The notes under the pieces were generated by a model. It ran no database searches. It worked only from the letters and a program-made list of their open reading frames with translations, and was not told the DNA's origin. Source: Nitrococcus mobilis Nb-231 (GTDB lineage Bacteria > Pseudomonadota > Gammaproteobacteria > Nitrococcales > Nitrococcaceae). Taken from it: 64,000 nt of DNA. Below are positions 1-64,000 of this stretch, piece after piece. Where the stretch lies: the NCBI RefSeq assembly GCF_000153205.1, contig NZ_CH672427.1, positions 3,340,596-3,404,595 on the forward strand. Direction: 5' to 3'. How positions within the stretch are numbered: position 1 is the first letter of the stretch; each line of letters starts with the position of its first letter. The position numbers and the translations under genes were made by a program.

Positions 1-1186
1 AATACCACTCCCAGGCTTCCGGATTGATCGGTTCACCTACCGTGCCGAGTAGCCGAAGGCTGCGCCGGCTCGTTTTCTTGACGGGTTCGTCACCCTGGCC
101 CATCAAGGCACGAATTGCCGTGGGTGCGGTATAGAAAATGCTCACTTGGTGTTTGTCGATGATCTGCCAGAAGCGGGATGCGTCCGGGTAGGTGGGCACC
201 CCTTCGAAGAGCAGCGTCGTCGCGCCGTTTGCCAGCGGCCCGTAGACGATGTAGGAGTGCCCTGTAACCCAGCCGACATCAGCCGTACACCAATAGACCT
301 CATTGTCGTGGTAGTCGAAGATGTATTTATGGGTCATGGCCGCTTGAAGCAGGTAGCCAGCGGTGGTGTGGAGTACCCCTTTGGGCTTGCCGGTCGAGCC
401 GGATGTGTAGAGGATGTAAAATGAGTCTTCAGCGTCCATCGGCTCGGCCGGGCAGTCCACCGTGGCCGTGCGAATGGCATCGTGGTACCAGATGTCACGG
501 CCGTCGGTCCAGGTGATGTCGCTCCCCGTGCGACGGACGACGAATACCGTGTCGACTTTGGGACATTCCGCTAAAGCCCGCTCGGCATTCTCTTTCAGCG
601 GTACTGGGCGCCCGCCGCGCACGCCCTCGTCGGCGGTGATCAGAACGTGGCAATCCGAATCAAGAATCCGATCGCGCAATGCGTTCGATGAGAAACCGCC
701 GAATATCACCGAATGAACCGCCCCGATGCGGCTGCAGGCAAGCATTGTTGCGGCCGCCTCGGGAATCATCGGTAGGTAAATACAGACCCGATCGCCTTTG
801 CGTACACCACGGGCCTTCAGCGCGTTGGCGAAACGGCAGACCTGCTCATGGAGTTCACGGTAAGTGATACGCTTGTCCTGATCAGGCTCATCTCCTTCCC
901 AGATGAGAGCGATTTGATCACCTCGGGTCGCGAGATGTCGATCCAAACAATTGTAACTGACGTTTAGCTTGGCCCCCTCGAACCAACGGATGTCGCCTTT
1001 GTGCAAATCCGCGTAATGGACGCGATCCCATCGTTTGAACCAAGTAAGAAACGCCTCGGCCTGCTCGCCCCAGAAGCTGTCCGGATCGCTGATCGAGCGC
1101 TGATACATTTGTTCGTACTGCCGGCGGTCGAGCAAGGCGTGTTCGGTCACGGCGGCTGGAACCGGATACACTTTTGATTCGGACAT
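1..1186 (-). CDS. acs: Acetyl-CoA synthetase (N-terminal part; cut by window edge)
   Basis: Reading leftwards from the ATG at 1186-1184 gives an open frame to the window edge, about 395 residues of a family that is usually about 650. It begins [10 protein letters not shown] and contains the acyl-adenylate P-loop [11 protein letters not shown] and the Acs-typical [10 protein letters not shown] and [15 protein letters not shown] segments. The enzyme makes acetyl-CoA from acetate, ATP and CoA in the cytoplasm. A GGAGG lies about 13 nt before the start. The C-terminal domain, which carries the regulatory acetylated lysine in this family, is outside the window. Confidence 0.95.
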
Positions 1187-1383
1187 CCTTCGTGCTCCTC
1201 CGTACTGGATGCGTCCTCATGCGCAAGCTTGCTGGCACTGGTGGGCTCGATTCTACAGGGGTGCGCCTAGTTGCGGTTGCCGAGTGCTAATACGTTCAGC
1301 TGTTCTCGCGGTCAGCTCGCCGATCCCTATCTGTAAAGACTAGCAGAGCCGAGCGGGTTTCTGATACGTGAGCGCCGCAGCGA

Positions 1384-2328
1384 TTACGGCCAGAATGCTG
1401 CAGGTGGGTTAAGTAGTCGTTGCGGTCGCCAGTGCCGTAGCGCCCATCCCAACAGTTCGCCCGGCGGAGCGGCGCGCAGTTCGGCCGGGGGGGCCTGCCT
1501 GAGAAATGCCAAGGCGCTATGAAGCCAAGCGCCGGCGCGGTGTGGGTGCACCGGTGGTGCCTGAGTCTGTTTGCTCAGCTTTTTGCCTTCAGTATCACGA
1601 GCGACTGGTAGATGCAGGTAACGCGGCGTTGGCAGACCGAGCTTACGCTGGAGCAGAATCTGCGGTGGTGCACAGTTCAGTAGATCGCCGCCACGCACCA
1701 CGTCAGTCACCCCGAGTGCCGCATCGTCCACTACGCTCGCCAAATGATAGGCGTATAAGCCATCCGCCCGGCATATCACGAAGTCGCCGACCATACGTTC
1801 CAGATCCATCTCCTGGATGCCGATGCAGGCGCGATCCTGGAAACGAATCGGTGCCGAGCGGCTTAGCATGCGCCAGGAGCGGAGCGGGCGGTCGATCGGG
1901 CGTCCCGCCCGGCAGGTTCCGGGATAGATATACCCGGCCGGCCCCAAGCGGCCTGTCCGGCTGATCTCGCGGCGTGAGCAACCGCACGGGAAGGCAAGTC
2001 CGGCGCGTTGCAGGTGCACCAGTGCCGCCCGATACGCCTCTTCACGCTTGCTCTGGTAGGCCACCGGGCCGTCCCACCACAAACCGAAACCATCCAAGGT
2101 CCGCAATATCGAACCATCAGCACCCGGCACGTTCCGGGGACGGTCTAGATCATCGATGCGTACCGCCCACCGGCCACCCTGCGCGTGCGCATCCAGCCAA
2201 CTGCCCAGGGCCGCCACCAGCGAGCCGAAATGCAGCGGCCCGGTCGGGCTTGGCGCGAATCGCCCGATGTAGCTGCTCGGGCGGGCTCGAACCGCAGTTT
2301 GCCGGTTAATATGTTCCCAGCTCATCAT
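1384..2328 (-). CDS. gluQ: Glutamyl-Q tRNA(Asp) synthetase
   Basis: A 314-residue protein. It has the class I aminoacyl-tRNA synthetase entry motif YIGRFAPSPTGPLHFGS near residue 20, a zinc site of the GluQ kind (CGCSRRE, then a Tyr and Cys in YIYPGTC) and a KLSKQ loop in place of KMSKS. It lacks the anticodon-binding half of GltX, as expected for GluQ (YadB), which puts glutamate on the queuosine base of tRNA-Asp. queF, needed to make queuosine, lies 2.3 kb away. The start is one of two adjacent ATGs with no strong ribosome binding site; the alternative is 3 nt downstream. Confidence 0.93.
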   Translation of the reverse strand: MMSWEHINRQTAVRARPSSYIGRFAPSPTGPLHFGSLVAALGSWLDAHAQGGRWAVRIDDLDRPRNVPGADGSILRTLDGFGLWWDGPVAYQSKREEAYRAALVHLQRAGLAFPCGCSRREISRTGRLGPAGYIYPGTCRAGRPIDRPLRSWRMLSRSAPIRFQDRACIGIQEMDLERMVGDFVICRADGLYAYHLASVVDDAALGVTDVVRGGDLLNCAPPQILLQRKLGLPTPRYLHLPVARDTEGKKLSKQTQAPPVHPHRAGAWLHSALAFLRQAPPAELRAAPPGELLGWALRHWRPQRLLNPPAAFWP

Positions 2329-2401
2329 TTAGCGTTTAACGTTTGGCACCGTGTCGGTCGCATGCCGATGGAGCATGCGGGTGAGTAGAGGAGGGCTCGG
2401 C

Positions 2402-3577
2402 TTGAACCATCCCAAGTATCTGCGCTTAGCCGGTAGAGTTGAACGCATCCGGCCATTCTATGTCATGGAATTGCTGCGGCGAGCCCGGGAGCTCGAGGCG
2501 CAGGGGCGCGATATCGTCCATATGGAGATCGGCGAGCCGGACTTTACTACGGCCGCACCGGTGGTCGAGGCCGGCGTCCGTGCCTTGCGCAAGGGGTACA
2601 CCCACTATCTGCCCGCAGTGGGTTTGCCGGCGTTACGCGAGGCGATTGCCGAGCACTATGCCGATCGCTACGGGGCACGGATCGATCCCCGCCGTATTTT
2701 CATTACGCCGGGGGCGAGTGGAGCTCTACTGTTGGCGATGGCGCTAGTGGTCAATCCCGGCGAGGAGGTCCTGGTCGCTGACCCCGGCTATCCATGCAAT
2801 CGCAACTTCATCGAGTTGGTCAATGGTGTTCCCCGTGGTTTACCGGTGAGTGCAGTAGACGGTTATCAGCTCACCGCTGAAGCGGTGGCGTCCGCTTGGG
2901 GTGAACGCACAGCGGCCGTGCTCATCGGTTCGCCCGACAACCCGACCGGTGTACTTGCGAGCGCCGCACGGTTGCAGGATCTCGACGCGGAGGTTCGGCG
3001 TCGGCAGGGCATGCTGATCGTCGATGAGATATACCATGGTCTGCACTATGTCGCCGATCCCGCGAGCGCGGTGCGACACTGTCGGCAGGCGTTGATCATC
3101 AACAGCTTCTCGAAATACTACGGTATGACCGGCTGGCGTCTAGGCTGGCTGGTGGCACCCTGCGGCTACGAGGCGGCGGTGGAGAAGCTGCTCCAGAACT
3201 TTTTCATCAATGCTTCGACCCCGGCGCAATATGCGGCACTGGCCTGTTTTACGGTGCAGGCACGCGAGATTTTCGAGCAGCGACGTACAGCTTTCCGGCA
3301 GCGCCGTGACTTTTTGGCACCGGCTCTATGCGAGTTGGGCTTTCGTCTGCCGATCGTACCCGATGGGGCCTTTTACCTTTATGCAGACTGCTCCGCGTTG
3401 GCCGCTGATAGCAATGATTTGGCTCGGCTGCTGTTGGAGGAGGCGGGGGTGGCGGTTACCCCCGGGCTTGATTTCGAGCGCACGGCACCGCATCGACATC
3501 TGCGTTTCGCTTACACTACTTCGCTGCCGCGCTTGCAGGAGGGTGTGCGCCGCATCGCCGGCTACTTAGGGCGCTGA
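2402..3577 (+). CDS. PLP-dependent aminotransferase, class I/II
   Basis: Fold-type I aminotransferase of 391 residues. It shows the N-terminal family segment HMEIGEPDFTTAAPV, the substrate/cofactor Asn in SPDNPTG, the Asp-Tyr pair in IVDEIYHGL, and the PLP lysine in INSFSKYYGMTGWRLGW. The TTG at 2402 is chosen because a strong AGAGGAGGG lies 7 nt before it; an in-frame GTG at 2381 has no such site. Close relatives are annotated only as aminotransferases, and the amino-donor specificity (alanine, aspartate or aromatic) cannot be read from the sequence. It is convergent with cysZ. Confidence 0.9.
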   Translation: MNHPKYLRLAGRVERIRPFYVMELLRRARELEAQGRDIVHMEIGEPDFTTAAPVVEAGVRALRKGYTHYLPAVGLPALREAIAEHYADRYGARIDPRRIFITPGASGALLLAMALVVNPGEEVLVADPGYPCNRNFIELVNGVPRGLPVSAVDGYQLTAEAVASAWGERTAAVLIGSPDNPTGVLASAARLQDLDAEVRRRQGMLIVDEIYHGLHYVADPASAVRHCRQALIINSFSKYYGMTGWRLGWLVAPCGYEAAVEKLLQNFFINASTPAQYAALACFTVQAREIFEQRRTAFRQRRDFLAPALCELGFRLPIVPDGAFYLYADCSALAADSNDLARLLLEEAGVAVTPGLDFERTAPHRHLRFAYTTSLPRLQEGVRRIAGYLGR

Positions 3578-3670
3578 TATCGATCTGACGCTGCCGGCGG
3601 GTTTTGCCGAGACCCGCCGCCAGAAGACACAACATCCACCCTCGCACTCCCGGCAAAGCCTACCGCGGGC

Positions 3671-4456
3671 TTAGGTGGCTTGAGTAGTGCGACTGCGAAG
3701 ATCCGCTTGCAGCAGGGTGGCGCCGATCACCGCTGTGGGCATGGCCACCAGATTAACGAACGGGATAATGGTCAAGCAGAGCACACCGGCGCCGAACCCT
3801 AGGTGGAGCAAGCGGTGTTGGTGCGTTATGCGCCGCTGTTCGCGAAAGGGGATACCTCGGTTACCGAGTGGATAGTCACCGTATTCCAAGGCGATGATCC
3901 AGGCGCCGAAGAGACCCCACAGAAACGGCGCGACGACTTGGACGACCGGGATGATGAACAGGATCAGCAGCGGGATGCCGAGCAGCGCAAAATAGGCGAT
4001 TTTGCGCAGCTCGTCCATGATCGCCTCGACCGACTCAGCTAGGAATGCTTTACCTTCGGGCGCCTGCGGTGGGGATTGGCCAGTCGCGTGCTGCTCGACT
4101 CGCGCGGAGAGCAGGCTATTGAATGGGGCGCCGATCAGATTGGCGAGCGCGGTGAACGTATAAAACATCACCACCACGGCGGCCAGCAGGAACAAAGGCC
4201 AGAGCAGCCAGCGTATGGTTCCTTCCAGAAACGTCAGTAGCTGACCGAGCATGCCGCTGTGTTCAGACGGTATAGCCGGTGGCAGGAGCCACAGCAGCAA
4301 AGTGTGGAACCACTCGGCGCCCCACCAGAGTAGGCCCGCGAACACCAGCACGTTGATTGCGATGGGCAGCAAGACAAAGCGCCGCAATCCCTGGGCGGTC
4401 AGAAGTTGGAAACCCTGCGGGACATAGGTGATACCGCGAAAAAAGTCCATCAGCAT
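3671..4456 (-). CDS. cysZ: CysZ/EI24-family sulfate transporter
   Basis: A 261-residue inner-membrane protein. It has hydrophobic stretches near residues 28-50, 75-105 (LLWPLFLLAAVVVMFYTFT), 155-190 and 215-240, and the family signature YPLGNRGIPFREQRR that follows a long hydrophobic pair. CysZ imports sulfate for cysteine synthesis. No cys genes are adjacent, so the assignment rests on sequence alone. The ATG at 4456 has AGG about 8 nt upstream; a second ATG two codons later (4450) is possible. Confidence 0.88.
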   Translation of the reverse strand: MLMDFFRGITYVPQGFQLLTAQGLRRFVLLPIAINVLVFAGLLWWGAEWFHTLLLWLLPPAIPSEHSGMLGQLLTFLEGTIRWLLWPLFLLAAVVVMFYTFTALANLIGAPFNSLLSARVEQHATGQSPPQAPEGKAFLAESVEAIMDELRKIAYFALLGIPLLILFIIPVVQVVAPFLWGLFGAWIIALEYGDYPLGNRGIPFREQRRITHQHRLLHLGFGAGVLCLTIIPFVNLVAMPTAVIGATLLQADLRSRTTQAT

Positions 4457-4628
4457 AATGCGCCTAGCTTTAATGTTAGCAATGAATGACTGGCCCGCCG
4501 GGGCACCTGGCGCCCACCTCGGCCTGAATCCGAGAGCCGGCGTCTAAGCGGGATCAATTTCGTGCCACCCTAATGAACCGTAAATCCCGGATCGAGCGAC
4601 CGAGGGTACCCGCTAGGCACGCTTTCGT

Positions 4629-5018
4629 TCACGGCAAGTGGACCGGTGGCGCTGGCTGCCAGCCCGCCTGGCGGTGCTCTGCCACAACCGTAGTATAGAT
4701 GCCGCCTCTTACGTTAAATTCGGCCGTCAGGCGGGCAAAACGGGGGGCAAGCGCATTGACCAGATCGGAGAGAATGTGGTTGGTCACCGCTTCGTGGAAA
4801 GCGCCTTCGTCTCGGTAAGACCAAATGTATTGCTTGAGTGATTTGAGCTCCACACAATGCTGATCCGGGACATAGTCGATGTGGAGTGTAGCGAAATCGG
4901 GTTGACCGGTCTTGGGGCACAGGCAGGTGAACTCAGGGATGCGAATATGGAGTGTATAGTCGCGCTCCGGCTGTGGGTTAGGGAAGGTGGTTAATTCCCG
5001 ATTCGGCTTCGTGGCCAT
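4629..5018 (-). CDS. queF: NADPH-dependent 7-cyano-7-deazaguanine (preQ0) reductase
   Basis: A 129-residue single-domain QueF (T-fold). It shows the catalytic Cys region [14 protein letters not shown], the QueF signature [20 protein letters not shown] with the substrate Glu, and the downstream His in FHEAVTNHI. It reduces preQ0 to preQ1 in queuosine synthesis. This is the short form, unlike the two-domain E. coli enzyme. The ATG at 5018 is preferred to a TTG at 5030. It is divergent from smc across about 180 bp. Confidence 0.94.
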
Positions 5019-5198
5019 GGTTCTCGACAATACCCGGCAAACTTAAGCGAAAAATTGTATCGTTTGCCGTGCCCAGAGACCAGCATTCCGCCCCGCTCCT
5101 TTACTTACGACGCTGCAAGTGGGAGAGAGCGTTGAGGCCTGGCCTCTCAATGGACCGCGGCCCATCCGGCGCCTTTGCAAACAAAGCAATGGAATACG

Positions 5199-8100
5199 AT
5201 GCGTCTAAACAAAATCAAATTAGCCGGTTTCAAATCCTTCGTCGAGCCAACGACCGTCTCCCTGCCCGGTAGCATCGTGGGGGTCGTGGGTCCCAACGGC
5301 TGCGGTAAATCCAATATCATCGACGCGGTGCGTTGGGTGATGGGCGAGAGTTCGCCGAGATACCTGCGCGGTGAGTCCATGGCGGATGTCATATTCAATG
5401 GCTCTGATGCACGCAAGCCGGTGAGCATGGCTTCCATTGAACTCATCTTTGACAACACGGATGCCGCCGCCGACAGTAAGTATTCGGCTTACAATGAGAT
5501 TTCAGTCCGCCGCCAGGTCAATCGTGAGGGCCAGTCGAACTATTATTTCAATGGCGCGCGCTGCCGGCGTCGGGACATCACGGATGTCTTTCTCGGTACC
5601 GGTCTCGGGCCGCGCAGCTATTCCCTCATCGAACAAAGTATGATCGCACGGATTATCGATGCGCGCCCGGATGAACTGCGAGCCCACTTAGAGGAGGCGG
5701 CCGGCATCTCATTCTATCGGGAACGACGCAAGGAGACCGAGCGTCGGATGCTCGATACTTTGGAGAACCTCGGGCGTTTGAACGATATCCGCAGTGAGCT
5801 TGGCCGTCAGCTCGACAAGCTCACGCGCCAAGCGCGGGCGGCCACGCGCTACCGGGCGCTGAAGGTCGAGCAACGCGAACGCCAAGCCCAGCTCCATGTG
5901 CTCAAACTACAGACCTTGGATAGCGAACAACAGCGCGTGCGCTGCGAGCGTTCGGCCCACGAAGGCGATCTTGAGGCACAGCTCGCCCGGCAAAGCGCGT
6001 TGGAGCACGAAGTCGAAGACTCCCGTGCTTGTTATGCTGAATGCAATGGCCGTGTCAATGAATTACAGGCGCAATACTACACGGCCGGCAGTGAGATCTC
6101 GCGGGTCGAGCAACAGATAGACCACCGCCGCGAGCTGGGTGAGGCGAGCCGGCAAGAGCTGGAACGCAACCGCGAGGCGCTGCTCGAGATCGAGCGTAAC
6201 TTCGATCAGGACCAGGGTAAGCTCGCGAAGCTGCAAGCGCAGCAGCAAGAGCTGGTGCCGGCCGTCAATGAAGCAGCGGTGGCCGAAATCGCCGCGCGGG
6301 AGGCGGCCGGCTCATGGCGAGATCAGCTTGAAAAATGGCGCCAACGTTGGGATCGTTTCAGTGAAGAGGTCGCGCAGTCGGTGCGGATCGTTCAAGTCGA
6401 ACGGGCCCGCATCGAGCAGCTAGAGCAGCGCTCCCATGAACTCACGCGCCGCGCTCGGCGTCTGCAAGAGGAAACCGATCAACTGATTCGGGATGATCCC
6501 GAGGCGGAACTCGCGCAGCTCAGCGAGCGTGAGCGGTCGCTGCTCGAAGAGCTCGCTGAGCTGGAGCAACGGCACCAAAGACAACAAGCCGCTCTCGGCG
6601 AGTTGCGCGAGCGGATAACGCAGCTGACCGATGAGTTGGATGAAGTCCGTGAGGCACTGCATCGCGACCAGGCTCGACTCACCTCGCTTGAGACGATCCA
6701 ACAAGCCGCTTTGGGTGAGGACGAAACGCTCAGGACCTGGCTCGAGAATCTAGCGCTCGATGGCGAGCGCCGGCTGTCACAGTGGGTCGATGTGGAGCCC
6801 GGCTGGGAACATGCCGTGGAGACGGTGCTGGGCTCGGCGCTGCAAGCGATCGTGACCGAGCGAACGTGTACGCCCGGCGAAGCTCTAAGACCACCCTCCG
6901 CGGGCACGGTGATGCTGTTCACGCCGGGCGCTGACGAGGCATTTACCGACCCATCGCTCGCACTCGCTTCGACCCTGCGCGATAAAGTGAATGCGCCCTG
7001 GGCTTTGGACGATTTGCTCGGCCACGTCTATTGCGTCGATGATCTGGACTCGGCTTGCACGCTGGCGGCTGGCCTCGGTACCCATGAGTCGGTCGTTACG
7101 CCAGAGGGGGTTTGGTTGGGCCGGCGCTGGGTTCGTCTGCCCGGAACCAACAATCCGGCGGCTGGCGTCATTGCCCGTGGGCGGGAGCTCGAAGCGCTGC
7201 GCTCCGGGGTTGCTCTCTGGCAGAAGCGTCTGGCGGCCCTACAGTCCGAGCAGGGCCGCTTGCGCTCAGAGTTGGCCGGCGCGGAGTCGACATTCGAGGC
7301 GCTGCGGGAGGAGCTGGCGAGGCGGCAACGGGATCTCGCAAGCGATCGCACTCGCGCGGAGAGTCTCTTGCACCGTCGCGACCAAATTCGTCAGCGGCGC
7401 TCGGTCATCGCTCAGGAGCAAACGGAGATTGCCGCGACGAGGCAGGATACGGTCGAGGTTATTCGCACTGCCCAGGCGCGCCTGCAAGAGGCCTTGGAGC
7501 GCGGCGAGACTCTCGAGCGCGAGCGGGCGCTGCATAACGAGGAACAGCAACGTCTACAAGCACAGCTTGCAACGGCACAAAACCGGTGCAACGAACTCCA
7601 GGCACGCCTTCATGAGCTCACCTTACAGGAGCAAAGCGTCGCTACCGCACAAGCTGCACTGGAGGAATCCTTCACGCGTTTGCAGACCCGTCGTGAACGA
7701 CTACTGACCCGGGATGCCGAGCTTGAGGCGGTGCTGGCGCAGTTGGATGCTCCCGAAGCCGAGCTCGAAAGCGAGCGTGAGCGTTTATTGGCGCGGCAGC
7801 GCACAGTAGAAGAGGAGCTGCGCCAGGCGCGTCGAGAACTCGACGAATCCGGGCGGCGTCTACGCGAGCTCGAACCACAGCGCAGCCAGGCCGCTCAGCG
7901 AGCGGTGGAGCTGCGTCACGTGTTGGAATCGGTTCGCTTGCGTGAGCAGGAGCTGAAAATCCGGGCGCAAGCCCAAGTGGAGCAGCTCGACGAGCTCGGC
8001 TATGAACCTGAGTCGGTGGTGGCCAAGTTGAATCCAGAGTTGAACGAGGCTGCTTGTGCCCAGGAACTGAGCCGCTTGCAGGAGCAGATCGCTCGGCTCG

Positions 8101-8711
8101 AACCTGTCAACCTGGCGGCGATCGATGAATGTCGGGACTTGGAAGAGCGCAAAGCCTATATCGAGGGGCAGCATGCCGATCTCACTGTAGCTTTGAAGAC
8201 TCTGGAGGACGCCATTCGCCATATCGATCAGGAAACACGACGGCGCTTCAAGGAGACCTTCGAGCAAGTCGACCAACGGCTGAGAGCGTTGTTTCCGCGG
8301 CTTTTCGGCGGCGGGCAGGCCCACCTCGAGCTCACTGGCGAGGATCTGTTGGAGGCGGCCATTACGATCATGGCCCGGCCGCCAGGCAAGAAAATCACCA
8401 GCCTCCACTTACTGTCGAGTGGCGAGAAGGCGCTGACCGCGGTTTCCCTGATTTTTGCCTTGTTTGAGCTGAATCCAGCACCATTTTGTATGCTCGATGA
8501 GGTGGATGCGCCGCTCGATGAGGCCAATGTGGGCCGCTTCTGCGACTTGCTCAGGGAGCAAAGCGCCCGGGTACAGTTCATCATGATTACCCATAATAAG
8601 ACCACCATGCAGGTGGCCAGCCACTTGCTCGGTATCACCATGAACGAGCCTGGAGTATCGCGATTGGTGGCGGTGGATCTGGCGCAGGCGGTCGAACTGG
8701 CCGCGGTTTGA
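5199..8711 (+). CDS. smc: Chromosome segregation ATPase SMC
   Basis: A 1170-residue SMC ATPase. Walker A GPNGCGKS is at residues 31-38. Long Arg/Glu-rich coiled coils flank a hinge around residues 510-660. Near the C-terminus are the signature LLSSGEKALTAVSL and Walker B FCMLDEVDAPLD, with the D-loop in LD. With ScpA and ScpB (both about 9 kb downstream) it forms the bacterial condensin that compacts and separates chromosomes. The start MRLNKIKLAGFKSF matches family N-termini; an upstream in-frame ATG (5175) would add eight unconserved residues. GGAA lies just before the ATG. Confidence 0.97.
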   Translation: MRLNKIKLAGFKSFVEPTTVSLPGSIVGVVGPNGCGKSNIIDAVRWVMGESSPRYLRGESMADVIFNGSDARKPVSMASIELIFDNTDAAADSKYSAYNEISVRRQVNREGQSNYYFNGARCRRRDITDVFLGTGLGPRSYSLIEQSMIARIIDARPDELRAHLEEAAGISFYRERRKETERRMLDTLENLGRLNDIRSELGRQLDKLTRQARAATRYRALKVEQRERQAQLHVLKLQTLDSEQQRVRCERSAHEGDLEAQLARQSALEHEVEDSRACYAECNGRVNELQAQYYTAGSEISRVEQQIDHRRELGEASRQELERNREALLEIERNFDQDQGKLAKLQAQQQELVPAVNEAAVAEIAAREAAGSWRDQLEKWRQRWDRFSEEVAQSVRIVQVERARIEQLEQRSHELTRRARRLQEETDQLIRDDPEAELAQLSERERSLLEELAELEQRHQRQQAALGELRERITQLTDELDEVREALHRDQARLTSLETIQQAALGEDETLRTWLENLALDGERRLSQWVDVEPGWEHAVETVLGSALQAIVTERTCTPGEALRPPSAGTVMLFTPGADEAFTDPSLALASTLRDKVNAPWALDDLLGHVYCVDDLDSACTLAAGLGTHESVVTPEGVWLGRRWVRLPGTNNPAAGVIARGRELEALRSGVALWQKRLAALQSEQGRLRSELAGAESTFEALREELARRQRDLASDRTRAESLLHRRDQIRQRRSVIAQEQTEIAATRQDTVEVIRTAQARLQEALERGETLERERALHNEEQQRLQAQLATAQNRCNELQARLHELTLQEQSVATAQAALEESFTRLQTRRERLLTRDAELEAVLAQLDAPEAELESERERLLARQRTVEEELRQARRELDESGRRLRELEPQRSQAAQRAVELRHVLESVRLREQELKIRAQAQVEQLDELGYEPESVVAKLNPELNEAACAQELSRLQEQIARLEPVNLAAIDECRDLEERKAYIEGQHADLTVALKTLEDAIRHIDQETRRRFKETFEQVDQRLRALFPRLFGGGQAHLELTGEDLLEAAITIMARPPGKKITSLHLLSSGEKALTAVSLIFALFELNPAPFCMLDEVDAPLDEANVGRFCDLLREQSARVQFIMITHNKTTMQVASHLLGITMNEPGVSRLVAVDLAQAVELAAV

Positions 8712-8802
8712 ATCGTGGGGGGTTGAGCTTCGTGTGCGTCGAGTGCAGTCTGTGAGACCTCATGGGAGGTACGCAGATAGTTATAGCTATCAGGATATAG
8801 GC

Positions 8803-9693
8803 ATGGAAGAGCTTCGCTGGCTGCTATTGATTCTGGGTCTGCTGGTCATCGTGTTGGTGTACGGCTATGGTCGAGTCCAGGAATGGCGCGATGAAGGTCC
8901 ACCCTGGCGGCGGCGTGCGAAATTGGAACCCTTCGCCGATGAGGCGCTCTCGAGTGAGGATATAGAGGGTACGCTCAGCGAATTGGATAGCTTGATTAGT
9001 GAACATCAAGAGGAGCTGGGCGAGCCCTACCGTTCGGAACCGGTTGCTGCGGCGGATGATCACAATGGAGTGGGGGCGAGTCGGGCCGATGACGAATCGA
9101 GCGCACCGCCACAACCGAGCAGCCACCGATCCGAGCGCCACGAAGGGCGGCTGGCATCGTTGCTTGGTGGTCGAGGGAAAAACTTGCAGCCTGAGCCCGC
9201 TCACGAGCCGGAGAACAAAGCAAGGAATTCAGGCGAAGAGAAACTTGTCGTAATCAACCTGGTTGCCCTGCCGGAGGATGGTCGGTTTGCGGGGCCGGAG
9301 CTGGTGCACGCGATGGAAGCGGCGGGTATGCACTACGGCGCGCATCGGATCTTCCATCGCTTGCTGGATACGCGGCTGCTGAACACGCACAGCAGCCCTT
9401 GTGTGCTATTCAGCGCTGCGAACATCCTTGAGCCGGGATGGTTCGATCTGGAGCAGATCGCGAACTTTGATACGCCTGGAGTCGTTTTTTTCATGCGCTT
9501 GCCCGGGCCCTACGATGGGCTTGTCACGTTCGAGCAGATGCTCACCACGGCCCGCACGGTGGCTGAGCGGGTTGGGGGGCAACTGCTCGATAGGCGCCAT
9601 TGCGATCTCACCCAACAGGCCATTGAGCACATCCGCGAGGATCTAATCGAATATCGACGCCGGGCGCATTTGGCTGCGCGGCAAGCCCGTTAA
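8803..9693 (+). CDS. zipA: Cell division protein ZipA
   Basis: A 296-residue protein with one N-terminal membrane anchor (LRWLLLILGLLVIVLVYGYG, residues 4-23). A charged, low-complexity linker to about residue 150 follows, then a C-terminal FtsZ-binding domain starting near EEKLVVINLVALPEDGRF. ZipA tethers FtsZ polymers to the inner membrane at the Z ring. The order smc-zipA-ligA is conserved in many gammaproteobacteria, which supports the call. The ATG at 8803 puts the membrane anchor at the N-terminus; the upstream in-frame start at 8734 would bury it. Confidence 0.92.
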   Translation: MEELRWLLLILGLLVIVLVYGYGRVQEWRDEGPPWRRRAKLEPFADEALSSEDIEGTLSELDSLISEHQEELGEPYRSEPVAAADDHNGVGASRADDESSAPPQPSSHRSERHEGRLASLLGGRGKNLQPEPAHEPENKARNSGEEKLVVINLVALPEDGRFAGPELVHAMEAAGMHYGAHRIFHRLLDTRLLNTHSSPCVLFSAANILEPGWFDLEQIANFDTPGVVFFMRLPGPYDGLVTFEQMLTTARTVAERVGGQLLDRRHCDLTQQAIEHIREDLIEYRRRAHLAARQAR

Positions 9694-11811
<2,118 letters not shown>

Positions 11812-12001
11812 GAATCGGACTGCACATGAGGCTCGGCTTAAATCGAGTCTTGCGGGTCTAAAATCCACGATGTTGGTCGGCACCGATCCTCGTGCCTGGC
11901 GGTTCGGGGGCGGCGTCCGGTAAACTTTCAACCCCGCGAGTGTCTCGGACATCATACGCCGCAATGCGATAGGTGGCGTTAGGTGGCGTTGCAGTCTGCG
12001 C
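11812..12001. other. Intergenic region, no gene seen
   Basis: About 190 bp between convergent ligA and the bolA-like gene. It contains a tandem duplication of AGGTGGCGTT around 11971-11990 and a short inverted pair (GGCTCG/CGAGTC) near 11832. No T-tract terminator is evident. Confidence 0.5.
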
Positions 12002-12295
12002 TTAGCCCTTATCCTGTTGCTGGTGCTCCTGCGGGCTCAGCGCTTGAATGCTTAAGGCGTGAATGGTATCGGCGCGCATCGCCTCGCCCATTGCCTCGTA
12101 TACCATGCGGTGACGTTGGAGCGTGCTCCGACCGGTGAAATCCGGGCTAACTATCAATACCCGGTAATGGCCGCCGCCGTCCTTGGCCCCGGCGTGCCCG
12201 GCGTGCAATCGGCTGTCATCACGCACCGTTACGGTTTCAACCTGCAGCGCTGCGCGCAGCCGCTGCTCGATCATTACAACCCGCGATTCGGTCAT
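12002..12295 (-). CDS. BolA-family protein
   Basis: A 97-residue BolA/YrbA-like protein. It has the family pattern [20 protein letters not shown], a conserved HAGH region and the [21 protein letters not shown] helix with the invariant R-x-H-R-x-V-Y. BolA proteins partner with monothiol glutaredoxins in iron-sulfur handling; which BolA type this is cannot be settled here. Its ATG overlaps the stop codon of the upstream yciI-like gene (ATGA), so the two are probably translated as one operon. Confidence 0.88.
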
Positions 12296-12591
12296 GGCAG
12301 TACCCGCTTGAATGGTTTGACGATCACCCGTTGATAGACACCTGCCTCGACGTAAGGATCGGCACCGGCCCAGGCCTGCGCCGCCTCCAGCGATGCGAAT
12401 TCGGCAATCACCAGGCTACCGGAAAAACCGGCCGGCCCGGGGTCTTCGCTATCGACGGCCGGGTGCGGACCGGCCAGCAGCAGACGCCCCTCGGCTTGCA
12501 GCTGTTCCAGGCGCTGCAAATGGGCACCGCGGGCCTTGGCCCGTAATGGTTGGCTATTCGCGACGTCCTCGCTGAGGATGGCATAGTGCAT
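12292..12591 (-). CDS. yciI: YciI-family protein
   Basis: A 99-residue ferredoxin-like fold protein starting [13 protein letters not shown]. The family His and Asp are seen in [16 protein letters not shown], and the segment ...[15 protein letters not shown] carries the characteristic DPY. The biochemical role of YciI is not firmly known. The start at 12591 is preferred to an upstream GTG/ATG-type frame extension because it begins at the conserved strand; GGAGG lies about 10 nt before it. Overlaps bolA by 4 nt. Confidence 0.88.
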
Positions 12592-12724
12592 TAATCGAGG
12601 GCCTCCATGCTGGATAGACACTGCTGGCTAGCCTACCACAACCCACCGTCCCTGACGCAGCCAGGACGAGTCGTTACAATGTAGCTACGTGCCGCCCGCA
12701 GGCATCCAGCAGAGGGTACCCCCC

Positions 12725-13348
12725 ATGTGCCAGTTTTTCGTGATCCATCCGATGACCCCCCAGCCGCGCCTGATTCGTCGAACCGCCGAGATTCTGCAGC
12801 GCGGTGGGGTGATCGCCTACCCCACCGATACCGCCTATGCGCTGGGCTGCTGCATGGGGGAGAGGGAGGCCGTAGAACGAATTCGGCGCTTGCGCAAGCT
12901 GCACGAGCGGCATAATTTTACCTTGGCCTGCCGGGATTTATCGGATATCGGCACCTACGCCAAGGTCGGTAATAATGCCTTTCGTTTGCTCAAGGCTCAT
13001 ACTCCGGGACCGTATACCTTCGTCCTTCCCGCCACCGGCGAGGTGCCGCGGCGACTCCAACACCCGAAGCGCAAGACCATTGGCATCCGCGTCCCGGACA
13101 GTGCAGTAGCGAATGCTATTTGTGCCGAACTCGGCGCACCCTTGATGACCACTACCCTGCTGTTGCCCCATGAGGATCTGCCATTGACTGATCCGGAGCT
13201 GATACGCGAGCGTATTGGTGCGCAGCTGGATCTGATCATCGATGGCGGCGCCGGCGGGTTGGAGTTGAGCACGGTAATCGATCTCACCGGCGAGACACCG
13301 GCGGTGATACGGCGTGGTGTGGGGAATGCCGCGGTATTCGAAGCATAA
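12725..13348 (+). CDS. yciO: YciO, Sua5/YrdC-like protein
   Basis: A 207-residue protein of the YrdC/Sua5 fold. It starts MCQFFVIHPMTPQPRLI and contains the family nucleotide-binding segment GGVIAYPTDTAYALGC, the TPGPYTFVLPAT loop and KRKTIGIRVPDS. The closely similar N-terminus and C-terminal STVIDLTGETPAVIRRGVG match YciO, not TsaC. YciO binds double-stranded RNA/nucleotides in E. coli, with weak or no threonylcarbamoyl-AMP synthesis reported. AGAGGG precedes the ATG at 12725. Confidence 0.9.
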   Translation: MCQFFVIHPMTPQPRLIRRTAEILQRGGVIAYPTDTAYALGCCMGEREAVERIRRLRKLHERHNFTLACRDLSDIGTYAKVGNNAFRLLKAHTPGPYTFVLPATGEVPRRLQHPKRKTIGIRVPDSAVANAICAELGAPLMTTTLLLPHEDLPLTDPELIRERIGAQLDLIIDGGAGGLELSTVIDLTGETPAVIRRGVGNAAVFEA

Positions 13349-13352
13349 CGGC

Positions 13353-13395
13353 AGCCTGGCACAACAGGCGGCTGCGTCGCCTGTTGTGCCAGGCT
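13353..13395. repeat. Perfect 18-bp inverted repeat between yciO and trpS
   Basis: The arms AGCCTGGCACAACAGGCG (13353-13370) and its exact reverse complement (13378-13395) enclose a 7-nt loop (gctgcgt). There is no T-tract on either strand, so it is not a standard intrinsic terminator on sight. It may end yciO transcription, act in the trpS leader, or be a protein-binding palindrome. Confidence 0.85.
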
Positions 13396-13440
13396 ATCAT
13401 ACGGTTCGTTTCCGTTGAGCGAAATCAACTCTAGGAGGTG

Positions 13441-14661
13441 ATGTTGAGCATACACGACCCGCGCCAGGCTCGCGTTCTTTCCGGGATGCGGCCTACCGGC
13501 CGGTTGCATTTAGGCCATTACCACGGTGTTCTAAAAAATTGGGTGCAGTTACAGCAGGAACATGAGTGTTTCTTTTTCGTCGCGGATTGGCATGCGTTGA
13601 CCACAGCCTACGATGAGCGCGAAATCATCGGTGAGAACATTTGGGATTTGGTGATCGACTGGTTGGCCTGTGGCGTCAACCCGAGTTTGGCAAAAATCTT
13701 CATCCAGTCGCGGGTTATCGAACACGCCGAGTTGCACGTGTTGTTGTCTATGATCGCCCCGCTCGGCTGGCTGGAGCGGGTGCCTACCTACAAGGACCAG
13801 CAAAAGAATTTGCGTGACAAGGATCTGCTCACTTACGGCTTCTTGGGCTATCCGGTACTGCAGAGCGCCGATATTCTCATCTATCAGGCGAGCGCCGTGC
13901 CGGTCGGAGAAGATCAGGTCTCGCATGTGGAGCTCACGCGCGAACTCGCTCGGCGTTTCAATTACTTGTTCGGCCGTGAGCCCGATTTTGCGGACAAGGC
14001 CACCGCCGCAGTCAAGCGGATGGGCAAGAAAAATGCCCGGCTCTACACCGAGCTGCGCCGTAAATACCAGCAACAGGGTGACCACGAGGCGTTGGGTGAG
14101 GCGCGGGCGTTGATCGAGAGCCAGCAGAACATTACGCTGGGTGAGCGCGAGCGTCTACTGGGTTACCTGGAAGGCACAGGACGCACTATTTTGCCGGAGC
14201 CGAGGGCGCTGCTGACACCCGCCTCGCGTATGCCAGGGCTGGACGGGCGCAAGATGTCCAAATCCTACGGCAATACGATTTCGCTGCGAGACGAGCCGCA
14301 AGCTGTGGAGCAAAAGATCCGAACCATGCCTACGGACCCCGCTCGGGTGCGACGCACCGATCCGGGCGAGCCTACCAAATGCCCGGTTTGGGACTTCCAC
14401 CGGCTTTACTCCGAGCAAAAGACGCAGGAGTGGGTGCTCGCCGGCTGCCGTTCCGCCGGCATTGGCTGTCTGGAGTGTAAACAGCCGATCATCGATGCCG
14501 TGCAGGCGGAACTGGCGCCCATTCATGAGCGAGCCCGCGCGTTCGAAGCCGATCCGCAAGCCGTACGCCGCATTGTCGCGGATGGTTGCGAGAAGGCCCG
14601 TAGGGTGGCTCGAGAGACGATGCAGGAGGTGCGGGCTGCTGTCGGCCTGGATTATCGGTGA
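13441..14661 (+). CDS. trpS: Tryptophanyl-tRNA synthetase
   Basis: A 406-residue class I synthetase. The HIGH-type motif is in SGMRPTGRLHLGHYHGVLKN near residue 16 and KMSKS is in GRKMSKSYGNT near residue 275. It is longer than the 334-residue E. coli enzyme because of an insertion around residues 190-260 (KNARLYTELRRKYQQQGDHE onwards), as in other long-form TrpS. AGGAGGTGAT spans 13433-13442, so the true start may be the TTG at 13444, which is spaced better than the ATG at 13441. Its stop overlaps scpA (TGATG). Confidence 0.95.
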   Translation: MLSIHDPRQARVLSGMRPTGRLHLGHYHGVLKNWVQLQQEHECFFFVADWHALTTAYDEREIIGENIWDLVIDWLACGVNPSLAKIFIQSRVIEHAELHVLLSMIAPLGWLERVPTYKDQQKNLRDKDLLTYGFLGYPVLQSADILIYQASAVPVGEDQVSHVELTRELARRFNYLFGREPDFADKATAAVKRMGKKNARLYTELRRKYQQQGDHEALGEARALIESQQNITLGERERLLGYLEGTGRTILPEPRALLTPASRMPGLDGRKMSKSYGNTISLRDEPQAVEQKIRTMPTDPARVRRTDPGEPTKCPVWDFHRLYSEQKTQEWVLAGCRSAGIGCLECKQPIIDAVQAELAPIHERARAFEADPQAVRRIVADGCEKARRVARETMQEVRAAVGLDYR

Positions 14662-15545
14662 TGGCACGCGAAGTGGATGCAGCCCCGGCGGCGGCCTACC
14701 CAGAGCACGCGGATGCTCAATCCATAGCCGCGACCGCCAAGATCAGAGGCGAGCCGCTGACCAAGTTTCCGCACGATCTCTATATTCCGCCGGATGCCTT
14801 GGAGGTCATCCTGGAGGCCTTCGAGGGGCCGCTTGATCTGTTGCTTTATTTGATCCGTCGGCAGAACCTCGATGTTCTCGATATCCCGATTGCCGAGATT
14901 ACTCGGCAATACATGCGTTACGTCGAACTGATGCAGGATCTGCGACTGGAGCTTGCGGCCGAGTACCTGGTCATGGCGGCGGTTTTGGCGCATATCAAGT
15001 CACGCATGCTACTGCCACAGCCAGCCGTGCAGGAGCCCGAAGAAGCCGATCCGCGGGTCGAGTTGGCGCGCCGGCTCCAGGAGTACGAGCAGTTCAAGGA
15101 GGCGGCGCAGGCCCTCGATGAGCAGCCCCGAGTTGCGCGGGATGTCTTTCCGGGGCATGTCCCAGCTCCGTCGTTACCACGTATTGAACGAGCCGAACCG
15201 ACGGTGAGCCTGGGCGAGTTGTTCTTGGCGTTGGCGGATGTAATGGCTCGGGCGAAGCACTTTACCCATCACGCGGTGCAACGCGAGGCACTTTCAGTAC
15301 GCCAGCGTATGGTCGATATACTGAACCGGGTGGATAGCGAGCGCTTCAGCGCGTTTGCGGAGCTGTTTTCCGCCAACGAGGGGCGTTTAGGTCTTACCGT
15401 CACGTTCCTGGCGGTGCTAGAGCTTTACCGGGGGCGGTTGATCGAGCTGCGCCAGACCGAGGCGTTTGCACCGATCTACCTGCGTGCGGTTGCGCACGCA
15501 GGGCAGGGGCCGCCGAGCTCTGGGCAATCGATAAGGGATGATTAA
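14661..15545 (+). CDS. scpA: Segregation and condensation protein A
   Basis: A 294-residue kleisin. It has the N-terminal SMC-head-binding region FEGPLDLLLYLIRRQNLDVLDIPIAEITRQY preceded by an unusual 45-residue extension, a variable acidic linker, and a C-terminal winged helix (TFLAVLELYRGRLIELRQTEAF). ScpA bridges the SMC heads with ScpB. Translationally coupled to trpS by a 1-nt overlap and followed after 6 nt by scpB. Confidence 0.94.
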   Translation: MAREVDAAPAAAYPEHADAQSIAATAKIRGEPLTKFPHDLYIPPDALEVILEAFEGPLDLLLYLIRRQNLDVLDIPIAEITRQYMRYVELMQDLRLELAAEYLVMAAVLAHIKSRMLLPQPAVQEPEEADPRVELARRLQEYEQFKEAAQALDEQPRVARDVFPGHVPAPSLPRIERAEPTVSLGELFLALADVMARAKHFTHHAVQREALSVRQRMVDILNRVDSERFSAFAELFSANEGRLGLTVTFLAVLELYRGRLIELRQTEAFAPIYLRAVAHAGQGPPSSGQSIRDD

Positions 15546-15551
15546 GCCATA

Positions 15552-16148
15552 ATGGAGTCAGAGCTGAAATACATCATCGAAGCCGCTTTATTAGCGGCCG
15601 GTGAGCCGCTGTCGGTGGAACGTCTGCAGAGGCTGTTTCCGCAAGACCGACAACCGGGGACGGCGGTCGTGCGCGGAGCCTTGGTTGCGCTGGCTGAGGA
15701 CTACCAGCACCGTGGCATCGAACTCAAAGAGGTCGCCAGCGGCTATCGGATCCAGGTGCGCGCGGAGTTGGCGCCTTGGGTGGCGCAACTTTGGGCGGCG
15801 CGGCCGGGGCGCTATTCCCGCGCTCTGCTGGAAACACTCGCGATCATTGCTTACCGGCAACCGATCACACGTGGTGAAATCGAGGAGATCCGAGGCGTTG
15901 CCCTGAGCACCTCGATTATGCGAACGCTGCAGGAGCGTGGCTGGATCCATGTCGCAGGCCATCGGCCGTTGCCGGGGCGACCGGCCCTGTTCGGCACTAC
16001 CCGGGCTTTCCTCGATTACTTCAACCTCAAAAGCCTGGAGGAACTGCCTGCACTGAGCGAGCTCAAGGACTGGAGCGAGGCTCAGCCGGAACTCGAACTG
16101 TGTCTCGCCCAGTCCGATGGGGACGATACGGTGTGGGTGGCGGGATGA
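15552..16148 (+). CDS. scpB: Segregation and condensation protein B
   Basis: A 198-residue protein of two tandem winged-helix domains. Diagnostic segments are IIEAALLAAGEPLSVERL at the N-terminus, LETLAIIAYRQPITRGEIEEIRGV in the middle and GWIHVAGHRPLPGRPALFGTT. It is a dimer partner of ScpA in the SMC complex. ATGA overlap with rluB downstream. Confidence 0.95.
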   Translation: MESELKYIIEAALLAAGEPLSVERLQRLFPQDRQPGTAVVRGALVALAEDYQHRGIELKEVASGYRIQVRAELAPWVAQLWAARPGRYSRALLETLAIIAYRQPITRGEIEEIRGVALSTSIMRTLQERGWIHVAGHRPLPGRPALFGTTRAFLDYFNLKSLEELPALSELKDWSEAQPELELCLAQSDGDDTVWVAG

Positions 16149-16948
16149 GCGAGACGGAAAAACTGCAAAAGGTCCTGGCCCGGGCTGGCATGGGTTCGCG
16201 CCGGCAGATGGAGCATTGGATTCGGGACGGCCGCATCCGGGTCAACGGTCGAATCGCCCGACTCGGTGAGCGTGTGGCACCGCGGATGCAGATTACGGTA
16301 GATGGGCGGCCGCTGCGGCGGCGGAGCTTAAGTGGGTTGCCACGTATGTTGCTTTATCACAAGCCGGTCGGCGTGGTGACCACGCGTTCGGATCCCGCCG
16401 GACGTCCGACCGTTTTTCAGCATCTGCCGAGAATCAAAAAAGGGCGCTGGATCGCGGTGGGCCGACTGGATATCAATACCTGTGGTTTGCTGCTGTTCAC
16501 CACCGATGGGGAACTCGCCAACCGTTTGATGCATCCATCCTTTCGCCTGGTGCGCGAATACGCTGTTCGGGTCTACGGTGAAGTCACCGCCGAGATGATT
16601 ACCCGTTTGCAACAAGGTGTGGAGCTTGAGGATGGCCGTGGCGCCTTTGATCGCATCGAAGTGCTCTGCGAAGCGCAAGCAGCCAACGGCTGGTATCGGG
16701 TAAGCCTGGCCGAGGGGCGTCGCCGAGAAGTTCGACGGCTTTGGGAGTCGCAGGGGGTGCGCGTGAGTCGATTGATCCGGTTACGCTACGGCCCAGTGCG
16801 GCTGCCGCCCGGGCTGCGTCAGGGACAAATCAGGAAGTTGGGCCCGGCTGAGATAGTCCGCTTGTGCCGGGCCGTCGATCTGGATCCCGCTTGGCCGAAG
16901 CAGCAGGCTTGTACCCGCCGCCTGAGCGAGGCGCTGAAAAACGAGTAA
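16145..16948 (+). CDS. rluB: 23S rRNA pseudouridine synthase RluB
   Basis: A 267-residue RsuA/RluB-family enzyme. An S4 RNA-binding domain (EKLQKVLARAGMGSRRQMEHWI) is followed by the catalytic domain with the active-site Asp in GRLDINTCGLLLFTTDGELA. The Arg/Lys-rich segment EGRRREVRRLWESQGVRVSR matches RluB, which modifies U2605 of 23S rRNA. The ATG at 16145 overlaps the scpB stop. The scpA-scpB-rluB order is widely conserved. Confidence 0.94.
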   Translation: MSETEKLQKVLARAGMGSRRQMEHWIRDGRIRVNGRIARLGERVAPRMQITVDGRPLRRRSLSGLPRMLLYHKPVGVVTTRSDPAGRPTVFQHLPRIKKGRWIAVGRLDINTCGLLLFTTDGELANRLMHPSFRLVREYAVRVYGEVTAEMITRLQQGVELEDGRGAFDRIEVLCEAQAANGWYRVSLAEGRRREVRRLWESQGVRVSRLIRLRYGPVRLPPGLRQGQIRKLGPAEIVRLCRAVDLDPAWPKQQACTRRLSEALKNE

Positions 16949-16966
16949 CGAGTCCGCCACCCATTT

Positions 16967-17536
16967 TTACGGCCCAGGCTGTTCTCCCGTGGAGGCGATT
17001 AGGTATGGGCGCCGCGCGAGTGACACCGTGCTGCGGCGGGCGGCTATTGTAGGCGTGCCCAGTGCTGGGTCGGCGCTTGTTTGAGGTGCTGTCGCTGCGA
17101 GCACATGAGGCTCGCGCACATTATGGCGGACGGTCGTGATCCGGCTCTGCAGAGCCGCCGGTAAGTGCGAATACGCACCGATCAGCAGCACCAAGCGCCG
17201 TATTCCATCGTCGATATCGCACAAACTGCACAAGCGGCTCTGAATCGAGGGTTTGCTCAGTGCCGGCTCGAATTCCCGCAGCAGGTAGATACCGTCGTGG
17301 CGACTGGCCGCGATATAGGCGAGCACATCCGCTGGGGAGCGAGTCCGTGGAATGAAGATATGCTCGACGCCGATCCGGTAGAGCCCGCATTGCGATGACC
17401 AATCGTAGACGGCCTGCCCGGTTGTGAGCGAATACCGTTTGAATAAGGCGAGCAGTCGATCGGTCTCCTGAGTCTTGAGAGCGGCAATGCGATTCGTGGA
17501 GTCGATGATCTGTTGCAGCGTATTGGTTGCATCCAT
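16967..17536 (-). CDS. Small protein resembling the N-terminal domain of Ycf46-type AAA ATPases
   Basis: A 189-residue protein. The part up to about residue 130 (LFKRYSLTTGQAVYDWSSQCGL ... GIYLLREFEPALSKPSIQSR ... RRLVLLIGAYSHLPAALQS) resembles the N-terminal domain that precedes the ATPase core in Ycf46-like AAA proteins. No Walker motifs follow; the tail is low-complexity. It may be a free-standing domain or a truncated relative. The ATG at 17536 has no strong ribosome binding site. A CRP/FNR-like box and a weak promoter lie upstream. Function unknown. Confidence 0.6.
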   Translation of the reverse strand: MDATNTLQQIIDSTNRIAALKTQETDRLLALFKRYSLTTGQAVYDWSSQCGLYRIGVEHIFIPRTRSPADVLAYIAASRHDGIYLLREFEPALSKPSIQSRLCSLCDIDDGIRRLVLLIGAYSHLPAALQSRITTVRHNVREPHVLAATAPQTSADPALGTPTIAARRSTVSLARRPYLIASTGEQPGP

Positions 17537-17600
17537 AGCGCTCACTGGTGAGTTTTTTGTAACTGGAGAGTCACTGTAGTGGATTAAAAGCACAACATTA

Positions 17601-17616
17601 TGTGATTTATGTCAAA
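17601..17616 (-). promoter_or_regulatory. CRP/FNR-family binding-site-like sequence
   Basis: TGTGATTTATGTCAAA matches 9 of the 10 conserved positions of the CRP consensus TGTGA-N6-TCACA. Read on the minus strand, TTGACATAAATCAC matches 8 of 10 of the FNR/ANR consensus TTGAT-N4-ATCAA. A TACAGT hexamer at 17578-17573 (minus strand) would place a start near 17566. The box would then centre near -42, the class II activator position. It would control the 16967-17536 gene. Confidence 0.45.
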
Positions 17617-17626
17617 TTTTGGCTTC

Positions 17627-18415
17627 TCAGCCAGTGCGGCATTTGTCTATCGCCAGGGTGAACATCCCACCCTGGCGGGCCGGGCGTCTAGGATCGAGTA
17701 GGTAGATCAGTCCGCGGGCCGCCCCGTCTGGTGAGCGCAACTCCGCCGGATTCTCAGCCGGGTAGGCGAGCGCGCGCAGCGCCGTGCGGGTCGCACCCGG
17801 GTCGTAGCTTACGCAGCGCACCGGCGAGTCGTCTGGTAGTTCGGCGGCGAGCGTTCGCATCAAACCCTCGAGTCCGGATTTGGCGACGCCGTAGGCGCCG
17901 GCGTAAGGCTTGCCGATGCGTCCGGCCAGGTCGCTGATGAAAATCACGCGGCTGTGTGAGGCGCGCTCGAGCAGCGGCAGACAGGCTCGGGTGAGTAAAA
18001 AGGGTGCATTGAGGTTGATATGCAGGGTTCGGAACCAAGTCTCGATGTCGTAGTGGGCGATCGGACAGGGTCGGCCCAGTTCGGCGGCATTGTGGATCAG
18101 CGCATCGAGGCCGGCTAGGCTGTCATTCAGCCGTTGGGCGAGTTCCGTATAGTCTTGGGGCTTCGCGCCGAGCAAATCCATGGGGTAAATGGCTGGCTGG
18201 GGGCCGCCGGCTGTCTCGATCTCATCGTAAACGCGCTCCAAGGGTGGAATGTGCCGATCGAGTAGAATCACTGTGGCCCCGGCTTGTGCCGCCGCCAAGG
18301 CGGTTGCACGCCCGATTCCGGCGCCGGCGCCGGTAATGAGCACTCGCTGGTTGGCCAAGGCGTTGGCGGTAGGGCGGTAATCGACCGGGATTTCCTCGGT
18401 CATGGTTTCGGGCAT
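17627..18415 (-). CDS. yciK: YciK-like short-chain dehydrogenase/reductase
   Basis: A 262-residue Rossmann-fold SDR. It has the cofactor motif TGAGAGIG (28-35), NAA (109-111), and the YxxxK pair Tyr175/Lys179. The position 13 residues before the Tyr, normally the catalytic Ser, is Asp162 (FISDLAGRIGK), with Ser161 just before it. Place in the series ubiG-(mupP/gph)-yciK fits YciK, whose substrate is unknown. GAGGAG lies 8 nt before the ATG at 18415. Confidence 0.85.
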   Translation of the reverse strand: MPETMTEEIPVDYRPTANALANQRVLITGAGAGIGRATALAAAQAGATVILLDRHIPPLERVYDEIETAGGPQPAIYPMDLLGAKPQDYTELAQRLNDSLAGLDALIHNAAELGRPCPIAHYDIETWFRTLHINLNAPFLLTRACLPLLERASHSRVIFISDLAGRIGKPYAGAYGVAKSGLEGLMRTLAAELPDDSPVRCVSYDPGATRTALRALAYPAENPAELRSPDGAARGLIYLLDPRRPARQGGMFTLAIDKCRTG

Positions 18416-18427
18416 TGCTCGATCTCC

Positions 18428-19336
18428 TCAGCTTGGTATGCGCGCTCGCGGCTGCGCGCGTGCCGTGCGCCACGCCAGCCAGAGTTTGTGCAATGGGGTC
18501 AGGTGATAACGTCGCTCCAATAGCGGAAAGTGATCGTTCGTCATCACTTCGAGCAACGATCGGTACAGTTCGCCCAGTACAAGACCGGGGCGCTGTGACC
18601 AGCGCTCCGTCGGCGGCAGCCGCTGCGAGGCTTGGGCATAAAAACGGCGCGCGCGATCGGCTTGCTCGGTGAACAAGCGGCGCACCGGCTCGCTGGTCGT
18701 CGAGCGTTGCAAATCGCTCCACTCGACACCGGCGTTGCGGATTTCCGCCTCCGGGATGTAGCACCGCCCAGCCGCTGCATAGCGGCGGACGTTGCGTAGA
18801 AAACGAGTCAATTGCAGCGCGGTGCCCAAATCGTGGGCGAAGTCGAAGGCTCGGCGGTCGCGGTAGCCGCAGACCTGCACCGACAGACTGGCGATGGAGC
18901 AGCCGAGTCGATGGCAGTAAAGCGAGAGCTCGCGAAAGCTCGGATAGAGATTGTACTCCAAGTCCATTTGCGTACCTTCGAGAATCTGCTCGAAGTAGTG
19001 CCGATCCAGTCGATAGCGCTGCACCGGTGCATGCAAGGCTTGGCTGATGGGGTGGCTGCCGCAGCCCTCGAAGATGCGCGCGAGTTCCTCCCGCCACCAG
19101 GCGAGCTTGGCCGCAGCCACCTGGTGGTCGTGGCACTCCACCACGATTTCAGTCACTTCGGCGTGGAAGGCGTGCAAGGCAAGCAGCGCCGCGCGTTTGT
19201 CCGCTTCCGTAAACAGCAACGCATAATGCAGGCTCGATCCCCGGGGGGCGGCTTTGTCGCGGCAGAATTCGACGGCGTTCACGGTGTGTTCGCTACTCCG
19301 CAGGAGCGGGTGTGCTGCTCCGGGATTTGGGTGCAA
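18428..19336 (-). CDS. Squalene/phytoene synthase-like protein with degenerate active site
   Basis: A 302-residue protein that aligns end to end with HpnD/phytoene synthases (GSSLHYALLFTEADKRAALL, AKLAWWREELARIFEG, DLGTALQLTRFLRNV). All four Asp of the two DXXXD diphosphate-Mg motifs are gone. The first motif reads EVTEIVVE (60-67) where the family has EVDDVVDE, and the second reads LRNVRRY (180-186) where the family has LRDVGED. Ordinary prenyl-diphosphate chemistry is therefore unlikely. It lies 12 nt upstream of yciK, probably co-transcribed. The start may instead be the GTG at 19282. Confidence 0.82.
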   Translation of the reverse strand: MHPNPGAAHPLLRSSEHTVNAVEFCRDKAAPRGSSLHYALLFTEADKRAALLALHAFHAEVTEIVVECHDHQVAAAKLAWWREELARIFEGCGSHPISQALHAPVQRYRLDRHYFEQILEGTQMDLEYNLYPSFRELSLYCHRLGCSIASLSVQVCGYRDRRAFDFAHDLGTALQLTRFLRNVRRYAAAGRCYIPEAEIRNAGVEWSDLQRSTTSEPVRRLFTEQADRARRFYAQASQRLPPTERWSQRPGLVLGELYRSLLEVMTNDHFPLLERRYHLTPLHKLWLAWRTARAQPRARIPS

Positions 19337-19424
19337 TGCGCGGCTTCCACGAGCGGTACTCAGCCTGAGATAACCGACCCGCCCAGCGCGGCCGAATTCG
19401 GTGCTGCTAGCCGTCTGATGACGC

Positions 19425-20165
19425 TCATAGGGTCGTTTGGATGCCCGGCGGGCTCGACTGGCTCGACGGACCCAGCGCGGGGGCCAACCAGGACAGGATC
19501 TCCAGGGGATGCTCGATGAGCCCGTCGGCGCCCCAATCGGCTACTTGAGCATTGGGCTCGAGATAGCCGAACAGCGCCGCCAAGGCTGGGGTGCCGGCGC
19601 GCCGCGCGGCCGCAATGTCCTGCGGTGCATCACCCACCATCACACACTCCGGTGGCGTCAGAGCCAACTGTCGGCAGGCGGTGAAGATGGGGTGGGGATT
19701 GGGTTTGTGCAACGCTCGACAATCGCCGGTAACCACACAGGCGGCACGCCGAAGGTAGCCAAGTTGTTTCAGCAGCGGTCGAGTGAGCCAGCTCGGCTTA
19801 TTGGTTACGATCCCCCAGCGCAGGTTGCGGGCCTCGATCTCGGCTAGCAGCTCGTCGATACCGGGGAAGGGACGGGTCTGGCAGCTGAGTCGCGCCCGGT
19901 AGATGTCGAGGTAGCGTTGCAGCAACGATGCGAAACCCGGTTCATCGCGACTGAGCGCAAAGCCGTGGCGAATCATCGCGGCTCCCCCCTGTGCGACTAT
20001 CGGGCGGAGTGGCTCCGGCGCCAGGGTGGTCAGGCCGTGCTCGCGGCGCAGGTCGTTGAGGCTGCCGATTAGATCGGGTGCCGTGTCAAGGAGCGTGCCG
20101 TCCAAGTCCAACAAAACCGCCTTGGCAAGGCGTGACGAGGCGCCACCTGCGGCAGAATGAATCAT
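19425..20165 (-). CDS. mupP: HAD phosphatase: MurNAc-6-phosphate (MupP) or phosphoglycolate (Gph) phosphatase
   Basis: A 246-residue HAD hydrolase. The nucleophile motif is DLDGTLLDTAPDL, motif II the Thr in GIVTNKPSW, the Lys in HKPNPHP, and motif IV is in VMVGDAPQDI. The Gph family covers both activities. The C-terminal GYLEPNAQVADWGADGLIEH resembles MupP of Pseudomonas. The local order gyrA-mtnA-mtaD-ubiG-HAD-yciK is also the Pseudomonas mupP locus as recalled. MupP frees MurNAc in peptidoglycan recycling, while Gph detoxifies 2-phosphoglycolate. The ATG at 20165 is chosen for its fit to the family N-terminus. Confidence 0.72.
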   Translation of the reverse strand: MIHSAAGGASSRLAKAVLLDLDGTLLDTAPDLIGSLNDLRREHGLTTLAPEPLRPIVAQGGAAMIRHGFALSRDEPGFASLLQRYLDIYRARLSCQTRPFPGIDELLAEIEARNLRWGIVTNKPSWLTRPLLKQLGYLRRAACVVTGDCRALHKPNPHPIFTACRQLALTPPECVMVGDAPQDIAAARRAGTPALAALFGYLEPNAQVADWGADGLIEHPLEILSWLAPALGPSSQSSPPGIQTTL

Positions 20166-20237
20166 CCCGCGCACCTCAGCCGGTTTATGCAGCGCGGCAA
20201 CGGTAATCGTTGCGGCGGGCCTGGTTCGCAAAAGTAG

Positions 20238-20258
20238 CGCTGCCACCCTTTGGCAGCG
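20238..20258. repeat. Short inverted repeat between ubiG and the HAD gene
   Basis: CGCTGCCA (20238-20245) and TGGCAGCG (20251-20258) form a perfect 8-bp stem with a 5-nt loop. No T-tract follows, so it could be a processing or weak termination site in the minus-strand operon. Confidence 0.5.
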
Positions 20259-20375
20259 GTGTCATCTCTGGTCTTAGTCATCCGAATATCCCGCTAACAA
20301 CCCCGTTTGTCTTTCATTCTCTTGGAATCCGCTGAGCGGACCCTTGGCGCGTGTGTTTCCTATACCTCGGCGGAC

Positions 20376-21080
20376 CTATTGTTCGAGCGTAAAATGTGCC
20401 AGGTAGTTGACCGACACATCGTGGCTGAGCGCATAACGGCGCGTGATCGGGTTGTACCCGAGGCCACGCAGATCCTGTAACAAAAGGCCTTGGGCACGGG
20501 CCCACGCCCCCAGCTCGGAGGGGCGGATGAATTGGCGGTAATCGTGGGTGCCGCAAGGCAGCAGCCGCAGCACGTATTCAGCCCCGATGATCGCTAACAA
20601 ATAGGCTTTTGGGTTGCGGTTGATAGTCGAGAAAATGGCTACGCCACCGGGGCGGAGCAGGCGTGCACAGGCGCTGATCGACATCGCCGGATCCGGCACG
20701 TGCTCAAGCAGTTCCATACAGGTAACCGCGTCGAATTCATGGGGACGGCTTTGCGCGAGCTCCTCCACGCTGGTCAGTTGATAATCGACTGCGGTGTGCG
20801 CCTCCGCGGCATGGAGCCTTGCCACGGCCAGGCTCCGTTCGGCCAGGTCGATGCCGAGCACCCTGGCGCCGCGCCGTGCCATGGCTTCGCTCAGCAGGCC
20901 GCCGCCGCAGCCTACGTCGACAATGCGCCGATTGGCGAGACCTCCGAGGCATTGCTCGACGTACGCAAGACGCAGGGGATTGATCTGATGTAAGGGCTTG
21001 AATTCGCCCTCAGGATCCCACCATCGGCTGGCGATACGATCAAATTTGGCAAGCTCTAGGGGGTCGATATTCGGGGGCAC
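20376..21080 (-). CDS. ubiG: Ubiquinone biosynthesis O-methyltransferase
   Basis: A 234-residue SAM-dependent methyltransferase. The N-terminal FDRIASRWWDPEGEFKPLHQ is diagnostic for UbiG, motif I is VDVGCGGGLLSEAMARRG, and FSTINRNPKAYLLAIIGAEY is the membrane-contacting segment. It performs both O-methylations in ubiquinone synthesis. The GTG at 21080 is favoured because GGAAGG lies 9 nt upstream; a TTG at 21089 directly abuts that site. Confidence 0.95.
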   Translation of the reverse strand: MPPNIDPLELAKFDRIASRWWDPEGEFKPLHQINPLRLAYVEQCLGGLANRRIVDVGCGGGLLSEAMARRGARVLGIDLAERSLAVARLHAAEAHTAVDYQLTSVEELAQSRPHEFDAVTCMELLEHVPDPAMSISACARLLRPGGVAIFSTINRNPKAYLLAIIGAEYVLRLLPCGTHDYRQFIRPSELGAWARAQGLLLQDLRGLGYNPITRRYALSHDVSVNYLAHFTLEQ

Positions 21081-21296
21081 TTCTAGCAACCTTCCGCCTC
21101 ACTATGAAGCCACGCGGGAGGCCGCGCAAACGGGGCGTCTGCGGATCCCCGCACGGCCATCTCGGCCGGTGCCGGGTGGTCACGGTACATACAACCCAGG
21201 CCCACACCGGTTCGAACAAGGCACCGTAATTTTTTTGTGGAGAAACTTGGGCTGACCCGTTGCCGCGCCCACTTGGCGTTGGCGCACGGGAACCCA

Positions 21297-22610
21297 TCAG
21301 GCCTGTATCTTATCATGCCAGTATTGGCATTGGCTGAGTATTGCCGTCGGATCCAAGCTCGTGAGTCGCCCGTTCGTGACCGCCTCGCGACCCGCCACCC
21401 AAACATCGCTTACCTGGGATCGATCGACGGCATAGACGAGTTGCGAGATCGGATTGTAGACCGGCGCGCTGCTTAGGCAGCCGAGATCGATCGCTACCAG
21501 GTCGGCGTATTTGCCAGGCACTAAAGAGCCGATCCGGTCGGCGAGCCCCAGTGCTTGGGCGCCTGCCAGTGTTGCCATATGCAGCGCGTGGTGAGCGGGC
21601 AGTGCCGTTGCGTCGCCGGCCACGCCTTTGGCGAGCAACGCCGCCATGCGCATTTCGCCGAACATGTCCAAATCATTGTTGCTGGCTGCTCCATCAGTAC
21701 CGAGAGCAACGTTGATGCCACGCTCGAGCAGCGCCGGTACCGGCGCGAAGCCGCTTGCGAGTTTGAGGTTGGACTCAGGGCAATGCACGATGTGGGTGCC
21801 GGTTTCGGCCAGCCGATCCATTTCGATCGCTTCGAGCTGGGTCATGTGAACAGCAATTAGGCTTGGTGAGAGCAGACCGATTGCATCCAGCCGCGCCAGC
21901 GGTCGAACACCATGCCGTTCAATGCTCTGCGCAATCTCATGTGCGGTTTCATGGAGGTGAATGTGTACGGGGACGTCGAGTTCATCGGCTAGGATGCGAA
22001 TGCGCTCCAGGTTACGTTCGGAAACGGTGTAGGGCGCATGGGGGGCAAGAGCGGTGGTCACCAGCGGATGGTTACGTAGGGTGTCGTGCAGTGCAAGCCC
22101 TCGGCTCAGATATTCGTCGGCTGAGGCTGCGTAAACGCTTGGTAGGTCGATCACGATCATGCCCACTACTGCCCGCATGCCCGCTTGCGCCGCGATTCGG
22201 GCTGTTGCCTCGGGGAAGAAATACATGTCGTTAAAGCAGGTGATGCCGCCGAGCAGCATCTCGGCCACCGCCAGTTCGCTACCTTGTTGCACGAATTCGG
22301 CGCTGACATGGATCTGCTCGGCCGGCCAAATATGCTCCTTGAGCCAGCTCAACAGCGGTAGGTCGTCGGCCAACCCCCGCAGCAAGGCCATGGCGGCATG
22401 CGTGTGCGCGTTCACTAGTCCCGGAATGAGCACATGATTTCCTAGCTCGCGTATGCAAGGTGCCTGATAGCGTTGCTTCGCCTCGGTTTGAGGCAGGATC
22501 TGCGCAATTCGACCGGCACGGATGATCAAGGCGTGATGGTCCAGGACCGCACCGCTCGGTTCCACCGGAACCAACCAGCGGGTGTTTATGATCGTATCCG
22601 CTTGCTCCAT
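21297..22610 (-). CDS. mtaD: 5-methylthioadenosine/S-adenosylhomocysteine deaminase (TRZ/ATZ family)
   Basis: A 437-residue amidohydrolase. Metal ligands are seen in NAHTHAAMALLRG, HIHLHETAHE and GTDGAASNNDLDMF, with an ALAPHAPYTVS segment. These match the MTA/SAH deaminases next to mtnA in Pseudomonas. It converts methylthioadenosine to methylthioinosine. The ATG at 22610 gives the usual N-terminus (EQADTIINTRWLVPVEP); a start at 22643 would add 11 residues. It is divergent from mtnA, so the two share a control region of about 95 bp. Confidence 0.9.
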   Translation of the reverse strand: MEQADTIINTRWLVPVEPSGAVLDHHALIIRAGRIAQILPQTEAKQRYQAPCIRELGNHVLIPGLVNAHTHAAMALLRGLADDLPLLSWLKEHIWPAEQIHVSAEFVQQGSELAVAEMLLGGITCFNDMYFFPEATARIAAQAGMRAVVGMIVIDLPSVYAASADEYLSRGLALHDTLRNHPLVTTALAPHAPYTVSERNLERIRILADELDVPVHIHLHETAHEIAQSIERHGVRPLARLDAIGLLSPSLIAVHMTQLEAIEMDRLAETGTHIVHCPESNLKLASGFAPVPALLERGINVALGTDGAASNNDLDMFGEMRMAALLAKGVAGDATALPAHHALHMATLAGAQALGLADRIGSLVPGKYADLVAIDLGCLSSAPVYNPISQLVYAVDRSQVSDVWVAGREAVTNGRLTSLDPTAILSQCQYWHDKIQA

Positions 22611-22705
22611 GATGTAATCTCTGCGTTCGGCCAACTGGCCCATAAGCGGAAGATAGTGTGCGACAATCTTCCGCCCAGGTTAAGCACGATCGAATAGTCC
22701 ATACT

Positions 22706-23716
22706 ATGGAGCATGACACGGTTCGCGCGCTGCACTGGACCGGAGAGACGTTGGTGCTCTTGGACCAGCGCCGTTTGCCTCATGAGATCCAATATAAGGA
22801 GTGCGCCAGCGCCGCGGATGTGGCGGATGCCATCCAAACGATGATCGTCCGCGGTGCACCGGCGATCGGTATTGCCGCAGCCTATGGGGCCGCGCTGGCC
22901 GTTCGTCAGCATGCTGATCCTGCCAAGCGGGAAGCCGAACTGCAGTATTTGGCGCAGGCTCGACCCACAGCGGCCAATCTGCATTGGGCGCTGCAGCGCA
23001 TGCGCGCTAAGCTGGCGAACGGGGCGGATGCCGAGACTATGGCGGCTGAGGCGTGCCGTGTCCATGCTGAAGACGTGCGCGCAAACCATTATATGGGCCA
23101 ACTGGGTATGGGCTATTTCACCGTCAAGGGCGCGGTATTGACCCATTGCAATACCGGCTCGTTGGCAACCGGCGGTTACGGTACTGCGCTGGGCGTCATC
23201 CGGGCCGCCTATGCGGCCGGGCGTGTATCGTGCGTGTACGTTGATGAGACGCGGCCCTGGTTGCAAGGTGCCCGGCTGACCGCCTGGGAGCTGCAGCAAG
23301 AGGGTATCCCGGTACGACTGCTCGTCGATGCCGCCGCCGCGGCGCTGTTGCGCCTGGAGTCTGTGCGTTGGGTGGTGGTCGGCGCCGACCGGGTCGCCGC
23401 TAACGGTGATGTGGCCAACAAAATCGGCACCTACGGACTGGCGTTGGCCGCCAAAGCGCAGGGTATCGGGTTTATGGTGGTCGCACCCGGCTCCACATTG
23501 GACTTCGCTACAGTCGATGGCGATGCAATACGGGTCGAGCAACGAGACCCCGACGAGGTGCTGGCGTTTGGCGGCCAACTGCTGGCCCCGGCCGGCGTGA
23601 CTGCATGGAACCCGGTGTTTGATATCACACCAGCCGAGTTGGTGGATGTGCTGGTTACAGAACGGGGTGCAGTGGAGCGGCCGAACCGGGAGCGCATGGC
23701 CGCATTACGGGCTTGA
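22706..23716 (+). CDS. mtnA: Methylthioribose-1-phosphate isomerase
   Basis: A 336-residue eIF2B-like enzyme of methionine salvage. It has the signature [13 protein letters not shown], the catalytic Cys in [18 protein letters not shown], the catalytic Asp in [20 protein letters not shown] and [17 protein letters not shown]. It isomerises MTR-1-P to MTRu-1-P. With the deaminase it suggests the MTA to methylthioinosine to MTR-1-P route; a phosphorylase is not in the window. No strong ribosome binding site is visible at the ATG at 22706. Confidence 0.95.
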
Positions 23717-23808
23717 GCCTGCAGGGTATTGCCGCAATCCGGGTAAAAGCCGTTACATTAATTAATACAAGGGCAGGCAACCGCGCGAGCGGGGGGAGTT
23801 AGGAACAG

Positions 23809-24366
23809 ATGCGGAATGTGCTGAGTTTTTTGACGTTGGCGTCCATGGCGGCGCCGGAGGCGACCTCCGGAGAAGACAGGCCGCGTGTCCAGGTGGTGAC
23901 ATCGGTTGGTGAGTTCACCATCGAGTTGTACCCGGATCGGGCGCCGATCAGTGTCGAGAACTTTTTACGCTACGTTGACGAGGAATTTTATCACAATACC
24001 ACTTTCCACCGCATCATTCGGGACTTCGTCGTGCAAGGCGGCGGCTACAATACGGATAAGACGCGTAAGGAGACCCACGAGCCGATCCGCAACGAGGCCG
24101 ATAACGGCTTGAAGAACGAGCGAGGTACTGTGGCCATGGCTCGCCTCAAGGAGGCTGACAGCGCGACCTCTCAGTTCTTCGTCAACGTCGTGGATAATCA
24201 TTCCCTCGATCATAGCGAGAGCGACTTCGGTTATACCGTGTTCGGGCGCGTGGTCGAGGGTATGGAAATAGTGGATCGGATTTCGGGCGTGCCGACGGTC
24301 AAGCATGGTCCGCATCGTGATCAACCCCGTGTGACCATCGTGCTCAAGCGAGCGTTGCGAGTTTAA
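23809..24366 (+). CDS. Cyclophilin-type peptidyl-prolyl isomerase
   Basis: A 185-residue cyclophilin. Active-site residues are in FHRIIRDFVVQGGGYNTD (Arg, Phe), MARLKEADSATSQFFVNVVDN (the Gln-Phe-Phe segment) and YTVFGRVVEGMEIVDRI. A short moderately hydrophobic N-terminus (NVLSFLTLASMAA) could be a weak signal peptide, so it may be periplasmic like PpiA; this is uncertain. It ends at an intrinsic terminator. Confidence 0.9.
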   Translation: MRNVLSFLTLASMAAPEATSGEDRPRVQVVTSVGEFTIELYPDRAPISVENFLRYVDEEFYHNTTFHRIIRDFVVQGGGYNTDKTRKETHEPIRNEADNGLKNERGTVAMARLKEADSATSQFFVNVVDNHSLDHSESDFGYTVFGRVVEGMEIVDRISGVPTVKHGPHRDQPRVTIVLKRALRV

Positions 24367-24430
24367 AGTCCGCCACCGGACGGGGATGCGCCCTCCCCGA
24401 TCAATATGTTATTATCATTGCCCTTCCTGT

Positions 24431-24466
24431 GGCGTGCCCCGGCCTCGACCGGGGCGCCGTTTTTTG
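24431..24466 (+). terminator. Intrinsic terminator after the cyclophilin gene
   Basis: A GC stem GCCCCGG (24436-24442) pairs with CCGGGGC (24449-24455) around a 6-nt loop. GCC and a run of six T follow (24460-24465). It is placed about 70 nt after the stop codon. Confidence 0.85.
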
Positions 24467-24490
24467 CGTATGCCATCAGAGGCACTTAAG

Positions 24491-24657
24491 CCCGGAAATT
24501 TCATGAATCACACACGCCTTCGCTTGCCTCTTGAATCCACAGGAGCTTTTGCTCATTCGGGCGTAATCACCGATACGTCGCTTCTTCGCAAAAACTCCTG
24601 TAAATCCGCAAGCTGCGTGATCAGCTCATCATCACGCGGATTCATGAAACTTCCGAG
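24491..24657. repeat. Nested inverted repeats upstream of gyrA (possible MITE-like element)
   Basis: The outer arms GGAAATTTCATGAATC (24494-24509) and its reverse complement with one mismatch (24639-24654) enclose inner arms ACAGGAGCTTTTGC (24539-24552) and 24588-24601, again with one mismatch. The whole 167-bp block reads as an imperfect palindrome ending 12 bp before the gyrA start. The minus strand contains a 30-codon frame (24644-24552, starting [11 protein letters not shown]) that looks protein-like. It could be a mobile element remnant or a structured gyrA leader. Confidence 0.6.
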
Positions 24658-24669
24658 CTAGACCACCCA

Positions 24670-27228
24670 ATGTCCAGTGTCGCCAAGGAGATTCTGCCGG
24701 TAAATCTCGAAGATGAGATGCGCCGATCGTATCTCGATTACGCCATGAGCGTGATTGTGGGGCGAGCCCTGCCCGATGTCCGCGATGGGCTGAAGCCAGT
24801 GCATCGCCGCGTGCTTTATGCGATGCGCGAGCTGAGCAACGACTGGAACAGGCCGTACAAGAAATCGGCGCGGGTCGTGGGTGATGTGATCGGCAAGTAC
24901 CACCCGCACGGGGATGCGGCGGTCTACGATACCATCGTGCGCATGGCGCAGGTCTTTGCCATGCGCTACCCGCTCATTGACGGTCAAGGCAACTTCGGTT
25001 CGGTCGACGGCGATGCCGCTGCGGCTATGCGCTATACCGAGATCCGCATGGCGCGGATCGCCCATGATCTGTTGGCCGATCTCGATAAGGAGACGGTCGA
25101 TTTCGTCGATAACTACGATGGCTCCGAGCAGGAGCCCACCGTATTGCCGACCCGCATCCCCAATTTTTTGGTTAATGGCGGTTCGGGTATCGCCGTGGGT
25201 ATGGCGACCAACGTGCCGCCGCACAACCTCGGCGAAGTGATCGATGCGTGCATGGCGCTGATCGACGATGACAGTCTCACCGTCGATGAGCTGATGACCT
25301 ATTTGCCGGGGCCGGATTTGCCCACGGCGGCCATTATCAATGGCGTTGCCGGAATCCGCGAGGCCTATCGAACCGGGCGGGGGCGGATGGTGATCCGGGC
25401 GCGCTGCGAGTTCGAGGAGGAAGCGCGCAGCGGTAAGGTCAGTCTCATCGTCACCGAGTTGCCCTACCAGGTGAACAAGGCTCGGTTGCTCGAAAAGATC
25501 GCCGGGCTGGTTAAGGAAAAGCGCATCGAGGGCATTACCGAGCTGCGCGACGAATCGGACAAAGACGGTATTCGGGTGGTCATCGAGTTGCGGCGCGGCG
25601 AAGTGCCCGAGGTGGTGCTGAACAATCTTTACCAGCACACGCAACTCGAGTCGGTGGTTGGTATCAACATGGTCGCCCTGGCCAAGGGCCAGCCCAAGCT
25701 GCACAGCCTGCGGGATGTGCTGGATGCTTTCCTACGACACCGACGCGAAGTGGTTACGCGGCGGACCGTCTACGAGCTGCGCAAGGCGCGCGAGCGCACG
25801 CATGTATTGGAGGGGCTGGCGGTCGCACTCGCCAATATCGACGAGGTGATTGCACTGATCAAGGCCTCGCCGGGGCCCGCGCAGGCCAAGGCGGCCTTGC
25901 TCACGCGGTCTTGGCCGCCGGGCAGCGGTATCACCGAAATGCTCCAGCGTGCCGGCGCCGAGGTCTCTAAACCCGAGGGGCTGGATGCCTCGCTGGGCTT
26001 GGTCGGTGCGGCCTATCGTCTCAGTGAAACCCAGGCCCAGGCCATCCTCGACTTGCGACTGCAACGTCTGACCGGTCTCGAGCAGAACAAGATCATTGAG
26101 GAATACCGCGATCTGTTGGGTTCGATCAACGAGCTGTTGGCGATACTCGGCAGCGGGGATAGGCTGATGGCGGTTATTCGCGAGGAATTGCTCGCGATCA
26201 AGGAACACTATGCTGATCCGCGTCGCACCGAGATCACCGCGAATCGGGTCGATCTCACGCTGGAGGATTTGATCCAGCCAGAGGACGTGGTGGTCACCCT
26301 CTCCCACGGCGGCTACGCCAAATCGCAACCGCTGGACAGCTATCAGGCCCAGCATCGCGGCGGCAAGGGTAAGGCAGCGACCAAGATGAAGGACGAGGAC
26401 TTCATCGATCAGCTCTTCCTCGCCAATACCCATGATACGCTGCTGTGTTTCTCCAGCCACGGCAAGTGCTATTGGCTCAAGGTCTACGAGCTCCCGCACG
26501 GCAGCCGCGGTTCCCGTGGCAAGCCCATCGTCAACCTGTTGCCGTTGGATCCGGCGGAGCGGATTAGCGCAGTGGTATCGATCAAGGAGTTCGATGACCA
26601 GCATTTCGTCTTCATGGCCACCCGTAAGGGTACCGTCAAGAAAACCCCGCTGTCGGATTTCTCGCGCCCGCGCTCGTCCGGGATTATCGCCGTCAACCTC
26701 CAAGAAGACGACTGGTTAGTCAACGTCGGCATCACCGACGGTGAGCGCGAAATCATGCTGCTGACGGATGCCGGCAAGGCGATCCGGTTCCCGGAGGATG
26801 CGGTCAGGCCAATGGGGCGTACGGCGGGCGGTGTGCGTGGAATTCAGCTCGGCACGGGGCAATCGGTTATTCAGCTGCTTATTCTGGGTGAAGGCGATAT
26901 TCTTACCGCAACCGAGAACGGCTATGGCAAACGCACGCCGGTGGCGGAATATCCGCGCCGCAGTCGTGGCGGGAGGGGTGTGATTTCCATCCAGACTTCG
27001 GAGCGCAATGGCAATGTCGTCGGCGCGGCTCAGGTGACCGAAGAGGATGAGATCATGCTGATCACCAACGCCGGTACGTTGGTGCGTATCCCAGTGGCGG
27101 AGATCTCTATCGTCAGTCGCAATACTCAGGGGGTGAAGCTGATTGCGTTGGGCGGTGAGGAGCGGCTTGCCGGAGTGGCTCGGATCGAGCCGCTCAACGA
27201 CACCGTGGAGGACGAGGATGCTTGCTGA
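24670..27228 (+). CDS. gyrA: DNA gyrase subunit A
   Basis: An 852-residue GyrA. The catalytic Tyr122 is in [12 protein letters not shown], and the C-terminal beta-pinwheel carries a GyrA box as QHRGGKG. In the quinolone-determining region, position 83 (E. coli numbering, no offset) is Ala, where the E. coli wild type has Ser; Asp87 is present ([12 protein letters not shown]). It cuts and rejoins DNA to introduce negative supercoils together with GyrB. No clear ribosome binding site is visible; the start matches the family N-terminus. It is followed by serC. Confidence 0.97.
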
Positions 27229-27297
27229 GCCTCTTGCTGCGCCGTGTTTTGGCAAGGAAAGGAATCTTGTTAGGCAAGACTTAAGGAGCGAGTAACG

Positions 27298-28380
27298 ATG
27301 TCGCGAACTTATAATTTCAGCGCCGGGCCGGCCGTTTTGCCCGAGGCGGTACTACGCCAAGCTCAGGAGTCCATGCTGGACTGGCAGGGTTGCGGTCTAT
27401 CGGTAATGGAGATGAGCCATCGCGGCAAGGAGTTCGTTGCGATTGCGGCCCAAGCCGAACAGGATTTGCGGGATCTGCTGGGCGTGCCCGAGAGTCACCG
27501 CATCCTTTTTCTGCAGGGTGGGGCTACCGGGCAATTCGCCGCTATACCGATGAATCTGCTGGCGGGGCGGGCGCGGGCCGATTATGTCGATACTGGCAAT
27601 TGGTCGAAGAAAGCCATTGCCGAGGCCAAATCGTACTGTGCGGTCAATGTCGTGGCCACGGGCGGTTCAGGTGATCCCATGAGTATCCCGCCGCAGGCCA
27701 ATTGGAGCCTCGATCCGGAGGCGGCCTATCTGCATTACACACCGAATGAGACGATCAGCGGCGTTGAGTTCCACTGGGTACCGCAAGTCGATGAGGTACC
27801 GCTGGTGGCGGATATGTCCTCGACACTGTTATCGAGACCAATCGATGTCGATCGCTTCGGTCTGATCTACGCCGGTGCGCAGAAAAACATCGGCCCCGCC
27901 GGGTTGACGGTGGTGATCGTGCGCGAAGATCTCATCGGCAAGGCTATGCCGGCTACCCCGGCGGTGTGGGACTATCGCCGGCAGGGCGAGGCCGATTCCA
28001 TGTTGAACACGCCGCCCACCTATGCCTGGTACATTGCCGGGTTGGTGTTTCAATGGCTCAAGCGCCAGGGTGGGTTGGAGGCGATCGCGCAGGTGAACAA
28101 GCGCAAAGCCGATAAGCTCTATGCGGCCATTGACGGCAGCGATTTTTACCGCAATCCGGTGCATCCGACCTGCCGTTCCTGGATGAACGTGCCCTTCGTA
28201 ATGGCCGAGGAAAAACTAGATGAGCGTTTCCTCACCGATGCCAAAGCTGCCGGGTTGATCGCGCTGAAGGGGCACCGTAGCGTCGGTGGGATGCGCGCCA
28301 GCCTCTATAATGCCATGCCCGAGGCGGGTGTGGATGCGTTGATCGCATTCATGCGTGATTTCGAGCAGCGCTACGGTTGA
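27298..28380 (+). CDS. serC: Phosphoserine aminotransferase
   Basis: A 360-residue class V aminotransferase. It begins SRTYNFSAGPAVLPEAVL, has the PLP lysine in GLIYAGAQKNIGPAGLTVV and ends GHRSVGGMRASLYNAMP. It makes phosphoserine in serine synthesis and also serves vitamin B6 synthesis. AAGGAG lies about 10 nt before the ATG. It is followed 63 nt on by serA, making a two-gene serine unit. Confidence 0.97.
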   Translation: MSRTYNFSAGPAVLPEAVLRQAQESMLDWQGCGLSVMEMSHRGKEFVAIAAQAEQDLRDLLGVPESHRILFLQGGATGQFAAIPMNLLAGRARADYVDTGNWSKKAIAEAKSYCAVNVVATGGSGDPMSIPPQANWSLDPEAAYLHYTPNETISGVEFHWVPQVDEVPLVADMSSTLLSRPIDVDRFGLIYAGAQKNIGPAGLTVVIVREDLIGKAMPATPAVWDYRRQGEADSMLNTPPTYAWYIAGLVFQWLKRQGGLEAIAQVNKRKADKLYAAIDGSDFYRNPVHPTCRSWMNVPFVMAEEKLDERFLTDAKAAGLIALKGHRSVGGMRASLYNAMPEAGVDALIAFMRDFEQRYG

Positions 28381-28443
28381 TGCATCGATGATACGTGGTT
28401 AAACGTCGAAACGCCCCGTCCTTGCTGACAAAAGGCTCTGCCC

Positions 28444-29613
28444 ATGTACAAGATTTTAACCCTGAACAACATCTCGGTTAAGGGCCTGGAGCGCCTGCCC
28501 CGCGACCGCTATGAGATTTCCTCGGAAATCCAGAATCCCGATGCCGTTTTGTTGCGCTCGGCGAATATGCACGGAATGGAGATCCCGGGGACGCTCAAGG
28601 CGGTCGGCCGAGCGGGTGCCGGAGTAAACAATATCCCGGTGACGCAAATGAGCGAGCGCGGTATCGCGGTATTTAATGCGCCGGGCGCGAATGCCAACGC
28701 GGTCAAGGAACTCGTGGTGGCCGCCATGTTCTTGGCGGCCCGCGACATTTGTCAGGCCTGGGAGTTTGCTCGCCACCTGAAGGGCAGCGATCGTGAGATT
28801 AACGATTTGACCGAGGCCGGCAAAAAGCGCTTCGTAGGCTTCGAGCTGCCTGGCCGTACCCTGGGCGTCATTGGTCTCGGCGCTGTCGGTGTGCTGGTAG
28901 CGAATACCGCCCGCGCCATGGGTATGAAAGTCATCGGCTATGACCCGCAGATCACAGTGCGCAGCGCCTGGCGGCTCGCTTCGGACGTGCAACCGGTCTA
29001 CAGCGTCGACGAACTGATGGCCGAGGCGGACATGATTACCTTCCATGTGCCCGAGAACGACGCCACGCGCGGCCTGGTCAATGCCAAGCGTCTGGGGTTG
29101 ATGCGCGAGGGTGTGGTGCTGATGAATTTCGCCCGCTCCGGAATTGTCGATGAAGCCGCAGTGGTGGAGGCCCTGAGCGTCGGCAAAGTGCATGCGTATA
29201 TTTGTGATTTCCCAACCAATACGCTCAAGGATCACCCGCGTTGCGTCACTTTACCGCACCTCGGCGCCTCCACTCACGAGGCTCAGGATAATTGTGCGGT
29301 TATGGTGGCTGATGAGGTGCGTGAATATTTGGAAGCGGGCAACGTCCGCAATTCGGTCAATCTCCCCGAAATCGTCCTGCCGCGCGCCGGTCAGGGCGAT
29401 CGCCTGACTGTGGTCAATGCCAATGTGCCCAACATGCTCGGCCAGATCTCAACGGCCGTGGCGGAGGCCAGCCTGAATATCGAAGATATGTACAACAAAG
29501 CCAAAGGCAATCTGGCCTACACGGTGGCCGATGTCGAGGGTAAGATCACAGCCGAGGTAGTCGAGCGGATTCGTGCCACCGAAGGGGTTCTTGCCGTGCG
29601 GGTCATCGAGTAA
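28444..29613 (+). CDS. serA: D-3-phosphoglycerate dehydrogenase
   Basis: A 389-residue D-2-hydroxyacid dehydrogenase. The NAD site is VIGLGAVG, the catalytic Arg is in MNFARSGIVDE and the catalytic His in LPHLGASTHEAQ. A C-terminal ACT domain (VVNANVPNMLGQISTAVAEA) probably binds serine for feedback control. It catalyses the first step of serine synthesis. Its place between serC and pheA is not the E. coli arrangement. Confidence 0.95.
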   Translation: MYKILTLNNISVKGLERLPRDRYEISSEIQNPDAVLLRSANMHGMEIPGTLKAVGRAGAGVNNIPVTQMSERGIAVFNAPGANANAVKELVVAAMFLAARDICQAWEFARHLKGSDREINDLTEAGKKRFVGFELPGRTLGVIGLGAVGVLVANTARAMGMKVIGYDPQITVRSAWRLASDVQPVYSVDELMAEADMITFHVPENDATRGLVNAKRLGLMREGVVLMNFARSGIVDEAAVVEALSVGKVHAYICDFPTNTLKDHPRCVTLPHLGASTHEAQDNCAVMVADEVREYLEAGNVRNSVNLPEIVLPRAGQGDRLTVVNANVPNMLGQISTAVAEASLNIEDMYNKAKGNLAYTVADVEGKITAEVVERIRATEGVLAVRVIE

Positions 29614-29648
29614 TGGGGGTGTGAGCTCATTCGAGCTGGCGCGGAGCC

Positions 29649-30734
29649 ATGAGTGAAACCGTTAAGCTGGAAAGCGTGCGGGCCCGGATCGACGCGATCG
29701 ACGACGAGATCCTGCGCCTGATCAACGAACGGGCGCAGGCGGCCCAAGAGGTGGCGCGGATCAAACGTGCGGCCGGGGAAGACGGCGATCTCTATCGCCC
29801 GGCCCGGGAAGTGGAGGTGCTCAATCGGATCGGCGCGGCCAACGGCGGGCCATTGACCGATGAGGACGTAATTCGCCTGTTTCGCGAGCTCATGTCGGCG
29901 TGTTTGGCGTTGCAGCAGCCATTGCAAGTAGCTTTCCTGGGGCCGCAGGGGACCTTTACGCAGGAGGCCGCACTCAAGCATTTTGGGCACGGCATTCGGG
30001 CGCTTGCCTTGGAGAGCGTCGATGCCGTATTCCGTGAAGTAGAATCCGGTAATGCGGACTACGGGGTCGTACCGGTCGAAAATTCCACCGAAGGAGTGGT
30101 GACCCACACGCTGGATTGCTTCATGGTTTCACCGCTGCAGATTGTGGGCGAGCTGGAACTGCCGATTCGGCACTGCTTAGCCTCCAAGGAAACCGATTGG
30201 AGTGCCATTTGCCAAGTGTTCTCACACCCGCAGGGCCTGGCGCAATGTCGAGCATGGCTCGATCAGCATTTGCCCGGGGTGCAGCGGTTGCCGGTGAGCA
30301 GCACGGCGGAGGCGGCGCGCCGGGCGGCCGAGACACCGCAGTCGGCGGCCGTTGCCGGTCAGGCGGCGATGCAGCATTATGGTCTGACGGTGCTGTATTC
30401 GAACATACAGGATGGCGCCGCCAACACGACGCGGTTTCTGGTCCTCGGTGATCATTCGCCGCCGCCGACCGGCGCGGATAAGACCTCCATAGTGGTTTCT
30501 CGCGCCGATAAACCCGGTGGTCTCGCGACACTGCTGGCGCCGTTGGTACGCTACGGCCTCAATATGAGCCGTATCGAGTCGCGGCCGTCGCGGCAGGGTA
30601 TGTGGCAGTACGTATTCTTCATCGACATCCTCGGCCATGCCGAAGATTCGAATCTGCGGCGCGCATTGGACGAGATGCAGCAGCTGGCGAGTCTGCTGAA
30701 GATTCTTGGTTCTTACCCCCGGGCGGCGCGCTGA
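29649..30734 (+). CDS. pheA: Chorismate mutase / prephenate dehydratase (P-protein)
   Basis: A 361-residue bifunctional enzyme. The chorismate mutase domain is at about 1-90 (VRARIDAIDDEILRLINERA). The prephenate dehydratase is at about 95-275 (VAFLGPQGTFTQEAALKHFG, VPVENSTEGVVTHTLDCF). The ACT domain has the Phe-binding ESRPSRQGMWQYVFFID. It directs chorismate to phenylpyruvate. It heads the aromatic series pheA-hisC-tyrA-aroA. Confidence 0.96.
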   Translation: MSETVKLESVRARIDAIDDEILRLINERAQAAQEVARIKRAAGEDGDLYRPAREVEVLNRIGAANGGPLTDEDVIRLFRELMSACLALQQPLQVAFLGPQGTFTQEAALKHFGHGIRALALESVDAVFREVESGNADYGVVPVENSTEGVVTHTLDCFMVSPLQIVGELELPIRHCLASKETDWSAICQVFSHPQGLAQCRAWLDQHLPGVQRLPVSSTAEAARRAAETPQSAAVAGQAAMQHYGLTVLYSNIQDGAANTTRFLVLGDHSPPPTGADKTSIVVSRADKPGGLATLLAPLVRYGLNMSRIESRPSRQGMWQYVFFIDILGHAEDSNLRRALDEMQQLASLLKILGSYPRAAR

Positions 30735-30773
30735 ACGTTCTGGCGCGCTGCGGCCCTACACGGAGTAGCGTTG

Positions 30774-31940
30774 ATGGCAGGCTCCGACGGTACGTTCGAT
30801 TTTTGCGACCTAGTGGTTCCGGGGGTGCGGGAATTGCAGCCATACCAGCCCGGCAAACCCATCGGCGAATTGGCTCGGGAGTATGGGCTCAGCGAATCCC
30901 GAATTGTTAAATTGGCCTCCAACGAGAATCCGTTGGGGCCGAGCCCGAAGGCCATCGAAGCCGTTCGGCAGGCGGTGCAGGATGCCCACCGTTATCCCGA
31001 TGGCAATGGCCACGCCTTGCGTAGCGCCCTGGCCGAGCGGCATGGGATTACCCCAGAGCGGATCCTGCTTGGGAACGGTTCCAACGATCTATTGGATCTG
31101 GTTGCCCGCACTTTTTTAGGGTCCACCCGCCAAGCGGTCTACGCGCAGCACGCTTTTGCCGTATATCCGATCGCCACTCGCAGTGCGGGTGCCGAGGGCA
31201 TCGTGGCGCCCGCCAATGGGGTGGAACATCGGCAGCCGTACGGGCATGACCTTGCTGCAATGACCGCGTGTATCACCCCGCGAACGCGGGTCGTATTTTT
31301 GGCAAACCCCAACAATCCGACCGGTACTTGGCTGGCGGCGGAGGAATTGGAGGTTTTTCTGGAGACGGTGCCGGGCGATGTGATCGTCGTCGTCGACGAG
31401 GCCTATGTGGAGTATGCGCAAGGGCTCGCTGGTTATCGGGAAGTCAGCGGCTGGCTGGACCGGTTTCCGAATCTGCTCATTACTCGAACCTTTTCCAAGG
31501 CGCATGGGTTGGCGGGCCTACGGGTCGGCTATGCGCTTTGCCGCGCCGATATCGTCGAGTTCCTCAATCGAGTGCGCCATCCGTTCAACGTCAACAGCCT
31601 TGCTCAGGTGGGTGCAACGGCGGCTTTGGCCGACCCGATGCATGTCGCCCGCACGGTCGAGCTCAACCACCGCGAGCGCAAGCGTCTGACCGAGGACCTG
31701 CGCCGGCTTAATCTGCGCGTGCTGCCGGCAGCGGGCAATTTTCTGTGTGTGGAAATCGGCAGCCAGGCGGCGGCCGTCAACGAGGCGTTGTTGCGTGACG
31801 GCATCATCGTGCGCCCGCTCGCGGGCTACGCGTTGCCGCGTTTTCTGCGCGTGAGTCTTGGTACGGGTGAGGAAAACGATCGTTTTATGGCATCGCTACA
31901 GCAGATCCACGCGCGCGGGTTGCTCGAGGTGACCGCATGA
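30774..31940 (+). CDS. hisC: Histidinol-phosphate aminotransferase
   Basis: A 388-residue fold-type I aminotransferase. It has KLASNENPLGPSPKA, NPNNPTGT, VVDEAYVEYA and the PLP lysine in TRTFSKAHGLAGLRVGYAL, all typical of HisC. In this gene context (between pheA and tyrA) HisC proteins often also act on aromatic keto acids. GGAG lies 8 nt before the ATG at 30774. Its stop overlaps the tyrA start (ATGA). Confidence 0.93.
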   Translation: MAGSDGTFDFCDLVVPGVRELQPYQPGKPIGELAREYGLSESRIVKLASNENPLGPSPKAIEAVRQAVQDAHRYPDGNGHALRSALAERHGITPERILLGNGSNDLLDLVARTFLGSTRQAVYAQHAFAVYPIATRSAGAEGIVAPANGVEHRQPYGHDLAAMTACITPRTRVVFLANPNNPTGTWLAAEELEVFLETVPGDVIVVVDEAYVEYAQGLAGYREVSGWLDRFPNLLITRTFSKAHGLAGLRVGYALCRADIVEFLNRVRHPFNVNSLAQVGATAALADPMHVARTVELNHRERKRLTEDLRRLNLRVLPAAGNFLCVEIGSQAAAVNEALLRDGIIVRPLAGYALPRFLRVSLGTGEENDRFMASLQQIHARGLLEVTA

Positions 31941-32812
31941 TCCACATTCCTCGCCTGTGTGTGATTGGTGTAGGGCTCATCGGCGGCTCATTGGCACTGG
32001 CGTTGCGCCGTGCCGGGATTGTGGGCGAGATTGTGGGCTGCGGACGTAATCAGAGTAATCTGCGGCGGGCCGTGGAGTTGGGCGTCGTAGATTGCTACCA
32101 AACCAACCCGGCCAGCGCCGTGACGGGGGCGGATATGATCGTCCTCGGTGTGCCTTTGGGCAATGTCCGGCCCGTACTGACGACCATCCGTGATGCTTTG
32201 GATTCGGCGACCATTATTACCGACGTGGGTAGTGCAAAGCGTTGCGTAATCGAAGACATCGAAGCTGTATTCGGCGATATACCGGCGAGGTTCGTACCCG
32301 GTCACCCCGTGGCTGGAACGGAGAAAAGCGGGGTCGAGGCGGCCTTTGCTGATCTGTTCCAAAAGCGGCGCACGATCCTGACGCCGCTCGCGCAAACCGA
32401 TCCCCAAGCAGTGAGTGCCGTGGCGGCATTGTGGGAGGCTGTTGGTGCGGAGGTCATCTCCATGAGCGCTGATCATCACGACCGCATGCTGGCTGCGACT
32501 TCGCATCTGCCGCATTTGCTCGCTTTTGGCCTGGTAGATACCCTGGCTCGCTGGGGCGGCGACGAGGATATATTTCAATATGCCGCCGGCGGCTTTCGTG
32601 ATTTCACTCGTATCGCCTCCAGCGACCCCGTTATGTGGCGGGATATCTGCATTGCTAACCGTGCGGCCTTACTGGAGGCACTGGAGCATTACCGGGAAGA
32701 TCTCGGCGTATTGACCGAGTTGGTGCGGTGCTTAGATGGACAGGCGCTGGAACGGGTGTTCCGCAATGCCAAGGCGGTGCGGGATCGATATCTGCCGTTG
32801 CTCGAGCGTTGA
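31937..32812 (+). CDS. tyrA: Prephenate dehydrogenase
   Basis: A 291-residue TyrA of the monofunctional type. It has the NAD-binding GVGLIGGSLALALRRAG, the conserved GHPVAGTEKSGVEAA, and the catalytic-region His in SADHHDRMLAATSHLPH. There is no chorismate mutase domain (unlike E. coli) and no fusion to aroA (unlike Pseudomonas, where the two are joined); here they are separate genes 96 nt apart. Confidence 0.94.
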   Translation: MIHIPRLCVIGVGLIGGSLALALRRAGIVGEIVGCGRNQSNLRRAVELGVVDCYQTNPASAVTGADMIVLGVPLGNVRPVLTTIRDALDSATIITDVGSAKRCVIEDIEAVFGDIPARFVPGHPVAGTEKSGVEAAFADLFQKRRTILTPLAQTDPQAVSAVAALWEAVGAEVISMSADHHDRMLAATSHLPHLLAFGLVDTLARWGGDEDIFQYAAGGFRDFTRIASSDPVMWRDICIANRAALLEALEHYREDLGVLTELVRCLDGQALERVFRNAKAVRDRYLPLLER

Positions 32813-32908
32813 TGGGTGGCCGGGTTGGGGGGCTGTCTGCGCGCGCCCCGATCCTATGATCGGCGATGAGTAGCGCCGCATTGCAGTTCAAACCGCAAGA
32901 GGACTGTC

Positions 32909-34252
32909 TTGACTGAGCTTAACGAAGATCTCCGCTGCTTTCGAATCGGCCCCGGTGGGTGTCTGACGGGCCAGGTGCGCGTACCGGGTGATAAATCGAT
33001 TTCGCATCGCGCTGTGATGTTGGCGGCGTTGGCTGAGGGCACGACCGAGATCCATGGCTTGTTGGAAGGCGAGGATGTTTTAGCGACGCTTGCTGCTTTC
33101 CGGGCACTGGGCATCGTTACGAACGGGCCAGAGCGTGGCCGACTCGTGATTGAGGGGCGCGGCCTACAGGGTTTGCAGGCGTCACCGGAGCCATTCTATC
33201 TCGGTAATTCGGGCACCGCTATGCGGTTGCTCTGCGGGCTGCTTGCCGGCCAGCGCTTTGATTCGATCCTCACGGGGGATGTTTCGTTGAGCCAGCGGCC
33301 TATGCGGCGTGTGACCGAGCCGTTGCTGCGGATGGGCGCCCGGGTCGCGGCCGGTGCTACCGGTACCGCACCATTGCATATCAAAGGCGGTCAAGCGTTG
33401 CACGGCATCCACTATGAGATGCCAATGGCAAGCGCTCAGGTGAAGTCCTGCTTATTGCTGGCTGGGCTTTACGCGAAGGGCGAGACTTGTGTTATCGAGT
33501 CGGTGCCGAGTCGCGATCACACCGAGCGGATGCTGACTGCCTTTGGGTATGAGGTCGACTGCCGTGCTGGCCGTGTTTGCCTGCACGGAGGGGGACGATT
33601 GCATGCCATGCCACTATTGGCTATTCCGGCGGATATTTCCTCCGCCGCGTTCTTCCTAGTTGGGGCGAGCATCGCCCCCGGCTCCGATCTTTGCCTGATG
33701 GAAGTCGGTCTCAATCCGACACGAACTGGAGTGATCGCAATCCTAAAGCGTATGGGAGCCGATATCGAAGTGCTCGATAAGCGCTGGATGGGGGGGGAGC
33801 CGGTGGCGGATCTGCGGGTGCGTCATGCTGCATTGCACGGCATTCACATCACGCCCGAGATGGTTCCCGCGGCCATAGACGAGTTTCCAGCCCTTTTCGT
33901 GGCGGCCGCCTGCGCCGAGGGTGAGACCCTGCTGCAAGGGGCCGAGGAGCTGCGGGTCAAGGAAAGTGATCGGATTGCGGCAATGGCCGCAGGGCTGCAG
34001 GCATTGGGCATCACTGCCGAGCCGCAGGTGGATGGTATTCGCATCATCGGCGGGGTACCTCAAGGGGGGCGTCTCCATGCTCGCGGCGATCACCGCATTG
34101 CCATGGCTTTTACGATGATGGCACTGCGCGCCGATGCCGAAATCATTATCGACGACTGTCGTAACGTCGCCACTTCGTTTCCGGGTTTCGTGGAGCTGGC
34201 CGCGAGTGTCGGGCTCGGAATCCGAGCTGATGTTGTCGATGCACGACGCTGA
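32909..34252 (+). CDS. aroA: 3-phosphoshikimate 1-carboxyvinyltransferase (EPSP synthase)
   Basis: A 447-residue EPSP synthase. The motifs VPGDKSISHRAVMLAALAEG, LLEGEDVLATLAAF, SQRPMRRVTEPL and LRVKESDRIAAMA are those of the class II lineage (Bacillus/CP4-like), not the E. coli class I. The glyphosate-contact segment reads LGNSGTAMRLL with Gly where CP4 has Ala. The TTG start at 32909 is chosen for the AGAGGA 5 nt upstream. Its end overlaps the cmk start by 14 nt. Confidence 0.95.
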   Translation: MTELNEDLRCFRIGPGGCLTGQVRVPGDKSISHRAVMLAALAEGTTEIHGLLEGEDVLATLAAFRALGIVTNGPERGRLVIEGRGLQGLQASPEPFYLGNSGTAMRLLCGLLAGQRFDSILTGDVSLSQRPMRRVTEPLLRMGARVAAGATGTAPLHIKGGQALHGIHYEMPMASAQVKSCLLLAGLYAKGETCVIESVPSRDHTERMLTAFGYEVDCRAGRVCLHGGGRLHAMPLLAIPADISSAAFFLVGASIAPGSDLCLMEVGLNPTRTGVIAILKRMGADIEVLDKRWMGGEPVADLRVRHAALHGIHITPEMVPAAIDEFPALFVAAACAEGETLLQGAEELRVKESDRIAAMAAGLQALGITAEPQVDGIRIIGGVPQGGRLHARGDHRIAMAFTMMALRADAEIIIDDCRNVATSFPGFVELAASVGLGIRADVVDARR

Positions 34253-34931
34253 GGTGCCAGTGCTGACGCTAGATGGCCCTAGCGGGGCCGGTAAGGGCAC
34301 AGTGGCCCGGCTGGTCAGCGAACGCTTGCATTGGCATCTTCTGGATAGCGGCGCGATCTACCGAGTGCTTGCTCTGAGCGCCGAGCGCGGGGGGATAGCC
34401 ATAGACGATGTCGCGGCTCTGCGCGGAATTGCCTGTACCATGGTGGTGGATTTTCGACTGGACGAGCGCGGTAAACCACAGGTACTGCTCGATGGTGATG
34501 ACGTCACCAATGCCATCCGCAGTGAAGCCTGCGGTAAGCGAGCTTCCCATGTGGCGGTATTGTCGGCGGTGCGAGGCGCGTTGTTGCAATGCCAGCGTGC
34601 ATTTCGCCGGCCGCCCGGATTAGTGGCGGACGGTCGCGATATGGGTACGGTGGTGTTCCCTGATGCCCTGGTGAAAATCTACCTCACGGCCAGCGTGGAA
34701 GAGCGCGCCCGTAGGCGCTATAACCAGTTGATAGGACAGGGCATTGGTGATAACCTTCCGGCTATTTTAAAGGATATTGAAGCGCGTGACGTGCGAGATT
34801 GCACGCGCGCGGTTTCGCCGCTGATCCCGGCCCCCGATGCGGTTGTTGTGGATACCACGAGGAAGTCGGTAGAGGCGGTGGTGGATATGGTATTGAGCCA
34901 GATTCGGCGGCGCAGCGGTTGTGCACCTTGA
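34239..34931 (+). CDS. cmk: Cytidylate kinase
   Basis: A 230-residue P-loop kinase. Walker A is in LDGPSGAGKGTVARLV, the CMP-binding segment is DSGAIYRVLAL, and it has VADGRDMGTVVFPDA and the ERARRRYNQL lid. It phosphorylates CMP and dCMP. The start is inside the end of aroA; ATG 34239 fits the family length, with ATG 34230 as an alternative. The cmk-rpsA order is conserved. Confidence 0.95.
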   Translation: MHDAEVPVLTLDGPSGAGKGTVARLVSERLHWHLLDSGAIYRVLALSAERGGIAIDDVAALRGIACTMVVDFRLDERGKPQVLLDGDDVTNAIRSEACGKRASHVAVLSAVRGALLQCQRAFRRPPGLVADGRDMGTVVFPDALVKIYLTASVEERARRRYNQLIGQGIGDNLPAILKDIEARDVRDCTRAVSPLIPAPDAVVVDTTRKSVEAVVDMVLSQIRRRSGCAP

Positions 34932-35249
34932 CCGCGCCGCATTGCCGAAGGCTCTTGCGGAGACTCTGGCAAGCTTGCTTTCTTGTATTCCAGTGCAAGC
35001 TGGACAAATCTGCAGGAGCGGGTTTGAACTGCCGAAGACAGGCCCGAAAGGCGCAAACCAGAAAGGGTTTGTGCAATCCAGGAAAGCAAAAGCTTGGACA
35101 TCCGGATTTCACCGGCGTGGCGGAATAGCTTCAGAGTTTCCTAGCGAGGCGGAATACCGGCTCAACGCAAGCTAATGAGCGGGTGAGCGGGCGTATTCAT
35201 TAATTCAAGCAACATTTCTGACTGATTACGGTCTAGGATCAATGCACCC
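34932..35249. other. cmk-rpsA intergenic/leader region
   Basis: 318 bp with no convincing gene. It holds a hairpin (GCGCAAACC at 35051-35059 with GGTTTGTGC at 35066-35074) and several CTTGC/GCAAG repeats around 34973-35010. In E. coli the rpsA leader is structured and bound by S1 for autoregulation; the same role is inferred here without direct evidence. No strong -35/-10 pair is picked out. Confidence 0.4.
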
Positions 35250-36941
35250 ATGAGCGAAAGCTTTGCAGAACTTTTCGAGGCGAGCCTGACACAGGCGAAT
35301 TTACGACCCGGCGCGATTGTAATGGGTAAAGTGGTGGCGATTGAGGGCGAAGATGTCATCGTCAATGCGGGCTTGAAGTCCGAGGCGATCATTCCCCTCG
35401 AGGAGTTCGTCGACGATGATGGCCAGGTCGAGGTGAACGTTGGCGACGATATCGAGGTCGCGCTGGATGCGGTGGAGGACGGTTTCGGTGAGACCCGTCT
35501 CTCGCGCGAAAAGGCCAAACGGGCGCGTGCTTGGACGCATCTCGAAAAGGCTTACGAGGCCAGCGAGAGCGTGACCGGTCAGATCAGTGGCAAAGTCAAG
35601 GGTGGTTTCACGGTCGATCTGGGGCATATTCGTGCGTTCTTGCCGGGATCGCTGGTGGATATACGGCCCGTGCGTGACACCACTTACCTCGAGGGAAAGG
35701 ATCTCGAGTTCAAGGTTATCAAGCTCGATCCGCGGCGCAACAACGTCGTGGTATCGCGCCGTGCCGTGGTGGAGGAAGAATACAGCGCCGAGCGCGAGGC
35801 GTTGCTGGAGAAACTCCAGGAAGGGCAAGTTCTCAAGGGGATAGTCAAGAATCTCACCGACTACGGGGCGTTCGTCGATCTGGGTGGTATCGATGGCTTG
35901 TTGCATATCACGGACATGGCCTGGAGGCGGGTAAAGCATCCCTCTGAAGTCGTCAATGTCGGCGATGAAGTCGATGTCAAAGTGCTTAAATTCGATCGCG
36001 AGCGCAACCGTGTCTCTCTGGGGCTGAAGCAGTTGGGGGAAGATCCGTGGGAGAATATCGCCCGGCGGTATCCCGAGAGCAGCCGGGTCTTTGGTCGGGT
36101 GACCAATATTACCGACTACGGCTCCTTTGTCGAGATCGAAGAGGGCGTCGAGGGGCTGGTACACGTTTCCGAGATGGATTGGACCAACAAAAATGTCAAT
36201 CCCGCCAAGGTGGTGACCATTGGTGAGGAAGTGGAAGTAATGGTCCTTGATATCGACGAGGAGCGACGTCGCGTCTCGCTGGGCATGAAGCAATGCCAAG
36301 CCAATCCGTGGGATGAGTTTGCAGCCAAAAACAACAAAGGCGACCATGTCTGCGGCCAGATTAAGTCGATCACGGATTTTGGGATTTTTGTGGGCCTTGC
36401 TGGCGGGATCGACGGGTTGGTTCATCTCTCGGATCTCTCCTGGAACATCACGGGCGAAGAGGCCGTGCGGCGCTATAAAAAAGGTGAGGAGGTGGAGACC
36501 GTCGTGCTCTCGGTGGATCCGGAGCGTGAGCGAATCTCTTTGGGTATCAAACAGCTCGAACAGGATCCGTTGTCCTCCTGGGTGGCCGAACATCCCAAGG
36601 GCAGTCTCGTCAAGGGGAGTGTCAAAGAGGTGGACGCCAAAGGAGCGGTTATTGAGCTCGGCGGCGAAGTTCTGGGTTATTTGCGCGCTGCGGATATCGG
36701 CCGGCAACGGGTCGACGATGCGCGTACGGCGCTTGGGGAAGGTGATGCTGTAGAAGCTAAATTCATGGCGGTCGACCGGCGTAATCGCATGATCAATTTA
36801 TCTATTAAGGCGAAGGATCAGCAAACGGAACGTGAGTCCGTAGAAGACTACGCGCGCCCCTCCAGCGCGGGCACCACCACGCTGGGTGACCTGCTCAAGG
36901 AGCAGATGGGTAGCCGTGCCCAAGATGCCGAAGACGAGTGA
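35250..36941 (+). CDS. rpsA: 30S ribosomal protein S1
   Basis: A 563-residue protein of six S1 RNA-binding repeats. The later repeats read [58 protein letters not shown] and so on. An acidic N-terminal region binds the ribosome. It recruits mRNA to the 30S subunit. The start [13 protein letters not shown] matches the family. It is followed by ihfB, as in E. coli. Confidence 0.98.
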
Positions 36942-37087
36942 ATATTCATTCCGTGACCGTGGCTGTCGAACCGAGTGCATTATGGTTGCTCGGAGCGGAT
37001 TCCTAATATGTTCCAAAGGCGTCAAATGGCCGCCCCGATTGACGAATGGTTAGTGGCGCGTATGCATCGAGTTTGTTGGTAGACATG

Positions 37088-37408
37088 ATGACCAAGTCTG
37101 AGTTGATCGAGCTCATTGCTGCCAATCAGCAGCATCTCGCTTACAAGGATGTGGAGCTTGCCGTAAAGACACTGATCGAGCACATGAGCGAGGTCCTTTC
37201 CTCCGGCGAGCGGATTGAAATTCGGGGGTTTGGCAGTTTCTCCCTGCATCATCGTCCGCCCCGAATCGGGCGAAACCCGAAAACCGGCGACCCAGTGGTT
37301 TTGCCGGGAAAATATGTACCGCATTTCAAACCAGGAAAACAGATGCGGGAACGGGTCAATTCCAGTCGTGACAAGCCGTATCGTTTGGGAGGTTCTGTTA
37401 GACCGTAG
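37088..37408 (+). CDS. ihfB: Integration host factor subunit beta
   Basis: A 106-residue DNABII protein starting [17 protein letters not shown]. It has the IHF-beta body [20 protein letters not shown], the DNA-intercalating [10 protein letters not shown] loop and [16 protein letters not shown]. It bends DNA as a heterodimer with IhfA, which is also encoded in this window (54263). Two consecutive ATGs (37085, 37088) are present; the second gives the usual N-terminus. Confidence 0.96.
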
Positions 37409-37709
37409 ATAATTAAGATTATTGGGCCGTATGCTGGATCGATTCAATGCCGGGCGAGCCATGGACATCCGCGTTGGGCTTGGCTGGCAGGTTCCAGCAG
37501 GTTGAGTGCATGCGATCTACTCCCGATCGCGAGAGTGTACGGGTCCGTTGCGGATACGATTTAAAGTAAAAAGCGGCTACACTGCACTAATCGGATGTAC
37601 ACCATCTTGGTAAATGCCGCCTCGGCGGTACGTAGCCGCCCGAGGTAGGGCAGGGTATTAGGGAATTGAGCGGCCGGGCTATATCTGGCTCTTGGGATGG
37701 TTGAAGAAT
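37409..37709. other. ihfB-lapA intergenic region
   Basis: About 300 bp without a gene. An imperfect hairpin (CCTCGGCGG near 37619 with CCGCCCGAGG near 37636) lies in its second half. No T-tract and no clear promoter were identified. Confidence 0.4.
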
Positions 37710-38006
37710 ATGCGACGACTCGTCGATTTGGTTGCAATCCTCATCATCGTAGTGTTGGGGCTCAGCTTTGCCATGCTCAACACCGAGGTGACGCATCTGA
37801 ATTATTATTTTGGTTCCATCCGCACCCCATTGTCACTGTTGCTGATTGCGGCGTTGTTTGTAGGTGCTGTTTTGGGTGCGTTATCCACCGTCGGCCTATT
37901 GCTGCGCCAACGGGCAGAGATTGCGCGGCTGCGTCGGCGCAGTAAGGTGGAGCACAAAGTGCTCAGTGAGCACGGCAAATTGCCGCTCGGCGGGACGTCT
38001 TCGTAG
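37710..38006 (+). CDS. lapA: LapA/YciS-family (DUF1049) membrane protein
   Basis: A 98-residue protein with two membrane segments (LVDLVAILIIVVLGLSFAML and LSLLLIAALFVGAVLGALST), the NTEVTHLNYYFG loop between them and a basic cytoplasmic tail (RQRAEIARLRRRSK). LapA with LapB helps regulate LPS synthesis in E. coli. No lapB follows here; the next gene is pyrF. The ATG at 37710 has GAAG 5 nt upstream; a TTG at 37692 would add six residues. Confidence 0.85.
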   Translation: MRRLVDLVAILIIVVLGLSFAMLNTEVTHLNYYFGSIRTPLSLLLIAALFVGAVLGALSTVGLLLRQRAEIARLRRRSKVEHKVLSEHGKLPLGGTSS

Positions 38007-38110
38007 CTAGACGACAAGAGCGCGGCTTGAACAGCGCACGTAAACACCGTGATGGCCTGCCAGGTGAGTGGCAAGCGGATGTCGGGAATGGGCCCATTTC
38101 CATCGGTTTG

Positions 38111-38132
38111 TCCGGTTTTCGCCGGAATGACA
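38111..38132. repeat. REP-like small palindrome
   Basis: TCCGGTTTTCGCCGGA and the following ATGACAAG, read on the minus strand as CTTGTCATTCCGGCGAAAACCGGA, resemble the common intergenic GTCATTCC-type hairpin repeats of proteobacteria. Only this one copy was noticed. Confidence 0.35.
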
Positions 38133-38179
38133 AGAGAGCACTGACTACGTTTCCTTGAAGAGGCGAAAGGAAACCACAC

Positions 38180-38929
38180 TTGCCCAGCGCCGACCGTACC
38201 CATCAATGTGATTCCGTTGAACCGCGGATCGTCGTGGCGCTCGACTTTGCCTCCGCCGGACGGGCTTTGGAGCTGGTCGATCGGCTCGACCCGGGCCGGT
38301 GCCGCCTCAAGGTGGGTAAAGAGCTTTTCGTACGTACTGGCCCCGAGTTGGTCAAGCGCTTGGTCGATCGTGGCTATAGTGTTTTTCTCGACCTAAAATT
38401 TCACGATATCCCAAACACTGTGGCAGGTGCTTGCCGGGCCGCTGCCGATCTCGGGGTGTGGATGGTCAACGTGCACGCATTGGGTGGCAAGGAGATGCTA
38501 ACGGCGGCGCGGCGGGCGATCGACTCCGATAGCCAGCGGCCGCTGCTGATTGGGGTTACGCTGCTTACTAGCCATGATATTCAAAGCCTGGGTGAGATCG
38601 GTCTTCAAGGGGACCCGTTAACCGGTGTAACCCGGCTGGCAGAGCTGGCACAGCATACGGGTTTGGACGGTGTCGTGTGCTCAGCACAAGAGGCATCCGG
38701 ACTGCGGGCTCGTTTTGCCAAGGACTTTCGGCTGGTTGTACCCGGTATCCGAGCGTTCGGTGCGCGGACCGACGATCAGCGTCGGGTGGTGACCCCGGCC
38801 GCAGCCATCGCAGCCGGTGCGGATTATCTGGTAGTGGGGCGGCCGATTACGCGAGCGGCGGATCCACTTTGGGCGTTGAGTGCGTTGGAGCAGGAGATGC
38901 GTTCGGCTCGCCGCCGTCTTGACCGATAA
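38180..38929 (+). CDS. pyrF: Orotidine 5'-phosphate decarboxylase
   Basis: A 249-residue TIM-barrel enzyme. The substrate Asp is in [10 protein letters not shown], the catalytic Lys-Asp array is in [16 protein letters not shown], and the C-terminal phosphate site is [14 protein letters not shown]. It catalyses the last step of UMP synthesis. The start is TTG at 38180 with AAGGA 8 nt upstream. Confidence 0.96.
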
Positions 38930-39035
38930 ATAAAAAATGGTACTATTTCACACTTGCCTCCAGGGTGACGGGGGTGAAATGGAGCTGAGGTCCTTCCGAT
39001 CTCTTGCCAGGGAATTGCATGGAGAGAGGCTGTTT

Positions 39036-39296
39036 ATGAAAGTATTTCGCGTAATTACGCTTATCGGGGCGCTAGTTCTGATGCCTGCCTTGGCCTTCGG
39101 GGCTAAGATCAACATTAACAAGGCGGGTGTGCAAACCTTGCAAGAGCTGGATGGAGTTGGTCCGTCCAAAGCTCAGGCTATCGTTACTTATCGTGAACGC
39201 AACGGCCGCTTTCAGGCACTGACCGACTTAACGAAGGTGCGTGGTATAGGCGAGCAGACTCTAGACGCTAATCGGGATCAAATTGCCGTGCAGTGA
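39036..39296 (+). CDS. ComEA-like helix-hairpin-helix DNA-binding protein
   Basis: An 86-residue exported protein. A signal peptide (MKVFRVITLIGALVLMPALAFG) is followed by a ComEA-type double HhH (KININKAGVQTLQELDGVGP, then FQALTDLTKVRGIGEQTLD). Such proteins bind incoming DNA in the periplasm during transformation; presence alone does not prove competence. GAGAGG lies 8 nt before the ATG at 39036. It ends at a strong terminator. Confidence 0.88.
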   Translation: MKVFRVITLIGALVLMPALAFGAKININKAGVQTLQELDGVGPSKAQAIVTYRERNGRFQALTDLTKVRGIGEQTLDANRDQIAVQ

Positions 39297-39317
39297 GCTG
39301 ACGCTCGCTATCGTTCG

Positions 39318-39352
39318 ACGAAAAGGCCGCGTTCTTACGCGGCCTTTTTCGT
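39318..39352. terminator. Bidirectional intrinsic terminator
   Basis: GGCCGCG (39325-39331) and CGCGGCC (39338-39344) form a perfect stem with a 6-nt loop. It is flanked by AAAA on the left and TTTTT on the right, and the stem extends through ACG/CGT. It ends the pyrF-comEA unit. Confidence 0.9.
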
Positions 39353-39741
39353 ATTTTTATCGGCCGTGGTTCGTCTGCTCTTCCGTATTATCTGCATGCC
39401 CAGCCCTTGTTTGCATAAGATTGCAGAATTCCGAGCATACCCTCACGTTGCCGCTAATCAGACGCCGTGGCGTGAGCGGCGCGGACTCTGTATACGACGA
39501 CAGCTTTGTTCGCCCAAATCAACGATTCTTGTCCGGTGTGCTGTGCACACTCCGGAGTTCAGATGGGTCACCCGCCAGACCTGCAGCGCGTAGCGAATGG
39601 ATTCAACCATTCGGTTGCTAATCGAGCTGCCACCTTAGATGCTATGTCAATTTGAATCCATGGTGCATGCTCATGGATGATAGTTGTTTTGCGGTAGGCG
39701 ATTTGCCTGCCCGCAGGGAAAAAACTTGGGAGAAGGCGAGC
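39353..39741. other. Gap before galU, no gene seen
   Basis: About 390 bp with stop codons in all frames and no plausible start with a ribosome binding site. It presumably holds the galU promoter; no consensus pair stands out. Confidence 0.4.
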
Positions 39742-40620
39742 ATGAGCAAAGCGATCCGTAAAGCAGTCTTTCCGGTGGCTGGCTTGGGTACCCGGTTTTT
39801 GCCTGCAACCAAGGCTAACCCGAAAGAGATGTTGCCCGTGGTGGATAAACCCTTGGTGCAGTATGCCGTCGAGGAGGCGGTGCGGGCGGGCATTGAGGTT
39901 CTGGTTTTCATCACTGGCCGCAACAAGCGCAGCATTCCGGACCACTTTGACAAAGCCTACGAGTTGGAATCCGAACTTGAGGCGAAAGGGAAATCCAAGC
40001 AGCTAAACACAGTGCGCAATATCATTCCTGCCCATGTCACTCCGATCTACATTCGCCAGACTGAAGCGCTCGGACTAGGGCATGCGGTGCTCTGCGCTGA
40101 ACCGGTGATCGGTGATGAGCCATTTGCCGTGATTTTGGCCGATGACCTTATCGATGACGCCGAGGGCAATGGCTGCCTTGACCAGATGGTTGAGCAATAC
40201 GCTGCCTCGGGTGCAAGCATTCTTGGCGTGCAACGGGTGCCTGCGGAGCATACTGATCGATACGGCATCGTCGATGCCACGGTGTGCTCTGCCCGCGTGA
40301 GTCGCGTGCAAGGCCTTATAGAGAAACCGCGGCCGCAAGAGGCACCATCCAATTTGGGTGTGGTGGGTCGTTATATACTCAATCCGGGGATATTCCGCAA
40401 ACTCCGGCAAACAATCCCCGGCGCGGGCGGTGAAATACAGCTAACAGACGCCATTGCCGCCTTGATGGAGGATGAAACGGTGCTTGCCTACGAATTCCGT
40501 GGCATTCGCTACGATTGCGGCGACAAACTGGGCTATCTCCAGGCGCAGGTGGAATTCGGTCTCAAGCACGCAGAACTGGGCGATGAGTTTCGCGAATACT
40601 TGCTGGGCCGCACACAATGA
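39742..40620 (+). CDS. galU: UTP-glucose-1-phosphate uridylyltransferase
   Basis: A 292-residue nucleotidyltransferase. It has [19 protein letters not shown], the Lys in [28 protein letters not shown], and [20 protein letters not shown]. It makes UDP-glucose for envelope polysaccharides. The ATG at 39742 is chosen because the conserved sequence begins there; the upstream in-frame extension is unconserved. Confidence 0.96.
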
Positions 40621-40794
40621 TGTGCAGCTTGAACGAATTCTACCGACTCCTGTAGCTCGATAACGACGGGTCCGCCGCTTGTAGAAAAATAATATTTGAT
40701 TAAAGGATATAACCGCCAGGCTGTATTGTCTATGTACGTAGATGTCGTTCAACTACAGCGCTTTAGAAGTACGTTGAATAATCCATTTCAATGA

Positions 40795-40810
40795 AAGTTA
40801 TTTGTAACTT
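40795..40810. promoter_or_regulatory. Palindrome upstream of the EF-hand gene
   Basis: AAGTTA-TTTG-TAACTT lies 37 nt before the start codon in an AT-rich stretch (40680-40830). It could be an operator or a 5' UTR hairpin. No regulator is identified. Confidence 0.3.
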
Positions 40811-40846
40811 CTTATTAAACCAAGCCACAACCTAAGGAGGTTGGTT

Positions 40847-41170
40847 ATGAAGGCGAAGTGGATGACAGCTGCGATGATCGCTGCGTTCTCAGGGGCGCTT
40901 GCCGTAGGTACGGCGGCGAGTGCGGGAGGAATGGGCAGCAGCCACAGCGGCGAGCAGGGAACCAGCTTTAACAAGTTGGATGCTGACCAGGATGGACGCA
41001 TCAGCCAGCAGGAGGCGGCTGCGAACCCGGCGCTGGCTGAGCGTTTCAAGCGTCTCGACCAGAATGGTAACGAACAACTCGACCAAGGCGAGTTCGCGCA
41101 GTTCGAGACGATGCAGCGTGAAAAGCGCAAAACGAAGGTCGATGAACACAAGGGCATGGAGCATTGGTAA
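40847..41170 (+). CDS. Exported EF-hand calcium-binding protein
   Basis: A 107-residue protein. A signal peptide (AAMIAAFSGALAVGTAASAG) precedes two EF-hand loops: DADQDGRISQQE and the looser DQNGNEQLDQGE. Probably periplasmic and calcium-binding; no specific role is known. TAAGGAGG lies 6 nt before the ATG, one of the strongest ribosome binding sites in the window, which suggests high expression. The second loop has Gln at a side-chain ligand position and may bind weakly. Confidence 0.85.
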   Translation: MKAKWMTAAMIAAFSGALAVGTAASAGGMGSSHSGEQGTSFNKLDADQDGRISQQEAAANPALAERFKRLDQNGNEQLDQGEFAQFETMQREKRKTKVDEHKGMEHW

Positions 41171-41186
41171 TCACCCCTGCCTTCAT

Positions 41187-41230
41187 CAGGGGACGTCACA
41201 AGGGCGTCCCCTGTGATTTGTTTGGGTTTT
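41187..41230 (+). terminator. Intrinsic terminator after the EF-hand gene
   Basis: CAGGGGACG (41187-41195) pairs perfectly with CGTCCCCTG (41205-41213). A T-rich stretch (TGATTTGTTTGGGTTTT) follows. Confidence 0.75.
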
Positions 41231-41727
41231 CAGTCCAAGTTTGCCGTATGCGTGTCAGGCTGGCAGCCATCGAGCACCAGTGTCGGCGGATCCACAGCGA
41301 ATTGGAACGGCGCGGCCTGACGCAGAGCGCTTAGGCCGAGAATATTACGTGTCTGGCCAGGAAAGACTGCGGCCTCGACATTAGTGAGCACACAATCCTG
41401 GCCAATCATTACCGAGGCGATTCGGTAGACGGGAACGGTGATTTGACCGCCATCGGCCAGAGTGCCGATCAGATGCTTGATGTAGTCGGCTTGGTCATTG
41501 GCTTTGAGCGAGTTCAAGGCCGCCTGATTAATGGCCATGTGGCTTGCCCCCGTGTCCACGAGAAAGTCGCCCGTACCCCAGCCTGCAATGCTTACCGGAA
41601 CATAATAGGTCGCGGTCCCCTTATCATGCATTGGCACCGTTATCTGGTCATCGGCCAGCATCGGTATCGGCAGCATCATTACATAATAAAAGCCAATTAT
41701 TCTAATGAGATACCATGTTGACCCCAC
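41230..41727 (-). CDS. Exported retropepsin-like aspartic protease family protein
   Basis: A 165-residue protein. The GTG at 41727 has GGAGG 8 nt upstream and gives a signal-like N-terminus (WYLIRIIGFYYVMMLPIPML). The body has the single-domain aspartic protease signature FLVDTGASHMAIN and the second conserved element NILGLSALRQAAPFQF. Such proteins work as dimers, each giving one catalytic Asp. Longer frames (to 41886) or a shorter start at 41682 lack either a ribosome binding site or the signal. Substrate unknown. Confidence 0.8.
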   Translation of the reverse strand: MGSTWYLIRIIGFYYVMMLPIPMLADDQITVPMHDKGTATYYVPVSIAGWGTGDFLVDTGASHMAINQAALNSLKANDQADYIKHLIGTLADGGQITVPVYRIASVMIGQDCVLTNVEAAVFPGQTRNILGLSALRQAAPFQFAVDPPTLVLDGCQPDTHTANLD

Positions 41728-42513
41728 GTCACATTCCTCCCCCTCCAGAGTCTCGCTTCGTGTATGCAATATAACCCGTTCGGGTGCGGTTGAGTCATCG
41801 CAGCAGTAGCATAGATCCTTGCCAATGATTGAGGGAGGGGTCACGTATGCGTTCGATACTTGTCGGCCATCGAGTTTTTGAAGCAATAGCTTGGCCCCGT
41901 CGAGCCATTTTCAGCGCCTATGAACGGTACTGTATCCTGCGCCGTGCCTGACCCGCGTGGTTTGCCGATCCCGGGGTCGGAAGGGTGGCGTTGCGCGCAG
42001 AGCAGGCGAGGGCATAGCGCATTTCGCTTGTATTGTGCTTCCAAAGGCGCATGCCGATTGATCTCGTACTGATGCGCCACCACGTTAGGGTAAGGCAAGA
42101 ACCTTGCTTGGATTGTGGGCAGGCAACGACTATAAGGATTATCTAAGCTGAATTATCGAATCAATAAAATCGAATCTATATAGAGTACCATGCGACCGTG
42201 CAAGGGTACTCGGTAGTGGGGCTCAGTGTCGTTGACAGCAGCGCTGAGTAAGTCCTGTAGGTGGTTCCCGATGCAAAGCCCTAGAGCGAAAAATATGGGG
42301 CCGTACTGAACGCCTTGGGTGTGGCGTAGCCAACACCGATCGAAGCCGCCCCATAGGCAAAGTCGACCAACTCGGCTCGTCCGTAGCGGTTATACGTGGC
42401 CGAGCCGAGAGGCCATAAATTGTTTGAGCAACGGCGATTTTGGCGATAAGGCCTGGATCAAAGGGTAAGCGCTTATTTGCAATTTCAGAATTAAGGGGAG
42501 GAGAGGATCGATT
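41728..42513. other. Long gap with inverted repeats, no convincing gene
   Basis: About 785 bp. Frames here overlap or have atypical composition, and none has a ribosome binding site. A perfect 9-bp inverted repeat CTCGGCTCG (42371-42379) / CGAGCCGAG (42401-42409) and a CTCAG/CTGAG pair around 42219-42247 could be part of an RNA structure. An AT-rich stretch at 42140-42190 could hold a promoter. No known RNA family was recognised. Confidence 0.4.
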
Positions 42514-42744
42514 ATGAGTAGTGAAGAAGCGCACGCTAACGATCTTGCGGCCGCTCGCAAGGCAGTAGAGGAGGGGCGGCAGCAGGTAAAAGAGCTTACC
42601 GAGAATATCGGGGAGGCTATGGCGGTTAATGATAACAAGCAAGCCGGCAAGATTCTGCGTGAGCGTCAGAAAGCGCAGCGCGAACTCGATCGTCTGGAAG
42701 AGGCGCTGCGAGCATTGGAAGAGGGGCAGAGTCACGAAGCGTAG
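42514..42744 (+). CDS. Small coiled-coil protein of unknown function
   Basis: A 76-residue hydrophilic protein predicted all-helical from its heptad pattern (LAAARKAVEEGRQQVKELTE, then KILRERQKAQRELDRLEEAL). It has no signal peptide or membrane segment. AGGGGAGGAGAGG lies just before the ATG, which supports translation. Family not recognised. Confidence 0.65.
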   Translation: MSSEEAHANDLAAARKAVEEGRQQVKELTENIGEAMAVNDNKQAGKILRERQKAQRELDRLEEALRALEEGQSHEA

Positions 42745-42857
42745 CCTATTTGGGGCGCTTTAGGGGTTGCCCAACGAGCAGCGTGGGGTGGAGAACAATT
42801 ACTCGTAAAGCCGTGCGGTAAAGGGTGGAAGCGGGAGTTTCGAGCGCTGGGAATGGG

Positions 42858-42887
42858 TCCGCGCCAGCCGATCGGCGCTGGCGCGGA
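42858..42887. repeat. 11-bp perfect GC-rich inverted repeat
   Basis: TCCGCGCCAGC (42858-42868) and GCTGGCGCGGA (42877-42887) surround an 8-nt spacer that itself contains CGATCG. It lies between the convergent small coiled-coil gene and sodC and may end transcription, although no T-tract is present. Confidence 0.6.
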
Positions 42888-42967
42888 GCCTGGATTGGCC
42901 ATCCCAGGCAAGGACAAGCCTGCGCGAAGGCTGCCGGCCAAATCCCGGTGTATCTTGGCCTCCGAAG

Positions 42968-43492
42968 CTATTCCACCACGCCGCAAGCGAGGCGAGAGCC
43001 CCCGCCACCAAGCTTATGCGGCTCGTCCGCGTAGTTGTCCCCACCACTGTGAATCATAAGTGACCGCCCGTGCAGATCGCTCACCTTGAGCCGGGGTGCC
43101 AATACGGGCTGATTGGATTTGCCTTGCGTGTCGACATACAAGGTCGGGAGATCTCCGAGGTGACCGCTTCCATACGGGCCAGCGTGGTTTGCGGCGCCGT
43201 TCGGCGCGTAATGCCCTCCTGCGGCCAATCCGGGCACCGTCTGGCCGTTCTTTTGTGCCGCGCCGCAAGTGGCGTTCTGGTGCACATGGAATCCGTGTAG
43301 TCCAGGGGGTAGGTCGCTCAGATCCGGTGTAAAGAGCGTGCCATACTGAGTATCCTCGGCCTTGATGGTCCCGATTTTCTCGCCGCCCCCCGTTTTTTGT
43401 AAAAGCCGCATGGTCACGGTCGTTTTCTCGGTATTCGCGCAACCGGCACCGACGGCGGCGGTGGCGAGGGCAATGATCGCTGTTCTTAGCAT
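42968..43492 (-). CDS. sodC: Superoxide dismutase [Cu-Zn]
   Basis: A 174-residue exported enzyme. The N-terminus MLRTAIIALATAAVGAGCA is a signal with a possible lipobox Cys. Copper ligands are in GLHGFHVHQNATC, the bridging/zinc cluster in AGGHYAPNGAANHAGPYGSG with the zinc Asp in GDLPTLYVD, the distal His in LMIHSGGDNY and the C-terminal Arg in GSRLACGVV. It converts superoxide to peroxide and oxygen in the periplasm. The start at 43492 is chosen for the signal peptide. Confidence 0.94.
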   Translation of the reverse strand: MLRTAIIALATAAVGAGCANTEKTTVTMRLLQKTGGGEKIGTIKAEDTQYGTLFTPDLSDLPPGLHGFHVHQNATCGAAQKNGQTVPGLAAGGHYAPNGAANHAGPYGSGHLGDLPTLYVDTQGKSNQPVLAPRLKVSDLHGRSLMIHSGGDNYADEPHKLGGGGSRLACGVVE

Positions 43493-43789
43493 GGGTTCGA
43501 CTCCTAGGTGCTCTGCACGGTGACACTGACGGCAAGCAGTTTTGAGCATTGCTGCACGGTTTCTCTGCACTCGCAAGCGGTCAGGCTAATCCCAATCCCG
43601 AGCATTAGACTGGTTTGAGGAAGCCCGCCGGGCGAGTGTTGCCGCTTGGCAAGTCTCCGCGAATCGTCTGCCTTAGATCTGCTGTTGCACCCGCAACACG
43701 GTTCGACATTGCCGCTGTGCTATTGCTCATCGACCAGTCTGGCCTTGTGCGGTTGCTTTCGATCTTATGCACACGCCCTAAACAGGCAA
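43493..43789. other. Gap between sodC and tRNA-Asn, no gene seen
   Basis: About 300 bp. Frames crossing it run into the tRNA gene and have no family resemblance. The sodC promoter should lie here but no good -35/-10 pair was found. Confidence 0.4.
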
Positions 43790-43823
43790 GAAAAAAGGGC
43801 CCAGCCTTTTGAGCTAAGCCCTT
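43790..43823 (-). terminator. Terminator downstream of tRNA-Asn
   Basis: On the minus strand, AAGGGCTTAGC pairs with GCTGGGCCCTT (11 bp with two G-U pairs, 7-nt loop), and the run of T continues through 43790. Confidence 0.88.
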
Positions 43824-43828
43824 GTTTA

Positions 43829-43904
43829 TGGCTCCCCGGGACGGGCTCGAACCGCCGACCCGGTGATTAACAGTCACCTGCTCTACCGACTGAGCTACCG
43901 GGGA
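43829..43904 (-). tRNA. tRNA-Asn (GTT)
   Basis: 76 nt including encoded CCA. The acceptor stem TCCCCGG pairs with CCGGGGA (one position before the discriminator G). The D-arm is GCTC...GAGC, the anticodon stem-loop is CAGGTGACTGTTAATCACCG with anticodon GTT, and the T-loop is GGTTCGAGCC. Confidence 0.97.
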
Positions 43905-43927
43905 GTGGTCACCCTCACAAAAATCGT

Positions 43928-43955
43928 ATTCTACCGGGCCGAATGCCGGCGTCAA
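43928..43955 (-). promoter_or_regulatory. Sigma-70-type promoter for tRNA-Asn
   Basis: On the minus strand, -35 TTGACG (43955-43950), a 16-bp spacer and -10 TAGAAT (43933-43928) lie about 24 nt before the tRNA. The G+C-rich stretch after the -10 resembles a stringent discriminator. Confidence 0.75.
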
Positions 43956-43993
43956 CAAACATACTCAAGTTCGAGATATGTTTTCATCGGGGT

Positions 43994-45184
43994 TTATTGG
44001 CATCCAAACACTTTCTCCAGCCGACCCATGGCATTCTCCAGGTTCTCCATACTCGTGGCATACGAGATTCGGGTATGCCCGGAGAGCCCAAAAGCCGAGC
44101 CGGGGACCAGTGCCACGCCGGCGGTACCGATAAGATATTCGGCGAGTTCGATATCGTTGTTGACCCCGTCCAGATTGCGGATAGCGCCGCGCATGCTAGG
44201 GAAGCAATAGAAGGTACCGTCACCGGCCGCACAATGAACTCCGATCATGGAATTAAGCCGCTCGACAACGTAGTCGTGGCGCTCTTTGAATGCTCGCAGC
44301 ATAGGGGCGATGCAGCTTTGATCTCCGCTCAGCGCCGCTACCGCAGCCGCTTGGGAGATGGAGCTGGGATTGGATGTGCTCTGTGACTGAAGCTTTTTCA
44401 TGGCGGCGATCACGGGCGCCGGGCCGGCCGCGTAGCCAAGCCGCCAACCCGTCATGGCGTAGGTCTTGGACACGCCGTTTATGATCACTGTCCGCTCGTT
44501 GAGCTCGGGACACAGCATGACGATGTTGGCGAACGGCTCCGTGGTCCAAAGGATGTGCTCGTAGATATCGTCTGTGGCGATCAATACTTCCGGGTAGCGC
44601 TTGAGCACCGCGCCGAGTGCCGCGAGCTCAGCGTGGGTATAGGCCGTCCCACTAGGGTTGGACGGGCTGTTAAGGAGCACCAAGCGGGTCCGGTCGGTGA
44701 TGGCCTCCTCGAGCTGCTCGGGCAGCAGCTTGAAACGCTGGTCCTGGCCAGCCTCGACCACCTCCGGCACGCCTTCGGCGAGCAGCACCATATCTGGGTA
44801 GGAAACCCAGTATGGAGCTGGTACGACCACCTCGTCGCCGGGATCGAGAATGGCGGCCATAAGATTGTAAAGGCACTGCTTGGCGCCGCTGGAGGCTATG
44901 ATTTGATTGAGTTCGTAGTGCAGTCCGTTTTCGCGCTCGAACTTGGAGCGGATGGCTTCTTTGAGCTCGGGGGTGCCGTCCACTGGTGTATAGCGGGTTT
45001 CGCCCCGTTCGATCGCCGCCACTGCCGCTGCTCTGATATGCTCAGGTGTGTCGAAATCGGGCTCGCCGGCGCCGAGCCCAATGATGTCGTGTCCCGCCGC
45101 GCGCAGCTCGGCTGCGCGCGCCGTTACCGCCAGCGTCGGCGAGGGTTTGACTCGCTGCACGCGTTTTGCCAGTCGTATGCCCAA
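43994..45184 (-). CDS. aspC: Aspartate aminotransferase (class I, 1-beta type)
   Basis: A 396-residue aminotransferase. It has GLGAGEPDFDTPEHIR, SPSNPSGTAY, ATDDIYEHI, the PLP lysine in GVSKTYAMTGWRLGYAAGP, and the C-terminal Arg in GHTRISYATS. It belongs to the bacterial 1-beta aspartate aminotransferases, some of which also use prephenate. The TTG start at 45184 is preceded by AGGAGG with 6-nt spacing. It is divergent from uvrB. Confidence 0.93.
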   Translation of the reverse strand: MGIRLAKRVQRVKPSPTLAVTARAAELRAAGHDIIGLGAGEPDFDTPEHIRAAAVAAIERGETRYTPVDGTPELKEAIRSKFERENGLHYELNQIIASSGAKQCLYNLMAAILDPGDEVVVPAPYWVSYPDMVLLAEGVPEVVEAGQDQRFKLLPEQLEEAITDRTRLVLLNSPSNPSGTAYTHAELAALGAVLKRYPEVLIATDDIYEHILWTTEPFANIVMLCPELNERTVIINGVSKTYAMTGWRLGYAAGPAPVIAAMKKLQSQSTSNPSSISQAAAVAALSGDQSCIAPMLRAFKERHDYVVERLNSMIGVHCAAGDGTFYCFPSMRGAIRNLDGVNNDIELAEYLIGTAGVALVPGSAFGLSGHTRISYATSMENLENAMGRLEKVFGCQ

Positions 45185-45250
45185 GGCCCACCTCCTGAAT
45201 CGTCGATTTTGCCATTTATACAGGATTAAGCGTTAACGCGGCAGGGTGCT

Positions 45251-47281
<2,031 letters not shown>

Positions 47282-47309
47282 TGGGCTCACGCGCGGTTCC
47301 CCATGCGCC

Positions 47310-47338
47310 TTGTCACATTGCGGGGCCTTCGGTATATT
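47310..47338 (+). promoter_or_regulatory. Sigma-70 promoter for tRNA-Val
   Basis: TTGTCA (47310-47315), a spacer of exactly 17 bp and TATATT (47333-47338); the tRNA begins 14 nt after the -10. Confidence 0.8.
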
Positions 47339-47351
47339 ATCCGATCAGCTC

Positions 47352-47428
47352 AGGCGCGTAGCTCAGCTGGTTAGAGCACCACCTTGACATGGTGGGGGTC
47401 GGTGGTTCGAGTCCACTCGCGCCTACCA
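47352..47428 (+). tRNA. tRNA-Val (GAC)
   Basis: 77 nt with encoded CCA. The acceptor AGGCGCG pairs with CGCGCCT. The anticodon arm CCACCTTGACATGGTGG carries GAC, and the T-arm is GGTGGTTCGAGTCCAC. Confidence 0.97.
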
Positions 47429-47541
47429 GCCGCATTCTTCCTAGGCATCGCTGTGGGCGATGCGATCTTGCGTTCCGACCGGCAACCAACGGCGGAGCGA
47501 GACAAGTGGCCCCTCGTATAGGCCACCACTGCGGAGTATAG

Positions 47542-49467
47542 ATGCCTACCGTAACGCTTCCCGACGGCAGTGAGCGTCGCTACGACCGCCCGGTCACCCT
47601 GCGGCAGGTGGCCGAGGACATCGGCCCCGGGCTGGCCAAAGCCGCCGTGGCGGGTCGCCTGGACGGCCGCGTGCTGGATCTCGATCACCTCATCCAAGAG
47701 GATGGCGCGGTGTCGATCGTGACCAGCCGGGACGCCGAAGGCCTGGAGATTCTTCGTCATTCCACCGCCCATTTGCTTGCGCAGGCGGTCAAACAGCTGT
47801 ACCCGGACGCTCAGGTTACCATCGGCCCGGTGATCGAAAACGGCTTTTACTATGATTTTGCCTACCAGCGAGCCTTTTCCGAGCAGGATTTACGGGCGAT
47901 CGAGGTGCGGATGGAGGAACTCGCCCGCGCGGATATCGAGGTGCAGCGGGAAGTTTGGGACCGCTCGGAGGCGATGGCATTTTTCCGCGGCATCGGCGAG
48001 GAGTACAAGGCTCGGATCATCGAGGAGATCCCGCCGGCCGAGGTGGTCTCGCTCTATCGCCAGGGTGATTTCATCGATCTGTGCCGCGGACCGCACGTGC
48101 CACGCACCGGTATGCTCAAGGCGTTCAAGCTGACCAAGGTTGCCGGCGCTTACTGGCGTGGGGACGCCCGCAACGAGATGCTCCAACGCATCTACGGTAC
48201 CGCCTGGCCGGACCGCAAGGCGCTGCAGCACTATCTGCACGCTCTCGAGGAAGCTCAGCGGCGCGACCACCGTCGGCTCGCCAAAATCCAGGATCTTTTT
48301 CATTTGCAGGAAGAAGCCCCTGGAATGGTGTTTTGGCACCCGAACGGCTGGCGAGTCTATCTGTTGCTGCAGGACTATCTGCGCGCCAAGCTCGACGCGC
48401 ATGGCTACCGTGAGGTTCGTACCCCGGAGCTGGTTGATCGCAGTCTTTGGGAGCGTTCGGGGCACTGGCAGAAATTCCGTGCCGATATGTTCACCACGGA
48501 GTCCGAGAAGCGAGACTACGCGGTCAAGCCCATGAACTGCCCGTGCCATGTGCAGATCTTCAATCAGGGGCTGAAGAGCTATCGGGATCTGCCTTTGCGC
48601 TTGGCCGAGTTCGGCAACTGTCACCGCAATGAGGCGTCGGGGACGCTGCATGGCCTGATGCGGGTGCGTAACTTCGTGCAGGATGATGCGCACATCTTCT
48701 GTACCGAGGAGCAGATCCAGAGCGAAGTGGCGGGGTTCTTGGATCTGGCCGAGGCGGTTTATCGCGATTTCGGCTTTGATGAGGTTATCGTGGCTCTGTC
48801 GACCCGCCCGGAGCAGCGAGTCGGCGCCGATGCGCTCTGGGACAAGGCCGAGCAGGCTCTCGATCAAGCGCTCCGGGCGAGGCGTTTGGATTGGGAGGTC
48901 AAGCCCGGAGAGGGGGCTTTCTACGGGCCCAAGATCGAGCTGTCGATGAAGGACAGCCTGGGTCGGGTTTGGCAATGCGGCACAATGCAGGTGGATTTCT
49001 CGATGCCGCAGCGGTTAGGTGCGCAATACGTCGCCGAGGACGGTGCGCGGTTGGTTCCGGTCATGCTGCATCGGGCCATATTCGGCTCGTTCGAGCGTTT
49101 TATCGGGGTTTTGATCGAGCACTATGGCGGCGCGTGGCCGGTGTGGCTAGCTCCGATTCAGGCCGTGGTGCTCAATATCACGGATCGCCAAGGCGCCTAC
49201 GCCAGCGGCATTGAAAAACGCCTTGCAGAACACGGCTTTCGCGCCTATGGGGACTTGAGAAACGAGAAGATCGGCTTTAAAATCCGCGAGCATACCCTGC
49301 AAAAGGTTCCCTATCTATTAATCGTAGGGGAAAGAGAACGTGAATCCATGACCGTGGCCGTGCGGACTCGCGAAGGTGAAGACCTCGGGTCCATGCCGCT
49401 GAAAGCCTTCATTGAACGGCTGAGTGGTGAGGTGGCACAGCTCGGTCGTATCGTTGCGGAGGATTAA
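47542..49467 (+). CDS. thrS: Threonyl-tRNA synthetase
   Basis: A 641-residue class II synthetase. It has the N-terminal TGS domain ([19 protein letters not shown]), the editing domain with [11 protein letters not shown], the zinc-site Cys and motif [12 protein letters not shown], the zinc His in [16 protein letters not shown], and the C-terminal anticodon-binding domain. It is first in the conserved translation operon thrS-infC-rpmI-rplT-pheS-pheT-ihfA. In E. coli thrS is autoregulated through tRNA-like leader hairpins; none is obvious in the short leader here. Confidence 0.97.
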
Positions 49468-49470
49468 AGG

Positions 49471-50028
49471 ATCGCTGCGAGAAGGAAACCGGCGGTGCGC
49501 CGTGGTGGCACCACAGACAACAGGCGGGTAAACCGCGAAATTCGGGTTCCGAATGTTCGCCTGATCAACGAGGAGGGCGAGCAGGTCGGGATCATCGACA
49601 TTGAGGATGCGCTCAATTCCGCCGAGGAGGCTGGCTTGGATCTGGTGGAGCTCGACGGGAATGCCGATCCGCCGGTGTGCCGGGTCATGAACTACGGCAA
49701 GTGGAAGTTCGAGCAATCCAAAAAACAGCAGGCGGCGCGCAAGAAGCAGAAGCAGGTTCAGATCAAGGAAGTCAAATTTCGTCCTGGAACGGATGAAGGT
49801 GACTACCAAGTCAAACTGCGCAACCTCAAGCGGTTTTTGGAAGACGGCGACAAGGTCAAGGTCACGCTTCGCTTCCGCGGTCGAGAGATGGCGCATCAGG
49901 AGCTCGGTCTGGAGTTGCTCGAGCGAGTGGAGTCGGACCTCATGGAGCTCGGTGCGATCGAGCAGCGCCCAAGGATGGAGGGCCGCTTGATGGTCATGAT
50001 GCTGTCCCCGAAGCGGAGCGCACGTTAG
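49471..50028 (+). CDS. infC: Translation initiation factor IF-3 (probable AUC start)
   Basis: A 185-residue IF-3. It has the N-domain ([20 protein letters not shown]), the Lys-rich linker ([16 protein letters not shown]) and the C-domain ([30 protein letters not shown]). The start is taken as ATC at 49471. GGAGG (49458-49462) lies 8 nt before it, and the order thrS stop TAA, three bases, then ATC copies E. coli, where infC starts at AUU three bases after the thrS stop. The alternative is GTG at 49495 with GAAGG upstream (177 residues). Rare start codons let IF-3 repress its own synthesis. Confidence 0.93.
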
Positions 50029-50127
50029 CTCACCCCGGTTTTAGCACAAGCTAGGCCGCGACTCGGCCTGGGGGGTGGGATTTTGTTCAGTGCGATTTTT
50101 ATTATCGCGCAGGCGGAGAGTTTTGGG

Positions 50128-50325
50128 ATGCCGAAGATCAAGACCAATCGGGGTGCGGCGAAGCGATTCCGCAAGACAGCCAGCGGACGCTACAAACGGG
50201 CGCATGCGTACCACAATCATCTTCTGACCAAGAAAGATCCCAAGCGTAAGCGGGGTCTGCGCGCCACGGCGCTGGTCGCACCAGCAGATAGCGCTATGGT
50301 ACGGCGTTTACTGCCGTATCTGTAA
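50128..50325 (+). CDS. rpmI: 50S ribosomal protein L35
   Basis: 65 residues, starting [20 protein letters not shown], the exact family length. GGAGAG lies about 8 nt before the ATG at 50128. The 99-nt gap from infC can form hairpins (AGGCCG/CGGCCT near 50053; GCGAT/ATCGC near 50093). In E. coli this region is the L20 binding target for repression; conservation of that here is inferred. Confidence 0.97.
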
Positions 50326-50345
50326 CCGGATGCCGGGAGAACAAC

Positions 50346-51831
<1,486 letters not shown>

Positions 51832-51872
51832 GTGGTGGACGGGCGTTCGCCCATTCAGCTCGGGGGAATTCC

Positions 51873-54254
51873 ATGCGGATCAGTGAACAATGGTTACGTG
51901 AGTGGGTGGCGTTCGAGGTGCCCGCCGCGGAGCTAAGCCGTCGTTTGACCATGGCGGGCTTGGAGGTCAGCAGCGTACAGGCGGCCGCTCCGGCTTTCTC
52001 CGGGGTCATTGTCGGTGAGATCGTGCAGTGTGTTCCCCATCCGAACGCGGACCGGCTCAAGCTCTGCGAGGTGCGCGCCGGCGATTCGGAATTGGTTTCG
52101 ATCGTATGCGGCGCACCCAATGCCCGCACGGGTTTGAAGGCACCCCTGGCACAGGTGGGTGCGCAATTGCCGGATGGGCTGCGCATTCGCCAGACACGGC
52201 TGCGCGGTGAGCAATCCGAGGGTATGCTCTGCTCGGCCAAGGAACTCGGCCTCGCGGACGAAGCCGCCGGACTGCTGGAGCTCCCCCAGGATGCTCCGAG
52301 CGGCATGGATTTGCGCCAATATTTGAGCCTCGATGAGCATCTCATCGAAGTGGATCTCACGCCCAACCGCGGGGATTGCCTGAGTATGGCCGGCGTGGCG
52401 CGCGAGGTCGGCGTGCTGCTGCGCAAGCCCGTGACGGAACCGTCGTTCGAATCCGTAGCGGCGGTAATCGACGATGAGCGACTGGTTCATCTGGATGCTC
52501 CGGCGGATTGTCCACGCTACCTCGGGCGAATTGTACGTGGGGTAGACGCCCGCGCGCCGATACCGCTGTGGCTCCGTGAGCGCTTGCGTCGGGCCGGCAT
52601 CCGACCGTTGTCGGCCGCGGTAGATGTCACCAACTACGTGATGCTCGAGCTCGGCCAGCCGCTCCACGCCTTCGATTTGTCTACGCTGGAGGGTGATATT
52701 CGGGTGCGTCGTGCCGCTGCGGGTGAGGAGTTGGCGCTTCTCAACGGCGCGAGCGTGGAACTCGACGAGCAGACGTTGGTGATCGCCGATACGCACCGGC
52801 CGGTGGCGCTGGCGGGTATCATGGGCGGTGCGCCGACGGCGGTTACTGAGCAAACGCGCGATCTTTTTCTCGAGGCGGCGTTTTTTGCGCCACAGACCAT
52901 CGCCGGGCGGGCCCGTCGTTATGGCCTGCACACCGACTCCGCGCATCGCTTCGAGCGCGGTGTCGATCCCAACCTGCCGCGCATCGCCATGGAGCGGGCC
53001 ACACGGTTGTTGATCGAGATTGCGGGGGGGCGGCCCGGGCCGGTCCGTGAAGCCTCTGATGCGGCCTGTCTTCCCCCCGTCATGGAGCTTACGCTGCGCC
53101 CCGCACGGGTCGCGCAGCTGCTCGGCAGCGAAATCCCTCACGCTGAGATGCACGAGATCCTCGAACGGTTGGGGATGAGCGTTACGGAATCGAGTGCGGA
53201 TGCTTGGTCGATTCGCGTGCCGGGTTACCGCTTCGATATCGCTCGAGAGGTGGACCTGATCGAGGAAATCGCCCGTGTCTGGGGCTACGATGAGTTGCCG
53301 GCACGGCGAGCGCCGGCTCAGCTCGCGATGATCGCGCGTCCGGAGCGAGTGCTCCCCATACGGCGTTTGCGGCAGTTATTGATCGATCGGGGTTATCAGG
53401 AGGCGATCACCTACAGTTTCGTGGCACGCGAGCTTGAGCAGGCGTTGGATCCTGCAGCGGCACCGATAGCACTGGCCAATCCGATCTCGGCCGACCTCGC
53501 GGTCATGCGCACGAGCCTCTGGCCCGGCTTGATCCGCGCTCTGCTGCACAATCAAAAACGCCAACATGAGCGGGTTCGTTTGTTCGAGACTGGATTGTGT
53601 TTCAGCGGCGGCCTCGAGGCGCTCAGGCAGGAGCCGGCCCTCGCGGGTATCGCTTGCGGCTCCGCTTGGCCGGAGCAGTGGGGCATGCCGCGCCGCAGCC
53701 TGGATTTTTTCGATATCAAAGGGGATGTGGAGGCGTTGTTGGCTTTGACGGGCGAGTCCAAGGCCTTTCGCTTCGCTCCTGAACCGCATTCGGCGTTGCA
53801 TCCGGGTCAAAGTGCGCGTATCTACCGCGGAGACCGCGGCGTTGGCTGGGTCGGGGCGCTGCATCCGCGCGTTCAGCGCACGCTCGAGCTCAGTGCGCCA
53901 GGGTTTGTCTTCGAGTTGGCGCTGGCGGAGATCGAGGCTGCCGTATTGCCTGCCTTTCAGGATCTATCGCGTTATCCTTCGATTCGTCGGGATCTGGCGA
54001 TCGTCGTCGATGAGGCTGTTGCGGTGCAACAGGTGCAGGATTGTATCCGTGCCGCTGCAGGGGAGAATCTACGCGAGATCGTGGTTTTTGACCTGTACCG
54101 CGGCCAAGGGGTGTCGGTAGGCCGAAAGAGTTTGGCCATAGGCTTGATTTTACAGGATTCTTCGCGCACCCTAACGGATAGAGAGGTGGAGGAATTCATC
54201 AGTTGTGTGGTCGGCCAGCTGAGGCACCAGCTCAAAGCAGAACTGAGGGAGTAG
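51873..54254 (+). CDS. pheT: Phenylalanyl-tRNA synthetase beta subunit
   Basis: A 793-residue protein. It starts [20 protein letters not shown], then a tRNA-binding OB domain ([20 protein letters not shown]), B3/B4 editing domain ([20 protein letters not shown]), B5 domain, catalytic-like core and C-terminal ferredoxin-type anticodon domain ([20 protein letters not shown]). It is followed 8 nt later by ihfA. Confidence 0.97.
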
Positions 54255-54262
54255 CAGGCCAT

Positions 54263-54565
54263 ATGGCATTGACCAAAGCCGAGATGGCTGAGCGTCTGTT
54301 CGACGAGCTCGGCCTTAATAAGCGCGAAGCGAAGGAGTTGGTTGAGAGCTTTTTCGAGGAAATACGCTGCGCCCTTGAGCAAGGAACTCCCGTCAAGCTG
54401 TCGGGTTTTGGTAACTTTGATCTCAGGGACAAAAACGAACGTCCAGGGCGTAACCCAAAGACCGGTGAGGAAATTCCCATCTGCGCTCGGCGCGTGGTGA
54501 CATTCCGTCCGGGTCAAAAGCTGAAAGCGCGGGTAGAAACGTATGCTGGAAACGTCAAACAATGA
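54263..54565 (+). CDS. ihfA: Integration host factor subunit alpha
   Basis: A 100-residue DNABII protein: [39 protein letters not shown], then [20 protein letters not shown]. It is placed after pheT as in E. coli. Its last 23 nt overlap the merR-like gene. Confidence 0.97.
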
Positions 54566-54899
54566 CGAGCTGCCGGCCATTCCGGCCAAGCGCTATTTCG
54601 CCATCGGCGAGGTCAGCGATCTGTGCTATGTCAAGCCGCATGTGCTGCGCTACTGGGAGCAGGAGTTTCCGCAGCTCAAGCCGGTCAAGCGCCGCGGCAA
54701 TCGGCGTTACTATCAGCGCCAGGATGTTATTCTGATCCGCCAGATCCGCTCCTTGCTCTACCAGCAAGGGTATACGATCGGTGGAGCTCGCCAGAAACTC
54801 TCCGGCGAGGGCGCCAAAGAGGACCTGATTCAAAGCCAACAGGTTATCCGCCAAGTTCGCTTCGAATTGGAAGACATTCTCGTAATGCTTAAGCGATGA
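54543..54899 (+). CDS. MerR-family transcriptional regulator
   Basis: A 118-residue protein with a winged helix typical of Mer[21 protein letters not shown], then [20 protein letters not shown] and [14 protein letters not shown], followed by a short C-terminal helix. There is no metal- or drug-binding domain. Homologues sit next to ihfA in many gammaproteobacteria; the ligand and targets are unknown. It starts inside ihfA, so it is translationally coupled. Confidence 0.92.
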
Positions 54900-54909
54900 A
54901 GTGGATTCT

Positions 54910-54939
54910 TTGTCGGTATGGCGCGAACTGGTGTATGCT
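54910..54939 (+). promoter_or_regulatory. Promoter candidate for tRNA-Pro
   Basis: TTGTCG (54910-54915), an 18-bp spacer and TATGCT (54934-54939), 13 nt before the tRNA. Confidence 0.55.
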
Positions 54940-54951
54940 CAGCTAATGTGC

Positions 54952-55028
<77 letters not shown>

Positions 55029-55107
55029 AAACTGGAGGCCGGTCAGTGATTTGCGTAAGTGGCTGAGCGGCTTTATTTCGTGATGGGAAGGTGGCGGTAA
55101 AACTGGA

Positions 55108-55615
55108 GTAAAATTCAGCCGGATTTCACCACCAGACCGGTCTCCGCATCCACGTACCTCACTTCCGCGCCATCTTGGGTGGGCTGTGTCCCATGAGGCG
55201 TTGGATCGCCTCTCCTCAGGCCATCCGGCCTCGCGATAGAGGCCGCCACCAAGCGTCCGAATCTCGTGAAAGGTTGGCCTCTGATCGGCGGCGAGGTCCG
55301 CCCCAATCTTGGCCTTATCTCGCAGTTCCTTGAATGTCCTTGTCAGTATTTCCGGCGCAACCTGGAAGGGGTGCGCCTTGCGCTCCGTGTAGTCTCACCG
55401 GCGCCTCTCCAGCTTGCGGTGGGATAAGGAACGGGCAGGCTACGTCATCGCGACAGCGGCCGATGACTTCACGGGGCTCAGCGCCAATGCGGATATATCC
55501 GGTACCGTACCCCTCGACTTTCTGTTGGTCGACGAAGAGCCAGCCTGGCTCGCGCTCGTTATTGAAGTGCATCCACACAAAATCCTACCGTCGCTGCAAC
55601 CTCTGTATGGTGTGA
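55108..55615 (-). pseudogene. Degraded phage-type tyrosine integrase (C-terminal part)
   Basis: The minus strand keeps integrase-like pieces in shifting frames. QRR-stop-DFVWMHFNNE resembles the QRREDI box (TAG in place of a Glu codon), followed by LFVDQQKVEG and VIGRCRDDVA. After a frameshift come APEILTRTFKELRDKAKIGA and RPTFHEIRTLGG with the catalytic Arg. After another shift come IQRLMGHSPPKMARK with the catalytic His and a YVDAETG end with the likely Tyr. It points toward tRNA-Pro, the usual layout of a tRNA-integrated element. Clearly inactive. Confidence 0.75.
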
Positions 55616-55626
55616 AGGGCATCGGA

Positions 55627-55659
55627 AAGCCGTGTACGAGAGAACCGTATGCATGGTTT
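55627..55659 (+). other. Group II intron domain V-like sequence (remnant)
   Basis: The 33 nt fold as AAGCCGTG pairing with CATGGTTT, a 2-nt bulge on the 3' side, an upper helix TACG/CGTA and a GAGA-containing loop. The catalytic-triad AGC is at its usual place. GGTGAGGGGGGG follows, resembling what comes after domain V in bacterial group II introns. No intron-encoded protein is nearby, so this would be a fragment. Confidence 0.4.
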
Positions 55660-55832
55660 GGTGAGGGGGGGCAGGCCAACATGGCCACGCATCGGTTATT
55701 GAGGCACCGCCAGACGGAAGGGGCGGCAATAGCTAGCCCATCTTTAACGCTCTCTGCCTGATTTCGGGCTGATTTGGGCGTGTATGCGAAGAGAAGTTAT
55801 TGATTCGTATAGTGGCGAGGGTGGCGCGCTGG

Positions 55833-57774
55833 ATGTAGTGCCATAATATTTGTTGTTATCCCTTGTGCGGAGCGCCCGCCCACGCTAGCCTCGCGGGCAT
55901 GTTCATCCGCCGCACCCAGACCCGCAGCACGGCCACCGGCGAGTCGTATGTCACGTATCGTCTGGTGCGCTCCGAGCGGCGCGCCGGTAAGGTCCGCCAG
56001 CGCACCCTGTTGAACCTGGGGCGGCACTTCCCAGTGGCGCAGGCACACTGGTCGGCGTTGTGTGCGCGCATCGAGCAACGGCTCAGCGGCCAGGCGGCGC
56101 TGTTCGACGAGGAGGGGAAGGGCCTCCCGCTCGCCGTCGAGCGCCAGGCCGAGCGTATTGCGGCGCGGCTGCTCGCCGAGCAGGGCGGTACGCCGGCACC
56201 GGCCGATGCTGGCGGTGTACCCGGCGGTGGGGGTGACGTGCAGTCGGTGGACGTGGACTCGCTCTCACTGGTGCGCCCGCGCTCGGTGGGCGTCGAGCAG
56301 CTCGCCCTGTGGGCGCTGCGCCAGGCGGGCTTGGAGGAGCAGCTCCAAGCGCTGGGGCTGACCGGCCCGCAACGTGCGGCGGCGCTGGGGCTGATCGTTG
56401 CCCGCATGGCCGCCCCGGGCTCGGAGCGGGCGACGTATCAGTGGCTCGCCCGGCGCAGCGGCCTCGGCGAGCTGCTGGAGGTGGACTTCGAGGCGATGAG
56501 CCCGATGCAGCTCTACCGTACCTCCGATATCCTGCTGCGCCACCGCGCGGCCCTCGAAGGGCATTTGTTCGCCCGGGTGAGCGATCTGTTCGCGCTCGCC
56601 CCGACAATCACGCTCTACGATCTGACCAACACTTACTTCGAGGGCGAGGCACCGGTCAATCCGGCCGCGCGCCACGGCCACTCCAAGGAGCGGCGCAGCG
56701 ACTGCCCGCTGCTCACCCTGGCGCTGGTGCTCGATGCCTGCGGCTTTGTGCGCCGCTCGCGGGTCTTCGCTGGCAATGCGGCCGAGGCGCAGACCCTCCA
56801 GGGGATGCTCACCGGCCTCGCGGCGCCCGCCGGCGCGCTTGTGGTCATGGACCGCGGGGTGGCCACCGAGGCCAACCTCGCCTGGCTGGCCGAGCAGGGC
56901 TACCGCTATCTGGTGGTCAGCCGCGAGCGCCGCCGCGCGGTCGATTTTAAAGAGGCCATCACCCTCGACAACGCCGGCGGGCAGGCCGTGGAGCTACTCA
57001 AAGTGCCCTTGGCCGATGGCCAGGGGGTGCGCCTGTATTGTCGCTCCGAGGGCCGCGTGCGCAAGGAGCAAGCGATCGCCGGACGCCTGATGGACCGCTT
57101 CGAGGCTGGGCTCGACAAGCTTGCGACCGGACTCAGCCGGCGGGGCACCACCAAGCGCATCGACAAGCTCTGGGAGCGCATCGGGCGGCTCAAGGAGAAA
57201 AGCCGCGGCCTCGGCCAGCACTACCACATTGAAGTGATCGCCGGTGACAGCGGCGAGCGCGCCCGTGCGATCCACTGGCAGCGCCTGCCCGTGAAAGGCT
57301 CTCTGGTCACCGAGCCGGGCGTCTATTGCCTGCGCAGCAACGAGACCGGCTGGGACGAGAAGACAATGTGGCGCACCTACATCATGCTCACCGACCTTGA
57401 GGCGGTCTTCCGAAGCCTGAAATCGGAGCTCGGCCTGCGCCCGATCTTCCATCACAAGGAAGAGCGCGCCGAGGGGCACCTGTTCATCACCGTGCTCGCC
57501 TATCAGTTCGTCCAGCTCATCCGCCACCGCCTCGCCGCCCACGGCATCTGCGAGCGTTGGAGCACGCTACGCGATACCCTCGCCGGCCAGTGCCGGGTCA
57601 CCGCCACGTTCAACCGCGGCGATGGCCGCACCCTGCACGTGCGCAAGGCCACCCGCGCCGAGCCCGATCAGGCGCGAATCTATCAGGCCCTCGGGGCCGA
57701 TCCCGCCCCGGGCGGCGTGCAGAAAACAATCGTGTGAGCCCGCTGATTTATAAAATGAACGTAATGTAGTGCCA
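55833..57774 (+). mobile_element. IS1634-like insertion sequence with 11-bp flanking direct repeats
   Basis: The transposase gene is bracketed by ATGTAGTGCCA at 55833-55843 and 57764-57774, in the same orientation. This is consistent with a target-site duplication. Terminal inverted repeats just inside are not clear by eye, so the exact ends are uncertain. The left non-coding end contains AT-rich TAATATTTGTTGTTATCCC. GC content of the transposase is higher than that of its surroundings. Confidence 0.7.
55899..57737 (+). CDS. IS1634-family DDE transposase
   Basis: A 612-residue transposase with a complete frame. The first catalytic Asp is in ITLYDLTNTYFEGEAP, the second in LVVMDRGVATEANLAWLAE, and the Glu/YREK-type region in LTDLEAVFRSLKSELGLRPI with FHHKEERAEGHLFITVLAYQ. 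It starts at ATG 55899 with MFIRRTQTRS, typical of this family. It appears intact and potentially active. The usual IS1634-family length is about 500-600. Confidence 0.88.
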   Translation: MFIRRTQTRSTATGESYVTYRLVRSERRAGKVRQRTLLNLGRHFPVAQAHWSALCARIEQRLSGQAALFDEEGKGLPLAVERQAERIAARLLAEQGGTPAPADAGGVPGGGGDVQSVDVDSLSLVRPRSVGVEQLALWALRQAGLEEQLQALGLTGPQRAAALGLIVARMAAPGSERATYQWLARRSGLGELLEVDFEAMSPMQLYRTSDILLRHRAALEGHLFARVSDLFALAPTITLYDLTNTYFEGEAPVNPAARHGHSKERRSDCPLLTLALVLDACGFVRRSRVFAGNAAEAQTLQGMLTGLAAPAGALVVMDRGVATEANLAWLAEQGYRYLVVSRERRRAVDFKEAITLDNAGGQAVELLKVPLADGQGVRLYCRSEGRVRKEQAIAGRLMDRFEAGLDKLATGLSRRGTTKRIDKLWERIGRLKEKSRGLGQHYHIEVIAGDSGERARAIHWQRLPVKGSLVTEPGVYCLRSNETGWDEKTMWRTYIMLTDLEAVFRSLKSELGLRPIFHHKEERAEGHLFITVLAYQFVQLIRHRLAAHGICERWSTLRDTLAGQCRVTATFNRGDGRTLHVRKATRAEPDQARIYQALGADPAPGGVQKTIV

Positions 57775-57973
57775 CTCGCCGCCGCGGCCGATCTTAACTC
57801 TCTGAGTATCGGGAAGTTATTTTTGGGGACGTTAAACTTGGGCTAGGTTGACGCTACGGAAATGGTAACCTGTTCTCTACTCTACCTATGACTCTTGCTA
57901 TTCGTTATGTTTTTTCGACTTATGTGTAGGGTGATGGCCTAAATGATCTCTCGACTCTGATTATGGTGCTGCC
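57775..57973. other. AT-richer spacer right of the insertion sequence
   Basis: About 200 bp with stops in all frames and no motif recognised. Confidence 0.4.
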
Positions 57974-58492
57974 GTGAATACCGAGATCGTCGACGATGCC
58001 GCCGAACCACAGGCGACGACCGAGAGTTGCCATCTCGTCGTCGAGGTGGTTATCGAGATTCCCCGATGGAGCTTTCTCAAGCGCGGATCGACAGGCAGTA
58101 TCGACTTCATCTCTCCCCTGCCTTGCCCGTTCAACTACGGCTCCGTACCCGACCGCCTAGGCCTCGAGGGCGATCTGCTCGACGCCGTGGTCCTCGGGCC
58201 GCGGCTGGCCATTGGAACCCGCATCAAAGCCCCCGCGCGTGGTGCAGTCGGCCTCGCCGAGCGCGGCCTGTACGATGACAAGCTGATCTGCAGCGAACGA
58301 CCAGTCACAGGAAACACCCGCCGGCAGGTCCTGGCGTTTTTTCACACCTATATCTTTGCCAAACGCCTACTCAACATGATGCGCGGCTTGCCCACCGATG
58401 GCTACTGCACGGGCTGGGGCGACGCCGTTACGGCGCTCGCCCGATCCGGGCCACGCGATGCGACCTGGAAAGGCCCCGCTGTCCCTTTCTGA
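57974..58492 (+). CDS. Divergent inorganic pyrophosphatase-like protein
   Basis: A 172-residue protein of the soluble pyrophosphatase fold. It has VVIEIPRWSFLKRG, PCPFNYGSVPDRLGLEGDLLDAVVLG, and GLYDDKLIC. The PPase signature DGDPxD reads EGDLLD, so the first metal-binding Asp is Glu and the Pro is Leu; the other two Asp remain. Activity is uncertain. The start is GTG 57974 without a good ribosome binding site. It lies in the accessory segment, so it is probably not the housekeeping ppa. Confidence 0.7.
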   Translation: MNTEIVDDAAEPQATTESCHLVVEVVIEIPRWSFLKRGSTGSIDFISPLPCPFNYGSVPDRLGLEGDLLDAVVLGPRLAIGTRIKAPARGAVGLAERGLYDDKLICSERPVTGNTRRQVLAFFHTYIFAKRLLNMMRGLPTDGYCTGWGDAVTALARSGPRDATWKGPAVPF

Positions 58493-58613
58493 CCCGACTC
58501 GCACACTGGATGCGACAACCATCCATACGGTGCTCACGGGCCGCATCTTTAAACAAGAAGAAGCGACCGCATGACGGCACGCTACCTGAGGCCGTGCAGA
58601 GGCAGCTTTTATT

Positions 58614-58979
58614 TCAAAGCTGGTAGGGCAGCCTGATTCCTGGAAGATCCGTGGAAAAGTCTTTCGTGTTGCGAGTGACAAGCAGGGCGCTGTGCTGTTG
58701 GGCGGTTGCCCAGATAATTGCATCCGGCAATCGTATACGGGCGTGACGGCGGAGTGTTACTGCTCGCTCCGCGATGTCAGCGTCTATCGGTAGTAGGTCG
58801 AACGATGCAAGGAATCGGCGCACCGGCAGCTCTTCATCGGCAGACCGGCAGCCTATCAGGACTTCCATCCACGTTATCAGACTGATCAGTCGGCAATTGT
58901 AGAGCTTAAGCTCATCACGCGCCTGGACGATTCCGTTGAGATAATCGACGAGAATATTCGTATCGAACAGCGCCTTCAA
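58614..58979 (-). CDS. vapC: VapC-like PIN-domain ribonuclease toxin
   Basis: A 121-residue PIN domain. It has the N-terminal Asp in KALFDTNILVDYLNG, a Glu in TWMEVLIG, and the C-terminal acidic pair in RLPDAIIWATAQQ and TRNTKDFST. VapC toxins cut tRNA or rRNA. The TTG at 58979 is the likely start: AGGAG lies 8 nt before it and it overlaps the antitoxin stop (TTGA). A GTG at 58988 has no room for a ribosome binding site. Confidence 0.85.
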   Translation of the reverse strand: MKALFDTNILVDYLNGIVQARDELKLYNCRLISLITWMEVLIGCRSADEELPVRRFLASFDLLPIDADIAERAVTLRRHARIRLPDAIIWATAQQHSALLVTRNTKDFSTDLPGIRLPYQL

Positions 58980-59194
58980 GGTGGCCACTCCTGGCGAAGC
59001 GCCTCCTGGTAGGACAGACCATCGCAGCGGTTGGCCCACACGCCGAAAGCTTCTTCGGTCGGCTGCGGCGGATGGGTATCGAGATAGTGACGTACAGCGC
59101 GCCGGACGGCTTCTGCTTGCGAGATCCGTTCCCGCTTCGCGAGTGCCTTGATTGCTTGGAGCTCTTTTTCGGGAAGATCGACTATAGTGCGCAT
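58976..59194 (-). CDS. vapB: Ribbon-helix-helix antitoxin of the VapC pair
   Basis: A 72-residue protein beginning MRTIVDLPEKELQAIKALAK with an RHH (CopG/MetJ) fold and a C-terminal tail ending YQEALRQEWPP that should wrap the toxin. It directly precedes and overlaps the toxin gene. RHH antitoxins normally repress their own promoter. AT-rich sequence upstream (59215-59245) would hold it. Confidence 0.82.
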   Translation of the reverse strand: MRTIVDLPEKELQAIKALAKRERISQAEAVRRAVRHYLDTHPPQPTEEAFGVWANRCDGLSYQEALRQEWPP

Positions 59195-59332
59195 GACGTA
59201 GAACTCATTCTATATCAGATGACGATATCATATATAATTTTTTGCTGTTGACGCAATTCGCAGCAGTCGGGTCATACCGATAAACGAGTGCACTCGATGT
59301 GTTTAAACAAGACGTGACCCTGAAAGCTCGCA

Positions 59333-60045
59333 CTAATTTAAATTCGGTGCACGCCCGAAGATGTCCTTAAATCGGCTGATCTTTGCATTTAATGATTTCT
59401 CGATCATTAGGGCTATCATACCCCGCATTTTTCTCCGCTGTTCTTTACTCAATTTGGCGGCCTGTTTATCGCCATACATCTCGCTAAGGGCTTTATAGCT
59501 AAGACTTGAATCCTTTATCAACCCCTCGGTTCCGTCAAATCCAGCCAGTTCCTTGCCGATGGCTTGCGTGCGTTCGCTCATCGTAAATTCAAATTTTGTA
59601 CCGTGATCGATAATATAATTGAAAGCCTGTTCCATATCTTCCATCATAGATATTAAATACTTGATGAAAATAGTGGCAGCATCTTCAATGCGCTTTTTCT
59701 TTTCTTCAGGATAATCTTTGATATGAAGCGTGAAACCCTCTAATGCCTCTTGGTACTGAATGATATTTTTCTCATCAATTCTAGGCTCTGCCCCGATCAG
59801 GTATATAGCTGCCCGTGTGTCGTTTTTGATACGCACATTCCAGTTAATTTTGCTAATATCGTCATGCCACAGCAGCCCTTCTGCTGTGAGGTACCAAGCA
59901 TACGGCGGCACAAATACGGCAACAAATCCGGTGGCAGTATCATGCTTCTTGAAACCGTGATAAATTCCGAAGAAAGCGGAAAAAATAGTAATAAGTAAAA
60001 CAATGGGCCAAGCGTTTGTACGAGTGCGTCTATCAGTTTATTCAT
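59333..60045 (-). pseudogene. AT-rich membrane-protein gene split by a frameshift in a T6 run
   Basis: The 5' part begins MNKLIDALVQTLGPLFYLLL at 60045. After the run of six T (plus-strand A at 59980-59985) the continuing sense shifts frame: FSAFFGIYHGFKKHDTATGF, then VAVFVPPYAWYLTAEGLLW, and on to the stop at 59333. One extra T would rejoin the frames into about 237 residues. The joined protein would have one or two N-terminal membrane segments and a charged helical body. Either a mutation, a sequencing error or slippage. Low GC and Lys/Ile-rich, so probably acquired. Family not recognised. Confidence 0.65.
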
Positions 60046-60349
60046 TTAAATTCCCTATAACATCGGTGCCTGACGCCATAAATCAATCTGATGTGCTATG
60101 CATCATATCCGTTAATACGGCGGGACTTTCAAGTAATAATGTTACAGGTGCGGGCTTCTCTATGAAGGCAGAAAACGATGGCAATAAGAACACATGGATG
60201 GGGTCACATCTTATTTTGCCATAATTCACATCAAGCGATCCGGTGGCAGTAGCGTGGCGTAAACAAGGTGTTCCCTGCTGCCCTCCAAGGTATATGCCTA
60301 GTTTGGGCAACCGCTGAGCGGTGATTTGAGACACGCTCGTTCACACGCC
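60046..60349. other. AT-rich region with a weak minus-strand frame
   Basis: The minus strand has an 83-codon frame (60334-60083) without a ribosome binding site or family resemblance. It shares the 14-mer ATCCGGTGGCAGTA (60238-60251) with 59926-59939 inside the frameshifted gene, coding ATATGS beside DTATGF. This could be a decayed duplicate of the neighbour. No feature is called with confidence. Confidence 0.3.
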
Positions 60350-61879
60350 TCAATCCACCGACTGCCGCGACCCCGCCGCACGGCGCGGTGAGCGCTGATC
60401 GTCCGCTGTCGCGGATTTGTTGCTCGGCGAGTCCGCAGTGGCCGATCTACGCGGTTGTCCCGCGGTCGATACGGTCGGCATGGTCTGGGTGAATTTAATC
60501 GTTATCTCGTCGATGATCTCGGCTAGGCGCTCCACCAGAACCGGTTCGTAGTTGCCGTTGTCGGAGTTTCTAAGCCGGGTGAACACGCGTTCGAGTCGCT
60601 TGCGCTGAGAGTCGGCGATGGAGCGGGCGCTGGCGTCTTCCGCGGTGGTATCGAGGCAGAGTACGTCGCGCTGGGCGTGGGTTCGGTGCATGACCGCGGC
60701 GTGGTGATAAAGCGCCCGTCCGAGGACGACGTAGGGGAAATTGAGGTTGCGCGCCGGGCCTACGCGCAGTTCCTGGCCGCCGAGTGGGAGGCCCAGAATC
60801 TTCACCTCGCCGATGCGCTTGTAGGAGAACCAGGCCGAAGTGCCGCCGACGACCGAGCCGATCGCCGCGCCGAGCAGCAGCGAGGCGCCGCCCACCGCGA
60901 GATCGAAGCCGGAGCCGAGGGCCGCGCCGCTGAGCGCGCCGGTGGCGATTAACTGGTTTTTCTTGAGCCCCCACATGTTCCAACTCTCGAGCGAGAAAAG
61001 GTCCTGCTCGATGACTTCGATCTCCGCTTCCTCGCGCTGCAGATCCTCATAGTCATAGATTTTCTCGATCTGGCGCCGGCCTTTTTGCTCCCGTTTACGC
61101 AGCTTGGTCCGGTATTCCTGGGCGAGGCTCGTTTCTTTATTAGAGGGATCCTCATCGGAGGCGATGCGCTTTGTGACGGTCAAGGTGATCATCTCGGCAA
61201 GCATCTCGGCAATGGCCAGCGCGCCACGCCTTTGGCGGGCGCGGCGATCTTCTTCGAGTGTCGCCACGGCACGGGCCAGTGGCGCTTGCCATTCCTCCCG
61301 CAGTTGGCCGAAGGCTTTGAGTAGTTCCAGACGCTTTTGAAACTCGGCGGTCACGGCGTTGAACACGCGTACGATTTTGAAGTACTGCTCGAGTGCGGCG
61401 GTCCACTCATCGATGTAGCTGTCCTTGCGGATCATGTTGATCAACGCAATGCTCGGCTGGCCGGTCCAGCGCAGAATCTCCATTTCCGCTTCGTATTCTT
61501 CCCCGTAGGGACGGGAGCCATCGATCACATAGAGGATGCCGGCGCCGTCGAGCAAGGGTTTGAGCAGCTCGCATTCATCCGGGAAGCGGCCGGATTTCTC
61601 GTGTTCCTCGACGAACTGCCGCACGACGTTCACCCGCTCGGCTGCGGTCGAGGCGCGCGCTTTCATCCAGGCCAAAACCTGTCTCGCCCGTTGAAAACCG
61701 GGGGTATCCACCAGGATGTATTGCACCTCCCCGTCGACTTTCATGGGAAAGTGCCGGCATTTGACCGTGGTGCCCGGAATGGGCGAGATCTGTACCGAAT
61801 TATCCTGGGCCAGCGTAGCGACAATGCTGGATTTGCCTTTGTTCGGGTGGCCCACGACAGCAAAAACAGGGGCGGACAT
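60350..61879 (-). CDS. DUF3482-type GTPase
   Basis: A 509-residue protein. The G1 P-loop is VVGHPNKGKSSI at the N-terminus, G3 is VDTPGF and a G4-like ALINMIRKDS lacks the standard NKxD. A charged helical middle (about 210-290) is followed by a glycine-rich hydrophobic hairpin (ALSGAALGSGFDLAVGGASL, then LGAAIGSVVGG) that should enter a membrane. The C-terminal 40 residues are low-complexity. Its ATG overlaps the stop of the DUF2868-type gene (TGATG), so they are co-translated. Function unknown. Confidence 0.8.
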   Translation of the reverse strand: MSAPVFAVVGHPNKGKSSIVATLAQDNSVQISPIPGTTVKCRHFPMKVDGEVQYILVDTPGFQRARQVLAWMKARASTAAERVNVVRQFVEEHEKSGRFPDECELLKPLLDGAGILYVIDGSRPYGEEYEAEMEILRWTGQPSIALINMIRKDSYIDEWTAALEQYFKIVRVFNAVTAEFQKRLELLKAFGQLREEWQAPLARAVATLEEDRRARQRRGALAIAEMLAEMITLTVTKRIASDEDPSNKETSLAQEYRTKLRKREQKGRRQIEKIYDYEDLQREEAEIEVIEQDLFSLESWNMWGLKKNQLIATGALSGAALGSGFDLAVGGASLLLGAAIGSVVGGTSAWFSYKRIGEVKILGLPLGGQELRVGPARNLNFPYVVLGRALYHHAAVMHRTHAQRDVLCLDTTAEDASARSIADSQRKRLERVFTRLRNSDNGNYEPVLVERLAEIIDEITIKFTQTMPTVSTAGQPRRSATADSPSNKSATADDQRSPRRAAGSRQSVD

Positions 61880-63429
61880 CAGGCGGCCTCCGCAGATAAT
61901 GGCTGGAAGTCGATGCGTGAATCACCGCGGCTTTGCAGGCGTTTTTTCCAAACGTCCAAGTCGTCGGGATCCGCCGGAATGAATTCACGCTTCTGATCGA
62001 GCATGATCGGGGTAACGGTTATCAATCGCTCGGATCCCACGGCCGTGCGTAAGGCATCCAAGAAATCCATAAAATCCAGCAGCGGCGGTTCCCATGATTT
62101 CACCGCCACGAGAATCGGCGGATTGTGCGCGGCGCTCGACACTTCATCGATCGTCCGCTCATCCTCGTCGATCGAGTCCATCCGGCCCGCATAGAGCATC
62201 CGCTCAACTGCAACCCCCATCGTCCGCCTAAAGAGGTTATCGAATTGCTCTTCCTCCGCATTGATTCCGGCCCAGTTGATAAGGTAGGCATTCGTTCTGT
62301 TTCTATCCAAGCCGTGGGCGGGGAACGGCACTTCTTGTATTGCACCGGATTTCATGCGCACTTCGGGCTCCGTAGCCGCGGTTTCGACAAGCGCGCGATT
62401 CATCCGATCGAGAATTTGCAGGGCGCCCGGTGCATGGACCAGCGCCGTTTTCAACGCCGCATCCAGCCGCCACTGGGACAGCACGAAAAGGCCCAGTCTG
62501 GGCAGGAGGCCGTAGCAGGCAATCGCCATGAGCAAAAACGGCCACCATTGACCAAGGGCGGCGACATCGGTGGAACCGTCCGGGGCGTTGGGTAGGATGC
62601 CGTGGTCGAAGCGGAAATAGCGGGTGGCATCGATGACCTCTATGGAGGGAACCGCACCGGGCAGCCAGCTCCGCCAAGGCCAGGCCAGCTGAGTGATCAG
62701 CGAATGAAAGCTTTGGGAATCCACGGTCAAGGTGGTGCTCCAACCGAAAGCCAGGTCGGAGACGGTGACCAAATAGAGACAGCCGGCCAAGGCGCCGATA
62801 TTGAATGCGATGGCGAGGATTTGTGAAAACCGCAGGATCAGCCATTTCTGAACCTGGCCATAGGCCATATGACTCGCTTTGTGGCGTCCCAGCGCGGCCT
62901 CCAGCGCAAGGCGATGCTCCGCAGGTAAATAACGCGCTGCAACGGGCACGAGCCGTCCGGGACTGAGCCACCCGAGGAGATCTTGGACCGGCCGGGCGCC
63001 CGGCAGCCGCTGCAGTAGGTTTCTCGGTAAGGCCACGATGGCGGTCAAAAGCAAAAGAAGCAGCTGAACCCCGACGAATGCGGCGAGGACATTCACGACA
63101 TTGACCGGCCGGGTGCCATCGTATGCAAAGATGGCCAGTGCGGCGCCCCAGCCGATGATAAGCCCTACTGCGGAGAGAATCAGGGCCATTCGGTGCAGCG
63201 TTTTGACGGCGGTCGCACCGGCTTGGCTCGGTCTGTTCTGGCTGATCTCGCGCAACCACTGCCGAAGCTGGCCTTGTGGCTTGCCGGTGAGATGCGCGAG
63301 CTTCTGGCCGATCGGGCGATCACGGCGGCGCAGCTCCGAAGGAGTCAACCCCGCGTCCCGGTCCACTTGCACGCTGAGATCCACGAGGTCAGCGAGGATC
63401 GGGCGATCGGCATCGTTGCTTGAATTCAT
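61879..63429 (-). CDS. DUF2868-type membrane protein
   Basis: A 516-residue protein with about four membrane segments: ALILSAVGLIIGWGAALAIF, VNVLAAFVGVQLLLLLLTAI, LAIAFNIGALAGCLYLVTVS and WWPFLLMAIACYGLLPRLGL. A cytoplasmic C-terminal half of about 190 residues follows (NRALVETAATEPEV onwards). It is found paired with the DUF3482 GTPase in other proteobacteria as recalled. It probably forms a membrane partner or receptor for the GTPase. Function unknown. Starts at ATG 63429; the ribosome binding site is weak. Confidence 0.78.
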   Translation of the reverse strand: MNSSNDADRPILADLVDLSVQVDRDAGLTPSELRRRDRPIGQKLAHLTGKPQGQLRQWLREISQNRPSQAGATAVKTLHRMALILSAVGLIIGWGAALAIFAYDGTRPVNVVNVLAAFVGVQLLLLLLTAIVALPRNLLQRLPGARPVQDLLGWLSPGRLVPVAARYLPAEHRLALEAALGRHKASHMAYGQVQKWLILRFSQILAIAFNIGALAGCLYLVTVSDLAFGWSTTLTVDSQSFHSLITQLAWPWRSWLPGAVPSIEVIDATRYFRFDHGILPNAPDGSTDVAALGQWWPFLLMAIACYGLLPRLGLFVLSQWRLDAALKTALVHAPGALQILDRMNRALVETAATEPEVRMKSGAIQEVPFPAHGLDRNRTNAYLINWAGINAEEEQFDNLFRRTMGVAVERMLYAGRMDSIDEDERTIDEVSSAAHNPPILVAVKSWEPPLLDFMDFLDALRTAVGSERLITVTPIMLDQKREFIPADPDDLDVWKKRLQSRGDSRIDFQPLSAEAA

Positions 63430-63647
63430 GGTGATGCTCTTTAGCTCAGGCGGCGTTGCGCCCGGAGTTCGTTCGATTCGTTGTATCAGCGTTGCAGTGC
63501 GAAGCTGGAGCTTGCCTTGGCCAATGGGCCAGCGCAGTGGCCGATAGCGTCATTGCCGTGCAAAGCATTGTACCCGTCTTGGTTCGCGGTGGGTGGCGGC
63601 GTAAGGTGAAAGCCGCGCTGCGTACCCGTTTTTCTCGGAGGCTTGTC
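63430..63647. other. Divergent control region
   Basis: About 220 bp between the divergent DUF2868-type gene and the aldo/keto reductase gene. No gene or clear promoter pair is seen. Confidence 0.35.
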
Positions 63648-64000
63648 ATGGAATATTGCCGTCTCGGCCGTACCGGTCTCAAGGTGTCGCGCCTTTGCTT
63701 AGGGACTATGACCTATGGCTCGCCGACGTGGGGCGAGTGGATCCTCGATGAGGAGCACAGCCGCCCCTTCATCTGCCGGGCTCTGGAGCTGGGCATCAAT
63801 TTTTTCGACACCGCCGATATGTACTCCGATGGCCGCTCCGAAGAGATATTGGGACATGCTCTGCACGACTTCGCAAGTCGCGAAGAGGTCGTCATCGCCA
63901 CCAAAGTCTTCATGCCGATGGGCGCGGGCCCCAACCAGCGCGGGCTCTCGCGCAAGCACATTATGCATGCCATCGATGCCTCGCTCGCCCGCCTGCGCAC
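63648..64000 (+). CDS. Aldo/keto reductase (N-terminal part; cut by window edge)
   Basis: 117 residues of open frame from ATG 63648 to the window end. It starts MEYCRLGRTGLKVSRLCLGT, with the catalytic Asp/Tyr in NFFDTADMYSDGRSEEILG and the Lys in VVIATKVFMPM. GGAGG lies 6 nt before the ATG. It is an NADPH-dependent oxidoreductase of the Tas/YhdN-like group; substrate unknown. Confidence 0.92.
   Translation, partial: MEYCRLGRTGLKVSRLCLGTMTYGSPTWGEWILDEEHSRPFICRALELGINFFDTADMYSDGRSEEILGHALHDFASREEVVIATKVFMPMGAGPNQRGLSRKHIMHAIDASLARLR

Follow-up and report, generated by a model that had tools for sequence, protein, structure and literature searches.

NDUFAF6 is a human disease gene. Passages of two papers (PMC8007014, PMC12470011) describe NDUFAF6 and its orthologues as proteins of the squalene/phytoene synthase fold (SQS_PSY) that lack the DxxxD motifs, and as aiding the assembly of respiratory complex I through ND1 biogenesis. 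A second described system is the squalene pathway encoded by hpnCDE, which PMC9062700 regards as vertically inherited in Chromatiales. Among the open-licence papers listed as literature matches, none was seen to report a gammaproteobacterial family of HpnD proteins with broken catalytic motifs (hereafter, dead HpnD). The window analysed here is a stretch of 64,000 nucleotides from Nitrococcus mobilis Nb-231. Judged by comparison of sequences, one of its genes is a conserved HpnD-derived pseudoenzyme that belongs to a large set of such proteins in the Gammaproteobacteria.

The open reading frame of this gene lies at 18428–19336 on the minus strand and comprises 302 codons; the genome is of 3.6 Mb. 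The full frame extends up to a TTG at 19336, and the GTG at 19282 would give a protein of 284 residues. This GTG is the likely start, rather than the TTG, since the relative L034 has an ATG at that codon. The likely coding sequence is accordingly 18428–19282 (minus strand), and its product is assigned as an HpnD-derived, motif-less protein of the squalene/phytoene synthase fold from the reading frame, the Pfam and NCBIfam searches, the start in L034 and a predicted model. The frame passes the cut-off for Pfam SQS_PSY (PF00494; 183 bits versus 26). With the NCBIfam model for HpnD (TIGR03465) it scores 275.8 bits, just below the cut-off of 278.6, and 104.7 bits with the HpnC model, the HpnD score being far above those for HpnC and CrtB. 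A comparison of profiles points the same way, with E-values for the window family of 1e-84 to active HpnD and 3e-27 to HpnC. The gene resembles HpnD in best-scoring family, in a match over the full length and in lying in the slot that HpnD occupies in other Gammaproteobacteria, but it differs in the absence of both aspartate motifs and of many other conserved positions. The HpnD of the congener G003 scores 284.6–284.8, over the cut-off, yet its motifs are broken; the TIGR03465 cut-off is therefore no test of catalysis, and squalene synthesis should not be deduced from a gene being annotated as SQS_PSY or HpnD.

The predicted model of the window protein (pLDDT 94.6, pTM 0.91) has the squalene synthase fold, with a Z-score of 31.5 and an rmsd of 2.8 over 276 residues in comparison to 5iys. 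The corresponding Z-scores are 30.9 for the CrtM-like 8is6, about 30 for CrtM and 26.7 for HpnC (4hd1), and the TM-scores to 8is6 and 8is8, both CrtM-like, are 0.84–0.85. A search of solved structures by sequence likewise returned CrtM-like proteins, HpnC and CrtM. HpnC, CrtB and CrtM have the fold in common with the window protein, but they match it much more weakly in sequence and are active enzymes.

Active HpnD proteins carry the motifs E-V-D-D-V-V-D-E and N-x-x-x-D-x-x-x-D. In alignment with them, the window protein has EVTEIVVE (residues 60–67 of the full frame; 19136–19159, minus strand) in place of EVDDVVDE, and LRNVRRY (residues 180–186; 18779–18799, minus strand) in place of LRDVRED, which bears out the original prediction that these two strings are replaced DXXXD motifs and that the four catalytic aspartates are missing. 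The residues corresponding to D62, D66, D182 and D186 of HpnD are T, V, N and Y, D63 is replaced by E, and the second-motif positions read R178, N182 and Y186. The further claim that the rest of the protein is kept stands for the fold, but not for the sequence, as 28 positions that are at least 85% conserved in active HpnD are less than 50% conserved in dead copies. These positions cluster at both motifs and at 122–124, 148–156 and 258 and, by analogy with the known fold, would line the pocket. Among dead copies the motif positions vary freely, and no other conserved set of residues has arisen there. The survivor is a signature outside the motif regions, KLxWWxxEL...HP...LTPLxxLWxAWR, which active HpnD largely has as well. 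Its elements in the window protein, all on the minus strand, are KLAWWREEL (residues 77–85; 19082–19108), a His-Pro pair (residues 95–96; 19049–19054) and the C-terminal LTPLHKLWLAWRTAR (residues 279–293; 18458–18502). In a highly diverse set of 67 dead copies, a single Trp of the first element and the His of the second are invariant, and L, W, E and P are nearly so.

The genes around this one are, in order, ubiG (20376–21089; TIGR01983, 276 bits, cut-off 103), a HAD phosphatase (19425–20246) whose best NCBIfam match is MupP at 194.5 bits, below the cut-off of 359, the window gene itself, and a yciK-like SDR oxidoreductase (17627–18415; NCBIfam search), all on the minus strand. The start of yciK lies 12 bases past the stop of the window gene, and this short gap makes a common operon likely. 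After yciK follows an ORF of 208 residues (orf208; 16967–17593, minus strand) with no Pfam or NCBIfam match. In contrast to what an HpnD function would entail, the window genome has no HpnE match at E 1e-20 and no HpnC over the cut-off, where the HpnC model matches only this gene and a second synthase. That second gene is an intact Sqs-type synthase directly adjoining a squalene-hopene cyclase (G000:C1:2412208-2415234), and HpnCDE would therefore be redundant in this genome.

Forty-three genomes of the order with any SQS-type ORF were read, and 38 of these have one in the slot, with mupP and yciK both near in 36. Not one of the 38 slot copies retains the first motif whole, and not one the second, which is more than chance would give. 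None of the four aspartates is present in 14 copies, one in 21 and two in 3; the aspartate at position 186 is kept in 20, that at 66 in 5, that at 182 in 2 and that at 62 in none. The window copy is among those stripped of all four. The original prediction asked for a check of whether homologues with the same neighbours have the same losses; the breaking of both motifs is common to all 38, but the loss of all four aspartates is found in only 14. SQS-type genes elsewhere in the genomes of the order, of the CrtB or Sqs kind, have intact motifs. The unmatched orf208 is near the slot in 27 of the 38 genomes.

A wider sample comprised 370 gammaproteobacterial genomes, of which 186 match the profile of the order and supplied 100 regions. 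All six motif positions read D-D-D/N-D-D in 197 of 333 SQS-type ORFs. A copy was classed as active HpnD if its first motif was intact and it also contained the string YAFCRE, YAYCRE or YAFCRV, and as dead if its first motif departed from D-D/T-x-x-D in an ORF piece of more than 230 residues; 82 of the 186 matching genomes fall in neither class, most of them being genomes from which no region was taken, and at least one (G088) lying outside the string filter. The slot between mupP and yciK contains intact hpnCDE, or intact HpnD alone, or a motif-broken HpnD. The first arrangement, hpnC-hpnD-hpnE with intact motifs, is seen in many Gammaproteobacteria. A dead copy is present in 43 genomes of the sample and an intact HpnD in 61, and none of the 104 classed genomes has both. 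HpnE is found over the cut-off in 48 of the 61 genomes with intact HpnD, versus one of the 43 with a dead copy (G326).

Addition of 39 relatives, four of them common to both sets, gives 78 dead-copy genomes. Their copies retain none of the four aspartates in 28 cases, one in 38, two in 12, and three or four in none. The first motif is whole in none of the 78, and both aspartates of the second are present in three (G063, G105, G296). Residual chemistry may exist in the 50 copies with one or two aspartates.

In twelve genomes an intact HpnD is present although HpnE has no match and no HpnC passes the cut-off (the remaining HpnC matches reach at most 70 bits). As a control for this count, six of six HpnC proteins from hpnCDE loci score 287–341 against the cut-off of 250; genome G139, with HpnE at 245 bits and so below the cut-off, was left out. 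The lone HpnD directly precedes yciK in G120, G157, G261 and G317, and in some others (G236, G312) the contig stops too soon for the neighbours to be fully seen. The slot was probably occupied by intact HpnD first. The most telling observation is that HpnD, whether intact or dead, is retained there after the loss of HpnC and HpnE, and this suggests that the protein has a second function. Homologues with intact motifs next to yciK had been proposed as a sign that the window copy is simply decaying. Such homologues were found, but decay is not implied by them, as the dead copies are open and conserved.

Two observations concern hpnE in this sample. In G326, the dead HpnD (locus L227) is still beside hpnE in the mupP–yciK slot, possibly a half-way state. 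Over all 370 genomes, a squalene-hopene cyclase match occurs in one of the 81 with HpnE over the cut-off (G362), versus 52 of the 289 others, and it seems that HpnCDE squalene in Gammaproteobacteria is mostly not for hopanoids.

The number of losses was addressed with three trees, of 100 rows (motif columns removed), of 66 rows (hand-thinned by leaving out 11 long or awkward loci, every second active HpnD and a few others) and of 42 rows picked by hand without the long rows. Repeated conversion in place appears more likely than a single origin on the sequences compared, although a single origin passes the AU tests. The backbone of the 66-row tree is without resolution. In the 42-row tree, the dead copy of G281 and the intact HpnD of G183, from the same genus, form a sister pair (100/99); the best tree requires four changes, and the starred branches force two. 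The best match of the dead copy of G187 is the intact HpnD of G362, again from the same genus, at 53%. The alternative, in our estimation rather unlikely, is that the losses were not repeated and that Proteobacteria had a single ancient family of dead HpnD/NDUFAF6, which hpnCDE afterwards displaced in certain lineages. It draws on the 100-row tree, in which 50 dead gammaproteobacterial and nine alphaproteobacterial copies fall on one side (SH-aLRT 99.6), and on the 42-row set, in which one dead clade is not rejected (p-AU 0.113). It has to contend with the long rows and branches that weaken the 100-row grouping, with the placement of G281 beside the intact HpnD of its own genus, and with G187 and G394 being nearest to intact copies. 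The dead copy of G394 lies among intact ones in the 100-row tree, and its addition to the dead side gives a p-AU of 0.79; a clade of gammaproteobacterial dead copies without the alphaproteobacterial ones, which are long-branched, gives 0.66, and neither arrangement is rejected.

The alphaproteobacterial copies are motif-less SQS_PSY proteins which we take to be probable relatives of NDUFAF6, from the character of the family and the scores of a human sequence. In profile comparisons they match dead copies at E 9e-31 and active HpnD at 2e-24, with CrtB at 1e-13 and HpnC at 1e-10. The human sequence, used in approximate form, scores 148 bits to the alphaproteobacterial copies, 129 to all dead copies, 122 to active HpnD, 101 to the dead copies of the order and less than 50 to HpnC or CrtB. 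On the profile comparison and these scores, NDUFAF6 looks HpnD-derived. The window protein has, like NDUFAF6, the SQS_PSY fold without DxxxD motifs, and the KLxWWxxEL-like and C-terminal motifs of NDUFAF6 and its alphaproteobacterial relatives can be aligned with those of the dead copies; a difference is that the two groups are about 23% identical in the profile alignment. The comparison with NDUFAF6 made in the original prediction is thus upheld as kinship, the alphaproteobacterial proteins matching HpnD and dead copies far better than HpnC or CrtB, and orthology with the window family is a possibility. The alphaproteobacterial copies showed none of ubiG, mupP and yciK in the short stretches examined on either side, and a search of solved structures with an alphaproteobacterial protein of the NDUFAF6 type gave no convincing match.

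The distribution of complex I (NDH-1) fits a role in that complex but cannot show it. NuoD is present in 329 of the 370 gammaproteobacterial genomes, the window genome included, where a single NuoD match lies together with NuoL at C1:814874-824828, about 2.5 Mb from the gene. NuoD is missing in 6 of the 186 genomes that match the order's profile versus 35 of the 184 that do not (Fisher p 7e-7, phylogeny ignored), a comparison of little power because complex I is common in the class. Evidence for NDH-1 was found in all 43 dead-copy genomes of the sample, as NuoD in 41 and as NuoL over the cut-off in G209 and G418. Among the relatives, 37 of 39 dead-copy genomes have a NuoD match (in pieces in G030), and the two in which it is missing, G033 (78% complete) and G058 (62% complete), are both MAGs. 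With the two sets joined, NuoD or NuoL is present in 76 of the 78. Two genomes with intact HpnD, G164 and G239, are without NDH-1. NDH-1 has no general need of the window family, as 149 NuoD-positive genomes are without a match to the order's profile. When 80 of the 184 unmatched genomes were searched with a more diverse profile, divergent copies of the dead type were found in 5 of 45 that are NuoD-positive and in none of 35 that are NuoD-negative. These are the copies of G069, G154, G099 and, as a C-terminal piece, G113, beside ubiG, and that of G064, without recognised neighbours; the other hits of this profile are Sqs-type, two of them in NuoD-negative genomes. The Nitrococcus relatives G001, G003 and G004 each have one more ORF that passes the NuoD cut-off; it is longer (588–601 residues) and perhaps encodes a NuoCD fusion belonging to another complex I.

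The reading that we prefer is that of an HpnD-derived pseudoenzyme which plausibly acts as an NDUFAF6-like assembly factor, and we hold it with a little less than even confidence. The mupP–yciK slot would have held hpnCDE, and with the squalene pathway lost or replaced, HpnC and HpnE would have gone. HpnD presumably had, or gained, a second and non-catalytic job, for which the gene would have been kept when the pathway was lost or replaced. The aspartate motifs and other residues invariant in HpnD are lost, and the helical fold is retained under purifying selection. As a tentative first choice, by analogy, this job may resemble that of mitochondrial NDUFAF6, a membrane-peripheral protein that assists the assembly of complex I, and it would use the KLxWWxxEL/HP face together with the C-terminal Trp-rich helix. 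A broader and doubtful extension is that HpnD in general moonlights, combining presqualene diphosphate synthesis with non-catalytic respiratory assembly through the same face and helix, that in every lineage which drops or replaces HpnCDE the lone HpnD is retained while its active site erodes, repeatedly and in the ubiG-mupP-yciK slot, and that mitochondrial NDUFAF6 arose likewise on the alphaproteobacterial side. A bacterial counterpart of NDUFAF6 with intact relatives at the same locus, twice within the same genus, would make the question testable in bacteria.

Of the other roles that might be considered, the binding of polyprenyl or quinone precursors without catalysis, as a chaperone or presenter for UbiG or a complex in ubiquinone synthesis, seems unlikely to us. 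The fold belongs to prenyl-binding enzymes, and of the 78 dead-copy genomes 67 have ubiG no more than 6 kb away and 65 have mupP no more than 4 kb away, but the same two genes flank intact hpnCDE, so that the position beside them probably predates the loss; moreover, the residues that are kept differ from the motif regions, which vary freely. The specific quinone role offered in the original prediction was not sustained, the neighbouring ubiG being the one piece of evidence for it. It is improbable that the protein regulates or scaffolds those isoprenoid enzymes that are still present (Sqs, Shc, carotenoid synthases). The intact synthase directly beside the hopene cyclase in the window genome would suit such a role, as would the presence of a hopene cyclase in 15 of 43 dead-copy versus 3 of 61 intact-HpnD genomes, but the 28 dead-copy genomes without a hopene cyclase match argue that this cannot be the general function. 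We consider catalysis through a metal-free or altered active site equally improbable: folds can be reused, the pocket may stay open in the model and 50 of the 78 dead copies keep one or two aspartates, but the variable motif positions show no new conserved constellation, and all four aspartates are gone from the window copy.

Selection on the window gene was gauged by dN/dS between Nitrococcus genomes (Nei-Gojobori), which is 0.13–0.16 for the gene itself, 0.11–0.20 for yciK, 0.16–0.20 for mupP (just 82 codons in the pair with L034), 0.07–0.14 for ubiG and 0.17–0.34 for orf208. Decay of the window gene, with a ratio like those of its functional neighbours, is disfavoured, and the selected non-synthase role proposed originally is well supported by conservation, by dN/dS and by likely conversion in more than one lineage. 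That the gene is being lost, and that its product has the HpnD fold still by mere chance, is highly improbable in view of this ratio, of the 32 invariant columns in 21 order-level copies and of the single ORF that spans the domain in 76 of 78 dead-copy genomes, and in spite of the intact homologues in the same slot, the divergence of some dead copies down to 21% identity to the window, the two copies not in one ORF at the threshold used (G380 and G030, the latter split, as is its nuoD) and the 13 listed profile matches in the class sample that run over a stop codon. The stop lies past the C-terminal signature in all eight of these 13 that were checked. The strong divergence of several dead copies could reflect relaxed constraint.

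Some features beside the main subject were also seen. A long ORF at 55863–57737 of the window (plus strand) presumably encodes an IS transposase, which it resembles. In some relatives, the stretch that separates mupP from the dead HpnD was considered as the site of an HpnC remnant, and this was rejected, as the long ORFs put to Pfam proved to be RmuC in four of four cases. These rmuC genes lie at 4434–5789 in L045, 6941–8272 in L052, 3683–4960 in L060 and 6199–7548 in L228. In Plasticicumulans (L139), two adjoining motif-less SQS_PSY ORFs are found at 4984–5961 and 5977–6840, which may be dead forms of HpnC and HpnD.
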